Shown here one piece after another: positions 1 through 64,000 of a stretch of 64,000 nt of DNA. The notes under the pieces are model-generated. The model worked only from the letters and a program-made list of their open reading frames with translations. It made no database searches and was not told where the DNA came from. The stretch spans positions 248,001 through 312,000 of the forward strand of contig NW_015961958.1 in NCBI RefSeq assembly GCF_000497045.1, written 5' to 3'. The number at the start of each line of letters is the position of its first letter. Position 1 is the first letter of the stretch. Source of the stretch: Kalmanozyma brasiliensis GHG001. Taxonomy: Eukaryota; Basidiomycota; Ustilaginomycetes; Ustilaginales. Made by a program: the position numbers and the translations under genes.

Positions 1-27
1 TACTGTACAAGTAGCGACGACGAACCA

Positions 28-2511
28 TCAACCTTGACTGATATCCCCATCGCCCGTAAAGAACGATCTCCTCGTCGGCGTGCTCGCCCCGCTCCTCGAG
101 CGCGCACTGGCAAACGTCGAAGTGGCATCGATCACAGGCGTCGTTGCGTCATCATCGTCCTCGTCAACCACCACCGCGTCCCTCTCCGCCGGATACAAGT
201 CCGCATCTCCGTCCTCCTCCACCGAGAAGAAGCTCCTTCTAGCGCCGCCGACACTGGCGTCGGCGCTGAGAGGGTCGAGCGCGGCGGCGTCCCTCGCTGC
301 GAGACGCGCTGTTTTGCGCTCTTCATGCTTTCGCGAGGCGACCGAGTTGCTGAACAGCGGAAGCAGATACTTCTGGTCGATGGCTTGGAACCATTGACCG
401 TCCTTCATGACCAGCCCGGCGCGGTCGAGAAGCTGTTTGGCGGGCGAAGACGTCGTTCCGTCGGCAGAAGAGGCCTCCTGCACAGCTCGGCGGATCTCGC
501 TCAAGCTGGGTTGCGTACCAGCGTAGGGTGTTGACGCAGAACGGCCATGCGCCAAGCTCGGGGTCTGGAATCCGCTACCCATCGGACTGAGGGGCGAGAG
601 ATCGCCAGTGCCGATACCAGGCGTGGACGAGCCCGAAGGAAGGTTCTCTGAGGAAAAGTAGGGCGGATCGTCCTCCTCTTCCAAGTCATCCGCAAAGCCG
701 CCTCGATTGATGCCGCCTTTTGTGACGGCACCGCTGCTGTTGTTGCGAGCGTACACCGAACTGCTGAGGCTGTGTTGTCGGCTGTGCGGCGCACTGAGCG
801 AGTCGCGCGGGGTGGGAGGATCGCTGCCATCGCGGTAGTCTCCCTTGAGTCCGGAGGGGTATCGCTTGCCTTGCCGTGTCAGTCCCGCGCGCTCAGAGGC
901 ATCCCGGTAGCTCCCCGAGTCCATGTATGTCCTCCTCGCCATACCTCGCAGCCGCATCACATCGTCCTGGTCCTCGTCGTCGTCCGATTCGCCCTCGTCG
1001 TCCTGCACTCCAGTGCGGATACCCAGGATCTCGAGCATCTGCGCGGTCGTACCACCAAACACGATCACGGTCAGCACCACTGTGACCAATACCGTCGTCT
1101 GCAGTGGAATCGAATTATCGCCCTCGATACCAGCCGAGAGCGCGAAGCCGACCGCACCTCGCAGACCAGCCCAGAAGAGCATGATCTGATACTGTCGCGG
1201 CAGCTCCTCCTCGCCACTGCCACGGGGCACGCCGCCACCTCCGGTCGCCCTTGCACGTCGATTGTTGCGAGTGCGTTTGAACGCATTGACCGCGCCGGCG
1301 ATGGGGAATACTGCACAATACCGCGAGATGACGACGGCCAGAACAGTGACAATGATGAGCAGCGGCTTGTACACGAGATAGTCCTGCGTGAAAAGACTCA
1401 GGCCGAGATAGATGAAGATGAAGTTCTCCGAGAGATTGGCCAGCGTCTGGAAGGTGTAGCGTGTGGTCCGCTGGGTGCGATGTGACATGTTGTGGTAGGC
1501 ATAGTGCTTGAGCGTGATACCGCAGAAGAGGAGCGAGACGATACCGCTCATGGTGACGCCGTTGCTGAAGAAGTAGCTCATGTAGGCGATGAGTACCACG
1601 AGGCAGCTTTCGAGCTGCGGGAACGAGCCGAGGCGCGAGTGCTTGAGCATGAGCGAACACGCCAGACCGAAGCAGACGCCGAGGAACATCGAGACGGTGA
1701 AGACGACCAAGAAGAGGCCGATACCGTGGAACACGGACGAGACGTAGATTTCCTTGCCGCGGAAGGTGGAGAGCACATCGAACATGACGATGGACACGGC
1801 GTCGTTGAGAATGCTCTCGCCAAAGATGATCGAGTATAGCTTGGGGTCCACCTTGTACGTGTTGAAGATGGCGAGGATGGTGACTGGATCAGTTGCACTC
1901 AGAGTAGAGCCAAAGATGAGACATTCGAGCAGCGTGAGCGAGATGGACTCGAGCTGAAGGAGCGACCACAGATAGACGATGACACCAATGACGACGGCAC
2001 TGATGACGGTGCCGGCAAACGCAAAGACGAGAATGGTGCCGAAATTGCGGAAGAAGTTCTCCTGTCGAAGGTCGTAGCCGGAAGCAAGGATGATGGGGGG
2101 CAGCAGCACGTTGAGCATGATGCTGTTGCTGAAGCTGAGCATCGCCTGGACATCTTCTCCGGGACCGATACGGAGACAGACGCCGACAAACATGCCGGCA
2201 AAGAGACCGACGATGGTCTCATGCACTGCGGTGATGCGTTTGACTTTGAGGTAGTAGGATGTCAAGAAGGAGAGGATGAGGAGCGTGAGCACGAGGAAAA
2301 TGGCGATGGAAGAGTCTCGTTCTGCTTGCTCTGCATCCGGGATGGGAAGAGGCTCTGCTGTTTCTGTCGGCGTGGCGATCACGGTAGAGACGACCGTGGT
2401 GGGTGAGGGTGCCAACGTCGGGGTGCCTTTCTCTGGGTACTGTGCTGCGACGGTCGCCATTGCTACCAGAAGCAGCAGCACAGCGCCTCTCAGCATTTTG
2501 GTGACCGCCAT
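28..2511 (-). CDS. NHX1: Endosomal/vacuolar Na+(K+)/H+ exchanger, Nhx1 type
   Basis: This 827-residue CPA1-family cation/proton antiporter would exchange luminal protons for cytosolic Na+ or K+ in late endosome or vacuole membranes. What is seen: a hydrophobic N-terminal signal-like segment (about residues 5-24), then about a dozen membrane spans between 68 and 495. Family motifs include LLPPII (about 136-141, the amiloride-site region), SATDPVT (205-211), FGESILNDAV (230-239), SENFIFIYLG (361-370) and WAGLRGAVGFAL (447-458). Residues 500-827 form a hydrophilic, acidic, Ser-rich cytosolic tail, longer than in yeast Nhx1 (about 630 residues). The ATG at 2511 is used because it opens the signal-like segment. 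It diverges from NIC96 across 651 bp. Plasma-membrane Nha1-type exchangers are a different family and do not fit. The family call is secure; the organelle is inferred from the N-terminal signal and motif set. Confidence 0.93.
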   Translation of the reverse strand: MAVTKMLRGAVLLLLVAMATVAAQYPEKGTPTLAPSPTTVVSTVIATPTETAEPLPIPDAEQAERDSSIAIFLVLTLLILSFLTSYYLKVKRITAVHETIVGLFAGMFVGVCLRIGPGEDVQAMLSFSNSIMLNVLLPPIILASGYDLRQENFFRNFGTILVFAFAGTVISAVVIGVIVYLWSLLQLESISLTLLECLIFGSTLSATDPVTILAIFNTYKVDPKLYSIIFGESILNDAVSIVMFDVLSTFRGKEIYVSSVFHGIGLFLVVFTVSMFLGVCFGLACSLMLKHSRLGSFPQLESCLVVLIAYMSYFFSNGVTMSGIVSLLFCGITLKHYAYHNMSHRTQRTTRYTFQTLANLSENFIFIYLGLSLFTQDYLVYKPLLIIVTVLAVVISRYCAVFPIAGAVNAFKRTRNNRRARATGGGGVPRGSGEEELPRQYQIMLFWAGLRGAVGFALSAGIEGDNSIPLQTTVLVTVVLTVIVFGGTTAQMLEILGIRTGVQDDEGESDDDEDQDDVMRLRGMARRTYMDSGSYRDASERAGLTRQGKRYPSGLKGDYRDGSDPPTPRDSLSAPHSRQHSLSSSVYARNNSSGAVTKGGINRGGFADDLEEEDDPPYFSSENLPSGSSTPGIGTGDLSPLSPMGSGFQTPSLAHGRSASTPYAGTQPSLSEIRRAVQEASSADGTTSSPAKQLLDRAGLVMKDGQWFQAIDQKYLLPLFSNSVASRKHEERKTARLAARDAAALDPLSADASVGGARRSFFSVEEDGDADLYPAERDAVVVDEDDDDATTPVIDATSTFASARSRSGASTPTRRSFFTGDGDISQG

Positions 2512-3162
2512 CTCGGCCTTGGCTTGGGCTGGAAGCAGATCTCGGAAGAGCGCAGTCGGGCCTGATGGAATGGAGCGAAGTCTTCAGAGGTAGACGAGAT
2601 CCATAGATAGACTTCTTGGCGAGATGCGAGCTCGTTCGTACACAGGAAAAGCGACGTCGCTGTTCGCTCAGTGATGGCAGAATTGAAAGTAGAAGGTGGT
2701 AGTGGCTCGTGGAAGGGGCGTAGACGAGAAGATTGTAGATCATGGTTTCGAGATACAAGGAGCGGAGTTGGAGAAATCCCGAATGGCTTCCCGCGGCCAG
2801 ACAAGCCGACAAGTTATGCACGATCCGTGCATGCAGCCGAGCCGAAGACCCTTTCATAGTTCACACACTCTAACACCTTCAAAGTGGATCTTAGCCCCGA
2901 TCTCTCGTCGACGCGAAAGAAATCAAGGTCAAAGCGGTGAGGTGAGGTGTCGGTGTTGTTCGACCATCTTTCTTCTCATCAACCTCTTCCTCCCATTCCG
3001 CAGTTGCGTGACGATCATCGTGCTGCTTGACAAGACAGCAACAAGCTTCACCGTCCACTGCCTCGGCTTCAGCTTCAGCTTCACTTGCGACAGTCACGCA
3101 CTCCCTCTCCACACTTGGCTGACACGCAGCAGCGTCGCAAAACGCGCAGTCGATCCGCAAAG
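2512..3162. promoter_or_regulatory. Divergent intergenic region NHX1 / NIC96
   Basis: This 651 bp stretch separates two divergent start codons and must hold both promoters and 5' leaders. The part before NIC96 (about 2960-3160) is pyrimidine-rich, typical of fungal 5' leaders. Short ORFs exist but none shows recognisable protein features. I see no RNA gene or repeat. Confidence 0.5.
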
Positions 3163-5898
3163 ATGAACGACTATCCTATGGACGCTGCGCCGCAGTCGCT
3201 GTCCGAGCTCCTTCAGCAATCAAGAAAACTCACAAATCATCTTGGTCGCTCTGATCTCCCTCAGATCCAGCTTGGCCTCGATCAGATCGAGAACCAGAGT
3301 CGCAAACTCGTCTCCAAAGGCCTCCGATCCGGTTCCGCCCAGCCCGGAGATGCTCGCGCTCACTACTTTCTCGCCAATGGCGGTATCGATGCAGCGCAAC
3401 TCGCTGATACCATCAACTCGGCCAACATCGCAAGCACCTTCGAACCTCTTCAGCCTATCTACGACACGGATGTAGAGAGCTACCTCACACACGAGCATCA
3501 GCAAGTCATCATCAGCGCCATCGAACAAGGCAGACGCGAGACGCTCCAGGACTTCCATCGCAACCTGGATCGCACTATGCACCGCGACTGGGAGAGGCAG
3601 AAGCGCAAGATCCTTGAAGAGCTTGGACAACATCAGCCATCAAGCACGCCAACAGCAGGTCGTGACGTCGATCTCGATGCTTCCCGTTCTGGTTTCGGCG
3701 CATCTACTTCAGCACACACTTTGCCCGCCGGCTCCAACGCTACCTCGCAGATGCACGGCAAGATGGCTCGCTATCAGATGGTCGTCTCCAGACTCAATTC
3801 GTCTCGTCTCGAAGGCTACAGCCTGGCGTTGGCGCACGCCTTCATCGATGCCATCTCTGGCCTCGGCGAGGATGCAAAGAACAAAGAACTGCAAGAGAGC
3901 TGGAAGGCGCTCGCTTCCATGGTACGAGAACAGAATGTCCGCAATGGCGAGTTCAGTGCCAAGCCCATCAAGGAGCGACAATACGCCCCTGCTTATGTCG
4001 ACCTCAAAGGCTGGAACGGCGTGGATGGCATCGATCTCCGCAAGGAGCTCATCGATGGCTCAAAAGCTTTCCTGGAGAACGAGTTCGAGGAGCACATGGA
4101 GCAGGTCATCGCCGCCAATCCCGTCCTAGCACAGCGCGGCGGTGCACCCACCGTTCGTTCCACAGTCAGCGCCTTCCTTCGTGTTCAGCATCTCAGCTCC
4201 ACCAACCAGTGGAGATCCGACTTGGCCAAAGAGCTTGATGCATCCACCAATGTGCCCATCTGGGCCGAGCTTTACTTCCTGCTCCGCATCGGCAAGGCCC
4301 GAGAAGCGCTCGAATGCGCGTCTGAAAACGAGAACCGCATCCGCTCTACCGACCCCTCCTTCCTCGCCTACCTCAAAGCCTGGGTGGACTCGCCCGACCG
4401 CCGTCTGCCGCGTCTGCTCAAGGACCGCTTCATCGCAGAATACAACTCTCGCTTCCGCACGCTGCCCGAGGTGCACGATCCGTACAAGCTTGGTCTGTAC
4501 AAGCTCATCGGCAGGATCGACGTGTCGAAGAAGTTCCCCACGCTTCTCACCTCAAGCATCCAGAACTGGCTGTGGCTGCAGCTCAGCATGGTCCGTGAGA
4601 CCTACGATGAGGATGCCGATGCTCAAGACTCGGTGCGCGATCGCTTCACGCTGGCAGATCTGGGCGCCAAGGTGGAGAAGTTTGGCGAGTCGTACTTTGA
4701 CCCCAAGGGCAACCGACCGCTGTTCTACTTCCGCCTGCTGCTGCTGTGCGGCCAGTTCGAAAAGGCAGTCGGCTTCCTGTTTTCGCGCTCGGCTCATCAG
4801 GTGGATGCGATCCACTTCGCCGTGGTCCTTGCCTACTATGGCTTGCTGCGGGTTCCTTCGCAGGCAGTCTCGTCGCAGGTCGAATATCTGGTGGCCGAGT
4901 CGGACGGACAGGGCGGCAGCATCGCCTCGATCGACTTTGCCAAGCTGGTGCAACGCTACGTGCGTACCTTCTCGCAGACATCGCGCCGAGATGCACTGCA
5001 GTATCTGTACCTGATCTGCTTGCACGCGGATGTGGCCGAGCCAGTAGGATCCGAGCAGGTGCGACGCTGCCACGACCTGATCCGCGCGTTGGTGCTCGAA
5101 GCCCACCCGACCGAGTTCCAGGAGCTGCTGGGCGATGTGCGAACCAACGGCGCTAAGACGCCCGGTCTAATCGAGAGGAACCTGCCTCTGATCAAGATCA
5201 AGAACGAGCGCGAATTCCTCTCCACGATTGTGCAGGTGGCTGCGACGCAGTGCGACATGGCGCACCGCACCGAGTCGGCCATCCTGTTGTACAATCTGGC
5301 GGGTCAGCACGACACCGTGGTGGCTGTACTCAACAAGGAGCTCGGTGCGCGACTCACCGAACCCAGCAGCGCCGCAGAATGGAAGTCGACGGGTCTTTCT
5401 TCCGGTGCCTCGTTCTCAGCGGCCAGCAACCTGGTCACGCTCGCCACTGCCATCCTCGACACGTACGAGAAGCAGTTCGGCTATTCGGGCAAGAACCGCG
5501 ATACCTGCCGTCGACTGCTGGAGCTCAAGAAGGCGGTGGGCCTGCACAGCGAAGGCCACAACCTGCAGGCGTTACAGACCATCGAAGCGCTGCGCATCCT
5601 GCCTCTGGATGCCGAGTCGAGAAAGGACGTGGTGGCCATCACGCGCAAGGCGGAAGAGTTCAAAGAGGTGGACGAGAACATTGCACGCAACTTTTCCGAG
5701 ATTGTGCTGATGACCATGACGATCCTGTACAAGCTGCATCAGGAGCTCAAGGAGAGCATCCACAGGAGCGGCACGAGCGCGATGGACGAGTACCGCGCGC
5801 AGGCGCGGGCGTTGATGATGTGGGCGGGTATGCTGCGCTTCCGCATGAGCAGCGAAACGTACAGCCAGCTGACACGATTGGATGTATTCATCCACTAA
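3163..5898 (+). CDS. NIC96: Nucleoporin Nic96/Nup93, nuclear pore inner-ring scaffold
   Basis: This 911-residue protein matches the Nic96/Nup93 family, the alpha-solenoid scaffold of the inner ring of the nuclear pore, which also anchors the Nsp1 channel complex through its N-terminus. What is seen: an N-terminal hydrophilic helical region (about 1-160) with coiled-coil character, then a long helical solenoid. Family-like stretches include the block with AELYFLLRIGKAREAL and the block with FYFRLLLLCGQFEKAVGFL, and the extreme C-terminus is helical. Length is close to yeast Nic96 (839). The open frame extends upstream to 3085, but the ATG at 3163 (context AAAGATGAAC) begins the conserved-looking protein and the preceding codons are low complexity, so it was chosen. 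Downstream is CDF (same strand, 594 bp away). No intron is needed. Confidence 0.92.
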   Translation: MNDYPMDAAPQSLSELLQQSRKLTNHLGRSDLPQIQLGLDQIENQSRKLVSKGLRSGSAQPGDARAHYFLANGGIDAAQLADTINSANIASTFEPLQPIYDTDVESYLTHEHQQVIISAIEQGRRETLQDFHRNLDRTMHRDWERQKRKILEELGQHQPSSTPTAGRDVDLDASRSGFGASTSAHTLPAGSNATSQMHGKMARYQMVVSRLNSSRLEGYSLALAHAFIDAISGLGEDAKNKELQESWKALASMVREQNVRNGEFSAKPIKERQYAPAYVDLKGWNGVDGIDLRKELIDGSKAFLENEFEEHMEQVIAANPVLAQRGGAPTVRSTVSAFLRVQHLSSTNQWRSDLAKELDASTNVPIWAELYFLLRIGKAREALECASENENRIRSTDPSFLAYLKAWVDSPDRRLPRLLKDRFIAEYNSRFRTLPEVHDPYKLGLYKLIGRIDVSKKFPTLLTSSIQNWLWLQLSMVRETYDEDADAQDSVRDRFTLADLGAKVEKFGESYFDPKGNRPLFYFRLLLLCGQFEKAVGFLFSRSAHQVDAIHFAVVLAYYGLLRVPSQAVSSQVEYLVAESDGQGGSIASIDFAKLVQRYVRTFSQTSRRDALQYLYLICLHADVAEPVGSEQVRRCHDLIRALVLEAHPTEFQELLGDVRTNGAKTPGLIERNLPLIKIKNEREFLSTIVQVAATQCDMAHRTESAILLYNLAGQHDTVVAVLNKELGARLTEPSSAAEWKSTGLSSGASFSAASNLVTLATAILDTYEKQFGYSGKNRDTCRRLLELKKAVGLHSEGHNLQALQTIEALRILPLDAESRKDVVAITRKAEEFKEVDENIARNFSEIVLMTMTILYKLHQELKESIHRSGTSAMDEYRAQARALMMWAGMLRFRMSSETYSQLTRLDVFIH

Positions 5899-6492
5899 TG
5901 CACTGCACTTCGTAGCGGCTTGATTGGAAGATGTCGAGGTCACGCCGTTGTGCACTCATACAACTTTTCAATGTCATTCACTGCCAAGCACGCAATGTTG
6001 AGGACATGACAATCAGATCTGACCTTGTTTGCGAGCGGACCCTGAGAGCAGCTCTCCGACGGAAGCGACCTTGGTCGGCTTTGTCGCAAGAAAGGCCTGC
6101 GCCAAGTCGTATCTGGCAATGTGACTGTCATCTGCGTTCGATGCGATTGGCTGAGGAGCATGCGAGGTTGATCACGTTGCCCTCGAAAAGCAATGCCAAG
6201 AAAAAGGGCAGAAGAAAAGTCGATTTTTGCAAAACGCCGGCGAACAATTGAGCCGCTCGCCGCCCGGACCGTGCGGCGCAGGACCCCAGACCAATTTTTT
6301 CATAGCCGATAAGGCGATCTGATAGCAGCAAAGCAGCAGCCTGCGGTGAGGCGGAGAGGCTGTGTCAAGTGTCAAACGCGCGCCGCGGTACACAACCGCA
6401 CCCTGACAGATTTGTTTGCCTCATCATCCGTTCCGAGTACACAAGCCTTCCTTCTCCTCACCACCATCTCCCCTCGATTGGACGACGACAAC
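5899..6492. other. Intergenic region NIC96 to CDF transporter
   Basis: This 594 bp stretch holds the 3' end of NIC96 and the promoter of the CDF gene. It includes an inverted CCAAT (ATTGG) near 6149 and a short run of T near 6294-6300. I see no supported gene. Confidence 0.4.
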
Positions 6493-8085
6493 ATGTCGCA
6501 CATCATCTCATCCGCCATGTCCGTGGCGCAGCAGAAGCTGGGCACTACCTCGTCTTCCAACGATGGCCCCGATCATCAACCCGGCCTCTCTCCCCCACTC
6601 TCCCCCACCGGCGAACAGGACATCGAGCTCACTGCGCCTACCCTCGCAGCAACTCGCTACTCTTCGCGTCGCCCGACTACGGCGCCTTCATCTCCTCTTC
6701 CGCCCCATCTGCAAAAGTACCAGAACAACATGGGCAAAGACATTACGGTCGACGTCAACATCGGTCCCAGCACCTCCTCTGCCTACGCTCGTGCTCAGGG
6801 CAGCGCCGCTTTCCACCATGCTCACAAGCACCATGGTCGCTCCTCTTCGCCTTCGCCCGCAACCGCGCCTTTGCCGGCCGCGCAAGGCGATGCTGAAGCC
6901 AATCTGGATGTACCTGCCGAGGCTGTTGCCGCCGCTGGCCCTTCTCGCTCGCGCGCCAGCTCCTTGGGCTTCGCCGGTCTGGGGCCCATGACGCCCGGCA
7001 CAGAAGAGACCGACCCGCTCCTCCTTCGATCGCGCCTGGTCGAAGAGTCCGAGATTCGTCGTCGCCACTCGGGCAAGGGCAAGAACAAGCGTAGCGAGCG
7101 TCAGATTCGCAACTTCTACGAAGCGCAGAACGAGCACATCGAGCGTCTGCTCAAGCCCATCTCGGCCCACGCGGACGAGGACAAGCAGGCGCAGGAAGCC
7201 TCTGCGCTCAAGGTCAAGATCGCCGTCTACGGCTCCATCATTGCCAACTTTGCGCTCGCAGCGCTGCAGATGTACGCCGCCGTCAGCTCGCTCTCGCTCT
7301 CGCTGTTTGCCACCGCTGCCGACTCGGTGTTCGATCCGTTTGCCAACCTGGTGCTCAACTGGCTGCACCGCAAGAGCGAGAAGGTGGACGATCGCAAGTG
7401 GCCCATTGGCGGATCGCGATTCGAGCCCATTGGCAACATCACCTATGCCGCTCTCATGGGTATGGTCTCGGCGATCTTGGTGGTCGAATCGATCCAGGAG
7501 CTGGCTACCGGCGATGGGGACAGGAAGCTGCACATCCCGGCGCTCATCGCTGTCGGTGTCGCCTTCACCACCAAAGCCGTGCTGGCGGTCTACTGCTTCG
7601 GTCTGCGCAAGTACAGCTCCCAAGTCGAGGTGCTCTACCAGGATCACCGCAACGACCTCTTCATCAATGGCTTTGGTATCTTCACCTCTGCAGCGGGTGC
7701 TACCATCGCGGGCTGGATCGATCCTGCCGGAGCGTTGGTCATCTCGACCGCCATCATCATTTCCTGGACCCGCACTGCGTTTGGCGAGTTCAAGACCCTC
7801 GCTGGCGCCGCGGCCCCAACCGACTTTTTGCAGCTCGTCACGTACAACGCCGCCCTGTTCAGCGACGAAATCCAGGCGATCGAGAGCGTACGCGCCTACA
7901 GCTCCGGTCCGAGGTACATTGTCGAGATCGATATCGTCATGCATCCCGAGACGCCGCTGTGGAAGAGCCACGATCTGAGCCAGGCGCTGCAGGACAACTT
8001 GGAGAGTCTCCCCATGGTCGAAAGGGCCTTTATTCATGTCGACCACGAGGTCGAGCACGCTTTCGAGCACAAGAAGGGTGTCTAG
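6493..8085 (+). CDS. Cation diffusion facilitator, Mn-type metal/proton antiporter
   Basis: A 530-residue cation diffusion facilitator that would move divalent metal out of the cytosol into an organelle in exchange for protons. The transporter domain spans about residues 238-525. Membrane spans begin near 240 (AVYGSIIANFALAALQMYAA), and a soluble ferredoxin-like C-terminal domain lies at about 440-520. Metal-site motifs are DSVFD (277-281) in the second span and DHRND (384-388) in the fifth. Two DxxxD motifs are the signature of the Mn group rather than the Zn group (HxxxD/DxxxD), so manganese is the best substrate guess. Residues 1-235 are a long hydrophilic Ser/Pro-rich extension, presumably cytosolic. 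The start at 6493 was chosen over the upstream open frame because of its ACAACATG context and the loss of sensible sequence before it. It ends 56 bp from the converging ThrRS gene. Confidence 0.88.
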   Translation: MSHIISSAMSVAQQKLGTTSSSNDGPDHQPGLSPPLSPTGEQDIELTAPTLAATRYSSRRPTTAPSSPLPPHLQKYQNNMGKDITVDVNIGPSTSSAYARAQGSAAFHHAHKHHGRSSSPSPATAPLPAAQGDAEANLDVPAEAVAAAGPSRSRASSLGFAGLGPMTPGTEETDPLLLRSRLVEESEIRRRHSGKGKNKRSERQIRNFYEAQNEHIERLLKPISAHADEDKQAQEASALKVKIAVYGSIIANFALAALQMYAAVSSLSLSLFATAADSVFDPFANLVLNWLHRKSEKVDDRKWPIGGSRFEPIGNITYAALMGMVSAILVVESIQELATGDGDRKLHIPALIAVGVAFTTKAVLAVYCFGLRKYSSQVEVLYQDHRNDLFINGFGIFTSAAGATIAGWIDPAGALVISTAIIISWTRTAFGEFKTLAGAAAPTDFLQLVTYNAALFSDEIQAIESVRAYSSGPRYIVEIDIVMHPETPLWKSHDLSQALQDNLESLPMVERAFIHVDHEVEHAFEHKKGV

Positions 8086-8141
8086 TAGTCGAAACGACCA
8101 ATTGTAAATGCTTTTCTGGATGATTGCTGTCAACTTGTGTG

Positions 8142-9737
8142 TTACCAACTATGCCCACGATCCAATTTGCAAAAGAGCTCACGCAACTCTTTAATGTCGT
8201 ACTGACCCCCTTTGGCCTGGCCTTCGCCACTCCATCCCCCCTTGGCGGCTAACTCCTTCAACCTCGCCGGCGCACTCTTATCGTCCCGCCTCCGGACATT
8301 GACCGTGTTGGTCTCCATCTCCCTCTCGCCGACCACGAGAATGTAGTTGTACCGCGCCAGCTGGGCTTTGCGGACGAGCTTGCCGAGTTTTTCGTTTTGC
8401 GCGTTGTGTTCCCGATCGACGTAGAATCTTTGGAGGTGTCGTTCGGACGACACGGCGGGCGAGGTGGACGGGTGGATCCCCAGAGAGAGGTACTTTGTGA
8501 GGCCTTCTGCGTATTGTGTGAGTTGGGGATTGTTCGTCTGGGCAGGAATGACGATGGCTTGACGAGGTGAGAGCCAGAACGGCCACCAACCGGCCGTTTG
8601 CTCGATGAGAATCGCCATGAACCTCTCTACACTACCCAGGATGGCGCGGTGGATCATCACCGGTACACCCCGACCCTCTTTGGAAGAGGGATCGGCGTAC
8701 GACAGATCGAAGCGTCGTGGCAATTGAAAATCCAACTGAATCGTCGCCGTTTGATGTCGTCTCCCTTGACCGTCTACGAGACGAATGTCGATCTTGGGCC
8801 CGTAAAATGCGCCATCGCCCGCGTTGAGTTCCCACGCTCGACCACTGGCGTCGAGGGCCGCTTTCAACGCCGTTTCCGCCCGATCCCACTCTTCGACCTC
8901 CCCAATAAACGATTCTTCCGGACGAGTCGAAAGGACCAGTTCAAAGGAGCTGAACCCAAAGGTATCGTATGCACTCGTGAGCATGGCCAACATGCTCTCG
9001 ATCTCCTCCGCTACCTGGTCGGGTGTGCAGAACACATGTGCGTCATCCTGATGAAACCGTCTGACCCTCGTCAACCCGGTCAGTGCGCCCGAGGCCTCGT
9101 TGCGATGCAACGGCGAGAACTCGGCGTACCGAATGGGCAGATCGCGATACGACCGCTCCTGGGAGGCAAAGATCAAACAGTGCCCTGGACAGTTCATCGG
9201 TTTCAACCCGAACGACTCGTCCTCCTTGCCTTCCCCAATCGAACAACACGCCGACCGCCCCTCCACACTGCTCGCCTGAGGAGGGGAAGTGGTGCGGGTA
9301 AGACGCTCCTTGTACCCCTCAGCAGCAAACATGTCATCCCGATAGTTGTCCCAGTGTCCACTACGCTTCCAGAGGGAGGTCTTGTACAGTTGAGGCGATT
9401 GCACCTCGTCGTAGCCGTAGACGTCGTAGAGGTCGCGTACGACACGCTCGACTTTGCGCGCCAACCGCATGCCGTGTGGCAGAATGAAAGGTGTTCCCGG
9501 CGAAGAGTCGTGTGTGAGAAAGAGGGATTGCGATTTGCCGATCGAACGGTGGTCGTTGGTAGAGGTGGGGGAGGGATCGGTCGAGGTCGAGGGAACGGGG
9601 TTGCTGGAGGACGAAGAGGAGGCCCTCCATTGCGATGATGCAGCTGCGACGGCTCGAGCTCGAGGTGAGGGCCGTGTGACTGCTAGTGTGCTGCGCAGCA
9701 TTGTACGAGCGAGCAGCTCGGGCCCGTGACGACTCAT
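8142..9737 (-). CDS. MST1: Mitochondrial threonyl-tRNA synthetase
   Basis: This 531-residue class II aminoacyl-tRNA synthetase would charge mitochondrial tRNA-Thr. What is seen: an Arg/Ser/Ala-rich presequence-like N-terminus (13-45), class II motif 1 region (GTPFILPHGMRL, about 81-92), KPMNCPGHCLIF (179-190), motif 2 TRVRRFHQDDAH (223-234), motif 3 VMIHRAILGSVERF in the 380s-390s, and a C-terminal anticodon-binding domain. The active-site zinc ligands of ThrRS are present (Cys of NCPGH, His of QDDAH, His of MIHRAI). The N-terminal editing domain of cytosolic ThrRS is absent, as in yeast Mst1 (462 residues). A Ser/Cys/Gly-rich insert at about 148-174 interrupts the catalytic core. Two in-frame ATGs are possible, 9737 and 9701; the second places the presequence directly at the N-terminus. 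It converges on CDF (56 bp). Confidence 0.93.
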   Translation of the reverse strand: MSRHGPELLARTMLRSTLAVTRPSPRARAVAAASSQWRASSSSSSNPVPSTSTDPSPTSTNDHRSIGKSQSLFLTHDSSPGTPFILPHGMRLARKVERVVRDLYDVYGYDEVQSPQLYKTSLWKRSGHWDNYRDDMFAAEGYKERLTRTTSPPQASSVEGRSACCSIGEGKEDESFGLKPMNCPGHCLIFASQERSYRDLPIRYAEFSPLHRNEASGALTGLTRVRRFHQDDAHVFCTPDQVAEEIESMLAMLTSAYDTFGFSSFELVLSTRPEESFIGEVEEWDRAETALKAALDASGRAWELNAGDGAFYGPKIDIRLVDGQGRRHQTATIQLDFQLPRRFDLSYADPSSKEGRGVPVMIHRAILGSVERFMAILIEQTAGWWPFWLSPRQAIVIPAQTNNPQLTQYAEGLTKYLSLGIHPSTSPAVSSERHLQRFYVDREHNAQNEKLGKLVRKAQLARYNYILVVGEREMETNTVNVRRRDDKSAPARLKELAAKGGWSGEGQAKGGQYDIKELRELFCKLDRGHSW

Positions 9738-9941
9738 CTTGCTGCGATGTAGATGGTGTAGGCAAGGGTGCAGGAAGAAATGCTCGCAAAGCTGTCAAAA
9801 AAGGCGTTTCGTGGAGCGATCTGCCCCGGACACGCTCTAACAATTTAAAAAATTATCACGTCGCCATTTCGGCGCCATCATGCTCTGCGAAATGCTAGTC
9901 GGTGTATGTATGCTACCTCTACAGTGCCGGGAGTGTACGTT

Positions 9942-12446
9942 CTAGTTCAGATCGCCTCCTAGCCAAGCGAATACCAAGAAAGCAACGCCATAGGGCGAGG
10001 CTAGTCTCTTCAATGCCCAAACGACCCTTCCGCTGCCCCAATACCTGCCTCCCTTGGCCAGCGTCGCCTTGTCGCTAGCGCCAAATCCACCCGCTCTCCT
10101 CGCCGTGTGCGCAGATGGCCCAGCCTTGCCGTTCCCTGTGACTAGACTGGAGCTTACTGGGTTGTTCAGAGTCCAGTTCTTCTTCATCTTGGCCTCGGGG
10201 GAGTCGGCTGCCCTGCGACGCGACGCAAGCGACATGAGCAGCGTGCGTTGGGCGACTGTGCTAATCTTGTCCGGGATGCTGATGGTCGGAGTAGCGGTAT
10301 TGGAAGAGGGACGGAGCTGCTTATCCACACCAGCAGCGGCACGAACAATCTCGTTGTCCAGCACCGGTTTGGGGATCTCGGGCAGGAAGGGCGCAACGAA
10401 GTAGGTATGCAGCAGGAGGAGAGGGATCGATGCCTTCGATGGGTCTAGCCCACCTGCGTGGAGCCGGTCGAGCTTGGCCGTGGATTGCGCGTGCTCGATG
10501 AGCAGGGTGAGGAAGCCAGGTCGCGTTGCGAGGCTGGGTTGTGGCCGCCTCGACCGCCCTTTCGCGCGCGTCGTTGAAGTCGCGCACTCTGTGCTTTCCG
10601 TTGAAGAAGGCGTTTCCTCCTTCAGCGGCGATGGTGAGGGGGCTGACGACTGTTGCGCTTTTCTCGCCTGCAGCGCTCGCGTGCTTGTGAGCATGGGCTT
10701 GACAAGGGTGTCCGTTGCTGGTGAACGTGATCTAGCAGCAACGAGGCGCAGAGGGTGTGGTGGCCGCGGAAGCATAGCCCGTTCGAAGATTCTCGACATC
10801 TGGTTTCCCGACTTGTTCGCCGCACGCAGGACGAGAAAGTCCGGGCGTCTTTGAAACGCTCTTCCGCCAAGCTGCTTCGCCCTGTCTGCTGCGCTGACCC
10901 TGGCACCCTTAACCACGGGTCGCCCTACCGTGCTGAAGCCGGTCGCACCAGAGTCTGGCTGACTGTGTGTCCTCCTTGATGCGGCACGAGTCGATTTGGA
11001 ATGGGACCGATAGCCTGGTTCGCGCTTGCCTTGTTCCCACTGCTTCCGCCCTTCGAAGATGACCACTCGCATCAGCTCGAAGGGTCGGCCAACCAGTTCG
11101 TACGACAACGCACCTACGGCGCCTCCAATCAGCAGAATGATGACGGCGACGATTCTGCCCTCAACCGTGCGTGACTGGTTGTAGCTGACGTCGGCGTCGT
11201 TTGCCGATCTCTGGCCATCTCGGATCCACCGTCCGATCTGGCCTGCGTCCTCGATGTGCATCTCGTCGCTACTCTCGGACCTATCATCGGACTTTCGTCT
11301 CCCGACAACGTTTGACCCTTCGTCCTGCTGCTGCGGCTGATCGACGGCTGGACCTCTGGGGCGTACGATGCCAAGTCCACCCGCGTTGAACCAGGCGCTG
11401 ACCCGGTCCACCGCCGTTGATGCAAAGAAGGCTCCTCTCCTTGACACCTCAAAGATGAAGAAGAAGCTGCCGAATCCGACGCTGTCACGAATGAGCGACA
11501 GTGCCAATCCGGAGCCGTGAACGCCGCCACGCCATCTCTTGAGACGCTTCTCCCACTCCTGACGCTTCTCTGGCGACATTGTGAATGTCTCTGCAACGCT
11601 CGCATTTCCGTTTCTGGCGTTCCTTATCGACGTGGTTGCAGGCTCTATGAGAGCGATGAGGCGGGCGCGCAGTGTCGGCTTTGGCGCACGCTTGGACCGT
11701 TCGATGGTCTCGTTTTGCACGTCCTGCACGAGCTTGTCGCGGGCGATGGCGGGGGCAAAGGGCAGGATGGCAGCCCGGAGGATGGCTCGCCAGGAGATGG
11801 TCGTGATCGGGTGTGCGTGACCGCTGTGATGGCGCGCATTGGACCTCTGAATGATGTATCGCACGTTGTCCAATGGCGCAGAGAGAAAGCACTGCGCTGC
11901 CCCCGCGACCGCCCCTGACGCCGTAACGATCCACAGCGGCGTCCACTTGGGCTTGGCTTCATCATCGACCACCTCGCCTTCTTCCGATTGCCCTACTTTC
12001 TCCAGCTTCTTCCGCTTTGCCTTGGCCAAGAGCCGACTCTCTGTGATGCTGTATGCTTCGAATAGCGTGAACCCGATGGCAGTGTTGAACAAGAGTGGAG
12101 GCAGCAGCAGATGCGGGATGAAGTTGGAATTCTCTCTACGAAGCAGCGTACGCAGGTATCTGAGACTGAGTGTGCGACCTTCTCGCTTGGCCATAGCTTC
12201 GAGAATCGTCCATGACGAGAGCTTGACCGGTCGGAAGAGACGGACAGGTCGTTTAAAGAGGAAGGCGAGAGTGCCAAAGAGCGCACGGATGACGGCGCCA
12301 CCAAAGGACTCTTGACGAGTAGGCTCGCGGGATCCAGATGGCTTGCTGGTTGAGTTGCGACGTTTGACCGCCTTCTTGGAAGGCTCAGCGTCCTTGCTCG
12401 TGGAAGGGCCCGCGGTCGCAGAGGTGATTGCTGAGGTCGCAGACAT
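9942..12446 (-). CDS. Enlarged, divergent mitochondrial-carrier-family protein
   Basis: An 834-residue protein with degenerate mitochondrial carrier repeats; its substrate is unknown. Carrier hallmarks: a PxD/ExxR/K signature PLDNVR at 191-196 after a glycine-rich helix (SGAVAGAAQCFLSA); an even-helix pattern SLIRDSVGFGSFFFIFE at 317-333; and a second signature PFELMR at 455-460 after a membrane helix (432-452). Ordinary carriers have about 300 residues. This one has charged or Ser-rich insertions at 140-168, 242-308 and 362-428, and a C-terminal extension of about 370 residues ending in a hydrophobic stretch (about 817-834). The frame is open to 12632, but the first ATG is at 12446. It diverges from the JTB-like gene across 309 bp. 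Substrate-site residues could not be aligned by eye, so it may be a non-transporting outer-membrane carrier relative such as the Ugo1 type. Confidence 0.72.
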   Translation of the reverse strand: MSATSAITSATAGPSTSKDAEPSKKAVKRRNSTSKPSGSREPTRQESFGGAVIRALFGTLAFLFKRPVRLFRPVKLSSWTILEAMAKREGRTLSLRYLRTLLRRENSNFIPHLLLPPLLFNTAIGFTLFEAYSITESRLLAKAKRKKLEKVGQSEEGEVVDDEAKPKWTPLWIVTASGAVAGAAQCFLSAPLDNVRYIIQRSNARHHSGHAHPITTISWRAILRAAILPFAPAIARDKLVQDVQNETIERSKRAPKPTLRARLIALIEPATTSIRNARNGNASVAETFTMSPEKRQEWEKRLKRWRGGVHGSGLALSLIRDSVGFGSFFFIFEVSRRGAFFASTAVDRVSAWFNAGGLGIVRPRGPAVDQPQQQDEGSNVVGRRKSDDRSESSDEMHIEDAGQIGRWIRDGQRSANDADVSYNQSRTVEGRIVAVIILLIGGAVGALSYELVGRPFELMRVVIFEGRKQWEQGKREPGYRSHSKSTRAASRRTHSQPDSGATGFSTVGRPVVKGARVSAADRAKQLGGRAFQRRPDFLVLRAANKSGNQMSRIFERAMLPRPPHPLRLVAARSRSPATDTLVKPMLTSTRALQARKAQQSSAPSPSPLKEETPSSTESTECATSTTRAKGRSRRPQPSLATRPGFLTLLIEHAQSTAKLDRLHAGGLDPSKASIPLLLLHTYFVAPFLPEIPKPVLDNEIVRAAAGVDKQLRPSSNTATPTISIPDKISTVAQRTLLMSLASRRRAADSPEAKMKKNWTLNNPVSSSLVTGNGKAGPSAHTARRAGGFGASDKATLAKGGRYWGSGRVVWALKRLASPYGVAFLVFAWLGGDLN

Positions 12447-12755
12447 GGTAGGCAAGGGGCCCCGGCCAGTCGACAGCGTCGGATCAGCGACAGCCTTCTG
12501 AGCGATGGCGTAGTCTAGCGCCTTGACGTGGTCATCCCGGACTCTTCTCGGTGTGTCAGCGGAAGGTGATGACCGTAGAAAGGGACCGCTAGACAAGAAG
12601 GTGGTGTGTGTGCTATCACAAGGACAACGCACGAGCCCCGTCAGCCAAAATTTCGCATTTCAGACCAACACGTCGATCTTGACGTGGACCCTGTCCATCT
12701 CCGTTCTTCCATCACCACCACCATCGTCATCACGCTCTACTCCTCACACAGCAGG
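12447..12755. promoter_or_regulatory. Divergent promoter region, carrier-like / JTB-like genes
   Basis: A 309 bp region between divergent start codons. An AT-richer patch lies near 12650-12665, and a pyrimidine/CAT-rich leader precedes the ATG at 12756. No other feature is recognised. Confidence 0.4.
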
Positions 12756-13616
12756 ATGAGGCGCTCAGCCCGACACAGACCATCCAAGCTGGCACTCACG
12801 CTGTCCCTGTTTTTCCTCAGCACGCTCGCCGCTTCTGCCGACACTTCCTCATCGACAACGAATCGCCGCACATGGAGACCAGACACCGAGCTGCCCGGAG
12901 CCAAATTCGTCCTCGGCGACGGCAAGAATGAAGGTACGAAGGTGAAAGGATACCAAGGAGAGTGGCCTTTGTGGTCTGCGGAAAGGGCCAAGGAGGCAGA
13001 TCAAAAAGCGAACGAGGCGGCACAAAAAGCCAAAGAAGCAGCTCCAGGCCCGAAGTCGACCGACACTTCCCCGGCTTCTTCGTCTTCGGCTTCCTCTGAC
13101 GGACACAAGAGCCCAGCGGCAGAACAAACGACCCACGTCTGCGCACCCATTGGCGAATGCGGACCCTGCCCGCAAGACGTCATCCATCTGCCCTACTGTC
13201 GACCGTACAACAACCGCCGCCGCGTCGCATGCAGCCCCGTCTCAGACCTCAACGACCCTAAAGCGATCCAAGCCGCACTCGACGCCGCCAGCACCGCCAG
13301 CACAACCGATGTCGCCGTCGAGCCAAAAGTCCTTCTCGGCCATGAAGCGTGCGGCAAGTCGGCAAGGCAAGAGGCGAGAGACTACTTTGAGATGATTGCG
13401 GTGATTGCGAGCTTGGCCATCTTCTCAATATGGGCTTTTATCCAGCGTCAGAAACTGCTCTTCAACAGGCAGAGCCAGCAGCTGCAGTCCCGAGTCACGG
13501 GTCGTCGCGAATCAGGCCCCCCACCTTCGAGGGTCGGCATGGAGTTCGGGGCAAGTTCCAAGGCGGCAAGAAAGAAGCGTGCCGTCCGCCTCGCTCCATC
13601 CTCTCTCGCTCGATAG
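12756..13616 (+). CDS. JTB-family-like type I membrane protein
   Basis: A 286-residue secretory-pathway membrane protein. What is seen: a signal peptide (about 11-28, KLALTLSLFFLSTLAASA), an Ala/Lys/Ser-rich stalk (75-125), a small cysteine domain with Cys at 129, 135, 138, 148, 159 and 199, one membrane span (about 212-230) directly after a Tyr-Phe-Glu, and a short basic cytosolic tail beginning RQKLLFNRQ. The order (CxPC motif, Pro/Tyr-Cys, a later Cys, a Ser/Ala-Cys before the span, then an RQ-rich tail) resembles animal JTB (jumping translocation breakpoint) proteins, a small family of poorly understood membrane proteins linked in animals to cytokinesis and mitochondria. The fungal protein is longer because of its stalk. 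The ATG at 12756 opens the signal peptide. It ends 63 bp from the converging small gene. The family call is by pattern only and should be tested. Confidence 0.6.
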   Translation: MRRSARHRPSKLALTLSLFFLSTLAASADTSSSTTNRRTWRPDTELPGAKFVLGDGKNEGTKVKGYQGEWPLWSAERAKEADQKANEAAQKAKEAAPGPKSTDTSPASSSSASSDGHKSPAAEQTTHVCAPIGECGPCPQDVIHLPYCRPYNNRRRVACSPVSDLNDPKAIQAALDAASTASTTDVAVEPKVLLGHEACGKSARQEARDYFEMIAVIASLAIFSIWAFIQRQKLLFNRQSQQLQSRVTGRRESGPPPSRVGMEFGASSKAARKKRAVRLAPSSLAR

Positions 13617-13679
13617 GCGCTCGCACACAGGTATCGAATGGGACTTAGTTTTCGATTAGCGCTTCAGTACGGTGCGGCT

Positions 13680-14315
13680 TCAAGCAGTGTTGGCAGTAGA
13701 CGCATCCCTTCCGATCTCGATCTCACCGACCTTGGCAGCGCCAGTTCCGCTCTCGGTACCAGTCGACCTGCTCACGGTCTCCAACAGCTCATTCGCATCT
13801 TTGCCGCCGGAGCTCCTGGCCTCTCCGCCGCTGGTGTGGCTGGCACTACCGGCGCTGTTGGCGGCGATCTTGCGCAGATCCGGCTGGGCCTTGTGCACCT
13901 CCTGGTTGCGCTCCTGTTGCATCTGATCGCGCTTCTCCTGGCCAGGTGTGGAGATGCCCTGTTCGGCACCGTTGAGCTGGCCAAAGCCGAGGGAGGAGGC
14001 GTTGGCAGAGGCGTCGGTGGGGCCAGCGATGTCGTCGCCCTCGCGTTGGGCCTGGAGAATCTCGCGTCGAGCATCGCGCTCGGCACCGATCTCGGAGCCC
14101 AGAGCGGCAGCACCGGAGGGGGCGCCGCCGGCCTTGTTAGGGCCTGCGGAGGAGCCGGGCAGCGAGTGCGAGGCGCGGTCGCCTTGAGCCTCGGCCTGCA
14201 GTCAATATCAACGAGAGGTGGCATAGGTGTCAGTAGGGCTGGAAGCGAGCATAAGGAGGCGGGGATGCAGGAGGACACCTACGACAGAGTGAGGAGCTGC
14301 TTCGGCACGAGTCAT
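13680..14315 (-). CDS. Small spliced hydrophilic, disordered protein of unknown function
   Basis: Gene model by hand: exon 1 14315-14283 (33 nt, ATG in AAAATGAC context), intron 14282-14196 (87 bp, donor GTAGGT, acceptor CTGCAG), exon 2 14195-13680 with TGA stop; 182 residues. I do not recognise the protein. It is hydrophilic, rich in Ala, Gly, Ser, Glu, Gln and Asp, lacks Cys, signal peptide or membrane span, and looks intrinsically disordered. It includes a helical, charged central stretch (GQEKRDQMQQERNQEVHKAQ), a composition reminiscent of LEA-like stress proteins, but no repeat motif proves that. Codon usage in exon 2 strongly favours C at third positions, like highly expressed neighbours, which supports real coding. 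The opposite strand is also open for 231 codons but gives no sensible protein. Tail-to-tail with the JTB-like gene. Confidence 0.62.
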
Positions 14316-14877
14316 TTTGGATATGGACGTTGATGTTGCTGTTCGTCGTAGCAAGAGGATGTGTGTGGACGTTGGAGGCCAGGGTCGACGATGGGTAGCT
14401 GGGTCTTATACACCTCGGAGCAAGCCTCAATCGGAAGAAAGCAGTCAAGCACGTCTTAGTCAGTCGAAGCAACAGAACGTCAAATGGCAGAAAGCAGACA
14501 CAACCCGAGGAACACTCGCCTCGTGTCGACCCGAAGTCTGTCTTCTGACATGAGCGTGTGAGCGTGTGACTTCATCGACGACTCGCTCGCCAAGCAGCAG
14601 CACGCCCTGCACACAGATGATTCATCTCGAGAGCGAGCTCTAATTCGACCAAGCAGCGAGGCTGTAGCCGAGAAACCGGAATTCTGACTGATGTTCTTCC
14701 GTTCCGCGTGCTGGATCTGACGTGACCGCCTTTCGCTGTGGAGGTTGACGTCAAGCTTCGCCTCGCTCAGCACACTCTCTCGACCGGGTTCAGCTGGCCA
14801 CCACGTGCAAGTCACACCATCAGCAGGTTGAGAAGTGGTATATAGCTCCAACACAGAGGCTACTGTACAAGCCTGTT
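14316..14877. other. Intergenic region, YME2 3' end to small disordered-protein gene
   Basis: This 562 bp region contains the YME2 3' flank and the promoter of the small gene on the same strand. Short ORFs are present but nothing recognisable. Confidence 0.4.
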
Positions 14878-17838
14878 CTACTCGGTATGACTAGCCAACC
14901 TCGCCTTGATGGCCGTATTCTGCGCATCGAGCTTCGAGATCTTGGTCTGCAACTCGGCCATCTTGGACATGAGGAATTCGGTCCTTGCTTTGGCCGCTTC
15001 GCTGGTGCTGATCGCCTGGCTACCCCCTCCGTTACCACCGAAGATGCCCCATCCACCACCATTCTTCTCCCCGCCCTGTGGCGGGAGGACTGCGCCGCTG
15101 GTGCTTCCCGCCCCGGAAGCAACCTTGAACGGCGACCCCTCACACATCTTGCTGATCTCCCCAATCTCGCTTTCGATCGTCCGAATGCTCTTCTCCGCCG
15201 ACTCGATCGAGCCGGTGTTGGCGAGCAGCGTTTGGGTGTCGTTGAACACCTTATCGCCGACCAACCGCGTGATCGCTTCCTGCATGACCGGTCGACCAGC
15301 ACGAATCGCACTCGGACGCCCATCGTGGTGTCTCACAGCCACGATCTCGGCCTGCTCCAACGCTTTGATCGCCCCCTCATTCCCCTTGAACTCGTTGTGC
15401 AGCAGGCCGTAGTAGCTCACCTCCCCTGAGCGGGCTAGCTTGGTGATCACCGTCCACGCTTGCGACCGCGTCCATGGCAGGGAGGAGGCTTCGGACGCGT
15501 CGTCGCCAAATGCGTTCTTGCGCAGCTCTACCACGGAACGTGAAATGATGTCGTGCACTGCAGATTCGACTGTTTGTCCGAGAGAGACTTTTTGCACGAG
15601 AGTCTCAAGGTCGGTGAGTCGACCACCGAGCTTGTCCACCCAGACAGCGGTGTCGTTGTCCAGCGTGGCGGCATACTGCGGTTCCGAAGGGGGACGAGGG
15701 ATGGGGTCGAAGTCCGACGTTGCCAATTCCGCCGCTGTCGCTCGAACAGGTGTGGCGGTGGAGCCCCGGATCGGACCAGCACTCGCAGTGCCGTTGGATG
15801 GAAGGGTGGGCAGTCGACCCATCCCGCGCAGCTTGTTGTACACGTAGCTGCGCGCCTTGTCCTCCTCGGCATCCGCCAGTGCGATGCCCTGGAAAGGCAC
15901 ATTGGGCAACGCCTTAGCTAGCTCCTTGCCCATCCCCACCGGATTGTCCGACACAAACACCACGTGCGCGATGCCGTTCGTCACCAGCTCCGCCGCCCAC
16001 TCGGCCAGAACCTGGTGCAAAATGGCTTGCTTGATGCCCTTGTGGTGGAACTGCTTGATGACGACCACAGGCGAGTCGAACGACTTCTTCTTGTGGTCGC
16101 TGGCGTCTTCGCCCGTAACGAGGCTTTTCACCGACTCGAGCGTGTTGTGTGCCAGAGCGGAGGCTTTTTCTTCCAGCGTCTCCTTCTCGTTCGATGCGTC
16201 ATTTTGACCCGGAGAGAGCGCGGGGGTGGGAGGTGTAGCGGTGGGCTTGTTCTTCTTCTCCGCCGCTAGACGAGCCTTTTCGGCTTTGGCGATGCGCTTT
16301 TGCGTCTGCTCGTTGATGTGGTTGAGCGCGTTGGTCGCGACACCGAGCATCTGCTTGAGCTGCGCATCTGTCGGAGTCGCGAATCCAGCCTTGGACCCAA
16401 TGAGACCCACCGCAGCGAGATCGATCATGCTGTTGATGCTGCTCAACCAGCTGAATACGGGCCAGTAGCCCGTCTCGGTAGCGAGTGCGTCGATGAGCAG
16501 CGAGTCGTTTTTGGCCGTCTTTGCGATGGCATCGCAGTCGATGACCAAGTGCTGCACATCGCGCGTGATCGCCTTGTTCACGAGACCAGACTTGCCAGAT
16601 CCACGCGGACCCGAGATGGTGATGAATGTCGACGGCTTTTCGCGGATCCATTCCTGAATCGTCTCTGCCGACTGACGACGCTCCCACCAGTCATCCACAT
16701 CGCCCTTGGAACTGCCGTCCGTATCCCGGAACAAGCCCACGGTGTTGCGCTTTAGCCACGTGTAGGCGCGGTACTCGTCGAGCGAGAACGTGTTGTGCAC
16801 CTTGCTCTCCACCATGAACTCGCGCACGGGGTCAAAGACGATATATGAAATACCACCGATGAGGAAGGCGACGAGCGGGAACACGAGGCGAGGGTGGTTC
16901 GAGATCCACTCCCACGCCTGTTTGCTGCGGAGCTTGCTGCGGAAGGTGATGATGAAGCGCGCTCCGTTGGGCAATTCAAGGCCGTGAGCGCAGTTGCGTG
17001 CGCTCGTGGCCCCACGGATGCGCGAGAAGGTGACGAGCGCTTCCGATGGCTTCTCCTTGACAATCGATACGATGCGGCCGTACGGACGGAGGGTCTGCCA
17101 GAGCTGCTCTTCCGAGGCATCGCCACCTTCGAGTTTGACAAAGATACGTGTGGCAGGGAAGATGTTCATGTCCTCGCGGAAGGGTTTGCCGCGGACGACG
17201 TGCACGCCTGGCGTGCCAAGGAAGAAGAGGACGGGGTTGAAGACACGACGCACGCCCGACTTGAGCCGCTTCTCGATGTTGTTGAGCGACTCTTCGCTCT
17301 TCTCGTTGGGATCTTCGCGGTAGGAGAAGGTGACAAAGGCACCACCGTCCTTCATTCGCTCTTCTGCGCCGATGACTTTGAATCCGTAGCCCACGCTCTC
17401 GTCAGGGGGCAAGCTGGCCTTGACGCGGTCGAGCACGGAACGCTTCTCAAGCGAAGCGAGCATGTATCGAATGTCCCAGAATCCCAGTCGGATGGGGAAG
17501 ACCGTGTCGAAGTAGAGGTAGCCAATCTTGCGAAAAGGGTCATTCTCGGTTTCGGTCACAGCAGCCTCTGCCACCTTGGCTGCTTCGGGCGATGTGGAAG
17601 CCAGCGCTGCGGAGGAAGACCATCGGAGGCCTGAACGGAGGGTTGCTGCATCAGAGATGTGATAGGAGCTCCTAATGGCGTGAAATGGCGACGAGGCGAC
17701 AGCTGTCGACAGTCGACTCGAACTGTGCAGGGAAGAAAGCGGCCTTGCTACGAGGGCTGACGAGGTCCGATACTGGAGTAGTGATGGCCTCGAGATAGGA
17801 GCACAGCGTGCCCGGCTCGATGCTCTTGACACATACAT
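14878..17838 (-). CDS. YME2: Mitochondrial inner-membrane Yme2/RNA12 protein (mitochondrial escape protein 2)
   Basis: This 986-residue protein matches Yme2/Prp12/RNA12, an inner mitochondrial membrane protein that affects mtDNA nucleoid structure and escape of mtDNA to the nucleus. What is seen: an Arg/Ser-rich mitochondrial presequence (1-50), an RRM-like domain facing the matrix (about 228-302), one membrane span (about 315-335, LVFPLVAFLIGGISYIVF), then an intermembrane-space NTPase-like region with Walker A GPRGSGKSGLV (410-420). The C-terminal RNA12 domain contains DNPVGMGKELAKALP and ends in a coiled coil after about 890. A Lys/Ala-rich insert and a Gly/Asn/Ser linker break the C-terminal half. 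Length is slightly above yeast Yme2 (850). The frame is open to 17868, but the first ATG is at 17838. Diverges from VPS11 across 394 bp. Confidence 0.92.
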   Translation of the reverse strand: MYVSRASSRARCAPISRPSLLQYRTSSALVARPLSSLHSSSRLSTAVASSPFHAIRSSYHISDAATLRSGLRWSSSAALASTSPEAAKVAEAAVTETENDPFRKIGYLYFDTVFPIRLGFWDIRYMLASLEKRSVLDRVKASLPPDESVGYGFKVIGAEERMKDGGAFVTFSYREDPNEKSEESLNNIEKRLKSGVRRVFNPVLFFLGTPGVHVVRGKPFREDMNIFPATRIFVKLEGGDASEEQLWQTLRPYGRIVSIVKEKPSEALVTFSRIRGATSARNCAHGLELPNGARFIITFRSKLRSKQAWEWISNHPRLVFPLVAFLIGGISYIVFDPVREFMVESKVHNTFSLDEYRAYTWLKRNTVGLFRDTDGSSKGDVDDWWERRQSAETIQEWIREKPSTFITISGPRGSGKSGLVNKAITRDVQHLVIDCDAIAKTAKNDSLLIDALATETGYWPVFSWLSSINSMIDLAAVGLIGSKAGFATPTDAQLKQMLGVATNALNHINEQTQKRIAKAEKARLAAEKKNKPTATPPTPALSPGQNDASNEKETLEEKASALAHNTLESVKSLVTGEDASDHKKKSFDSPVVVIKQFHHKGIKQAILHQVLAEWAAELVTNGIAHVVFVSDNPVGMGKELAKALPNVPFQGIALADAEEDKARSYVYNKLRGMGRLPTLPSNGTASAGPIRGSTATPVRATAAELATSDFDPIPRPPSEPQYAATLDNDTAVWVDKLGGRLTDLETLVQKVSLGQTVESAVHDIISRSVVELRKNAFGDDASEASSLPWTRSQAWTVITKLARSGEVSYYGLLHNEFKGNEGAIKALEQAEIVAVRHHDGRPSAIRAGRPVMQEAITRLVGDKVFNDTQTLLANTGSIESAEKSIRTIESEIGEISKMCEGSPFKVASGAGSTSGAVLPPQGGEKNGGGWGIFGGNGGGSQAISTSEAAKARTEFLMSKMAELQTKISKLDAQNTAIKARLASHTE

Positions 17839-18232
17839 GGTGCCGACCAAGTTGATGCCAAAGTCCACTTCCCTTGAGGAGCGATCGAGATGGTGGCCAT
17901 AAGGGAAGATGCTGAGTTGTCAAGGGCAGCAACAGCAGCTTCAGGGTCCATCAAAGCCTCCCTGTCTCAGTGCCTCTTCGCCTGTCAAGATCCACGGCGG
18001 CACGTCCGATAACGTCACTCAGCGTGCATCGGAAAGCCATTCGGATCATCCGCGTGGTCTGGCTGGTGCGTTGGAAATTTCGTAAGATGTTAGAGTGACC
18101 GATTCGAGAAGCCCCACGCTTCGACCTTGCCGAATGCACAGATCACGCTTCCCACACACCGCATCCTCACGACATCCATCCTAGCATTCCCTTCAGCCCC
18201 TGGCGCATCATAGCGTCGCTGCTCCAGAAGCA
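17839..18232. promoter_or_regulatory. Divergent promoter region YME2 / VPS11
   Basis: A 394 bp region between the start codons of two divergent genes. No recognisable coding, RNA or repeat feature. Confidence 0.4.
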
Positions 18233-21200
18233 ATGCCGGCCAAAGCAGCGACACCAGAGAGGGAGATCGGCACAGCAGCTGCTGCAGCCGCAGCGACCGC
18301 AGCAGCCGGTCCAGCATGGAGGCAGTTCTCCTTCTTCGACTCGTCCCCCGTTCGTGATGTCGACGACTTTGCGAAGGCGCCTTCCGCCTTGCGGAATCCA
18401 AACGAGGTGGCTGCTGTGGCACAATGTCCCATCCGTCCTCCACCAGCGGCTCTCAGCAACACTACCGATGCATCCTCATCCTCGACTGCCGTGCAGTTTG
18501 ATGCTGAGGCCTCCACGTCCGCAGACAAAGCTGCCAAAGCATCCAAGGCGCGCAGACAGCCATGCACCCTCGTCGGCACCATTCAGGGCAAAATTAAGGT
18601 ACTCGATCCAGAGACGCTTCAAGAGCTGACGTCGTGGGATGCCTTCTCGTCCGCTGGCGTTGCAGGCAGAGTAACGCACCTTTCATGCGATGCCCGCGGC
18701 AGGGTCGTATCTTTGGGAGAGGAGGACAGCTCTCGCTTCCCAATACTAAGGATATGGGATCTCCGTAACGGACGCAATCCCGCTTCTGCAACCGACTCGA
18801 ACGGCACATCATCTGCAACACAAAAGCAGACCTGGATGCCGCGTCTGCTCGCAGAAGGCAAGGTGCAGCACGGCAGCCGGCCTCATCCTATTGCGGCTCT
18901 CTCACACACGCCTTCGCTTTCCTACCTCTCCGTCGCTCTAGCGGACGGCACGGTCCTGCTGATTCGTGGTCTGGAGTCTGCATTGATGGCGGCGGCAGGT
19001 AGTGCTGGGGTTGCTTCCAACACGTCTCTCGGTAGACCAGCGCCGGCGGTTGCACTGCCCAAGTTCAAGGTCGTCTTTCAACCCACAAGCTCCGACTCGG
19101 GCACTCACGAGCCTGTCACTGCCTTGGGCTTCTCGGAAGCCGCTTCGCTCAGCACAAGCAGCACTGCAGCCAGCAACAAAGCTGGCAACCCTGCATCGAG
19201 GACAGTGCCAGCATACGAGCCAAGAGCGTTACATGGCTCGAAAGGGCGCAAAGGTGCAGCTGCGCGGCCAAGAGATGCCCCTGCCAATGCTGCGCAGACA
19301 GAGGCAGCAACTCCACCGTCGGCCGTTCATCTCTTCATCGTCACTCTCTCGCGCGTGTTGCGATACGTCGTCGTCGGGAAAGGCGCAGGCGGGAGTCCAG
19401 CTGTGCTCGACGATGTGGGTGGTGCGCTCGGTTGTGCTGCCATCATCCCGGCTCGACCCGCCGGCTCATCGTTTGCGGCAAACAGTGCTCTGGTGTCAGG
19501 GTCACAAACAGCATCGGCGCAGAGTGGCTTGGGCTCCGCAGGTAAGATGGTGATCGCACGCGACGAAGCCATCTATGTGATCGGGCAAGAAGGTCGAGAA
19601 GCCTGTCTCGCCTACGAGGGGCCCAAGGCCTCCATCCATCTATCATCTTCGCAGGTCATCATCGTCTCCCCTCCCTTCACTCCATCTTCGTCAACATCAT
19701 CGTCTTCACGGAATCTGATCGGCAACCGTGACTCGCCCTCGTCAACGCCGACATCACGCAAAGGCTCCTTGGCGCCCACCGAGATTGCCAAGATCACAAT
19801 CTTCGATCTGGACAACAAGCTCGTCGCCTTCAGCGGCACATTCGAGTCCGGCGTCCGTTCAGCTTGGGTCGGTCCCGCCGGCGAAATCCTCATTCTCAGC
19901 GACATGGGCGAGCTTACACGTCTAGAGGAAAAGCCGCTGCGAGCCAAGCTCGACGTTCTCTACCGCAAAAGCCTTTTCCTGCTTGCGGTCAACCTCGCCC
20001 GCTCGCAGATGCAGCGCGCAGCGAATCCTGACGTACTCGCCCGCACCGAGGCGCTGATGGGCGACATCTACCAGCGCTACGGCGACCACCTGTACAACAA
20101 GGGCGACTACGATGGCGCCATGGCGCAATACGTAAAGACCATCGGGCACACTCAACCCTCGTTCGTGATCCGCCGGTTCCTCGACGCGCAACGCATCACC
20201 AACCTGACGACGTACCTGCAGGAGCTGCACGCGCAGAACCTGGCGAGCTCGGACCACACCACGCTGCTGCTGAATTGCTACACCAAATTGAAAGACGTTG
20301 CGTCGCTGGACAAGTTCATCAAGCGGCCTCATGCGAAGGCGTCACCTTATGACGACGAAGTCGCTGACGAGGGAGCTGCGGAAGACAGGGACGAGCTGCC
20401 ATTCGACCTCGAAACGGCCATGCGCGTCTGTCGCCAAGCCGGGTACTTCGGGCACGCCGCGTACCTCGCCAAGCGCTACGGCGAGCACCGCGAATATCTG
20501 CGCATTCAGATCGAGGACGCGAAAGACTACAGCGATGCATTGCTCTACGTGCGCGGGCTCGAACCGGAAGATGCCATTTCGACCATGAGCCAGTACGCCA
20601 AGACGCTGCTCGCCGAGCTGCCGGACGAGACGACTGAGCTGCTGATCGAGCTGTGCTCGGGCGCATTCCGTCCCGACCCGGACGCGGCACAGAAGGCACT
20701 GCGCATGCAGGAAGGCGAGTCGTCGAAGAAGCAGCCGCAGAAGTCGGCCGCTGCCGCCTATCTCAGTTATCTCCAGGTGGGAGGGTTTGGCAAGTTGCAA
20801 CAGTCAGGCTCACGTGCAGGGACGACGGGTAACAACACACCCGCACAGCGCAACTCGACCGCCACCGCAGAGCCATACTCCCTCGAAGGCACGCGACCAT
20901 CAAGTAGCGTCAAGCCTGAAGCGGACGCAGACACCTCGCTGCCCGAGACAGACGCCGAGGAGGCGAACAAGACGCACCCCTACACCGTGCCCTCACCCCG
21001 CACCTACTTCGCACACTTCATTCAGCATCCACGACACTTCACGCACTTCCTCGAGACGGTCGCGCTGGCTCGTTGGGGTCAGGTGGTGGACATGCACGCC
21101 GAGCCGCCCGTCGACAAGCTGCTCTCCCCCGCGCAAGAAAAGGGTGCGCCAGCGTACGACGCTCAAGGGGAAGAGGAGGTGGACGACGTAGCACAAGCAC

Positions 21201-22183
21201 TGGCCGAGCTCGGGCTGGACGCGAACGGCGACGGGTACGAAGATCAGGATGTCCTCGATCAGAAGTCGATCTGGAACACGCTACTCGAGCTGTACCTCAC
21301 ATTCCCCTCCTCGACCAGCAGCGAAGGCGGGGAGGAAAGACAACGAGCCCTGCGGTTGCTGCAACAGCACGCCACACTACCATACGACATGAGCCACGCA
21401 GTGATGCTCTGCTCCATGGAGAGCTTTAACGACGGCCTCATCCTGCTGTACGAGCGCATGGGCATGTACGAGGAGGTGGTTCGGCTGCATATGGATGCAT
21501 CGCTCTCCGACGCTTCTTCTGCCTCTCATAGTGGCAAGGTGGTTGCTGCCCTGTTACGGTACGGTGTACTCCGGCCGGAGCTGTACGACCTGGTTCTGCG
21601 CTTCCTCGTCTCCTCACCAACACTATTGGAACGACACACGAACGATCTGCTATCGATCCTAACAACCGTACGCGAGCGAGGACTCATGTCGACACTTGAA
21701 CTGGTCCAACTTCTCTCTTCGACGCCACACACACCAGTCGGGATTATTCGACCGTTCCTCGTCTCCTCCATTAGCACCACCCTCACGTCCACCGACGCGG
21801 ACACGGCCGCCATCGCCGAGTACACCGCGTCGACGACCGACACGCTGGGTGAGATCTCGGAGCTCACCGATCCCAACACGCCGAGGGTGTTCCAAATGAC
21901 CCGCTGCACCGCTTGTGGTGGGCAATTGGATCTGCCCAGTGTGCACTTCATGTGCAAGCACAGTTATCATCAGAGGTGTTTGGGAGAGGAGGAGGCCGAG
22001 TGCCCGACGTGCGCCCAACATCAGGGTGGCGTGAGGGACGCGAGACGGAGACAAGCGGAGAGGGCGGTGGCGCTGATGGAGGGTGCGAGAGAGAGTGGAG
22101 AGGGTGGTGATGGGTTTGCCGAGTTGGCAAGTTGGTTTGCGCTGCCTGTTATGGGTGCGGCTGCTGCTGCTCAGGCTGTGTAG
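18233..22183 (+). CDS. VPS11: Vps11/Pep5, RING subunit of HOPS and CORVET tethering complexes
   Basis: A 1316-residue core subunit of the HOPS and CORVET tethers that drive endosome and vacuole fusion. What is seen: after an Ala-rich start, the family's N-terminal WRQFSFFD block (about 24-31); a beta-propeller-like region (to about 580); an alpha-solenoid with clathrin-like repeats, including the block YNKGDYDGAMAQYVKTIGHT; and a C-terminal RING-type zinc domain (about 1222-1262) with CTAC, the CKHSYHQRC block and CPTC. Low-complexity insertions separate the blades (around 190-390) and lie within the solenoid (around 830-915). Yeast Vps11 has 1029 residues, so the excess is disordered insertions. 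The ATG at 18233 immediately precedes the conserved N-terminus. The RING could mediate ubiquitin transfer or HOPS assembly. Confidence 0.94.
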   Translation: MPAKAATPEREIGTAAAAAAATAAAGPAWRQFSFFDSSPVRDVDDFAKAPSALRNPNEVAAVAQCPIRPPPAALSNTTDASSSSTAVQFDAEASTSADKAAKASKARRQPCTLVGTIQGKIKVLDPETLQELTSWDAFSSAGVAGRVTHLSCDARGRVVSLGEEDSSRFPILRIWDLRNGRNPASATDSNGTSSATQKQTWMPRLLAEGKVQHGSRPHPIAALSHTPSLSYLSVALADGTVLLIRGLESALMAAAGSAGVASNTSLGRPAPAVALPKFKVVFQPTSSDSGTHEPVTALGFSEAASLSTSSTAASNKAGNPASRTVPAYEPRALHGSKGRKGAAARPRDAPANAAQTEAATPPSAVHLFIVTLSRVLRYVVVGKGAGGSPAVLDDVGGALGCAAIIPARPAGSSFAANSALVSGSQTASAQSGLGSAGKMVIARDEAIYVIGQEGREACLAYEGPKASIHLSSSQVIIVSPPFTPSSSTSSSSRNLIGNRDSPSSTPTSRKGSLAPTEIAKITIFDLDNKLVAFSGTFESGVRSAWVGPAGEILILSDMGELTRLEEKPLRAKLDVLYRKSLFLLAVNLARSQMQRAANPDVLARTEALMGDIYQRYGDHLYNKGDYDGAMAQYVKTIGHTQPSFVIRRFLDAQRITNLTTYLQELHAQNLASSDHTTLLLNCYTKLKDVASLDKFIKRPHAKASPYDDEVADEGAAEDRDELPFDLETAMRVCRQAGYFGHAAYLAKRYGEHREYLRIQIEDAKDYSDALLYVRGLEPEDAISTMSQYAKTLLAELPDETTELLIELCSGAFRPDPDAAQKALRMQEGESSKKQPQKSAAAAYLSYLQVGGFGKLQQSGSRAGTTGNNTPAQRNSTATAEPYSLEGTRPSSSVKPEADADTSLPETDAEEANKTHPYTVPSPRTYFAHFIQHPRHFTHFLETVALARWGQVVDMHAEPPVDKLLSPAQEKGAPAYDAQGEEEVDDVAQALAELGLDANGDGYEDQDVLDQKSIWNTLLELYLTFPSSTSSEGGEERQRALRLLQQHATLPYDMSHAVMLCSMESFNDGLILLYERMGMYEEVVRLHMDASLSDASSASHSGKVVAALLRYGVLRPELYDLVLRFLVSSPTLLERHTNDLLSILTTVRERGLMSTLELVQLLSSTPHTPVGIIRPFLVSSISTTLTSTDADTAAIAEYTASTTDTLGEISELTDPNTPRVFQMTRCTACGGQLDLPSVHFMCKHSYHQRCLGEEEAECPTCAQHQGGVRDARRRQAERAVALMEGARESGEGGDGFAELASWFALPVMGAAAAAQAV

Positions 22184-22940
22184 GGTTGTAAAGTGGATAT
22201 TTTGCCTCACAGCATGGTGCGACGCTCGCGATGCTCAAGTCGCACAAGTGTGATGTGACCTATCTTGTTGTGCGATAGTGAGCATGCATTGTGAAACGAG
22301 GTCGGGTTGGTGATCTGCAGTTGACCGGGTGAAGCGCAGTGTCGCGGTGTGATGCAGGCACCGTGATGCAAAGGCGTGACGATAAGGACCCTGCGGACGC
22401 GGTGGTCGAGATGGCCCGAGGCAACGCATGCAGGGTCTTGCGCATGTCGAAATGCGCGCTCCTTTTTCTTGCCTCATCCCCAACTCCCACCTTGCTAGAA
22501 TCAATCGAAGTGGCACACTTTCCTTTGCCATCGATACGAGATGCTGTGAGATTGTTAGCGATATGTAGAAGGCTTAGAGCGAGATAGGAACGGGCAAGGG
22601 GGGAAAGGGTGATGAGGCAGACACAGGGAGGAGGGCAAGGAGAAGGGGCGCTTATCTTATCTCTCCCCCTCTCCTCTTCGGTCACACTGTGTACCGTAGC
22701 TGGAGGGCGGCCCGTACAGTCACTCTGGGCTGAATTGATGACTGTGATACTTGTCAACCTCTCCTAGTGGCCTGCTCAGCGCCCTCCATTTGCTCCGACG
22801 ACCAGCATTGTCATCGCTGCCACTGTCCCCAGCATCATCGCCATCACCACCAGCACCATCACCACCAGTGTTGACATCAGCAGCTTCAGCATCGCCATTA
22901 TCTGCTGTGTCTATCACCTCTGAACGAGAGCGGGAGCACA
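22184..22940. other. Intergenic region after VPS11
   Basis: A 757 bp region with the VPS11 3' flank and the presumed promoter of the small membrane-protein gene. A CAT/CAC-rich leader occupies about 22800-22870. No supported gene inside. Confidence 0.4.
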
Positions 22941-23468
22941 ATGTCTGTCCTGCCACCGCCCTACACCCCGACGCCTGATCCCAGCTGCATCGCGAGCAGC
23001 TCGGAACCGCGCCCAGCCCTACCACTGACGCCGCTGCCCTCCTACACCGCATCACCCATCCTATCGCCCACACTCGCCACACCCTTTGGCAAGACCTCAC
23101 CACCTCAATCCACACCTTTCGCCAGCACACACACTCACACTGGTACCGCACACGCCGCACACAGCGCCTTCGCAACACTGGCAGTGGCTCTCCTCGGGAC
23201 AACGCTCGCCGACGTGCTCTACCTAGCGATGGTCAATCTGCTCGGCGTCCTCCTAACGGCCATACAGCTGCCCATGGCGGTGCTGCTCTGGCGCTCTCGC
23301 ACGTCGCAGCAAGAAGCGGAGGAGACAGAGGGTAGGCCGATCGGAAGAGGCGGTGCCAAAAATGTCGATTGGCTACGATGGTTCACACAGAAGATGTGGG
23401 ACTGGCACGATCGACTGGAGGAGGCGGAGCTGGAGACGCCGTCCAGTCGCGCGAGACACACTGGCTGA
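22941..23468 (+). CDS. Small Pro/Ser-rich protein with one or two membrane helices, unrecognised
   Basis: A 175-residue protein that I do not recognise. Residues 1-70 are Pro/Thr/Ser-rich and probably cytosolic. A long hydrophobic stretch at about 76-117 could form a hairpin or two close membrane helices. The C-terminal 55 residues are charged and include an aromatic patch (NVDWLRWFTQKMWDW). The start is a clean ATG in ACAATGTC context, preceded by a pyrimidine-rich leader. There is no signal peptide. It ends 112 bp before the stop of the converging unrecognised gene. Coding is supported by the organised hydrophobic and aromatic segments rather than by homology, so confidence is moderate. Confidence 0.5.
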   Translation: MSVLPPPYTPTPDPSCIASSSEPRPALPLTPLPSYTASPILSPTLATPFGKTSPPQSTPFASTHTHTGTAHAAHSAFATLAVALLGTTLADVLYLAMVNLLGVLLTAIQLPMAVLLWRSRTSQQEAEETEGRPIGRGGAKNVDWLRWFTQKMWDWHDRLEEAELETPSSRARHTG

Positions 23469-23580
23469 CTCAGATCGTCATCTGCTGGCTCAAGTTCACG
23501 GTCAGCATTCATTCTCGCAGTTCGTCAATCGCATTGCATCGCATTTCACCCTTCGTTGTCACCCTTGTGTTTGCCTCGCG

Positions 23581-26373
23581 TCAATCATCAATCCCATCAA
23601 ACCCACTGCCGGCAGCCCAACTGTGATAATCCTCCTCCAGCCCGGGAGGGTCGTACAATGCTTCAAACAGACCCTCAAAGCTGCCCTCGAGCCACGCCTC
23701 CTTCTCCGCCTCGGTGAGGCACGACGGTACGTCCGCCGACACTGGCAGCTCTCCCAGCGCCATCCGGAACGCCTGATAAGCCGGATTCTTCGTAAAGTCC
23801 GGCTCGGTGGTCGATGCGAAGGGTCCGGCCATCGTCGCGATCCACTCGGCTTGGCTTCCCGAAAACGATGCGGGCTTCTTCCTCAGCTCGGACAGCAGCT
23901 TCTGCTGCATCGACTCGGGCAGTGCGCTCGACGCAATGGAGAGGCTCACGGACCCGCCCGTGTCGGACGTCCTGGAGGTGATGGTGGTGGAGCCGCTCTT
24001 GACCGTCTTGGTCGTCGTGACGACGTTGTCCGCTGACGTGGAGGTGGTGGTCTGCGTGGTGGAGCTTGCCTTCTTGTTTGCTGCACTGCCTGAAACGCTG
24101 CCCTTCGACAACAGCGGCGCATCCGTAAAGTAGGCATAGTCGCTCGGACCTTTCAGCATCGTGTTGGGCGTGTCGAACTCGTCGATGCGCTTGCTGAGGA
24201 TGTCCCTCAGCATCATCTCTTTGTCCACATTGTCGTTCTTGGTCTTCTGACCTTGCCCCTTGATGGCCACTCCGCTCGCAGTCGCAGTGTCGCTCTTCCT
24301 CTTGGCCTTCTTCACCCTCTTCCCTTGGACCATGAGCGGCTTCCAATCGTACTGCTTGCGCTCGATCAGAGTCAAACGCTTGTACAAGCCGTCGATGATT
24401 GGGGTGATGCTGTCCTCAAAGCTGGTGCAGGTGCATCGGTCGTTACACTTTTCGCTATGCTTGATGGGCGGCTTGGAGAAGGTGCCCGTGTGGATGGCTT
24501 TGTGCATCTGTAGTAAGGTGCGAAGGGCAATATCGGCCACAGCTGATGTGTAAAGATGTGCCGAGTAAGGGCAAGAAACCACCTTCTCGATGCATCCCCT
24601 TTCGCGCTTCTTGCTTCTCTTCTTGCGGAAGTATTCAGCTCCTCGCTCGTAACGATCCGAAGTAAACAGCGCCAGATCGCCACCAGACAGGTTCTGAAGC
24701 GCTGCGCTGAGGTCAAGAAGGTCCCACTGCAGGTCGAGTGCCTTGGGTGCCTGGACCTTGCTGATGGCAGAGATGGACTGTGCGGCCGTGAGAGCTCGCT
24801 GCATCAGGTACATCTGACGTGCACATCGAACGATGATCGTCTGGAGCAGCGGGATGACGCTGTGCAGAGTAGCAGTCATGGCCGCGTCGTAGCCCCTGTA
24901 CGCTATGTAGTTGATCCACGTAAACGTGAACAGCACCGTCTGCACGCCGTCACGTAGCTCGGTCACGTCGGGCACCATTTTGGTGAAGGACGTCTCGATC
25001 GTATGCCTCCTCGTCTTGCGCGCCTCCGGATCGCTTTTCGCCTGTGGACAGCCTTCACTGCTGAATTCCTCCTTCTCGATGTAGCTTGCACGATTGCAAT
25101 AGACGGTGCGGAAGTAATGATCCACAAAGAGATTGCCAAATCGGTGCTGCATGTAGCTCTCGATGCGGTCTGCAAAGTCGATGTAGAAGGCAGCCGCGTA
25201 GTTGAGCAGCGCAACCATGCCAGCGAGCTCGGCGAACACCACAGATTCGGGAGAAGCGACGCCAAAAGCAAGCACGGCGCGATTGAGTCCGCGCATCACT
25301 TCGGCCAGCGTAGCGTCGTGAGACATGTAGGTGCGCTTCTCGGCATTGGACTCGGCGAAGCCAGGGAAACGTCGACAGTCGGAGAGCAGAGTAGAGGACT
25401 GCACCTGCTCCGGCTTCTTCTGCTGACGCCGAGCCGAGTCGGCTTTCGGTTTTGCGGCTGCTGTCTGGGCTGTCGCTGACGGGGTGGTCTTTGCAGCTGT
25501 TGCCGGAAGAACGGCTGCGGAGGTGGACGTAGGGGCAGAATTGGATGGAGCAGTGGCAGCTGGGTGGACCGCTGAAGCCGTCGATGGTGCGACTGCACTG
25601 GAGGTCTGCTTAGCAGTCTGGGGTCCGGTCGGTTTGGCAGAAGTGCTGTGACTCCCGCTGTTAGCAATAAGAGGGGTCGTTTTGGCCGGCGGACAGAGAT
25701 GTTTCTTGCTTGCCGGATGACCGGAGCACTTCTTCGCGACAGGGTGGTCGACCGAGTTGGTGGGAGTCTGATGACCATGCTCGCACGTCGTGAATGCAGA
25801 ATACTTGGGCACAGAGCGCTCTTGATAACGACCGAAAGCGTCCTCGTAAAACCTGAAATCGCGGAGCTTCTTGTCGACATAGCTCTGGTATTGCTCGTCG
25901 ACACTGATGCAGAAATTGCAAGAATCCCACGCTAGGAAGTATCGCAGCTCGAAGAAGCACTTCTCGAATGCGCTTCCGGTGTTTGGGAGATTTGACGTGG
26001 CGGAAGAGTACGACGTTGCGCTCTGCGGATGCGAGCACGACTTTGCTCCGGATGTGGCACACCCAGGATCCTCTTGCGCATCGTGCGCGTCTCTGTTGAG
26101 TCTGCGGGGTCTGCTGGGCTTGTGACAGGGCAACACCCACCAGAGGAAATGGGCGACCGACAAGTGTATTGGGAGCGTGTTGGTCTCGCACCCAGGAACG
26201 GAGCCGAGGCTGCGGTAGGCGTCATCGACCGGAGCAGATTCGCGGTTTGGGGAAGAGCTGGTACGATCGGTCATGAGGCGCGACGACGTCGGAAAGCAGG
26301 CGGTGTGCGTATGCTTGATTGGCGACGACGCCGACGATGGGGAAGCTTTAGGCGGCGTCGCAGCCATGTTCAT
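23581..26373 (-). CDS. Unrecognised 930-residue protein, possibly lineage-specific
   Basis: A single uninterrupted frame of 930 residues that I cannot place in a family. What is seen: a Ser/Pro-rich start; a region with aromatic and charged residues (about 125-170); a Cys/His-rich segment (about 172-220) containing TCEHGH, KKCSGHP and LCPP; and a long Ala/Pro/Thr/Ser-rich stretch (about 220-320). A folded helical region (about 345-600) follows, with hydrophobic helices (MVALLNYAAAFYIDF; VLFTFTWINYIAYRG) that could be buried helices or weak membrane spans. After these come a Cys cluster (CNDRCTCTSFE), a basic nuclear-localisation-like KRVKKAKRK, a Thr/Ser-rich low-complexity stretch and an acidic C-terminus. 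ATG at 26373, with a second ATG two codons on. Composition fits neighbouring genes; no transfer signs were seen. Confidence 0.72.
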   Translation of the reverse strand: MNMAATPPKASPSSASSPIKHTHTACFPTSSRLMTDRTSSSPNRESAPVDDAYRSLGSVPGCETNTLPIHLSVAHFLWWVLPCHKPSRPRRLNRDAHDAQEDPGCATSGAKSCSHPQSATSYSSATSNLPNTGSAFEKCFFELRYFLAWDSCNFCISVDEQYQSYVDKKLRDFRFYEDAFGRYQERSVPKYSAFTTCEHGHQTPTNSVDHPVAKKCSGHPASKKHLCPPAKTTPLIANSGSHSTSAKPTGPQTAKQTSSAVAPSTASAVHPAATAPSNSAPTSTSAAVLPATAAKTTPSATAQTAAAKPKADSARRQQKKPEQVQSSTLLSDCRRFPGFAESNAEKRTYMSHDATLAEVMRGLNRAVLAFGVASPESVVFAELAGMVALLNYAAAFYIDFADRIESYMQHRFGNLFVDHYFRTVYCNRASYIEKEEFSSEGCPQAKSDPEARKTRRHTIETSFTKMVPDVTELRDGVQTVLFTFTWINYIAYRGYDAAMTATLHSVIPLLQTIIVRCARQMYLMQRALTAAQSISAISKVQAPKALDLQWDLLDLSAALQNLSGGDLALFTSDRYERGAEYFRKKRSKKRERGCIEKVVSCPYSAHLYTSAVADIALRTLLQMHKAIHTGTFSKPPIKHSEKCNDRCTCTSFEDSITPIIDGLYKRLTLIERKQYDWKPLMVQGKRVKKAKRKSDTATASGVAIKGQGQKTKNDNVDKEMMLRDILSKRIDEFDTPNTMLKGPSDYAYFTDAPLLSKGSVSGSAANKKASSTTQTTTSTSADNVVTTTKTVKSGSTTITSRTSDTGGSVSLSIASSALPESMQQKLLSELRKKPASFSGSQAEWIATMAGPFASTTEPDFTKNPAYQAFRMALGELPVSADVPSCLTEAEKEAWLEGSFEGLFEALYDPPGLEEDYHSWAAGSGFDGIDD

Positions 26374-27716
26374 TGCTGATCGTCAAGATCGACTACCGAG
26401 AGCAAGCGATTCGTGTCGATTTGGGGAAAGGATTTGAGGATGGAGGTGCGGATTACATTGATGCGAGCCAGGGACATGAAGCGAAGAGGCGGTGATGGGA
26501 GAAAGGAAGGAAGGAGAGACAAGAGAAGGTCGCCGGCGCAGCAGCAGCTTACTTATGAAGTGAGGAAAGAGCGGGTGAGAGGGAGAGCGCGGCTACTTCA
26601 TCGTGCTGAGCATCTGCAGACTCAGCCCAGCTCAGCCGCCCACCTTGCATTGGCCAATCGAAAATGGATGCACGGTCCTCTTGGCCCTGGACGGCTGGCT
26701 GAGCGGACCGATGCTGCCTTCTAACAAAGCTTTGAACAGCGGCAGCTCTGTCGGGAGATGCGAAAGAGGACAAAGGCAGAGCTGAGCAGCGTTTTCCGCT
26801 CAGCAGTTCATTTGTCGAAGAACGGCGCAGCAACGACACCAGCTTTCGCGTAAAGGCCTCGTCGCGTCAAAATTGATTGTGCAGCAGCGATGAGACTCGA
26901 GGACGAGACGCTTTCGATTCTTGCTGAGCCCAACCAGCTGCGCTTCCGCCACCGTCAATGGACCGCGGCTTGACGTGGACTCGGAGGGTCTCTCGTGGCG
27001 GCAAAGGCGAGGCAGAAGGGCTATCAGAGAGGGAAAGGACTGAAGAAGAGACAAGCAAGAGACACGGTCGGGGAAGGAGCTGACTGAGAAAGCGCGGCTG
27101 TGACGAACCAAAGCTTAGTCGGCACATCCGCATGGACGTATCGAGGCGAGAGGAAGAGAAAGACGAATGCATGTGCGGCACAAGCTTTGATTTGAGCCAA
27201 ATCTTGATGAGGCAGATCGAGGTGTCGTCGGTGAGTACGGTAGACAGGCCGCGTCGCCAACGACGCCCTTCCGCCTTAATTCTCCCTACCTTCTCTAAAG
27301 TCACAAATTGCCACGCAATCTTAACCTTGGCCGCAGTCTGCTTCAGCGGTGCAGGCATCTTCGGCATCTCCGTGTCCGGACGGAACACGTCTGCGAGGAA
27401 ATGCTGGAGAGAGCATGCGGCCGTCACACATAGGAAAGCGTTTCTAATGTGAAGATTGCAAAGATCGGACCGATTAAGAACAGAAGGAGTAGCTTGAACC
27501 AACGGGCAAGCGTCGAGGTGGCGGTGATAAAGGGGCATCGAAAAGCGAGCGTCGTTCGTGTGTTTGAGAAGATTCCATGAGGCGTGTGTTGCACCGTGAG
27601 ACGTTCTGCACGTCTTGAGCGATCTCGACCCCGTCATGCTAGGCCCGGCAGCCATGTCCTGCTGCTAGTTTGAATCTGCATGATCGAGGGAGCGCTATCG
27701 AATCGAGTCGAATCGT
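26374..27716. other. Long intergenic region with no supported gene
   Basis: A 1343 bp stretch containing the promoter of the 930-residue protein and the 3' flank of the GPI-type gene. The minus strand has a 262-codon ATG-initiated ORF (27655-26867), but it has no recognisable domain, uneven composition and no homology I know. A CCAAT motif occurs near 26653. The region could be purely regulatory, or could hold a short spliced gene I cannot resolve. Confidence 0.4.
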
Positions 27717-28604
27717 TTAGAGAGCAAAGGCACCGGCAGCAACAATGGCGGCAGCGGCAACACCCCACTGGATCAAGTTGGCAGGCACGGCAGCGTTGGG
27801 CGAGTGCAGATCCGCCGCGGTGAGCTTGCCGTCAGCGACAGCCTGGATGGTGGCCGAGATGGCGACAGCGAACGACTCGGCCAAAACCGACTCGGGAGTG
27901 GTGAGGGTGGGGTAGTACTGCAGAACCGAGCCGGCCATCTCGCTGGCGACCTCATCGGGCGACTTGGCCTCGGGACCACGGGTGTAGCCGTAGATGAAGT
28001 ACGAGATCAACGAGTTGACTGGAGTGCGAATTGGACAGGTTGGGTCGATTCATTCGATCGATGGGTGTCAAGCAGAGAAGAAGAGCACAGAGATGGCAGG
28101 AGGTCAGTACAGCATGCCCTCTCTCACTCTCAATCCTGGTCGTGCTTGACCCCATTAGCTCCGCGCGCTATCTTCCACCTGCTCTTCTCCTTCCCGTGCA
28201 CCGAATGGACGGTATCATCGTCTGCATCTCTCTGCGCGTCCAGTCTCTGTGCTGGTACCCTTGAGTCTCCCAAGTCTGCTTCTGTCCGCCAAGATTGTTC
28301 GCTATAAATACTCACGGTCGTAAGGGGGGATCGAGGTGGAGCTGTAAGGGCAAGCAGCAGGGGGGTTGCGGGCGTCACCGCCGAGAGGGGTGCAAACGCT
28401 CATGGCTCCACCGCCGGAGCCACCGCTGCTGCCGCTGGACGAGCTGGACGACATGGAAGTGGGAGCAGCGCTGCTCGAAGACACGGACGAGGACGCCGAG
28501 CTGGACGTCGACTCCGAGCTGGACGCGGAAGAGCTGTCCTGGGCCACGGCGCCAGTAGCGGCGAAGGCGGCGAGAAGGGCGACGGGGAGGATGCTGAACT
28601 TCAT
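27717..28604 (-). CDS. Small Ser-rich secreted protein with GPI-anchor signal, two exons
   Basis: Gene model by hand: exon 1 28604-28316, intron 28315-28019 (297 bp, donor GTGAGT, acceptor CTCCAG, phase 1), exon 2 28018-27717 with TAA stop; 196 residues. What is seen: a signal peptide (1-22, ending AVAQ), a Ser/Gly-rich linker (23-67), two cysteines (71 and 85) in a short Pro/Ala segment, a compact Tyr- and Ala-rich domain (about 97-175), and a C-terminal hydrophobic tail preceded by small residues (NLIQWGVAAAAIVAAGAFAL), the classic GPI-attachment layout. It is probably a plasma-membrane or cell-wall surface protein. The start context GTCAAGATGAAG is good. The intron is long for this compact genome, and the splice restores a continuous, sensible frame. 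The family is unknown. Confidence 0.72.
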
Positions 28605-28814
28605 CTTGACAACAAACTTCGAAGACGATGGTAGGAGGAGGATAAGGTCGAGGGGTGGGTGGGAGATGGTGTCGAGAAGGAGGAAAGGTCGGTATTTGAG
28701 ATAGGCGATGCGGAAGCGGAAAAGTCGAGCGAGATAGTCAGTCAGTGCACAGCAGATTTGAGGAAGCGGCAACAGGCAGCCGGCGAGGGAGCGGTTCAAG
28801 GGACGGCTCGACAA

Positions 28815-28831
28815 ACACACACACACACACA
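28815..28831. repeat. (AC)n microsatellite
   Basis: About 8 uninterrupted AC units, 211 bp upstream of the start codon of the GPI-type gene. Confidence 0.85.
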
Positions 28832-29044
28832 GGAGCGTGCCGAAAGCGAAGCGAGGGAGCGAGCATATCAGCGCTACAGAGCGGCGATCTTGGGTTGGAT
28901 GTTTAGGAGAAATGGAAATGGAAGCAGCAGCAGCAGCCGGCAGATCGCACCGTGACGCTCTGATACATCCGTCCCCTTTGCGGAGCGAGCACGGACGGCA
29001 AGCGGCGAGCGCCTGTTTTGCCTGCTGCAGTGCGGATCATGACT

Positions 29045-29064
29045 GCAGCAGCAGCAGCAGCAGC
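29045..29064. repeat. (GCA)n microsatellite
   Basis: About 6-7 GCA units in non-coding sequence; a shorter sister run lies at 28924-28937. Confidence 0.8.
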
Positions 29065-30048
29065 TTCGACGGCAGACGCGCGCGCTTTTTGGACGAATTT
29101 CCAAGGCACCTGCTCAGATGCGGACGAGGGCCAAGCCAGCCTGCTTCGAACAGAAAGAACGAAATTAAATTGTTCGATTTTTGCTGCATGAGGGCACTTG
29201 CTCTGTGACGCACCAAGTCAAATGTGCGAAGTGCTCGATTTGCTTTGGATCGCTGCCGACATTTCCAAAACATCGCTCCCACATGCAGTGCGAGGCTTGA
29301 GAACCGGGATCTCGTGGCCGGCATCGTTGTCGATCTGTTTGTATAGGAACGCAGCAAGCTGGCGAATGGATCCATAGCTGAGAGCGTACATAGGAGTGCT
29401 TCTCGGCGCAGCGCTTTGTTCGCGTCAACAGACCACGGAGAAGCAAGAAGGTGTCAGCAAGAGTATGATGTGTTCTCCTCGAGTACGAGAAAGAAGCCTA
29501 AGCGAGTGGGTTTCGGCAGCCCAAGGGTCCCTCGCGCACAACCTACGGCCCGGTGTGGGTCAGCACCACAGCTCTGAGATCGACCTGCAGGCAATTCGAT
29601 TTGCCGCTTCTGCCGTGCAGCGAAGAGTAAGCAGCCCAGAGATGCTTTCGGATCAAGAGCTCCGACCTTATCCCCGATCGCTCTCTGTCACAGAAGCCGA
29701 TTCGTCTTCCTTCTCCCGGGCATTTCATTCTGCGACATAACACAGCGGACAAAGAATTGGGCAACTCCTCTGCCTTCGCTCACATCGCTGCGGACCGCAT
29801 TGAGAACGCAGTCGAAGCTCCACACAGCTGTACACTCGAGAAGCGAGAAGGATGCTGATGAGAGTGGAAGATTATGTGTGCATGAAGCACGTGCTAATAC
29901 TACAAGAGGAAACCGTTGAAGGGGAAGGTAGGCACGGCAGACATAGCCAGCCTGTTTTTGCGATGGGGGGACGAAACAATGCTGCGTGATGAACGCTGGA
30001 CGGCCATGAAAGGCTAGGAACGACGGAAGATTCTATGATGCGAGGCAA

Positions 30049-31029
30049 TTACCAGCCGCGCTCAGCCATGCGGCCGCCCCTCATGTCTTTGGTGATGTTG
30101 AGACCGACCATGGCCTCACCAAGGTTCTCGGAAACAGCAGCGAGCTTGGCGGGGTCGTTGTAGTGGGTGACAGCCGCAACAATGGCACGTGCACGCTCGG
30201 CAGGGTTGTTGCCCTTAAAGATACCAGAGCCAACAAAGACACCGTCGCTTCCGAGCTGCATCATGAGAGCAGCGTCAGCAGGGGTAGCAATACCGCCGGC
30301 AGCAAAGTTGACGACGGGGAGACGCTTCAAGCGAGCGGTCTCCTTGAGCAGGTGGTAGGGAGCCTGGATGTCCTTGGCGTAGACATAGAGCTCCTCGTCA
30401 CTCATGGACGAGACGCGCTTGATCTCGCCCTGGATGGTGCGCTGGTGACGCACAGCCTCGACGACGTTGCCGGTACCGGCCTCACCCTTGGTTCGGATCA
30501 TGGCAGCGCCCTCCGAGATACGACGAAGCGCCTCGCCGAGGTTCTTGGCACCGCAAACGAAGGGGACCTTGAAGTTGTGCTTGTTGATGTGGTGCTGGTC
30601 GTCGGCGGGGGTGAGCACCTCGGACTCATCAATGTAGTCGACACCGATAGCCTGGAGGATCTGAGCCTCGACAAAGTGGCCGATGCGGACCTTGGCCATG
30701 CATGGCACGGTGGTGGTCTCCTGAATCTCCTTGATCATGGCAGGGTCCGACATGCGGGCGACGCCACCCTCGACACGGATGTCGGCGGGGATCTTCTCGA
30801 GAGCCATGACGGCGCACGCACCGGCATCCTCGGCGATACGAGCCTGCTCGGCGTTGACGACGTCCATGATGACACCGCCCTTGAGCATCTGCGCGAGACC
30901 GGACTTGACACCGAACGTGCCGAGGTTAGCATCGCTCTTGGGAGCGGAGCCGTTAGCGCGGGGTGGCGCGGCGGCGGCGGCGCCGTTGCCGTTGGTAGCG
31001 GGCAGAATGGTGGGGTTCTCGGCGGACAT
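30049..31029 (-). CDS. PDX1: Pyridoxal 5'-phosphate synthase, PDX1/SNZ subunit
   Basis: This 326-residue enzyme is the synthase subunit of the DXP-independent vitamin B6 pathway. It condenses ribose 5-phosphate, glyceraldehyde 3-phosphate and ammonia (from the glutaminase partner PDX2/SNO) to pyridoxal phosphate in the cytosol. The family is almost invariant and is read easily: [13 protein letters not shown] with the catalytic Asp at 56, [12 protein letters not shown] with the first catalytic Lys at 113, [35 protein letters not shown] with the second catalytic Lys at 181, and the [19 protein letters not shown] phosphate-binding region. The C-terminus ends in a short Gly/Arg-rich tail. The frame is open to 31086, but the ATG at 31029 (MSAENP) gives the usual fungal length, with an Ala-rich leader. 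The glutaminase PDX2 is not in this window. Confidence 0.98.
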
Positions 31030-32527
31030 GGTGTGCGTGTTGGGTATGTGTGGAAGGGGTATGGTGTGGTGTCGAGAAAGAAACAAGGTGAATCCTGCGA
31101 GCTTATGAGTCAGTGAATGTCTAGGTCGAGCTTTGCCAGGAAGAAAGCGGCGCTGCGAGCTTAGTTTAGGTTAGCCGAAGCCTGGAAGGGCGGGCGAGCA
31201 ACGAGTCAGATGGCGCCACCGTGCAGAGCGCATCAAAGGCAAGTTGTCTGACAGTCCGAAAAAAAGAAGGCTTTTGCTTGGCTTGGCTCTGCTTTCTTCC
31301 AATTTCTGCAAAAATGGAGGAGGCGAGGAGCAGGCCCTTCGGCACCTTTCACGTAATCTGTGCGTATCGCTGCCCACAATAGCGCAGGCTGCAGCTCCAG
31401 CCCACCCCGCTCTTCGACAACCGCAGAAAGACCAAAACTGGAGAGAGACCGGTTAAGCAGCGGTCGAATCAGATTTCGCCTCGTGCTGCCTTGCCATGTT
31501 CAATTGCCGAAAATGGGCCGCTCTGAACCCCTTCCGAGCGTTTCGTCGGTGACCCGCCACAGCCGTCCAATCCTTCTCTCGCTTCTGGGTTGCAGGCAGG
31601 AGAGCCAAGAAAATGGTTCTGCATGGTCGGACCTCGCTGTCTGCTGGTCACAAATCCGCTTGATACTGCAGCGCTGCTGTCCCTTCCGAGTTGACAAGGG
31701 AGAATGCTTCGCCTCATTGCCGACCAGCACAAGTGTGCGTGCCTACATTGTCTATCGTCCTCGACATCTGATCGCATGCGGGCTGACTGTTACAACGATA
31801 CACCTGCTCGAGCTCGTCAGGAACATCGTACAACCCGATTCGAGAGCGATCTGATGGGCTCTCGTAAGCTGCTGCAAAGAGGGTTGCACCTTCGGGTCAG
31901 ATGACTCGGAAAGGGACACCTTCTGAGCTAAGACCGCCAGCTCTTCTGGACAGTCTGATCTTCTCACGTGGTGTTGCTGAGCCCAGTCGAACAGTGTGGG
32001 CCCGGTCCACCTTCTTGGCTTCATCATGTCGGCTTTCTGCCGCCCCGCCATCGTCTTCACATTCTTCGTCGAGGTGCACAGGACCGACAGTCAGAAGAAG
32101 GTAGCTTGCCTGCGATCAATATTTGTCAGCATTATCTGATGGACTTGCACCTGCTGCGTGCCGACCCGGGCCTCACCGGTGCCGATTCGACACGAGCAAT
32201 CCGTTCCATATCGCGCGAGAAAGTGAGCATCATTGAAATTGCAGGCATTTGTCAGGAAATTGATGAGGGAGGAGGCTTTGGCTGTGATCACCCTATCCAG
32301 TCCGGGCCTTGGGTTTGAAATTGGAGACCAAGCAAGCAGCTGCTCTCACGGCGTGGATTTCTTCTCGCCAGAGACACGGACAGAAACAGCGCGAGCAGGC
32401 AGCCAGAGCAAATTGGTCGCTAAGTTATCGGAAGCCGTTGAATGTTGATCGTCGCCAACACTCGATCCTTCCTTCTGCACCTCCTCACCACATACCATTG
32501 GGACCGTCACCACCCTCACACATCATC
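31030..32527. other. Divergent intergenic region PDX1 / RIP1
   Basis: This 1498 bp stretch between divergent starts is long for this genome. An inverted CCAAT (ATTGG, 32497-32501) sits 27 bp before the RIP1 ATG, probably inside the leader. ORFs up to 164 codons exist but have no domain, signal or family resemblance. Mostly promoter, or an undetected non-coding transcript. Confidence 0.4.
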
Positions 32528-34125
32528 ATGGCTGCTCCCGTCGCTCGTGGCGCCTTCCGCAAGGCCGTCAACCTTCCGTACGTACCGCATCTGAACGTGG
32601 TTCAAGCACATTCCAGGCCGCTTTCGCTCCCAGCAGCCACATCGACAATCGACACAGGAGGACATGGATAGCATGATCGACGACAGAAGCATCATGCGAG
32701 CTCGGTCTGGCAGACACGCGCCGAACCGTTGGCGTCATGCCTGATGAAACTACGACAGTCGTGTCTCATGCATCCGTGTCCTCTTCTCCTCCTACGAAAC
32801 GACTAAAGATGATGCTGAAAGCTGACCTCGTTTTCTCTCCTTTCGACCTTCTCGTTCATGACTTTCTCGATCACCTCGCACACCTCCTTCTTGCATATCT
32901 GCCGTCGCACGCCGATCGATGCAATATCGACTACAATCCGACATCCGTTCCGCTGCCTGCGATGCTACTTGTGCGTATCCGTCACACGCTTGCAGTCCTA
33001 CCGCGACTACCGCTTACAGCGGCACTCCGGTTGCAGCTGGCATCAACTTTGCCGTGCGCGCCCCTGCCGACCCTCACGCTCACGGACACGGCCCTTCCCT
33101 CCGATCTGATCCCCACCAGGTTCCCAAATGGGCATCCCAACTTCGCAACTCGAACGGCGTCCTCAGCTCGCGATCTGGCGTCAATGGTAAGTAGTCACAG
33201 CACATTCATCCACAACAGCAGGATTGTCACCGTCGCTTTCTGGTCTTGCAGGGAGGTCGCGGATTGTTTTCCGACACAGAGTCGGAAAGACGTCCAAACA
33301 GGCTTGTTTGCGCACTATCGTACGCGCCGGCCCTCAACTGCCGTCGACGACCCTTCGTCCGTTCTCGCAAGGAGAAAGCGAGCTCCTACTTCGAAGAAAT
33401 AGCTTCCCTGCAGCCAGCAATCCCGACTCGACATCATTCGCACTCCGGACACATTGCTGATCTTTGACCCCTTCCCATCCTTCACCGTCTTGCGTTCGTT
33501 AACTTCAGCCCTCCCCACCGTCGGCCAGCCTCGCTACTTCTCGTCCTCGTCGCGAAGCCTCCAGGCCACCCAGCCTGACCAGGTTCCCGACTTCTCGGGC
33601 TACCGCACCAAGACGCCCGACAGCAACAAGGCCTTCTCGTATTTCATGGTCGGCTCCATGGGTCTGATCGCCGCTTCGGGTGCCAAGGCCACCGTTTCTG
33701 ATTTCCTCGCTTCGATGGGTGCCTCGTCAGATGTGCTTGCGCTCGCCAAGGTCGAGGTGGACATGAACTCGATTCCAGAGGGCAAGAACGCCATCATCAA
33801 GTGGCGTGGCAAGCCCGTGTTCGTTCGTCACCGCACCAAGGAGGAGATTGACGAGGCCAACGCCGTCGATATCTCCAAGCTGCGTGACCCGGAGAAGGAC
33901 TCGGACCGTGCCAAGCGACCAGAGTGGCTCGTCATGCTGGGTGTCTGCACTCACCTGGGTTGTGTGCCCATCGGTGAGGCGGGTGACTTTGGTGGCTGGT
34001 ACTGCCCTTGCCACGGTTCGCACTACGACATCTCGGGTCGTGCCCGCAAGGGTCCTGCTCCTCTCAACCTCGAGGTGCCCGAGTACGACTTCAACGACGG
34101 CGAGAACAAGCTCATCATTGGTTAG
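32528..34125 (+). CDS. RIP1: Rieske iron-sulfur protein of cytochrome bc1 complex, three exons
   Basis: The 285-residue catalytic Fe-S subunit of respiratory complex III, which passes electrons from ubiquinol to cytochrome c1 at the inner mitochondrial membrane. Gene model by hand: exon 1 32528-32577, intron 418 bp (donor GTACGT, acceptor TTGCAG), exon 2 32996-33186, intron 322 bp (donor GTAAGT, acceptor CTTCAG), exon 3 33509-34125. What is seen: a presequence and matrix segment (1-about 110), one transmembrane helix ([22 protein letters not shown]), the hinge, and the Rieske fold with box I CTHLGC (Cys227, His229, Cys232) and box II CPCH (Cys246, Cys248, His249). The cluster ligands are 227, 229, 246 and 249; the disulfide is 232-248. 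Exon 3 is certain; the first two exons rest on splice sites and frame. Length fits the family once the longer N-terminus is allowed. Confidence 0.9.
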
Positions 34126-34681
34126 AGTGCCATTCTTGTTCATCTGCTCGACCTGGTTCGTACACGTAATCGAAACTTTGATCATCATCATGGGCTCTGC
34201 TTCCGAAATTGCGTTTCGTTCTGCCATGAGAGTGAGGAGCTGCAGTCGCCGCCATTCGCTGCTGGCTGTGCTGCACACTCGAAACTACGGAGTCATGACG
34301 TGAGAACGCCGCCTTGCTCTTGTTAGCATTGCAGGCAGAAGGGAACAAGACGCGTGTAAAGAGGCGCCTCGAGTCTGAACTGCTCTGCTGCCGCTTTTTT
34401 CCTCCTTAAATCACAGTCACACAGACCAACACTTCCACTCAGGACACACGCGCTTCCACTGAAAGTGAACCCTGAGATGAAGCTGCATTCGTCCCTTTCA
34501 TCTTGACAACATCAAGAGCATCATCGAGACATCCACGACCTACCTCGGAGTCAGCAACTACCTGAGGCTCGCTTACACGTGCTATCGTTGGCCGCAACAA
34601 GTAAGATTCGCGCCGCTATGCACAGCACCGACAGCCTTTCCACATAGCTCAGCCGATCCCCTCGCTCTTCGTTGAAGCACG
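34126..34681. other. Intergenic region RIP1 to dynactin gene
   Basis: This 556 bp region contains the RIP1 3' flank and the promoter of the dynactin gene. No supported gene, RNA or repeat. Confidence 0.4.
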
Positions 34682-37600
34682 ATGGCGACCCCGAGCGCGG
34701 CGTCGCAGCCGCTCCATCTACACTCGCGTGTCAGATGTGGCAATCTAGGCTATGGTGAAGTTCTCTTCGTCGGCCAGACCTCTTTCGCAGCCGGGGTTTG
34801 GGTCGGTGTCGAGCTCGATGACCAGAACGGCAAGAACAACGGCTCTGTTCAAGGCAAGCGCTACTTCGAGTGTGAAGATGGCTACGGCGTCTTCGTCCGT
34901 CCGAGCCAAGTCCACGTACTATCACCAGAGGAAGAGATGCATAGCATAGACGACGAGCTCGTACCACAACCAGCACCGGCCGCACGAGCGACGCGTCCGG
35001 GAGTCGCATCCACCCCTTCTGCCGCCGCCGCCGCGTCCCGTCTCAGCCCGACGAAAGGCACAGCTTCGACACCAGCCAGAGCACCAGCACCGCGAGCCAG
35101 CTTGGCGCCAGGTGCGCCTCCTTCCGTGATTAGGAGGACGAGCGCCACCAGCGTCGGTAGCAGCGTCTCTTCAGTATCAGCATCACGACCGCCAACTTCG
35201 GCCAGCATATCATCACGCACCGCCTCGCCTGTCAAACCTGCCGCCGGGGTGCGATCACCCGTGAAACCAGCTGTCGCTGGTCGTCCATCCATCGCTTCGG
35301 GCGCAGCACGCTCGGCAGCGGCCAGCACCCTTGCAAGCAGAACCGCCTCGCCAGCCACGCCAGCCGCGCCTGGGCGGACCGTCAGATCGACTGCCGCTTC
35401 CGCATCCTCTGCCACTCCCAGCACAAGGACACCAGCAGCAACGAGTGCAAGCATCACTCGGACAGCGGCACGTCCGACCGCCACTGCATCATCTTCGACA
35501 ACCTCAGCGAAACCACAAACCCCATCAGCTGCCAGAGCAGGTCTTCGGCCCGTTGCTACCAGTCGACCCTCCATGTTAGCCGGCGGTGCCCGCACTGCTA
35601 CCTCAAGCCCGAGTGTAACCTCGGCGTCCCGCGTTGCTGCCGCGCGCTCGGCAGCAGCAGCATCTGCTCCGACCACGCGCGCCGGAAGCTCCGCCAGTGC
35701 GGTCTCTCGTGCAGGAAGCTCCCTTGCGCCTTCACGACTGGGTCCGAGGAGCTCAGGAGGAAGCGCAGTCAGCTCGGGCCGCACGAGCGCATCACATCAG
35801 CTGCTCGATCTGGACGACGTGTACGACGAAGACGAAGCCACCTATGATCAAGATCTTCTTAGTGCAGGCCGTCTTTCGGATGCTGCTCCACAAGAACCTG
35901 CAGAGGACGACGACTTAGCCGACGAAGCGGACCAGACGATCTCTGCCGACACAGTCGCAGACTCGGCGCTCCGATCCACCAAATCGCTCAACAAGTCAAC
36001 ACGCGACTTCATGAGCCTCGTCGAGCCCTCTCCCAGCACCGCGAATCTTCGGTCTTCAGCCGAATTTGGCGCACTGCAGAAGGAAGTCGAAGAGCTGCGT
36101 GCCAAGGTGCGCGTTCTCGAAAAGAAGCGCGATGACGAGCGCAGTCGTATCTCAGAGCTCGAGAGACAAAAGGAGGAGGCCGAGCAGTCGATCGCCGCGG
36201 CACCCAAACTCACAGCCAAGGTGCAAGAGCTGCAGGCTGAGCTCAAGGACCAGAAGAAGCTCGAAAAGGACTGGGCCATGCAGAAGGATGACTTTGAGCG
36301 CCAGCTCTCGCGCGTCAACGACGAGCTCGAGTCTTTGACGCTCGATCGCGAGATGGCGGAAGAGAAGGCAGAGACAGCTGCTCTCGAGGCGGAGGAGCAC
36401 CTCCTGTCGCTTGAGGCCGCCAATGCCAAGATTCGAGCCTTGGAGAAGGATATGAATCCGAATCTCTTGAGGCGTCGCGCGGCTGCCGGCGCTGGAGATG
36501 GAAACCAGGAAGGCGATGCCCGTGGAGATGCTGAAGGCGAAAAGGGAGGCGAGGCCAACTACTCTGCCGCCTCAGAATTGCTGCAGCGCGAGAACGATCA
36601 GCTCCGTCGCGTGCTTCGTGATCTTCGGGACCGCTCCAACGAGACCGAAGGCGAGCACCGTCGCAAGATCATCGAGCTCGAGCGCGAAAACGCCGAGCTT
36701 ATCGAGCTCAACTCGACCAACGATTCGTTGCTGCCCGAACTCGAGAATGCCGAGTCGATGATCGAGGATCTCAAGCTGCAGCTCGACGATGCCCTCGGCG
36801 CACAAGACCTCGTCGAGCAGCTCACCGAGCGCAACTTGCAGCTGAGTGACCTGGTCAAGAAGCTTCGAGACGAGATAGAAGAGCACGAGACGATGGCCGA
36901 GATCAACAACGAGCTCGAGGAGCAGCACACCATCAACGAGAAGGAGCTGCGTGAGGAGATCGATCAAGGCGAATCGCGTATCCGCGACCTACAAGCGCGC
37001 AATGAGGGGCTCGAGAACAACGCGGTCGATTATCAGAACACCTTCGCGCAGTTCCGCGATCTCGTCTCGAACTTGCAGAGCGAGTTGGAGGCGGCCAAGG
37101 CTGAGCAAGCCGAGTACGGAGGTGGGGCCGGCGCAGGACGCAAGGATCTCGCAGATCAGGCCATGCTCAACCTCAACCTCAAGCTTCAGTCGAGCGCGCT
37201 CAAGAGTCAGGCCAAGACAATCGACCTTGAGCTGGGACGACTGCAAGCATCGCAAGCGACCTCGCATCTCGAGATGGTGCGCTCCTACTTGCCGAGCGCC
37301 TACTTTGAAGCAGATGCAGACGCGGTCAACTGCCTGCTCTTCTTCCGCCGCATGGCTATCAAGTCGGACTTGATCAAGTCGATCGTCGAGACCAATCACG
37401 ACATTCAGGAGAGCCTGTCAGGCATCGTACCCGAGATCATGGTCAGCGTGTGCCAGATGCGTCATTCGATCGCTCACTTCAGCGCGCTGTCTCGACAGAT
37501 CGCGGCGGTGCTGCGTCTCGCGCCGACGGAAGTTTTCCTCCGCGGCGGGCGCATGTATCGCGAGAACATGGCCATCGAGCGCAAGATCGACTCGTTTATT

Positions 37601-39283
37601 GCAGCGCTGCGACGCGAAGAGCTCAAGGAGCAAGAGTGTGGCCTCGAATTTGGGCGCTTCGTCAAACAATTCGAGGACTTCAACATGGCTCTGGGTGGCG
37701 ACGAGAACGACAGCGATCTGGCCGCCAAAGAAGTAGGATCGGCGAATCTGATCGACCACGACCTCGAAACGCTCATCGCGGCGCTCGGGTATGCCAAGCA
37801 GCAGCTTGCCCAGCTGTACGCCGACGACGATGTCGAGTGGGAGATGGGCAACAAGAACATCGAGGACGACCTGTTCGATCCCATGCAGGAACTCATCAAT
37901 CGCATCCGCAATACAAAGGTGCTGACACGCAAGGTGTTGCGCCGGCTCTTGAGCTTGGCCGAGAACGACGAGGCGGTGCGCATGGAGGCCATTATGAATC
38001 TACCGCCGCTGGGCAGGCTCACGTCGCAGCTGGTGACGTTCGCCACACAGCTGTCCGAGTCGATCTCGGCATACGTCGCCGAGGCGCGATCGTCCAAAAC
38101 GGTCTTCGAGATCGCCAAGGTGACTGAGATGGTGGAAGAGGCGACGCAGGAAGGGCTCGGCAAGACGGATGCCAGTCTGTGGTCCGGCCCACTCTCGTCT
38201 ACTTCGCATCTCTCCACCACCATCCAAACCGTGCTCACCGCCATTGTCGAGCAGGACAACGTCATCCGTATCGATGGTCCCGGACCCTGGCTGGCACGCG
38301 CCGAGGACATCAAGACGCAAGCGGCGCAAAACCCGGAACTCGATCGACAGGTGGCGAAGCTCAGCGAAGACGCGCGCGACCTGCTGCGTCAAGTCAAAGC
38401 ACGCGATCAAGCGCTGCAGGAGGGCTCGATCAAGATCGAACGCCTTCAAAAGCAACTCGAAAAATCCAAGGCGCAGGTGGACGAGCACAGCGATGTGCGT
38501 GCTACGCTCGCCGAGACGCAGCGTCAAGCCAAGGCGTACCAGGACGCCAACGATGCGTTGCAGAGCGAGATCGAGGCGCTGCAGAAGGATCACGACCGGC
38601 TCAAGGCACAAGTGGCTGCTGCTCCTGCTGACGGCGTCAATGCGTTGGCTGCGAACGGCGATGCACAGGCAGGCGGCGTGGGCCGTGCATTGCCAGACGG
38701 GGCCTTGGAGGCGGGCGCCAGCTACAGCAGCCTGGAAACGTCGTATCTGGTGGATCAGCTGGAAGCGCTCAAAGGCGCGCTCAAGCATTTGCGCAACGAA
38801 AACGCCGTGCTCAAAGGCAGCGCGCTGCTGCAGCAGATGGAGGCTCTGCCGGCGCTCGTGCGGCGTTCGCAGCGTGCAGCCGATGCGAAGGAGGGCGGCG
38901 ACGAGAGCGACACCAAGAACGTCGGCGAACCCGTCCAGCGTGCTGCACCGCGTCCGACTCGCAAAGTCAACAGCAGCGCTGGTGGATCCGTCCGTGCAGA
39001 GGCGAAGCAGCTCTACACCTCTGCGCTCACGACGCTGGCTCTGTCTAGCGTTGTCGATCTCACGCCGCTCGCAAGGAAGCCGTCCGGATCCGCGGACAAG
39101 GAGGAATCGCAGAGCAAGGGCGGTCGACCATGGCTGCCTTATCACAAGCAACCAGAGGTGCAGCTGGAGCAGCAGAAGCAGACCAGGGCGCGGTTGGCGA
39201 GACAGTTGTCGGCTCTGTCGGAGCGCTTGGCGCCTGCAGTCGGGCCAGCAGCGACGGTCGCCCTTCGGACTGTGACAGCGTGA
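34682..39283 (+). CDS. Dynactin large subunit p150-Glued
   Basis: A 1533-residue dynactin subunit that links cytoplasmic dynein to microtubules and cargo. What is seen: an N-terminal CAP-Gly domain (about 15-80) with the GKNNGSV microtubule/EB1-binding groove (50-56, a GKNDG variant) and GYGVFVRPSQV; and a basic Ser/Ala/Thr/Pro-rich linker (about 100-375) with loosely repeated SPVKPA- and RTASP-like units, which could bind microtubules. Next come a long coiled coil (about 445-860, dynein intermediate-chain binding), the globular dynactin domain (about 870-1190), a second coiled coil (about 1225-1330) and an Ala/Lys-rich tail. Human p150 has about 1280 residues; the excess is mostly the linker. 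The ATG at 34682 sits just before the CAP-Gly domain. It ends 99 bp from the converging UTP23 gene. Confidence 0.95.
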   Translation: MATPSAASQPLHLHSRVRCGNLGYGEVLFVGQTSFAAGVWVGVELDDQNGKNNGSVQGKRYFECEDGYGVFVRPSQVHVLSPEEEMHSIDDELVPQPAPAARATRPGVASTPSAAAAASRLSPTKGTASTPARAPAPRASLAPGAPPSVIRRTSATSVGSSVSSVSASRPPTSASISSRTASPVKPAAGVRSPVKPAVAGRPSIASGAARSAAASTLASRTASPATPAAPGRTVRSTAASASSATPSTRTPAATSASITRTAARPTATASSSTTSAKPQTPSAARAGLRPVATSRPSMLAGGARTATSSPSVTSASRVAAARSAAAASAPTTRAGSSASAVSRAGSSLAPSRLGPRSSGGSAVSSGRTSASHQLLDLDDVYDEDEATYDQDLLSAGRLSDAAPQEPAEDDDLADEADQTISADTVADSALRSTKSLNKSTRDFMSLVEPSPSTANLRSSAEFGALQKEVEELRAKVRVLEKKRDDERSRISELERQKEEAEQSIAAAPKLTAKVQELQAELKDQKKLEKDWAMQKDDFERQLSRVNDELESLTLDREMAEEKAETAALEAEEHLLSLEAANAKIRALEKDMNPNLLRRRAAAGAGDGNQEGDARGDAEGEKGGEANYSAASELLQRENDQLRRVLRDLRDRSNETEGEHRRKIIELERENAELIELNSTNDSLLPELENAESMIEDLKLQLDDALGAQDLVEQLTERNLQLSDLVKKLRDEIEEHETMAEINNELEEQHTINEKELREEIDQGESRIRDLQARNEGLENNAVDYQNTFAQFRDLVSNLQSELEAAKAEQAEYGGGAGAGRKDLADQAMLNLNLKLQSSALKSQAKTIDLELGRLQASQATSHLEMVRSYLPSAYFEADADAVNCLLFFRRMAIKSDLIKSIVETNHDIQESLSGIVPEIMVSVCQMRHSIAHFSALSRQIAAVLRLAPTEVFLRGGRMYRENMAIERKIDSFIAALRREELKEQECGLEFGRFVKQFEDFNMALGGDENDSDLAAKEVGSANLIDHDLETLIAALGYAKQQLAQLYADDDVEWEMGNKNIEDDLFDPMQELINRIRNTKVLTRKVLRRLLSLAENDEAVRMEAIMNLPPLGRLTSQLVTFATQLSESISAYVAEARSSKTVFEIAKVTEMVEEATQEGLGKTDASLWSGPLSSTSHLSTTIQTVLTAIVEQDNVIRIDGPGPWLARAEDIKTQAAQNPELDRQVAKLSEDARDLLRQVKARDQALQEGSIKIERLQKQLEKSKAQVDEHSDVRATLAETQRQAKAYQDANDALQSEIEALQKDHDRLKAQVAAAPADGVNALAANGDAQAGGVGRALPDGALEAGASYSSLETSYLVDQLEALKGALKHLRNENAVLKGSALLQQMEALPALVRRSQRAADAKEGGDESDTKNVGEPVQRAAPRPTRKVNSSAGGSVRAEAKQLYTSALTTLALSSVVDLTPLARKPSGSADKEESQSKGGRPWLPYHKQPEVQLEQQKQTRARLARQLSALSERLAPAVGPAATVALRTVTA

Positions 39284-39382
39284 GAAGAGACAATGGGAAG
39301 ATGTTGCATTGCTTGACGAGGTGCGTGTGAAGTGCTATGATGATTGCGATTGAGTGTGAGGGAGGCGGAATAACCGAGAAGC

Positions 39383-40447
39383 TCAAGCTGAGCTCTCAGC
39401 AGAATCACCGTTTGCAGCCTCGGGACGGGGCTTTGAGCGGACCTTCTTCTTCTTGGGCTCGCCATTCGTGTCTGCAGCTGGAACCTGAACCTTCTTTGGC
39501 ACCTCCTTCGGCTCTACCGCTTTCTTCGGCTTCGCCACCGGCACCGCTTTCGGAGCAGCAGTCTCGCCCTCGGCACTGCCATCCTTGTTGGCCCTAGAAC
39601 CTCTACGCTTCCTCCCGCCGCTGCCTCCCTTTTCCTCCGCACTAGCAGCCTTCGTCCCGTCCAGCTTGCTCGCCTCCATTCTCGCCTTTGCAGCATTCCT
39701 CTGCTTCTGCTTCTTGTACTCCTGCTCCTTCTGCAACTTCTCCTCCATCGTAAGTCGAGGATTCTTGGGCTTGCGGACGGACAACGGGTTGGGCGCCTTC
39801 CTCTTCCTCCTCCTCCCCGAGCCCTCGGCTGCCTCCGTGCCGGTCTCCCCTTCCACCTTCTCCTCGTCCGCCGCCTCACCCACAATGTCCACCTCGACGC
39901 TCGGCTGGTTCTTCAACAGCCCCGCTTCGCTCGCGGGCAGGCTGAGCTTCGTGTCCTCCTTCTCCTCGATCCGGCTCTTGGTGAGTGGCGACATGGGTTC
40001 GAGCACCATGACTGCCTGGGTGAAGTGCATCATCGGCACTCCGGCGACGGCCAATCTCAGATCGCGTCGCAACTCGCCCTGTTCGCTCGCGACGATGTAC
40101 CTGTGCTTGTTCTCCTTGCCTACGCACTGCTTGACGCACTCCTGGGGGTCGATTGCCTCCCGGTGGTTGCACATCCTTCGCTCCCAGGCCTTGGCCATGT
40201 CGACAGTCGACTGGTGCTCCTTGCCCAACGCATACAGCGCTTGCATGCAGCACTGCGTGATCAGCGGCTTGATCTTCTTGCTCTGCAACACATTGCCGAA
40301 CTGCTGCACCGGGTCCGAGATCTTGTACCGCGACAGAGCGAGGGAGAACGTGTCATCGATGAGCAACTGGTAGGGCTCGCGGAAGGAGAACTGCAGCTGG
40401 TAGGCGTGCAGCATCTTGCGATAGATCTTGGCTCGTCGTTGACGCAT
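39383..40447 (-). CDS. UTP23: Utp23, PIN-fold rRNA-processing factor
   Basis: This 354-residue protein matches Utp23, a nucleolar small-subunit processome factor with a degenerate PIN domain, which binds pre-18S rRNA and snR30/U17. What is seen: the basic N-terminus MRQRRAKIYRKML, then FREPYQLLIDDTF (the family's start of the PIN fold), Cys/His residues of the family's zinc site (QCC; MCNHRE; QECVKQC), KHRYIVASEQGELRR, and GVPMMHFTQAVMVLEP with the final core strand. The C-terminal half (about 175-354) is Lys/Ala/Glu-rich and disordered with several KKxK runs, as expected for a nucleolar protein. The frame extends upstream, but the first ATG is at 40447. An AAATTTTT element at 40601-40608 lies 154 bp upstream, similar to rRNA-processing promoter elements of other fungi (suggestive only). 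Confidence 0.93.
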   Translation of the reverse strand: MRQRRAKIYRKMLHAYQLQFSFREPYQLLIDDTFSLALSRYKISDPVQQFGNVLQSKKIKPLITQCCMQALYALGKEHQSTVDMAKAWERRMCNHREAIDPQECVKQCVGKENKHRYIVASEQGELRRDLRLAVAGVPMMHFTQAVMVLEPMSPLTKSRIEEKEDTKLSLPASEAGLLKNQPSVEVDIVGEAADEEKVEGETGTEAAEGSGRRRKRKAPNPLSVRKPKNPRLTMEEKLQKEQEYKKQKQRNAAKARMEASKLDGTKAASAEEKGGSGGRKRRGSRANKDGSAEGETAAPKAVPVAKPKKAVEPKEVPKKVQVPAADTNGEPKKKKVRSKPRPEAANGDSAESSA

Positions 40448-41558
40448 TGTGGGCAATGGGAGGGGGCGGGAAGATGCGCAGGTTGGATGTGAGTCCCGTG
40501 TGGTGGTTGAGGGATGGGATGAAGGTAGTGGCTCAAGGAGCGGAGGAGGCGAAAGGGTCCTCGCAACTTTTTTTCGCCCGACGGTGGAGGCGAATCTTCC
40601 AAATTTTTAGAGCTCGGCTCGAGTGAACTTTTTTCGTGTTGCAGCTGAGCGGAATTTCGGGCCAAGGCTGTTAGGCCGGAGGAAAGGCGGGACGTCAGGC
40701 TTGCGTCGCTATCCAACGTGCTGTTGGGTCGGTAGGTCCCTCGCAAGGTGGGATCGCAGAGGCACAGCCGTCCTCGGTCGGCCACAAATGGAAAAGCCGA
40801 CGGTCGGCACTTGCTCCGTCTGAGCCCGGTTGCAGCCAGCGACAATGTATCATGGTGGGTTCGGTTCGAGCGTCGATGAAGGGCAAATCGAGACGCCTCC
40901 AGACTGTTGCGCTGGAGGCCGTGAGTGGGGACGATATCACTGTCAACGTGGCTCATCACCTCATATGGGCCCAAACATTTCATCTCTCGCAAGTCACGTA
41001 CCATGTCGGACAGACGCCGACGAGCTGAGTCAGAGGCGTCGGGTGATACGATCGCTGCTTGCGGATCTTCGCCGTTCCTTTCGGCTACGCCCGTCTGTCA
41101 CACGTTCGCACAGCAGCACAACATACGGGCCTGAGCCGACATCGCGGAGCAGTGTACCGAAATCGCCTTACCTGACCTGGCGTAGAGACCGCAGTAGGCG
41201 TGGGAACCGCTTCGTTCCCGTGCCTTCGGTTGCTCCACAGCCGGAGTTATCATCACGCCGAGCCTTTCATTAGCAATACAATGTGAAGTGCTGCAGCAAG
41301 AGTGCTCTACGCTCCCACCTGACACCTCAAATGAAGCCGAAGTTATAAAGACAACGAGGAGTGCGGGAACGCGACTCTGGAGGAGCCCTCGCGAAGCCGA
41401 TGAGCCACCTTTGCGGGTCAAGATCTGCACGCTGAGCCGGTCCAGACTGCACGGATACCGAGAGTGCTCGCTATCGCCATTTCCTTTCCTCATACCTCCA
41501 ACAGCATATCTGCTTCCCCTTCGATCAACGAGCCAAAGCTAGAGCCTTACCAAACAAT
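40448..41558. other. Divergent intergenic region UTP23 / membrane protein
   Basis: A 1111 bp region between divergent starts. AT-rich patches lie at about 40567-40575, 40601-40608 and 40627-40632. ORFs are short and featureless. No RNA gene was recognised. Confidence 0.4.
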
Positions 41559-43349
41559 ATGGAGATCCGTCGCGCAGGCCAGACCAAGAGTATGCCCACG
41601 ATCGTGGCGAGGGACATCAGCCTACAAGTCGAAGAGTCAGCTTCTGCGCGGACGCGTATCGATGATACAGACCCTGGCATCGCCTTTTCGCCCGGCACTT
41701 CGCCCTACGTCGACCAGGAGAAGTCGTCTTGGGTCGTTGTCCAGGACGATGCGGCTCGCAATGGCTCGGCTGTCATGTCGAGCAAGCCGGACGCGCAGCT
41801 CACTTTCACCTTTCCCGGCGACTCTCTCGCGATCGGCATGCTCTACAAGGCCGCCGGAGCCAGCGCCAAGCTGACTCTTGAGGATGGCAAGACATATGCG
41901 CTGGTTATCACTGCCGCAGAGGCCGCTGCATCGGCTCCCAACGGCGATAAAGAAGCACTGCAGAAGAAGACCTTCCACCTCGAGGGGTTCGCCTGCACGA
42001 ACCACACCGCGACTCTGTCTGTCGATCCCATCTCTGACGGCAAAACAGGTGATGCTAATCCGGCACCGATCTACTTTGACGGGGCTAGCTTCCCTTCCGC
42101 AGACAGCCCTGATGCTTGCACTCCGAGCACCACTTCTGTAGATCCAGATTCCACCGCCAATGCGTCTGGCATTACGGACTCGGACTCGTCGTCCTTGACC
42201 GACCACACGTCAGAGTACGCCGGTATCGGAGCTGGTGCCGCCATTTTGGGCTTCATTACCGCGCTCTTTGCGATCCTACTTTATCGTCGCCATAAGCGAC
42301 GCAAAGCCGCTCCTATCGACCCGCCTGACCACTCATACAGAACCGAGCGAGGAGAGGCGAGCCTCGACAAGCTCGAAATGCCGTTCAGCACGATGCAGCA
42401 TCCAGCAACGCTTAACCTGGAGACTGAGCCCGTTTTCAGGCCTAGAGGTATCCATGCTCTCGCTCAGGACGAGTCGTTCAGTAGCGTGCAGACCAGCATC
42501 CCTCCGAGCTTCGCGGATAGCCCATCGAAGCACACAATCTTCCCTCTGATGCCATTTTCGTCTGCAGAACACATAGAGAAGATCGACGACGGTGGGGATG
42601 ATAGAGGGAAATCTCTGCTGGACGTCAAGTCTGATCCTCCTATGGCACGTCGAGAGCATCGACGCAGCGACTCCAAGCTGCAATACGAGAAAAGGAGAGT
42701 CTTGTTGGCCTCGCTTTCCCAGGGCAACTTGAAAGACAGCGCATCGCCTGCCTTTGTAGGTCAAGAGGCAATCGAACGAATGCCACAAGACTCTTCAACG
42801 CCGCGCAGCCTGTCTGTCTCTAGGGCTAAGGCTACGAAGGTGGTCTCTTCGGCCAAGTCGCCTCATCGCCCAAACACCGCTTCTGCCGTCGACCGCATCA
42901 AGGCCGAAGCGCGCCAGCTCGACATTCGACGCACACTCTCGCCTTTTGAGCGCAGCCGACCCGCCACTGCCTCCAGCCCAGCCCCTTCTCAACCGCATCA
43001 CGACGAACCTAACGTGACTACCATCTCGGTCGTCGCTATTCCTGTGAACGATCGATTCCGACGCAAGTCGACCGGGTCCGATGACACAGATTGGTCGCGC
43101 GCCTCCGTCAACGAATCGGCGCTTGATACGGAGAAAGGCAATATGTCGTCCAATGGCCAGCTCGAGATGATCAAGGTGGACAAGACGACCGACAGCGAGG
43201 CCGAAATGTGGATCAGCAAGAGGGTCAAGAGGAGGAACTCGACGAGCGGTGTGACACCACCCAAGCGGCCGCCCAAGTCGCCCTATCGGCCGTCGACAGG
43301 CGGAGGTCGTCCTAAGACCGTTTCGTACGCTAATCCCGCTGCCCATTGA
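41559..43349 (+). CDS. Single-pass membrane protein with basidiomycete 'DDTDP' ectodomain
   Basis: A 596-residue protein. The N-terminal part (about 30-190) has the layout common in basidiomycete surface proteins: IDDTDPGIAFSP, a Trp, then a beta-rich block QLTFTFPGDSLAIGMLYKA followed by an alternating hydrophobic strand region. This suggests a jelly-roll-like extracellular domain. A Ser/Thr/Asp-rich stalk (190-219) precedes one membrane span at about 220-242 (IGAGAAILGFITALFAILLY) with an immediate RRHKRRK stop-transfer sequence. The remaining 350 residues are a Ser/Pro/Arg-rich cytosolic tail. No signal peptide precedes the ectodomain from the ATG at 41559, so either an upstream exon is missing or the span acts as signal anchor. 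It may be a sensor-like protein (compare the Wsc/Mid2 layout), but the ectodomain is unlike theirs. Tail-to-tail with the tocopherol-cyclase-like gene (137 bp). Confidence 0.72.
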   Translation: MEIRRAGQTKSMPTIVARDISLQVEESASARTRIDDTDPGIAFSPGTSPYVDQEKSSWVVVQDDAARNGSAVMSSKPDAQLTFTFPGDSLAIGMLYKAAGASAKLTLEDGKTYALVITAAEAAASAPNGDKEALQKKTFHLEGFACTNHTATLSVDPISDGKTGDANPAPIYFDGASFPSADSPDACTPSTTSVDPDSTANASGITDSDSSSLTDHTSEYAGIGAGAAILGFITALFAILLYRRHKRRKAAPIDPPDHSYRTERGEASLDKLEMPFSTMQHPATLNLETEPVFRPRGIHALAQDESFSSVQTSIPPSFADSPSKHTIFPLMPFSSAEHIEKIDDGGDDRGKSLLDVKSDPPMARREHRRSDSKLQYEKRRVLLASLSQGNLKDSASPAFVGQEAIERMPQDSSTPRSLSVSRAKATKVVSSAKSPHRPNTASAVDRIKAEARQLDIRRTLSPFERSRPATASSPAPSQPHHDEPNVTTISVVAIPVNDRFRRKSTGSDDTDWSRASVNESALDTEKGNMSSNGQLEMIKVDKTTDSEAEMWISKRVKRRNSTSGVTPPKRPPKSPYRPSTGGGRPKTVSYANPAAH

Positions 43350-43486
43350 GATCGTCTGGGTATATTTGTACCGTTCCTAATCGTGACATACAATCGTTTC
43401 TGCTGATCTCAGGGATGCGTGGTGCGATCTCATCTATCGTCTGTGTTCTGCATGACGCTGACCAAAGCATCGGCTCCGGACCACAC

Positions 43487-45280
43487 TCATTGAGCAAAGT
43501 CACCGCCAAACTCCAGCGCCACCCTATCGTCCAGCCGCGCCTCCGTCACCTTTTGCCAGCCCAGTCTGCTCCAGCCATCACTGCTCTCGTCAGCGCCGCC
43601 AAGGAACCGCTTCCCTGACCTCAGCGTCCCCAAAGGGTTCAGCACCGCCTTCATCGGGAGCATCGCCAACCTGCCCGCGCTCCTCTTGTACAGCGTGATG
43701 GACGCCCTGCATCTGTAGCTGTGATGACAGTAGCCTGGCGTCCATCCGCCCCTGCGAGGTCCTGGAATTTGGGTTGCGAACGTCTCCTCGTCGCCCGTGA
43801 TGTAGATGCTAGCCCAGCGGGAGAGGTCCCACACATCGATCCTGAATTGTTTCGCTCCAAAGTTGCGGGTCATGCGCAGCCCCGGCCCAATATGCACTCT
43901 CTCCTCTCCCTTCGATGAGGGAAAGGAGACCTTTGGACCGACCGCGAACGGCGGGGTGAAAGTCCAATTCACCTCGCTCCCCGTGTCCTTGATGTGAACC
44001 CCTACGAGGAACGCTGTCAACCCCAGAATCGACCCTCCTGCCAGACTCAACCTGACGAACGGCCGCTCCTTCGACGTCGAATCGAAGCTCGGATCAGCCA
44101 ACGCCGACGCACCATGAGCCCACATCCACCCACTCGGAAACGCCTGGCCCCAATTCTTCTCCACGTGCAGCAACCCCCTCCCTGCCGCGACCGCATTGTC
44201 CAGCTCGACCTCGCCGTTGTTCTCCGCCACATGTTCGAGCGAGAACATTGCCGGAGCGCTCGACGAATGCACGTACCAATGCAACGGGAGTATCGGTCCC
44301 AAATGCTGGATCCACCCTTCGGGACCCCTACTACCCATTGGCAGCTTCGACGCTTCCTGCCAGGGCGCAAATTTGGTCGATCTCAATCTCACCCTCGTCC
44401 CCATCCCTCTTGCTGGATTCGGCAACGTGATATCAGCCACGACATTCCCATCCGGCTTGACATCCACAAACCCCAACTCCGGCAGGCCGATGCGAAACGG
44501 TTGCACTGCAAAGCTTCCCACTTTCGCACCCAGCTTCACCTGCCATGCAGGGATGTGGTGGACGATCTCAAAAGACTCCCCCTTGCGACGGGCGTTCTTG
44601 GGCAGTCTCTCTGCTCCATTGCTCGAGTGGAGCTCGCGATGCAAGGCGGGCTCTTCACCGTGTACGATCCAGCGGAGGTAGATGCAGATGCGCTGGTCGA
44701 CAGGAGCGGATTGCAGCTCGCACACGACGAGAATCAGGTCCCCTGGGGATGAAGTGGGGAGAGTCGAGGTGAGATTGCGAACCTTCGATGCGGAGGACGG
44801 AGGGGTTGGACGTGGAAGATACGACTCGGGAGAGGCGAATACGGGCTCGATCTCGGGAAAGAGCGACTTTGGTGATATCCGATCGTCTGCGAATCGTCGA
44901 GGTTGTTCGCGAGAGGCTTTGCGTGATGGCGGAGTCGGCGAAGCTGGACCGGCCGCCGAGGAGGACGAAGAGGAAGAGGAGGTGGACGACGAACGAACCC
45001 TTCGCCGACTCAACGGAGAGGTCGAGGTGGACGCTTCTGCCTTGCGCGACTTTGGCGTCAGACGTGGAATTCGCGATGGCGATGCTTTCGACGCCGGGCT
45101 CTTCTTTGGGGCTTTGCGAGTCGATGATGATCCAGCAGGTGAGGAGGAAGACGTCTGCGAACGACCCGAATGCGATTCGAGCCGGATAAAGAAGCCTTCG
45201 AACTCGGAGCCTGCTTTATGGGTCGGTGGGAACGGGTCCTCTGCCAGCGGCAGGAACTTTGACAGCAGGGACTTGACCAT
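43487..45280 (-). CDS. Tocopherol-cyclase-like (VTE1-type) domain protein
   Basis: A 597-residue protein. The C-terminal two thirds resemble the tocopherol cyclase-like family, plant VTE1 and its uncharacterised bacterial and fungal relatives. What is seen: PILPLHWYVHS (about 329-339); the strongest block HVEKNWGQAFPSGWMWAHG (about 372-390), the hallmark of the family; later beta-rich stretches with RPFVRLSLAGG and VNWTFTPPFAVGP; a lipocalin-like run of strands to about 540; and a C-terminal helix. Residues 30-170 are Ser/Pro/Arg-rich and disordered. Fungi do not make tocopherol, so the enzyme role in plants cannot be assumed. A lipid- or isoprenoid-binding role is inference. It has no signal peptide or membrane span. 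It diverges from the GH5 gene across 345 bp with an AT-rich core. Start at 45280 is a clean ATG. Confidence 0.72.
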   Translation of the reverse strand: MVKSLLSKFLPLAEDPFPPTHKAGSEFEGFFIRLESHSGRSQTSSSSPAGSSSTRKAPKKSPASKASPSRIPRLTPKSRKAEASTSTSPLSRRRVRSSSTSSSSSSSSAAGPASPTPPSRKASREQPRRFADDRISPKSLFPEIEPVFASPESYLPRPTPPSSASKVRNLTSTLPTSSPGDLILVVCELQSAPVDQRICIYLRWIVHGEEPALHRELHSSNGAERLPKNARRKGESFEIVHHIPAWQVKLGAKVGSFAVQPFRIGLPELGFVDVKPDGNVVADITLPNPARGMGTRVRLRSTKFAPWQEASKLPMGSRGPEGWIQHLGPILPLHWYVHSSSAPAMFSLEHVAENNGEVELDNAVAAGRGLLHVEKNWGQAFPSGWMWAHGASALADPSFDSTSKERPFVRLSLAGGSILGLTAFLVGVHIKDTGSEVNWTFTPPFAVGPKVSFPSSKGEERVHIGPGLRMTRNFGAKQFRIDVWDLSRWASIYITGDEETFATQIPGPRRGGWTPGYCHHSYRCRASITLYKRSAGRLAMLPMKAVLNPLGTLRSGKRFLGGADESSDGWSRLGWQKVTEARLDDRVALEFGGDFAQ

Positions 45281-45625
45281 GTCTGGGACTATCTATGTCA
45301 TCTATTCTGGGGGCTATAACAATACTGATGGTCTTAAGGCGTGAGGTGGGAGTACAGACGTTGAGGAGAAAGTAGGACGAGGAGCGGGAACATCGTGCGG
45401 GGTAAGCTGCCTCGGGAGACGGCAAAGTGGAGGCAAAAAAATAAATTATTTGAAAAAGATCCCAAAAATCTGTGAATTTAAGAAGAAAACCGAGAACGTG
45501 GCTCGTGCTGGCTGCCAAGCGTTTGTCCGAGAGCAACACAGACCAACACCAACCTTCTCTTCTTCGTTCCACCGCAACCTACACCACATCCCATAGACCT
45601 GAGGCCAAGGCCACCATAGAGCGCG
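45281..45625. promoter_or_regulatory. Divergent promoter with AT-rich core
   Basis: A 345 bp region shared by the tocopherol-cyclase-like gene and the GH5 gene. Positions about 45432-45490 are strikingly AT-rich (runs of A and T, AATAAATTATTTG) in otherwise GC-rich DNA, a plausible nucleosome-free core. Confidence 0.55.
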
Positions 45626-48085
45626 ATGGAGACCAAATACGCGGCCACCGATCTGTCGGATGCCGCCCTCGGTCCATCCGGCCTGCGCATAGAAAACGGA
45701 CGATTCGTAGATTCCCTCGGTCGAACCATCAACCTGCACGGCGTCAACATTGCTGGATCTTCCAAACTGCCGACATCGCCGAACGGACTCTCACACCTGC
45801 ACGAAGAATTTTACGAGACGCATCGCACCGTGTCGTTTGTCGGACGACCTTTCCCTCTCGAGGAAGCACCGCTGCATTTCGCCCGGCTCCGCGCGTGGGG
45901 GTTGCCGCTCATTCGATTGCTCGTGACCTGGGAGTCGATCTCCCACAAGGGTCCAGGGAAGGACGATGTCGATACGGACTACGTAGACTATCTGGAGAAG
46001 CTGGTGACGTGTATGGCGGAGTACGGGTTGAAGTGCTTTGTGTGCGTGCACCAGGATGTGTGGTCGCGCTTCAGCGGCGGATCTGGTGCGCCAGGGTGGA
46101 CGTTCGAGGTGGCGGGGTTGGACATCGAGGCGTTCACAGAGACGGGCGCTGCGTACATCCACTGTGTGGACGAGAAGCAGAAGCGAGAAGCTACCCCAGG
46201 GAAGAAGAGGGAGGAGAGCGGCGCGTTCCTCTGGCCATCCGGATATCAAAAGTTGGCACCGGCAACCATGGCGACGCTGTTTTGGGCAGGCGACGCTTTG
46301 GCACCAAAGACGACGATCAAGGATGGAGACAAGCAAGTGGGTCTGCAGACCTTTCTGCAGAACTCCTACATCGAGGCCTTTGGTGCACTAGCAGATCGAT
46401 TGCTACCATTGGAAGCATGCCTGGGCTTCGAACCCATGAACGAGCCGCATCGGGGACTTATCAACCTGCACGACTTTCACGCTTGGAACTACGACACGGA
46501 TTTGCATATCGGACACTACCCGTCGTTGATTCAAGCGCTTGCCCTCGGGAGCGGCTACAAGCAGAACGTCAAGTTCTACGTCAAGTCGTGGCCATTCCCG
46601 ACCCGAGTTTCGCACAGGGCTACGATCGATCCCAAGGGCAAGTCTTGCTGGCTGCCCTCGTCTCGTACATCCAATGGCGTGTCGAACGCAGACAAGGATC
46701 AAGGGATGTGCATCTGGCGAGCACACGGAGTCTGGGAATGGGACGAATCCAAACAAGTCCCTGTCGTCCTACAATACGATTACTTCGAGAAGGACCACCG
46801 TCAAGGTCGGGAAGGCCAACGCATCGAATGGTACCGCGACTGCTTCGCACCCTTCCTCAAGCGCTTCTCGGACCGCGTCAACCGTTCCAAAGCATTCACA
46901 TTCGTCGAGCCGGTGCCGAACGAGTTTGTCCCACCGTGGATCCCCGCCCGCGTCATCGAAGACCCCAATCTCGCCGCGGAGTACAAACAAGCGGCCTACA
47001 ATCAGAAGTACGCCACCAAAACCCTCATCGACACGCCCCGACCTGGTGGCGAGGCGAGGTTCGTCTACGCGCCGCACTTTTACGACCTCAACGTGGTCTT
47101 CTCCCGAGCGCACGCGTGGATGAGTGTCAACGTCCAAGGTCTCAGCCGGGGGATGTTTCTACCCAAAGCGCTCTATTTCGGTGTACAAGGCTTGCGAAAG
47201 AACTACCTGGTGCAGATGTCAAAGATCAAAGAGCTTGCTCTGGCCTCGCTTGGGTCCGTGCCGATCATCATCGGCGAAGTGGGTCTGCCGTTCGACATCA
47301 ATGCCCGCACCGCATACCGCACAGGGGACTATACGAAGCAGTCCCAACTGCTCGACGCGCTGATCAACGCCATGGAGCAGCTCGGGCTCGGATTCACACT
47401 GTGGAACTACAACCCCGCCAACCGCGTCGCCTACGGGGACGGGTGGAATTTCGAAGATTTCAGCTTCACCAATGGTGACTTGCCCGATCACCCCACACTG
47501 CGCTCTGACTTCCGCAACGCCTCGCACGAAGACGACGAGCTCTACCGCGGCGGTCGGTGCTTGGAATCCATCATCCGACCGTACGCCGTCAAGGTGGCCG
47601 GAGAACAGGTGTATACGTCGTTCGATGTCGAATCGCTCTTCTTCGAGGTACAGTGGAAGAACTCCTCAACCACTTCGACGGTGACAGAGATCTTCCTTCC
47701 AGGGTATCACTACAAGAACCGACGGTTCAGCATCACCACTTCTGACTGCGAGACGAGGTTCGATGCGGAACTTCAAACGCTCTATGTAGAGCACAAGGAT
47801 ACGCGAGCGGGTGTGGTGCACAAGCTCAAGATCGAGCTCGAAGACGCGCACGGGCACAAGCTCGAGAGGCTGAGGGAGCGGAGGAAGCTGGTGAAGCCCG
47901 AAGGGATGGTGGAGAGAGTGGGCAGCTGGATGCCGGAGAGCGTTGTTCTCGCTTGGGAAGGGTTGACGTTGGAACAGGTGGTGAGTTTGACGGTGATCGC
48001 GGCGGTGCTGGTGGGCATGCTCATGTTGGCCGATTACCACGTGAGGATGTTCGCTGCGCTCGGAGAGGATGACGAGGAGCTGTGA
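45626..48085 (+). CDS. GH5 glycolipid beta-glucosidase (EGCrP/ergosteryl-glucosidase type)
   Basis: This 819-residue glycoside hydrolase resembles fungal endoglycoceramidase-related proteins (EGCrP1/2, Egh1), which remove glucose from ergosteryl glucoside or glucosylceramide inside the cell. What is seen: the N-terminal block GRTINLHGVNIAGSSKLP, the FVGRPFPLEEAP block, LIRLLVTWESI; the acid/base Glu in EPMNEPHRG (Glu273); HFYDLNVVF; the nucleophile Glu in IIIGEVGLPFD (Glu551); and LWNYNPANRVAYGD. A beta-sandwich-like region follows (about 640-750). Near the C-terminus is one hydrophobic segment (about 790-812, VVSLTVIAAVLVGMLMLADY), which could anchor the enzyme to a membrane. There is no N-terminal signal peptide, which fits an intracellular enzyme. 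Whether it prefers sterol glucoside or glucosylceramide cannot be told by eye. The ATG at 45626 is used. Confidence 0.9.
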   Translation: METKYAATDLSDAALGPSGLRIENGRFVDSLGRTINLHGVNIAGSSKLPTSPNGLSHLHEEFYETHRTVSFVGRPFPLEEAPLHFARLRAWGLPLIRLLVTWESISHKGPGKDDVDTDYVDYLEKLVTCMAEYGLKCFVCVHQDVWSRFSGGSGAPGWTFEVAGLDIEAFTETGAAYIHCVDEKQKREATPGKKREESGAFLWPSGYQKLAPATMATLFWAGDALAPKTTIKDGDKQVGLQTFLQNSYIEAFGALADRLLPLEACLGFEPMNEPHRGLINLHDFHAWNYDTDLHIGHYPSLIQALALGSGYKQNVKFYVKSWPFPTRVSHRATIDPKGKSCWLPSSRTSNGVSNADKDQGMCIWRAHGVWEWDESKQVPVVLQYDYFEKDHRQGREGQRIEWYRDCFAPFLKRFSDRVNRSKAFTFVEPVPNEFVPPWIPARVIEDPNLAAEYKQAAYNQKYATKTLIDTPRPGGEARFVYAPHFYDLNVVFSRAHAWMSVNVQGLSRGMFLPKALYFGVQGLRKNYLVQMSKIKELALASLGSVPIIIGEVGLPFDINARTAYRTGDYTKQSQLLDALINAMEQLGLGFTLWNYNPANRVAYGDGWNFEDFSFTNGDLPDHPTLRSDFRNASHEDDELYRGGRCLESIIRPYAVKVAGEQVYTSFDVESLFFEVQWKNSSTTSTVTEIFLPGYHYKNRRFSITTSDCETRFDAELQTLYVEHKDTRAGVVHKLKIELEDAHGHKLERLRERRKLVKPEGMVERVGSWMPESVVLAWEGLTLEQVVSLTVIAAVLVGMLMLADYHVRMFAALGEDDEEL

Positions 48086-48383
48086 TACGTTCCCTACATA
48101 GACACAAGAGCAATAGACGTTCGATGACAGCAACAAGCGTGGGTGGATGCGCCCATTGACTCGCGGAAGCGTCGCTGTGGTGATGGTGTGAGAAAAATTC
48201 GCGCACGGCGAGAACGGATGCGATCCAACATGTTCGAAAAATCCGGTTGCTGCACGGTCCGCCCTTGGACCCTTTCTCTGGGTTGCTTCTCGAGTTCTTC
48301 TGACCCCATCATCTACTTCGCGACAACGCTTCTAGCAACAGTTCAAGCCACTTGGACGGACGAGACCACCATCTATCGACCCG

Positions 48384-50786
48384 ATGGCGTCCCTCGCAGC
48401 GCCGGCGGCGGCCGCCTCAGGCTTGTCCCGCGCGCCGCCTCCGTCCTCCACACAAGGTCCACCCCCGGCATCACCCACACCCGCCCAAAATGCCGGTCCA
48501 CACCTGCTCTCGCTCAAAGTGATGCGTGCGTCCGCCCCCTCCCTAGTGGTTAGCGAGAAGCCGTACTACGAAGCATCTGAGGACAACTCTCGCAATCCAC
48601 TCATCGAGGCTGTAGGGCAAGGCATCCAGGATGGCCTGTCGCACGATCTGCTCTCGAATCGGTGGGAGGGAGTATCCTCGTCCTCGGCGGCGGACAGCTT
48701 CCCCATCAGCCCCCTACTCGTGCTGCCGAACTCATTCGGTACGCTCTACCTCGGTGAGACATTCCGCACATACCTTTGTGTGCGGAATGAATCCGCGACG
48801 GCGGTGCGCGAGCCAAGCCTGCGCGTCGAGATGCAGGTCGGCGCCTCAGACCCCAACGCAGGCGCCTCGACCGACTCAGGCCGCTGGCACCAGCTCGCAC
48901 ACGTCATACTCCCCAACCCCACCCGATATGAGCCCGACCCCACCATCGAAGATGATCAAGGTCGGCCAATATGGGAGCTCGACCAGGGACAAGCACTCGA
49001 AACGTCCCTCGGATACGACATCAAAGACCTCGGCCCACACGTCCTCGTCTGCACCGTCGGCTACAAGTCTGTCTCGCAGCAGGACGGAGTGGAAGTGTGG
49101 ACAGAGAGAAGTTTTCGAAAGTTCTACAAGTTTGCGGTGGACAGATCTCCGATCAGCGTCAGAACGAAGGTGCATCAGCCAAGACACGCCAGTTCGCTTT
49201 ACCATCCGGAGGCAGCGGTGAGGAAGAGGGTCGAGCTGGAAGTCCAGGTTCAGAATGTGGCCGGGAACGGAGCGAGTTTGGTGTTTACTGGGATGGCGTT
49301 GAAGAGTGCGCCCGGGTGGAGGTGGACCAGTGTCGACAGGCCGACTTTGAACAGCGGGGGCGAAACAGAAGACGATCGTGCAGGGAAAGGGAAGGGCGCG
49401 GACATGTGGCTGTACAAGGGGACAAACGAGCTGCTGGGCGATGGAGACATTCGACAGTACCTCTTCACCCTCACGCCCTCCCAAGCGACCTCGTTGACAG
49501 ACGAAGTGACGAAGGGCGGGATCGACCTCGGCGTATCACCCGACGGCCATTCGATCAAAGGTGATGCATTGGGCCATTTGGACATTAGCTGGCGAATGTC
49601 ACTTGGTGAACCGGGTCGATTGCAAACGTCACAACTCGTTCGACGGCGCGTCGCCGCTCCACCTGTCACCGTCTCCAGCAGCACGACGAAGCTCGTCCCG
49701 CAACTGCGAACGCAGCTTACGCTGCAACCTTCTGCGATCGATGCTCTGCGCACCGTCCGCGTCGGTGAAGCCATCGGTCTGGACATCGACCTCACCATCT
49801 GCGACGTCTCCTCTCACCTCCTTCCACCACACACACCCGACACCGGCCCACCATCACAACCCACCGCAGACGAAGACGACGACGACACGCCTCTATCCGA
49901 GATCGCCTCGCCTCGCGCCAAACCTACCCCCACCGCAGCAATCGAACGTCTCTCCGTCCGACGCACGCTCTCACTCGCCCTTCAGCACTGCGTGATCTCG
50001 CCCCCGCCCCCGCTCCCTTCCCACACCGCTCCACCTCCTCTCCCAGCGGCGCTGGGGGACGACCGACCCTCGACGCCACGCAAAACACCCACACCCAGCC
50101 GAACCTCCACGCCCGTCTCATCGGCACTCACCAAAGTGCGGTTGCAGACGAACCTCTCGAACCTCGTGCGCAATAGCTCGTTGTCGTTGCGACCGCGTAC
50201 GTCGACCGATTCTGAAGGTGCTGGTCGGAGTGGGTCTCCTGCTCCACCTCTGCCGCCCAAGGTGGGGTTGGCGGAGGCGACTGTGGTGGACGAGAAGACC
50301 TCACAGCAAGGCGAGGGGGAGAAGGAGGAGAGGGCAGCGTTGCCAGAGCCAACCGTAGCATGGGAGAAAGTGGAATCGCAGTACAAGGTGCACATCGAGA
50401 CGCATGCTCAGGCGCTTACACGGCCAACGGGACATGTCGAGATCCCCGCGTCCTTCTTGCCGACGCTAGGGGTGCAGCATTTGGGATCGTCCCTCGTGCC
50501 ACTTCCGCCCGTGACGCTGGAGATGCACGCCCTGCGCAGTGGGTCGACGTTCTTCCGATCCACCGAGGAGGGGACGAAGGCAGAGCAGACGGTGCAAGCA
50601 AGACTGAGTTATCTCCTGGATGATGGGCTGGCGGAAGTGGTGCGGTTTGGCGCAGTGAGAGTGCTGCTTTTGGGCTGGAGCGACGAGGTGGTGGATGAGA
50701 GGGGCGAGAGGAAGGAGGAGAAGGGGCAAGGGGTGACGGTGCTGCAGGAGGTGCTGGTGTTGGCTGAGACGCTGGTCTCACATTGA
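48384..50786 (+). CDS. TRAPPC13-like subunit of TRAPP complexes
   Basis: An 800-residue protein with the DUF974/TRAPPC13 fold, a subunit of TRAPP complexes that activate Ypt1/Rab-type GTPases in the secretory pathway and autophagy. What is seen: after a Pro/Ser start, HLLSLKVMRASAPSL (about 40-54), LLVLPNSFGTLYLGETF (about 111-127) with YLCVRNES, the beta-rich LRVEMQV and LAHVILPN segments, LGPHVLVCTVGY, and RKFYKFAVDRSPISVRTKV. These are the family's immunoglobulin-like sandwich features. Later sandwich domains follow (about 280-490). Residues 490-640 are a long Pro/Thr/Ser-rich insert. The C-terminus resumes with a beta-rich domain. Animal TRAPPC13 has about 417 residues. The ATG at 48384 follows a 298 bp gap after the GH5 gene. 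It converges on the IDO-PPTase gene (159 bp). Confidence 0.83.
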   Translation: MASLAAPAAAASGLSRAPPPSSTQGPPPASPTPAQNAGPHLLSLKVMRASAPSLVVSEKPYYEASEDNSRNPLIEAVGQGIQDGLSHDLLSNRWEGVSSSSAADSFPISPLLVLPNSFGTLYLGETFRTYLCVRNESATAVREPSLRVEMQVGASDPNAGASTDSGRWHQLAHVILPNPTRYEPDPTIEDDQGRPIWELDQGQALETSLGYDIKDLGPHVLVCTVGYKSVSQQDGVEVWTERSFRKFYKFAVDRSPISVRTKVHQPRHASSLYHPEAAVRKRVELEVQVQNVAGNGASLVFTGMALKSAPGWRWTSVDRPTLNSGGETEDDRAGKGKGADMWLYKGTNELLGDGDIRQYLFTLTPSQATSLTDEVTKGGIDLGVSPDGHSIKGDALGHLDISWRMSLGEPGRLQTSQLVRRRVAAPPVTVSSSTTKLVPQLRTQLTLQPSAIDALRTVRVGEAIGLDIDLTICDVSSHLLPPHTPDTGPPSQPTADEDDDDTPLSEIASPRAKPTPTAAIERLSVRRTLSLALQHCVISPPPPLPSHTAPPPLPAALGDDRPSTPRKTPTPSRTSTPVSSALTKVRLQTNLSNLVRNSSLSLRPRTSTDSEGAGRSGSPAPPLPPKVGLAEATVVDEKTSQQGEGEKEERAALPEPTVAWEKVESQYKVHIETHAQALTRPTGHVEIPASFLPTLGVQHLGSSLVPLPPVTLEMHALRSGSTFFRSTEEGTKAEQTVQARLSYLLDDGLAEVVRFGAVRVLLLGWSDEVVDERGERKEEKGQGVTVLQEVLVLAETLVSH

Positions 50787-50945
50787 ACCACAGTCAGTCA
50801 ATGCAATGACATTCGAGCCACTCCAGGCGCTCTCAGGAGCCAATTCGTGGCCCAACCACACAGTCTGACGGACCGCACGTGCGGCAAAGGATGTGACGAA
50901 AGACGAAGTGACCATTCTATCCGTGTGACGAGTGCGGCGTGATCT

Positions 50946-53900
50946 CTACAAAGCGGCAAAGACCGTCTTAGCCTCGTCCAGCAGCCCCTGGAGCGTCATC
51001 CTGCGCAAGATCCCCCGTCCCTCCGCCTGCTCTGCGGTCATCTGCCTCCCCCTCACCTGCTTCTCCTCATACGGACCATGACATACCACCACCTGACTCT
51101 CCACCTCTCCATCCAGCATCACATCCACCCACCCATACTTCTCCACCGTCTCACCATCCACCCGCATCGCCCCACCCTCCAACTCGACGCGCTTGAAATC
51201 GAACCCCAGCCCCAAGCCGAGATTCTTCGTGTACGCCTCTTTGTGCGTCCACAGACTGAACAACCTTTTCAAACCCTGCTGTTCCGGACAATTCAGCACC
51301 CACGCCGTTTCGCGCGCGGTGAGCGCCATATCCATGGTCTCTACGAAACTCCTTATGCTCTGCTCATAGCGCGGCAGCTCAACGCCCATCGCGTCGATGC
51401 CTACCCGAATGCCGGCGGTGGAAAAGGCAAGGACAACCCAATCTCCGTCATGCGAGATGTTGAAGTCCAGCCCGACGCTGGGCGCTGAGACGAATGGCCG
51501 ACCCTGCGGCGTGACTCCGAATCGCACAGTGGCAGGATCGATGTTGAATCGCGTAGCAAGGAGCAGACGCGGCAGGAGACGCGCAACGAGCGACCGCACG
51601 CGGTCTGGCTGCCGGTAATACTTGAGCACTTTTGCTCGGTCAGCGGCGTTGTGTGCCCCCGGAAGGAGGGTCTCCACAATCTCGCGAAGAGATTCGTCCG
51701 TGAGAAGAGTTGGGTGGGCCGAGATGTCAACGGCCCAGATCTGCAGTGTTGCATCGGTATCGGTAGCAGACGCGGCGTTGTATTCGTCAGTCACGGTCGG
51801 GTCAACGGTTTGCGAGGCAGAAGGGGTGGTGGACTGACCTGATGAACTTCCCGCAGCGTTGGCCGTCGACGAGGTGGCGACACCGCTGACGGCAGTCGTA
51901 ACACTCGCCGCAGTGGACGTGGCAACCTCCTTGGCGAGGATGAGCGCGTCGATGGTGTTGACACGGCAGTCGCGGAGGAAACTCACGAGGTCAGTGCCAC
52001 CTGTTCCCTTTGCGCCGCCGCCGTTGTCCTTCGAGTTGGGATCGAGCAGCGCAGCCGCTTCGGCCTCGGCATCGGCGTGCGCTTTCGCCTTGGCTTTGGC
52101 CACCAAACGTCGGTCGACTTCGAGCTGACCGGTGAATCCACGAGGAAGGGGCGCATAGGCGTCGGGTGGAGAACCACGCGCTTGGGCGACAATGTAGAGG
52201 TAGGCCACCTTCATGTGCTCGTCACGCAGGGCTTTGAGCTCCTTAAGTGCGTTGTCGTAGGCAGCGGGGAGACCCTCGTCGTGCTCCTCGGTCTTGGATT
52301 TGAGCGCCAGGCTGCGGATGGGATGCGGGAGCTCTCGCGGCTGTGCCTCCTCCTCACCATCGCTGTCCGACGCAACAGAGGCAGACATGTCACTGAGGTC
52401 GTCCTCCTCGTCCACGTCGTCGTCGAACGAAACGTTGCGCAGGTGCGACAGGAACGCTCGGTGGTGTCCGGGCATGTAGAGCGACATGCGCTCCATAAAC
52501 GTGGCATCTGCGCCCCTCGCATCGCTCGTTGCAGTCGCAGCGGGACGGTTAAGTCTCTCCTTCCTGCGAGTGTGGTCGACGTCCAAGAAGACATCGATTG
52601 CGTGGATCATCGAGCTCTGACCCGCCGACGGCCCAGAAAAGACACGCTTGACACCTTCCGCGTCCACACCTTCGAAGTGCCATCCCACTTGCTCGCCCTT
52701 GTCCACCGTATCGCTGCCAACGAACCAAGGCCGAATCCCCCAGTAGAAGATCTTTGGGTCGCATCCGTTGCGCACATCGTGCAGGAGCTTGGTCAGATCC
52801 TTGAGCACGACTGCTAGCCTGTTGAGGTACCCAGCGATACGCCTGCGTGCAACGCGATCCGCCACGAACGCCTCGTCCAAACTGACACGCATGAGCTCGA
52901 GCGCCTCGACGCCCCGCGCTTCGATGAGCAGCGAAGTGAAGAAGAAGTGGTGCTCGGACGGCGTTGCTGTGAAGGTCTCGACGATTCGCATGTTGTCCGG
53001 TTCGAGGCCGCGGGAGGCGTCGACGTATTCCCAATTCCACAAGACGGTGGTGGCGTAAGTGAGAACGGGCGGCAAGTCGAGCTTCTGCGAGAGCTGAACC
53101 CAGGGGACGGCGATGGCGGCGGGCACGCGGCGCAGATACTTGCCGGCGAGCTCGTCGACGAGGTCCTGCTCATCTTGGAGCTCCTCGACCGACTTGCGCG
53201 AGAAGACGTTAAGCCAGCTGCGTTGCGGAATCGCAGCGTCGGAGGCTTTAGGCGGTTGGCTGTGGATGTAGAAATGAGCGAGGAAGGAGAGGACGACATG
53301 GCCTCGACGTGCGAAGCGAATGTCGTTGGCGAGCTCTTCGGACAGAGGCAGTACTGGCATCTCACGAAGCGCGCGACGCCAGCGACGGGCGAGAAGGCGT
53401 TGGTGTTGGGTGATGGTGGCACCACCGCCGCCCTGCATAAGGGGGATGCGTTTTGCTTCGTCGAGCGCATTCTCCCACTGCTCAGCATGCACCCCACCGA
53501 GACGCCGGACGGGCGCCTCGGGTGGCAGGAAACCGGAACGAACGTCGACGTCAAAATCGGCAGCAGCAAGCGTAGATGTATCTGGAATGTGCTCGTCGAC
53601 GGTGGAGAAGCCGGCTGGGCGTGGTACTGCATCTGCAAGACGGTCGAGGGGTTGGACGATGTGGCCGAGCGATGACGGCAATGCAGGAATACCAGCACGA
53701 ACTGCTGTCGCTAGCTCTGACAGCGGCTGTGGTGATGAGAATGGCGATGACAAAGCGTCTGCTTCTGATACATTGCTGAGACCAGCGATGGGCATGGATG
53801 CTTCGCTGAAGGTGGATGAGGACGACGAAGAAACTCGTCGCGCGAGGGTTTGCTGTGACGTGCTGGCTGGCTGAGCTTTGTTGGCGCCTCGCTGCTGGGC

Positions 53901-54032
53901 CAAGAAATGATCTGGGGGCACTTCGAAGTACTCTGCCTCATCGTGTGTCTCTGGCCAGACGGGGTAGAAGGTCTTTCTGGGGGAGGCGGAAAGGCGGCTG
54001 GGGCCGGCGCCGTTGTTGAGAGGGATGGTCAT
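50946..54032 (-). CDS. Fusion protein: indoleamine 2,3-dioxygenase + 4'-phosphopantetheinyl transferase
   Basis: One uninterrupted frame of 1028 residues carries two enzymes. Residues about 20-705 are an IDO (Bna2-type), which uses haem to open tryptophan to N-formylkynurenine, the first step of de novo NAD synthesis. Seen: HVVLSFLAHFYIH (245-257), WNWEYVDASRGLEPDNM (332-348), SGPSAGQSSMIHAID (466-480), the haem-ligand region YMPGHHRAFL (519-528) and GTGGTDLVSFLR (676-687). A Ser/Thr/Ala linker (about 705-760) follows. Residues about 762-990 are a Sfp/Lys5-type PPTase with FNISHDGDWVVLA (857-869), RVGIDAMGVE (876-885, Mg site) and WTHKEAYTK (928-936). It would load phosphopantetheine on Lys2, PKS or NRPS carriers. 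The first ATG is 54032; the frame is open to 54191 without another ATG. Insertions occur in the IDO part (45-165 and 535-585, acidic). Confidence 0.92.
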   Translation of the reverse strand: MTIPLNNGAGPSRLSASPRKTFYPVWPETHDEAEYFEVPPDHFLAQQRGANKAQPASTSQQTLARRVSSSSSSTFSEASMPIAGLSNVSEADALSSPFSSPQPLSELATAVRAGIPALPSSLGHIVQPLDRLADAVPRPAGFSTVDEHIPDTSTLAAADFDVDVRSGFLPPEAPVRRLGGVHAEQWENALDEAKRIPLMQGGGGATITQHQRLLARRWRRALREMPVLPLSEELANDIRFARRGHVVLSFLAHFYIHSQPPKASDAAIPQRSWLNVFSRKSVEELQDEQDLVDELAGKYLRRVPAAIAVPWVQLSQKLDLPPVLTYATTVLWNWEYVDASRGLEPDNMRIVETFTATPSEHHFFFTSLLIEARGVEALELMRVSLDEAFVADRVARRRIAGYLNRLAVVLKDLTKLLHDVRNGCDPKIFYWGIRPWFVGSDTVDKGEQVGWHFEGVDAEGVKRVFSGPSAGQSSMIHAIDVFLDVDHTRRKERLNRPAATATSDARGADATFMERMSLYMPGHHRAFLSHLRNVSFDDDVDEEDDLSDMSASVASDSDGEEEAQPRELPHPIRSLALKSKTEEHDEGLPAAYDNALKELKALRDEHMKVAYLYIVAQARGSPPDAYAPLPRGFTGQLEVDRRLVAKAKAKAHADAEAEAAALLDPNSKDNGGGAKGTGGTDLVSFLRDCRVNTIDALILAKEVATSTAASVTTAVSGVATSSTANAAGSSSGQSTTPSASQTVDPTVTDEYNAASATDTDATLQIWAVDISAHPTLLTDESLREIVETLLPGAHNAADRAKVLKYYRQPDRVRSLVARLLPRLLLATRFNIDPATVRFGVTPQGRPFVSAPSVGLDFNISHDGDWVVLAFSTAGIRVGIDAMGVELPRYEQSIRSFVETMDMALTARETAWVLNCPEQQGLKRLFSLWTHKEAYTKNLGLGLGFDFKRVELEGGAMRVDGETVEKYGWVDVMLDGEVESQVVVCHGPYEEKQVRGRQMTAEQAEGRGILRRMTLQGLLDEAKTVFAAL

Positions 54033-56379
<2,347 letters not shown>

Positions 56380-57002
56380 GCGTTTGGATTCCACGTACAT
56401 TGCTAGCGAGCGCCAGACGAACGATTCGGTTGTAGAATAAGCTGGGCTCCGCTAGCATTCTTTGGCTCGCCTCCCTGGTTCCATTGATTGCAATGACACG
56501 ATACTTGTACATACTATCTGCTCGCGTCATTTCTGGTCTCTGCGCTGAGGGCTCGGACAGCATCCGATTAATCAAGCTTTGAAGTGTTTGACTCTGTGAG
56601 AGGACCGTGGGAAGCAAAAGATGAGCGTAGGAAGTCCCTCTCATTTGCGCCACGCAGCAAGCGCGCGTCTCACACGCGCCAGAAATTTGATCTTTCTCAA
56701 GGCAACGGCACGGCGCGCCGCTGCAGGCCTCTCTCTCCACACACGACGCTTCAGAACCCTAATCCAACACTTTTGTCGGAGCCTCCGCGGATCCACACCT
56801 CTCACCCTTTCCTCCATCGTCCATCCCGTCGGTGCTGAGTTCTGCGCTCTTCTCCCCATTGACGACATCTCAAACAGCCGCTCCCCATAGAGCAGTCGCA
56901 ATCTTTTAAGCAGCACCGATCCACTCAATCGCACCCGCGAGCAGCACCTAGCCCTACACCTACCACCTCCGACGCACCACTCCATCTTCAACACCGCGAA
57001 TC
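56380..57002. other. Intergenic region YPT1 to NSE4
   Basis: This 623 bp region contains the YPT1 3' flank and the NSE4 promoter, with a C-rich leader just before the ATG at 57003. No supported gene. Confidence 0.4.
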
Positions 57003-58255
57003 ATGCCTTCTGCAACGCAACGCACACCCGACCCCTCCTCCCAAGCGGGCCCCTCCTCGCCGCGCAAGCGCCCTCCACCACCCGACACGTCCGCCTTCAC
57101 CTACAATCCGCGCCAGGATGCAGACGACCGTCGTCGCGTCCGGTCCGACTACCGGGCGCTCATCGCGCGCGCCGAAGAGTCCAAGCGCGACTCGTCCCTC
57201 AAACCGGCGGACCTCGTCGATCTCATCTCCCAAGTGGACGAGTTGCACGAACGCGTGGTGGCGCCCAGCGAAAGTGTGCTCGACACCAAGACCTTGACGA
57301 GTATGTCCGAGATGGGGGCGCGCATGGCCAAGAAGATGAAGCTCAACGCGGATGCGTTTGACACGCACGAGTTTGTTTCGCGCATCGCGCGGTATGTGGG
57401 GGGTGAAGCGGCGGCGCAGCGTCGCACCGCGCGAGGCGATAGCGATGACGAGGACGACGAAGCGGAGGGCAATGTCAACGAGTGGGATTGGGCAAAATTG
57501 GGGAGATTAGCAGCAAGCGTATCGAGACGGGCGGTGACAATGGATTTCCTCCTCGGCCCCCTCGACACCGTCCCAAAGACACGCAAGTCCTTAGGACCGA
57601 GACGGGTGGAAGACGCACCGGCGGAAAGACAGGCTCCGCGCGCACTCGGTCAGCAGGATCTCCAGCAAAGCGCCGGCAGAGAAAGCACCAGCGCCATCAT
57701 CAAAGTGTCTCAACTGCTCAAACAGCAGGGTCCCCAGGGCGTGTGTTTGTTCAGGTTCGCAGTCGACCCGCACAGCTTCGTCAACACCATCGAGAACTTC
57801 TTCCACGTCAGCTTTCTGATCAAGGAGAACAAGGCGAGCCTCACCACGGATCGCGAGGGCAATGCTATACTGGGTAAGTCGCAACCTCCCTACATTTCAG
57901 GGGGAACCCTTTCTGACTCTCCTCTTGCCATCCTTTTAATCTTTCAATCTGTCTTGATCCGTCTCTCGCAATCGCTCTGATACGATGGTCCTGGCGCGAG
58001 ACAGCAACGGCACAACCCCCTTCCGAGGACGACGAATCGCAAGCCGACTCGACCACGCGCAGCAAGCAGTTCATCATGGAGATCGACTATCCGACGTACC
58101 TCGAGTCGATCCAGCTGTACGATCTTCGGGAGAGCGTGATTCCGACGCGCCCCAACCGGGTGGACCCCTTGAGTGGGTTGGAGGCGCTTGCCCGGGGCAG
58201 CGCGAGTCAGGAGATTGATGCTAGCGGGAGCAGCAGCAGCGCTGCGCAGAGGTGA
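57003..58255 (+). CDS. NSE4: Nse4, kleisin subunit of the SMC5/6 complex, two exons
   Basis: This 373-residue protein matches Nse4, the kleisin that bridges the Smc5 and Smc6 heads in DNA repair and replication-fork maintenance. Gene model by hand: exon 1 57003-57873, intron 131 bp (donor GTAAGT, acceptor GACAG, phase 1), exon 2 58005-58255. What is seen: a Pro/Ser-rich start, an N-terminal helical region with RRVRSDYRALIARAEESK (about 43-60) and VDELHERVVAPSE; WDWAKLGRLA; DFLLGPLDTVPK (family motif); and a C-terminal winged-helix region with FRFAVDPHSFVNTIENFFHVSFLIKE-type sequence continuing as LTTDREGNAIL and, after splicing, KQFIMEIDYPTYLESIQLY. The splice joins the conserved C-terminal domain in frame, which supports the model. 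It ends 104 bp from the converging SRR1 gene. Confidence 0.88.
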
Positions 58256-58359
58256 TGCGCGCCGCTTGTTACGAGACGCAATCGAAGTGCACAGTCGTCG
58301 CTCGGACCGCAAGACAGTGACTGCTAGGTGGCAATGTGAGTTGTGGGAGAGTGAGCGAT

Positions 58360-59727
58360 TCAGAGCCAGTGAAAGCCCAAATCTCGCAAAGCATTTCGGT
58401 CCCACAGACGGGCGAATTCGGCCAGTAGCACCGCTTGGTCCTGCTCCTCCCTCTCCCCTTTCTCCGTTCCTTCATGCGCCACTGTGTCCCGTTTGAGTGG
58501 GGAAGCTTTCTTCCCCGACTCCCAGTTGGGCAGCTCCCTCACCTGAAACCGATTCACCAGCCTGGCAAGGGTCGGATAGCTCGTCTCGAGGGAGGAATTG
58601 TGTAGCGTGTAGTTGGTGAGGAGGTTGCTGAGGAGCACAACTTGCCTGCCTGCGTCTGCGTTGTCGTCTGGGTAGTTGAGCACGAGCACTTCTTCGTACA
58701 GCTCCCGATCGCAGTGGGGCATGTAGAGCAGCGTGGGAGTGCGGATGTTGGTGTAGTAGGATTCGATGCTTTTTGCCTCGCTCGGTGGGGGTGTACTGTG
58801 GGGATCTTTCGAACGAGGAGCGGTGCGGGAGTCTGAGGGTGGGGCGGCGTCGCTTTCCGAGATAGAGTCGGAGGCGCCGGGAACAGTTGTAGAGGGTGCG
58901 ACAGCCACCCCGTACAGTTTAAGCAATCCCACATCATGCACAGTGAACACCGGATCGTACGCAACACACTCCATCCCACCCTTCCACTTCGTCTCCCCTT
59001 GCACCTCTGCCCCGCACCTGTGCTCGTCGTCGAGGCCAGTGTTGAGCATCAGCAGGTAGTCGCGCAAAACAACCAGAAGCGCGAGCTGAATCTGCGCGCT
59101 GCGTGAGGTGAGCGGGGAGCCAAGACCCAGGCATACGATGCGCTGCGGTCGAGCTGGTCTGCCCTCGATTGATTCTGCGTCTTGTGCTGACGGTGCTACT
59201 GCTGCTGCTGACGATGCTGACGATGTTGATGGTGGCGCTGATGCTGCTGGTGCGGGTGTTGTCTCTAGCTCGCCAGTGTTCGAGGATGTTGCGATCGAGC
59301 CAGACGTGTTGGCTTCCGGGACCGATGCGGCAGCCCAAACATCCCTCACACTCTCCGCAAGCTCCTCGGCATAGCTCCTCCTCCCTTCCCTTCCCTCCCT
59401 GCCCTTGCCCTTGCTTTCGCGGCAAAGCTCGCTCCCAAGATACCGAACAAACGTGTCCACCGCATGACGCGCCCTCACCATCTGCTCCTCGACCAGCTGC
59501 TGCTCGCTTTTGCCGTTCCTCTTTGCGTTCCTTCTCAAACCGGATCCGGAGGAGGAAGTGGATGGGGAAGAGTAATTGAAGCCAGTCGAGGGGCCGGTGA
59601 GACCGGTGCTGCTGCTCACGCTCTTGCCTGGGTGCGCTGGGGTGGGAGCCGGACGGCGGCGCGAACGGACGAACGTGAACGGTTCCTCTTCCGGAGCTTG
59701 GGTGGCGGTGGAGGGCGTGGAAGCCAT
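58360..59727 (-). CDS. SRR1-domain protein
   Basis: This 455-residue protein carries the SRR1-like domain, named after a plant light- and clock-signalling protein and conserved in fungi and animals; its biochemical role is unsettled, although yeast Ber1 in the family is linked to microtubule stability and the human relative to haem metabolism. What is seen: an N-terminal FTFVRSRRR motif (about 17-25) typical of the family, a helical region (about 75-135) with an Arg/Gly-rich loop, low-complexity Ser/Ala/Thr (about 136-185), the core RIVCLGLGSPLTS (196-208), ALLVVLRDYLLM, VAYDPVFTVHDVGLL, a Ser/Pro insert, then TPTLLYMPHCDRELYEEVL and VLLSNLLTNYTLH. The ATG at 59727 opens the conserved N-terminus. 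Tail-to-tail with NSE4. Confidence 0.87.
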   Translation of the reverse strand: MASTPSTATQAPEEEPFTFVRSRRRPAPTPAHPGKSVSSSTGLTGPSTGFNYSSPSTSSSGSGLRRNAKRNGKSEQQLVEEQMVRARHAVDTFVRYLGSELCRESKGKGREGREGRRSYAEELAESVRDVWAAASVPEANTSGSIATSSNTGELETTPAPAASAPPSTSSASSAAAVAPSAQDAESIEGRPARPQRIVCLGLGSPLTSRSAQIQLALLVVLRDYLLMLNTGLDDEHRCGAEVQGETKWKGGMECVAYDPVFTVHDVGLLKLYGVAVAPSTTVPGASDSISESDAAPPSDSRTAPRSKDPHSTPPPSEAKSIESYYTNIRTPTLLYMPHCDRELYEEVLVLNYPDDNADAGRQVVLLSNLLTNYTLHNSSLETSYPTLARLVNRFQVRELPNWESGKKASPLKRDTVAHEGTEKGEREEQDQAVLLAEFARLWDRNALRDLGFHWL

Positions 59728-60041
59728 CGTGGCCCTGGCTCCGTCGTGATGCGGGTGACCGTAATGGGTGAGCTCTAGGCGGGCGCCCCCTTTTGGGCAT
59801 GGTGGTGCGCCAGGAAGAACGGTGGGCGAAAAGCTTTTGGACCCTGCGAAAAAGAAAACTCAGGGTCTCCTCCGTGGAAGACGCCGACCCCTCCCTCCGT
59901 TTGACACCGTTGCCGCCCGCCGCCGACACTCACACACACGTTGCTCGAAAGACTGCCAGTCGCATAGTCACGCTGCTCTGCTGCGAGAATCCCGGGGTAT
60001 ATTGTGCGCTGTGCATGGCAAGCAACAGTGTGTGCGTGGGT
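59728..60041. other. Intergenic region ERF4 to SRR1 gene
   Basis: This 314 bp region contains the ERF4 3' flank and the SRR1-gene promoter, both on the minus strand. Nothing else is recognised. Confidence 0.4.
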
Positions 60042-61044
60042 CTAAAAGTATTCCACCTCCAAAAAGAGGAATGCGGTCCTGTGCGGGTGGACGAGATTCA
60101 ATCCTGCTGGGTGCATCGTCTCCCTGTTCACTCTCTCGACCAGCTCGTCGAGCTTCTTCATTGTCTGTTTCCCCCACATCCCATATCGTATCAGCACGTC
60201 ATTTCCTCATAAGACTCTTACGAAGAGAAGGGGTTGGGGGTGACTTACGCGTCTGTAATGCGTCCCGAGCACCAGAGTGGAGAGGTAGAACGTGCCTATC
60301 GCAACAACGTTATCCACCCACACCCGCGTCGAATTGTGCGCCTCGACGAGCAAGCTGTTGATATCGTTGACGATTTCGCTAAACGTTGTTGGACTGAGCC
60401 GCGTCTCGAGCTCGAGTGGGAAAGAGGGGTGGTATTGGGGTAGTTCGCCGAGCGAATAGTCTCGTTCGATCCTGTGGTGATGCAAATAAAGACAGTCAGC
60501 GAGAGGATGTCCTTGTAAGGTATCGAGAAAGGCTCGACGAGAGAAGAGACGAGGCTGGATTGCGAAGGGACAGCTGAGACAGAGGGGCAGTTCAGGTGGA
60601 GGAAGCTCGAAGCGTCTATAGCTGGGACAGAACTGGCGCGAAGCGTCTACCTCGCGAAGGTGGAGCCTTGTAGCGTCCCCAGCTCGAGCGTAGGAGAGAC
60701 GAACCGGGCCGGACGACGGCGGGGCGGCACGGCAGTTGGAAGGGTAGGAAAGAAAGACGTCACTCGGGCAGCGACAGGTCGAGGTGTCTCTAGGGAAAAA
60801 GGGCTCGATCAACGCACCGTACGATCTCCTTCGGCAGATGTAGCCCAGGCGTGCCCGTTTGGGGCTCACCAAATGCGCGGCTAGCGTCTGGTGCGCCAAA
60901 GTAGTAGCTTGATGTTGGGGGCGGATAGTATTCCTGCTCGGCTTGTGTATCTGAAGAAGGGACTTTGGTGGTGGCGATGGCTGCTGGAGGGTAGGCGGTC
61001 GAGGTGGAGGATGCTTGATCGGTGGGCTTCTCCACGTTCGGCAT
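60042..61044 (-). CDS. ERF4: Erf4/Shr5-type subunit of the Ras palmitoyltransferase (Golga7 family), three exons
   Basis: Gene model by hand: exon 1 61044-60818, intron 346 bp (donor GTGCGT, acceptor CCACAG, phase 2), exon 2 60471-60249, intron 84 bp (GTAAGT...AACAG, phase 0), exon 3 60164-60042 with TAG stop; 190 residues. Erf4 is the accessory subunit of the Erf2 DHHC palmitoyltransferase that lipidates Ras and other proteins at the ER/Golgi. What is seen: a Pro/Ser/Tyr-rich N-terminus (1-60), then, joined across splice 1, LPKEIVRIERDYSLGE, then FPLELETRLSPTTFSEIVND, the hydrophobic VDNVVAIGTFYLSTLVLGTH (membrane-inserting), and, joined across splice 2, YRRTMKKLDELVERVNRE followed by a C-terminus with ALFLEVEYF-like order (actual AFLFLEVEYF). 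These are the Erf4/Golga7 domain features in order. No uninterrupted frame contains the whole gene. Confidence 0.87.
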
Positions 61045-61534
61045 TGTTGCTGTTTGCTGCTCCAGCGAGCAGGATGGTCAGTTGGAGGGAAAGATGAGGC
61101 TACGAGTAGGCTGCACTGGTACCATACGCTGCTGTTGTGCCAACAAGATGGACAGGAGGATGTTGAGGTGACGACCGATGTGCAGGTCAGTGACAAGTCG
61201 TCAGGAGCGAGAACAACACTTTTTCTGCAAAATCCCGCCGCACACGCCGGCACGCGAGCCCAATTCACGCGCTGCCCAACACCACTGTGGAGCTCTCTGG
61301 CCTAACTCTTGCTCAACTGGATGTGGTGGACAGCACTCAAAACATGTAGCCACAATCACAAGCGCAGGGTGCCGGGCACAGGCACGTCAGAGCACAGCAA
61401 ACGATGCAGAGGAGAAGGATACTATTACAACTTTTGTTTTGAGGTGGCGGCGAAGAACGGCAGGTTGTGTGGGAATGGTAATTGGCAAGGCCCGAACCAA
61501 GCTTTGCGATGGACGACGTCTTGAGCGTCCGTGA
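61045..61534. other. Intergenic region RPB5 to ERF4
   Basis: This 490 bp region contains the RPB5 3' flank and the ERF4 promoter on the same strand. No supported gene. Confidence 0.4.
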
Positions 61535-62161
61535 TCACATGCAGATCCTATACGAGCAGTATCGGCCACTAGTCTCGCTGGGTCGGATAATCTTGACCAC
61601 CTGACCTCTTTGCAGACCGAAGTACCTCGCCACCGGATCTGCCTGTTGGATCCTCGGCAACTGCGTTTCCTTCAACCTGTACCTCTGGAGCAAATCCTTC
61701 TTCTCCTGTGGATACAACGGTTCGTGCTTAGGCACCAAATGATGGTGCGTGATATTAACCAGCAAAAAGGCCTCTTCGAAGTCCTCCAGATGGAAAGTAC
61801 CTCTCATGGCATCGATGACTTTGCGTGCTGCACTGGTCATTTTTTCGGGCCAGATGATGATGCCTCTCTGAATATCACGTTCTTCCATGATGCTGATGAA
61901 TTGACGCATCGTCTTGACGCCAACGTTGCGCTCCATCGAGTAGAAGACGAAGAGACGTTGGTTCTCGTGCTCGCTGTGCTCGGTGAAGAAGTTGAGCTTG
62001 GTGCGGTCGACAGAGCCACCGGTGGGCGCATATTCCGCTTTGAAAGTCTCGAGATCAACGTTGATCTCGTCGTCAGAGACGAGGTAGCCACGATCACGGA
62101 CGAGCTCGTGGATCGTCTTGTTGACTCGCCACAGACGCACGGTCTCGCGGTCGTCGTCCAT
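61535..62161 (-). CDS. RPB5: RNA polymerase I/II/III shared subunit Rpb5 (ABC27)
   Basis: This 208-residue protein is Rpb5, shared by all three nuclear RNA polymerases and located in the lower jaw that grips downstream DNA. What is seen: the N-terminal LWRVNKTIHELVRDRGYLVS block, a jaw domain with LNFFTEHSEHENQRLFVFY, and the conserved C-terminal assembly domain (from about 135), with LVNITHHHLVPKHEPL, ETQLPRIQQADPVARYFGL, RGQVVKIIRPSETSGRY and the final YRICM. The C-terminal domain is nearly invariant among eukaryotes. The length equals the usual 205-215. The ATG at 62161 is the only sensible start, and no intron is needed. Confidence 0.97.
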   Translation of the reverse strand: MDDDRETVRLWRVNKTIHELVRDRGYLVSDDEINVDLETFKAEYAPTGGSVDRTKLNFFTEHSEHENQRLFVFYSMERNVGVKTMRQFISIMEERDIQRGIIIWPEKMTSAARKVIDAMRGTFHLEDFEEAFLLVNITHHHLVPKHEPLYPQEKKDLLQRYRLKETQLPRIQQADPVARYFGLQRGQVVKIIRPSETSGRYCSYRICM

Positions 62162-62959
62162 CGTGTATGGTGTGTGCGGGTGGGTATAGAGGGGAGCAGA
62201 AGGGAATGAGACGCAGTGACGGAGGGCTCAAAGCGTACTTGTCGTGCTGATGAGCGACTTTGCAAGCTACGTGGTCGTAAAAGCGCTAAGAGGTCGAGAA
62301 TGAGGCTGGCGACTCAGCCAGTCGGATTGGCTTCCAGAGACCTATTCAAAGGCTTCCTGCGCTTTTGCCTAGATGCTACGGAAGCAGTGCCTTGCTGCCG
62401 CTATGCTACAAAGAGCGATCGCTGCTGGATGTCGTCCGTCGATGGTCCCACCAACAGCTTGCTTGGGCCGATGAGGATGGTGGAGGTTACCGCGAAGAAA
62501 GGTGCAATCCATAGAAATTTTCGAGGTTCTTCCCTCTGCCAAAGCGACCCTGAAGCGCCCAATTCGGGTCCGATAAAATTTTGCCTGCCCTCAATCCAGG
62601 GTCTAACACCGCAACTCGGTGCGAAAAGTCCGTCCTTCAGCCGACCATCAATCTCTGCCTTCCCTTGTCCGGATCAACATCATGGCTCAACGCGAACGGC
62701 TCAACGCCACAACGCTCACAAAGAGCGACGAATGGCAATGGTATGATCGTATCGATTTCGAAGAATGAAGGGGTGCCCCAACCGAAAGCAAGACAGCTCG
62801 ATCGAGGCGGGTAGTACTGATGATATAAATGTGCATATGCGAGACCGCAAGAGGTATGTGGGGGTGTATCGATGTAGACAGGGGAATCATGTACAAGTTA
62901 TGCTCCGTGCTGGGAAGAAAGAAACGGTGACCGATGCCGGGATCCAGATTAAGAGAGAA
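62162..62959. other. Intergenic region upstream of RPB5
   Basis: This 798 bp region contains the RPB5 promoter and the 3' flank of the right-edge gene. It has AAAATTTT at 62575-62582 and GAAATTTTC near 62515-62523. No supported gene. Confidence 0.4.
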
Positions 62960-64000
62960 CTAGGGGCGGTCGAAAGCGAGTTGGGCGAGAACGCGGCTCA
63001 CTTCGTCCATGGTGGTGGGATCGAGGTTCTGCGTGTTGCGGCCAGGTGGGAGGCGCGAAATGCTAGCAGATGATGCATGGAGGTGTTGAGGCTGATGAGG
63101 CATGCCGTATCCTTGCTGCTGTTGGTGAAGTTGTTTCTGTTGCTGAGGCAGGCTGCCCTGCGGTGTGGGAGGGCCATAGAGGTGATGAGGTGCACCCGAG
63201 GTGAAACTCGATTGCGAGCCTCCCATACCAGGGAAGTGACCCGTCATGCTCGGCGCACCCGTTCCGATCGGACCGAGCCCAAATGGAGTCGATGGCCCAA
63301 CGCTCATACTACCACTAGCGTGCTGCGAAGCCTGCTGGGCCGCCATGGCTCCGATATCGAGGCTCTGGGCTCGATGCGCAAACGAACGCGGCTTGCGGAG
63401 CGCCTTGACTCGGTCATCCATCGACATGCCCTCCAAGCCGCGGTTCATGTGCATCTCGTCCGACAGTCGAGGACCGCTCTGCTGATGGTGCAAGGAGGGC
63501 TGCGAAGGGAACTGAATGCCTCCTGGCGTCGTTGGCACACCAGCACCGATAGCACCAGTGATTGCAGGGCTGGGCAGCCCCGCGCCTTGCGGGCCCACGC
63601 CAGGCGGCGGCAGCCCAACAAAGCTCGGCGCGTTGCTGCTCGTGGTGCTCGTCGTGAAGGCACGCGTAGGCGCGCCCCATACATCGCTGCCAAATCCACG
63701 CCCGTTGCCGTACGGCGAAGCGTAGAGCGAAGAGGTGATCATCGGCGAGTTGGCCGCTGTAGCCGCGATGGCACCATTGCCAGTCGGGAATCCTGGTCCA
63801 AGGTGCTGGCCAGGCGAATCAAAGAGCGCCTTGATATCGGGCGTCGAAGCCGCAGCACGAACTCTGCGCTCGTTCGCACGCGCTTGCTCGGCGGCTGCAT
63901 TGGCTGCAGCTGTTTGATGGAACGACTCGGTCGACTCGGCCGCCGCAGCCGTCGAGATGAGCTTGTTGGCAAAGTGTGGGAAGGCCGAGGCGAACGAGTC
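62960..64000 (-). CDS. Partial Gln/Pro/Gly/Ser-rich protein, 5' end outside window
   Basis: The minus-strand frame runs without a stop from the right edge (64000) to TAG-type termination at 62960, giving at least 346 residues of a longer protein; an internal ATG at 63742 is not likely the real start because the upstream codons remain sensible. The visible part begins with an Ala-rich helical stretch containing ANKLISTAAAAESTESFHQ and RANERRVRAAASTPDIKALF, then SPGQHLGPGFP, a Gly/Ser/Pro-rich region, a short conserved-looking MDDRVKALRKPRSFAHRAQS, Gln-rich QQQKQLHQQQQGYGMPHQPQ, and a final helix TTMDEVSRVLAQLAFDRP. There is no recognisable catalytic or binding domain. The composition resembles RNA-binding or transcriptional regulators, but the family is not recognised. 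Confidence 0.7.
   Translation of the reverse strand, partial: DSFASAFPHFANKLISTAAAAESTESFHQTAAANAAAEQARANERRVRAAASTPDIKALFDSPGQHLGPGFPTGNGAIAATAANSPMITSSLYASPYGNGRGFGSDVWGAPTRAFTTSTTSSNAPSFVGLPPPGVGPQGAGLPSPAITGAIGAGVPTTPGGIQFPSQPSLHHQQSGPRLSDEMHMNRGLEGMSMDDRVKALRKPRSFAHRAQSLDIGAMAAQQASQHASGSMSVGPSTPFGLGPIGTGAPSMTGHFPGMGGSQSSFTSGAPHHLYGPPTPQGSLPQQQKQLHQQQQGYGMPHQPQHLHASSASISRLPPGRNTQNLDPTTMDEVSRVLAQLAFDRP

Follow-up and report, generated by a model that had tools for sequence, protein, structure and literature searches.

The window analysed here is a 64,000-nucleotide stretch of contig NW_015961958.1 from Kalmanozyma brasiliensis GHG001. On its minus strand, a single frame running from 54032 to 50946 comprises 1028 codons plus a stop codon, with zero internal stops, and encodes an indoleamine 2,3-dioxygenase (IDO) joined to a phosphopantetheinyl transferase (PPTase):

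50946..54032, minus strand: IDO-PPTase fusion gene, a single open frame; 17 further full fusions were found among homologues
51948..53564, minus strand: IDO domain, residues 157-695, from Pfam PF01231 and alignment to human IDO1 chains
51753..51932, minus strand: hypervariable linker, residues 701-760, predicted to be disordered
50949..51746, minus strand: Sfp/AASDHPPT-type PPTase part, residue 763 onward, from PF22624, PF01648 and the match to human AASDHPPT

The preliminary description had claimed one stop-free frame with a complete IDO and a complete PPTase, and the frame check and the Pfam matches confirmed it. The IDO domain matched PF01231 at 387.6 bits over profile positions 2-411 of 412, and the C-terminal part contained both halves of the two-part PPTase fold, AASDHPPT_N (PF22624, residues 797-870, 52.3 bits) and ACPS (PF01648, residues 876-951, 42.6 bits), all three over the curated cut-offs. 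The PPTase part also matched human AASDHPPT (2cg5/2byd) with an E value of 2.2e-17, and residues 763-1027 were predicted as strands and helices in blocks with pLDDT values of 77-96. The assignment of the PPTase fold rests on sequence and these pLDDT values. The IDO-PPTase fusion is strongly supported.

IDO converts tryptophan into N-formylkynurenine, the first step toward NAD, and Sfp/Lys5-type PPTases activate Lys2 and NRPS/PKS-like carrier domains. All motifs quoted previously (YMPGHHRAFL, GTGGTDLVSFLR, FNISHDGD, RVGIDAMG and WTHKEAYTK) are present in the fusion. YMPGHHRAFL aligns with YMPPAHRNFL of human IDO1, whose proximal haem histidine is H346, and FYWGIR sits where human IDO1 has FFSVLR. 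The proximal histidine is kept in all 54 IDO homologues, and an FYWxIRP-like arginine region is found in most of them. Among the 18 fused PPTase parts, [FY]N[IL]SHD and WTxKEA[YF]TK are invariably present and G[AIV]D[AV]M occurs in 17. By-eye comparison with the signature GxD...(W)xxKE(A/S)xxK, as printed in PMC5516258, located its elements in GIDAM and WTHKEAYTK; there, an alanine after GID appears solely in the bacterial form. Judged from these motifs, the fused IDO is of the His-bearing type and a predicted tryptophan dioxygenase, and the fused PPTase is of the Sfp/Lys5 type and a predicted activator of Lys2 and NRPS/PKS-like carriers.

A search for proteins with both domains returned all three Pfam domains in one protein for 18 of the 54 homologues (including this one), down to 46% identity and across three orders of Ustilaginomycetes. 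The other 36 lack the PPTase domain, and several IDO relatives carry the name "related to BNA2". Besides K. brasiliensis, the fusion occurs in 7 of the 8 named Ustilaginomycete species among these homologues, and in all seven the gene model is a full-length fusion. Ustilago maydis and Testicularia cyperi, which appear with the gamma IDO, are not named among the fusions, where cluster representatives may hide them. In Malassezia, Sympodiomycopsis, Microstroma and Parajaminaea, IDO and PPTase are separate proteins. The earlier view that the two are separate genes holds for these sister groups but not for most of the named Ustilaginomycetes.

The fused IDO parts fell on one side of a branch (91/98) in the IDO tree, which included 12 outside sequences and gave warnings for long branches and odd composition. 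Likewise, the fused PPTase parts fell on one side of a branch (79/59) in a tree of Ustilaginomycotina with nine hand-picked outside sequences, seven from named species and two metagenomic. A first, wider PPTase tree, in which the 18 fused parts were combined with 20 sequences hand-picked from 86 proteins, including long-branched agaric and other outgroups, did not recover the fusions as one group (4 changes). The IDO tree and the Ustilaginomycotina PPTase tree are compatible with a single origin of the fusion. A 273-residue stand-alone metagenomic PPTase (P0055), whose start is an internal Met, clustered with the fusion of S. reilianum; we take it as a truncated gene call. We considered an ancestral neighbourhood of the two genes, which found no support in contig sizes, a proxy only: IDO and PPTase lie on contigs of different size in Sympodiomycopsis, Microstroma and Malassezia sp. 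CBS 17886, and on contigs of equal size (4,562,156) solely in Parajaminaea. Our analysis found no molecular reason for joining IDO with PPTase.

Profile searches of the genome found the fused PPTase to be the sole Sfp type. PF22624 returned one place at E<=1, the fused PPTase itself, and PF01648 returned three, of which the remaining two are a ketoacyl-synthase/ACPS frame (FAS-like) and an AcpS-like domain. Similarly, the fused IDO is the only IDO found in this genome with the haem-ligand histidine; a search of the genome for TDO found none, and 3-HAO was found. The idea, raised in the preliminary description, that the fusion co-localises two essential activities fits these results, because neither another Sfp-type PPTase nor another His-bearing IDO was found in the genome. 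Coupling of tryptophan flux to carrier activation, also suggested there, is a hypothetical role. Possible clients of the PPTase include LYS2 (TIGR03443, 1713 bits) and 12 PP-binding places, not necessarily all of them.

In the region joining the two enzymes, residues 682-760 have pLDDT values below 50, and the linker sequence varies freely outside two islands, SGQS and [T/A][D/N]. GQS is the commonest 3-mer across the linkers (17 of 18), followed by SSS and SSG (16 each). The patterns were picked after inspection of the linkers. SSGQ, present in 15 of the 18, averaged 0.29 linkers over 2000 shuffles and never exceeded 3; [TA][DN], found in all 18 at 10-27 residues upstream of the acceptor, averaged 6.7 in the shuffles and reached 13 at most. 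When 11,025 two-by-two residue patterns were ranked by excess, [AT][DN] (18 versus 8.5 expected) came 7th, behind six patterns that are themselves versions of [AT]D or [TR]D. What is new here is that in K. brasiliensis both conserved islands encode strings resembling splice signals, a set that the preliminary description overlooked. A candidate 5' site (AG^GTCAGT, the caret marking the cut), branch point (CTGAC) and 3' site (CTGCAG^) stand in register:

51833..51840, minus strand: candidate 5' splice site AG^GTCAGT, part of SGQS, cut between 51839 and 51838
51786..51790, minus strand: candidate branch point CTGAC, within T-D; its branch A precedes the intron end by 46 nt
51741..51838, minus strand: candidate alternative intron of 98 nt, predicted junction 51839^51740
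51727..51729, minus strand: TGA stop in the spliced frame, from in-silico splicing

The candidate intron ends at the earliest YAG that lies over 30 nt past the donor, and its length leaves a remainder of 2 when divided by 3. In-silico removal of the 98 nt gave a 735-residue IDO ending in SSSDLGR before the stop. A gene model from Ustilago loliicola (P0015) ends in ...IPSSDLGR, a junction product matching the one predicted for the window. This U. loliicola model may itself be an ab-initio prediction. Over the 18 fusions, the predicted introns measure 98-197 nt, and the glutamine at the acceptor is kept in 16 (R in P0019, H in P0008), conservation of the signals across these proteins being measured at the protein level. 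The donor is near consensus, no polypyrimidine tract is obvious, and two further introns, located by eye in this genome, contain CACTGACGAA and TACTGACACC, resembling GACTGACGAA here. Two in-frame acceptors within 400 nt of the same donor were also considered; their use would cost 78 and 118 codons, among them those that open the PPTase domain, and was judged non-functional.

Start codons bear on how the PPTase could be produced. Between residues 607 and 882 the K. brasiliensis fusion contains no Met in frame, so a PPTase-only mRNA from an internal promoter, which had been named as an observation that would overturn the fusion, is unlikely here, and we rejected an internal PPTase-only start in this genome. 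In 13 of the 18 fusions, an in-frame Met lies past the first linker residue and before the FNISH motif, exactly at the PPTase start (MQVWAI) in P0011 and P0012; for these 13 a PPTase-only product is possible, which slightly lowers the odds of the splicing explanation given next.

These features suggest a splice switch. The flexible linker would tether the two domains and also act as a weak intron. Retention of the intron would allow read-through translation into IDO-PPTase, and splicing (SSG^...LQ^IWAVD) would shift the frame into an immediate stop and yield the 735-residue IDO alone. Because the PPTase part lacks its own start codon in this genome, unspliced mRNA would be its easiest source, so that splicing would set the amount of PPTase relative to IDO. 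We consider it somewhat more probable than the opposite that one bifunctional gene gives IDO-PPTase by intron retention and IDO alone by splicing. The broader reading, that the linker serves as coding sequence and, in the same stretch, as a regulated and conserved intron whose splicing sets the supply of the sole Sfp-type PPTase against tryptophan breakdown throughout the class, we regard as almost an even call. Actual splicing of the intron, function of both products and selection on their ratio are what we infer here from sequence. The "single polypeptide" of the preliminary description is probably half of the story, because the splice signals, being conserved, point to IDO alone as a predicted second product.

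A simpler explanation is a constitutive fusion, in which one mRNA encodes one bifunctional protein of 1028 residues, SGQS is a protein motif, for example a site of docking or modification, and the resemblance to splice signals is coincidental. The full-length models in seven of the eight other named species and the predicted disorder of the linker agree with this explanation, as does the chance frequency of the donor 8-mer AGGTNAGT in the window (5 versus 4.66 expected), which means that only its conservation counts. However, a protein motif at SGQS leaves unexplained the second island [TA][DN], the SSDLGR with which the U. loliicola model ends, and the use of uncommon codons where the signals lie. 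With codon frequencies from three window genes including the fusion gene, and signal codons examined in K. brasiliensis alone, the probability of AG^GTCAGT given SGQS is 0.015, and the usage of ACT and of GTT, the latter needed for the spliced stop, is 0.09 and 0.11. We consider a constitutive fusion rather unlikely.

Splicing could also be unproductive, with the early stop and long 3' end leading to mRNA destruction or reflecting noise, in which case both activities would fall together and an IDO-only protein would be irrelevant. The spliced stop does lie ~780 nt upstream of the normal stop, and a published paper deals with UPF1, an NMD factor, in U. maydis (PMC4749658). Yet the IDO domain is complete in the spliced product, which stops within ~40 residues of the end of the stand-alone Ceraceosorus IDO (P0024) and as such should be an active enzyme; we judge unproductive splicing improbable. 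Wrong domain gains through annotation errors are the subject of a published survey (PMC10158824), but an erroneous merger of two genes is scarcely credible for a frame that is open in the DNA itself, is also open in 17 other proteins with variable linkers, and contains a PPTase part without its own start codon. An assembly error or a missing stop was likewise rejected, as very unlikely, because the same two-domain protein recurs in 17 further homologues.

The fusion resembles fungal IDO/BNA2 (PF01231) in its whole IDO domain and proximal histidine and differs in the attached C-terminal PPTase. It shares both fold halves and the motifs with human AASDHPPT (2byd, 2cg5), Lys5 and Aspergillus fumigatus PptA. 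All three are free-standing PPTases; unlike these Sfp-type enzymes, the PPTase here is the tail of an IDO without its own start codon. According to the part of PMC5516258 consulted, PptA has no redundant counterpart for most of the secondary metabolites detected and for siderophores, and it also has a role in lysine biosynthesis. In Gag-Pol the ratio of products is set by frameshifting; for IDO-PPTase it would be set by splicing. SKI7/HBS1 (and PTC7) are described in the consulted part of PMC3597508 as single fungal genes giving two proteins through alternative splicing, experimentally tested. As predicted here, SKI7/HBS1 gives two functional products from one gene by a conserved splice choice, but its products are forms of related proteins, whereas here splicing would remove a whole unrelated enzyme. 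Retained introns of U. maydis average 148 nt and tend toward degenerate signals (PMC2219887, in part), unlike the near-consensus donor here. PMC2219887, on U. maydis intron retention, gave no hit for dioxygenase, tryptophan or pantetheinyl, and PMC13208730, on Ustilaginaceae gene clusters, none for indoleamine or tryptophan. The preliminary description knew of no account of this architecture, and our search of literature listings found none; the Yuasa and Ball papers on Basidiomycota IDO (cited in PMC4191572), outside its scope, could mention it.

The sole Sfp-type PPTase found in this genome is linked, as a protein and as a transcript, to the enzyme with which tryptophan catabolism and NAD synthesis begin. 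If the split by splicing is real, it would also warn that gene prediction can drop the PPTase, which may have happened in the U. loliicola model. If the PPTase supply indeed depends on this gene, an "IDO" knockout in such fungi would also abolish the activation of lysine and siderophore synthesis, confounding genetics. The conserved intron-like joint may let the cell pick both enzymes or the first only, and the splice split, if true, would be a clean case of one gene producing one or two enzymes through intron retention.

The preliminary description had placed two enzymes in a single frame, and we recovered that frame intact, as follows.

50946..54032, minus strand (read from 54032 to 50946): open frame of 1028 codons plus stop, indoleamine 2,3-dioxygenase (IDO) followed by an Sfp-type phosphopantetheinyl transferase (PPTase)

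The frame can be extended 159 nt upstream of its ATG, to a TTG start, and the start Met lies at about the same place in several relatives examined. Three Pfam domains exceed their cut-offs, namely IDO (residues 157-695, 387.6 bits), AASDHPPT_N (797-870, 52.3 bits) and ACPS (876-951, 42.6 bits). By sequence search, the closest solved relatives of the first and second parts are human IDO1 (best E 1.8e-27) and human AASDHPPT (E 2.2e-17), respectively. In the predicted structure, most of the IDO core and residues 761-1028 (pLDDT blocks 77-96) are confidently modelled, residues 682-760 fall under 50, and the whole model has a mean pLDDT of 67.5 and a pTM of 0.51. This pattern fits two domains joined by a flexible tether.

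When we searched for both domains in one protein, as had been proposed, IDO, AASDHPPT_N and ACPS occurred together in 18 of 54 homologues, K. brasiliensis included. The named species are Sporisorium reilianum, Ustilago trichophora (two rows), Melanopsichium pennsylvanicum, Moesziomyces aphidis, Pseudozyma flocculosa, Thecaphora frezii and Violaceomyces palustris. Because Thecaphora belongs to Urocystidales, Violaceomyces to Violaceomycetales and K. brasiliensis to Ustilaginales, the fusion is present in three orders of Ustilaginomycetes. The 36 homologues without a PPTase include Ceraceosorus, Acaromyces, Parajaminaea, Microstroma, Tilletiaria, Jaminaea, Sympodiomycopsis and Malassezia, and Ustilago loliicola (P0015) is the sole named Ustilaginomycete among them. 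Neither U. maydis nor Testicularia cyperi has a fusion under its name among the 54 homologues, whose rows are 90%-identity clusters; both have rows with the other IDO type in the search with the second IDO of K. brasiliensis. A PPTase profile search built from six fused PPTase parts, for which the fusions were too long to qualify as candidates, returned 86 PPTases, mostly of stand-alone size. Their named species include Sympodiomycopsis, Parajaminaea, Microstroma, Tilletia and Malassezia and no Ustilaginomycete. In trees of hand-picked rows, every fused part fell on one side of a branch for IDO (91/98, with long-branch and composition warnings), as did the fused parts for PPTase (79/59) when only Ustilaginomycotina and two metagenome rows were used; that grouping was absent from a wider PPTase tree containing long outgroups. 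A single origin in the stem of Ustilaginomycetes is the simplest reading of these sequences and is moderately supported.

Other unusual architectures were encountered. Two Wallemia ichthyophaga proteins (P0049 and P0051; 900 and 930 aa) combine IDO with a cyclopropane-fatty-acid-synthase-like domain (PF02353), representing either a further IDO fusion particular to this lineage or a product of gene-model merging. A Phenoliferia sp. protein (P0218, 854 aa, annotated partial) carries IDO with an amidohydrolase domain (PF04909), a family that includes ACMSD of the kynurenine pathway. The stand-alone PPTase of Microstroma glucosiphilum (P0060) has about 200 extra N-terminal residues without a further listed Pfam domain.

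The inventory of other PPTase genes, also called for earlier, gave three PF01648 matches in the 17.27-Mb genome.

ketoacyl-synthase/ACPS frame of FAS type
fusion gene
L003:13-2838 (G000:C21, about 194997-197822): AcpS/Ppt2-like domain at residues 497-603 of a lysophospholipase-like frame, with a PLA2_B match at 134-297 and, judged by eye, a PLA2-like look behind that match

All three PPTase domains found are thus parts of larger frames. Since PF22624 matches only the fusion gene, even at E up to 1, and given the nature of the other PF01648 matches, the fusion is the only Sfp-type PPTase found in the genome. Possible clients are LYS2 (TIGR03443, 1713 bits across 1064 residues) and 12 PP-binding places, of which one 4144-codon frame bearing an AMP-binding domain holds four. 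An in-frame Met lies between the first linker residue and the FNISH motif in 13 of the 18 fusions, directly at the PPTase start in P0011 and P0012, so that a PPTase-only protein is conceivable in those rows. K. brasiliensis is one of the five rows without such a Met; its fusion has no in-frame AUG between residues 607 and 882, and the PPTase is therefore not easily made apart from the fusion.

The linker, from IDO end to PPTase start, varies freely in sequence and spans 66 to 121 residues over the 18 fusions, except for two islands. Mean identity to the K. brasiliensis protein is 0.19 at residues 701-725 and 0.43 at 726-750, where the motif sits. The first island consists of SSGQS or a close variant; GQS, in 17 of 18, is the most widespread linker 3-mer, followed by SSS and SSG (16 each), and SSGQ occurs in 15 of 18 linkers, where 2000 shuffles gave a mean of 0.29 and a maximum of 3. 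The second, T/A then D/N, lies 10-27 residues ahead of the PPTase start and occurs in 18/18 (shuffle mean 6.7, maximum 13). Both patterns were framed only after the linkers had been inspected; among 11,025 same-shape patterns, [AT][DN] ranks 7th by excess (18 vs 8.5 expected), and the six patterns above it are variants of [AT]D and [TR]D.

At the DNA level, the first island of K. brasiliensis reads TCA GGT CAG TCC and contains AG|GTCAGT, which resembles a consensus 5' splice site, and the second reads ACT GAC, containing CTGAC, a candidate branch point that fits the consensus. The PPTase start is CTG CAG|ATC TGG, and this CAG is the first YAG to occur beyond 30 nt from the donor. With codon usage taken from three window genes, the fusion gene among them, the chance of SGQS being written with the donor-required letters is 0.015, and the frequencies of ACT and of GTT, maker of the spliced stop, are 0.09 and 0.11. 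In-silico removal of the 98 nt between donor and acceptor cuts yields a 735-residue protein ending SSSDLGR, then a stop. Two other introns, in the genes of 3-hydroxyanthranilate dioxygenase (3-HAO) and a Rab-like protein, with boundaries placed by eye, carry CACTGACGAA and TACTGACACC; the candidate linker intron has GACTGACGAA. The donor string alone is at chance level in the window (5 vs 4.66 expected), and the acceptor glutamine is absent in P0008 and P0019.

The database entry of U. loliicola, P0015, is IDO only, with 785 residues and the C-terminal end IPSSDLGR, the end expected in that species from the same junction. Passages of the paper describing this genome (PMC9603552) report annotation without RNA-seq for two sister genomes and leave the method used for U. 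loliicola unstated, so P0015 may be a gene prediction only. As no PPTase is named for U. loliicola among the 86 either, the annotation may have lost the PPTase through a spliced model.

The IDO profile matches two places in the genome. The second IDO, a relative of the gamma type, lies on the same contig as the fusion gene (L005:1306-3024, G000:C11); by eye, its N-terminus resembles a mitochondrial presequence. It has Gln at the proximal haem-binding His position, as do all 19 best rows of its search, itself included (P0141-P0159, of which P0159 is named gamma type); among the 120 rows listed, 50 have Gln and 7 have His, the other 63 not fitting the residue pattern. The second IDO may thus act other than in tryptophan dioxygenation. 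Passages of PMC4191572 describe low-activity IDOs (gamma in Pezizomycotina, c in Basidiomycota) and state that fungi have no TDO. No TDO was found in the K. brasiliensis genome, and 3-HAO is present. Together with the Gln, this makes the fused IDO the strongest candidate for the enzyme that supplies NAD.

No paper on an IDO-PPTase fusion appeared in the search listings of the literature collection used. The nearest precedents, as far as passages of the two papers go, are SKI7/HBS1, a fungal gene from which splicing yields two proteins (PMC3597508), and the prevalent intron retention in U. maydis (PMC2219887). Each domain is of a known family; what is new is the fusion architecture and the predicted linker intron. 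Most likely, judging from sequence, the gene works by two products, in which unspliced mRNA would give IDO-PPTase and spliced mRNA IDO only. By analogy with PptA of A. fumigatus, as described in passages of PMC5516258, the fused PPTase is presumably required for lysine, and in K. brasiliensis it is hard to make otherwise, so intron retention should occur; the conserved signals suggest that splicing also occurs. A modifier acting once per carrier domain would be needed in small amounts and IDO in larger ones, and we infer that a leaky intron would set the ratio of PPTase to IDO.
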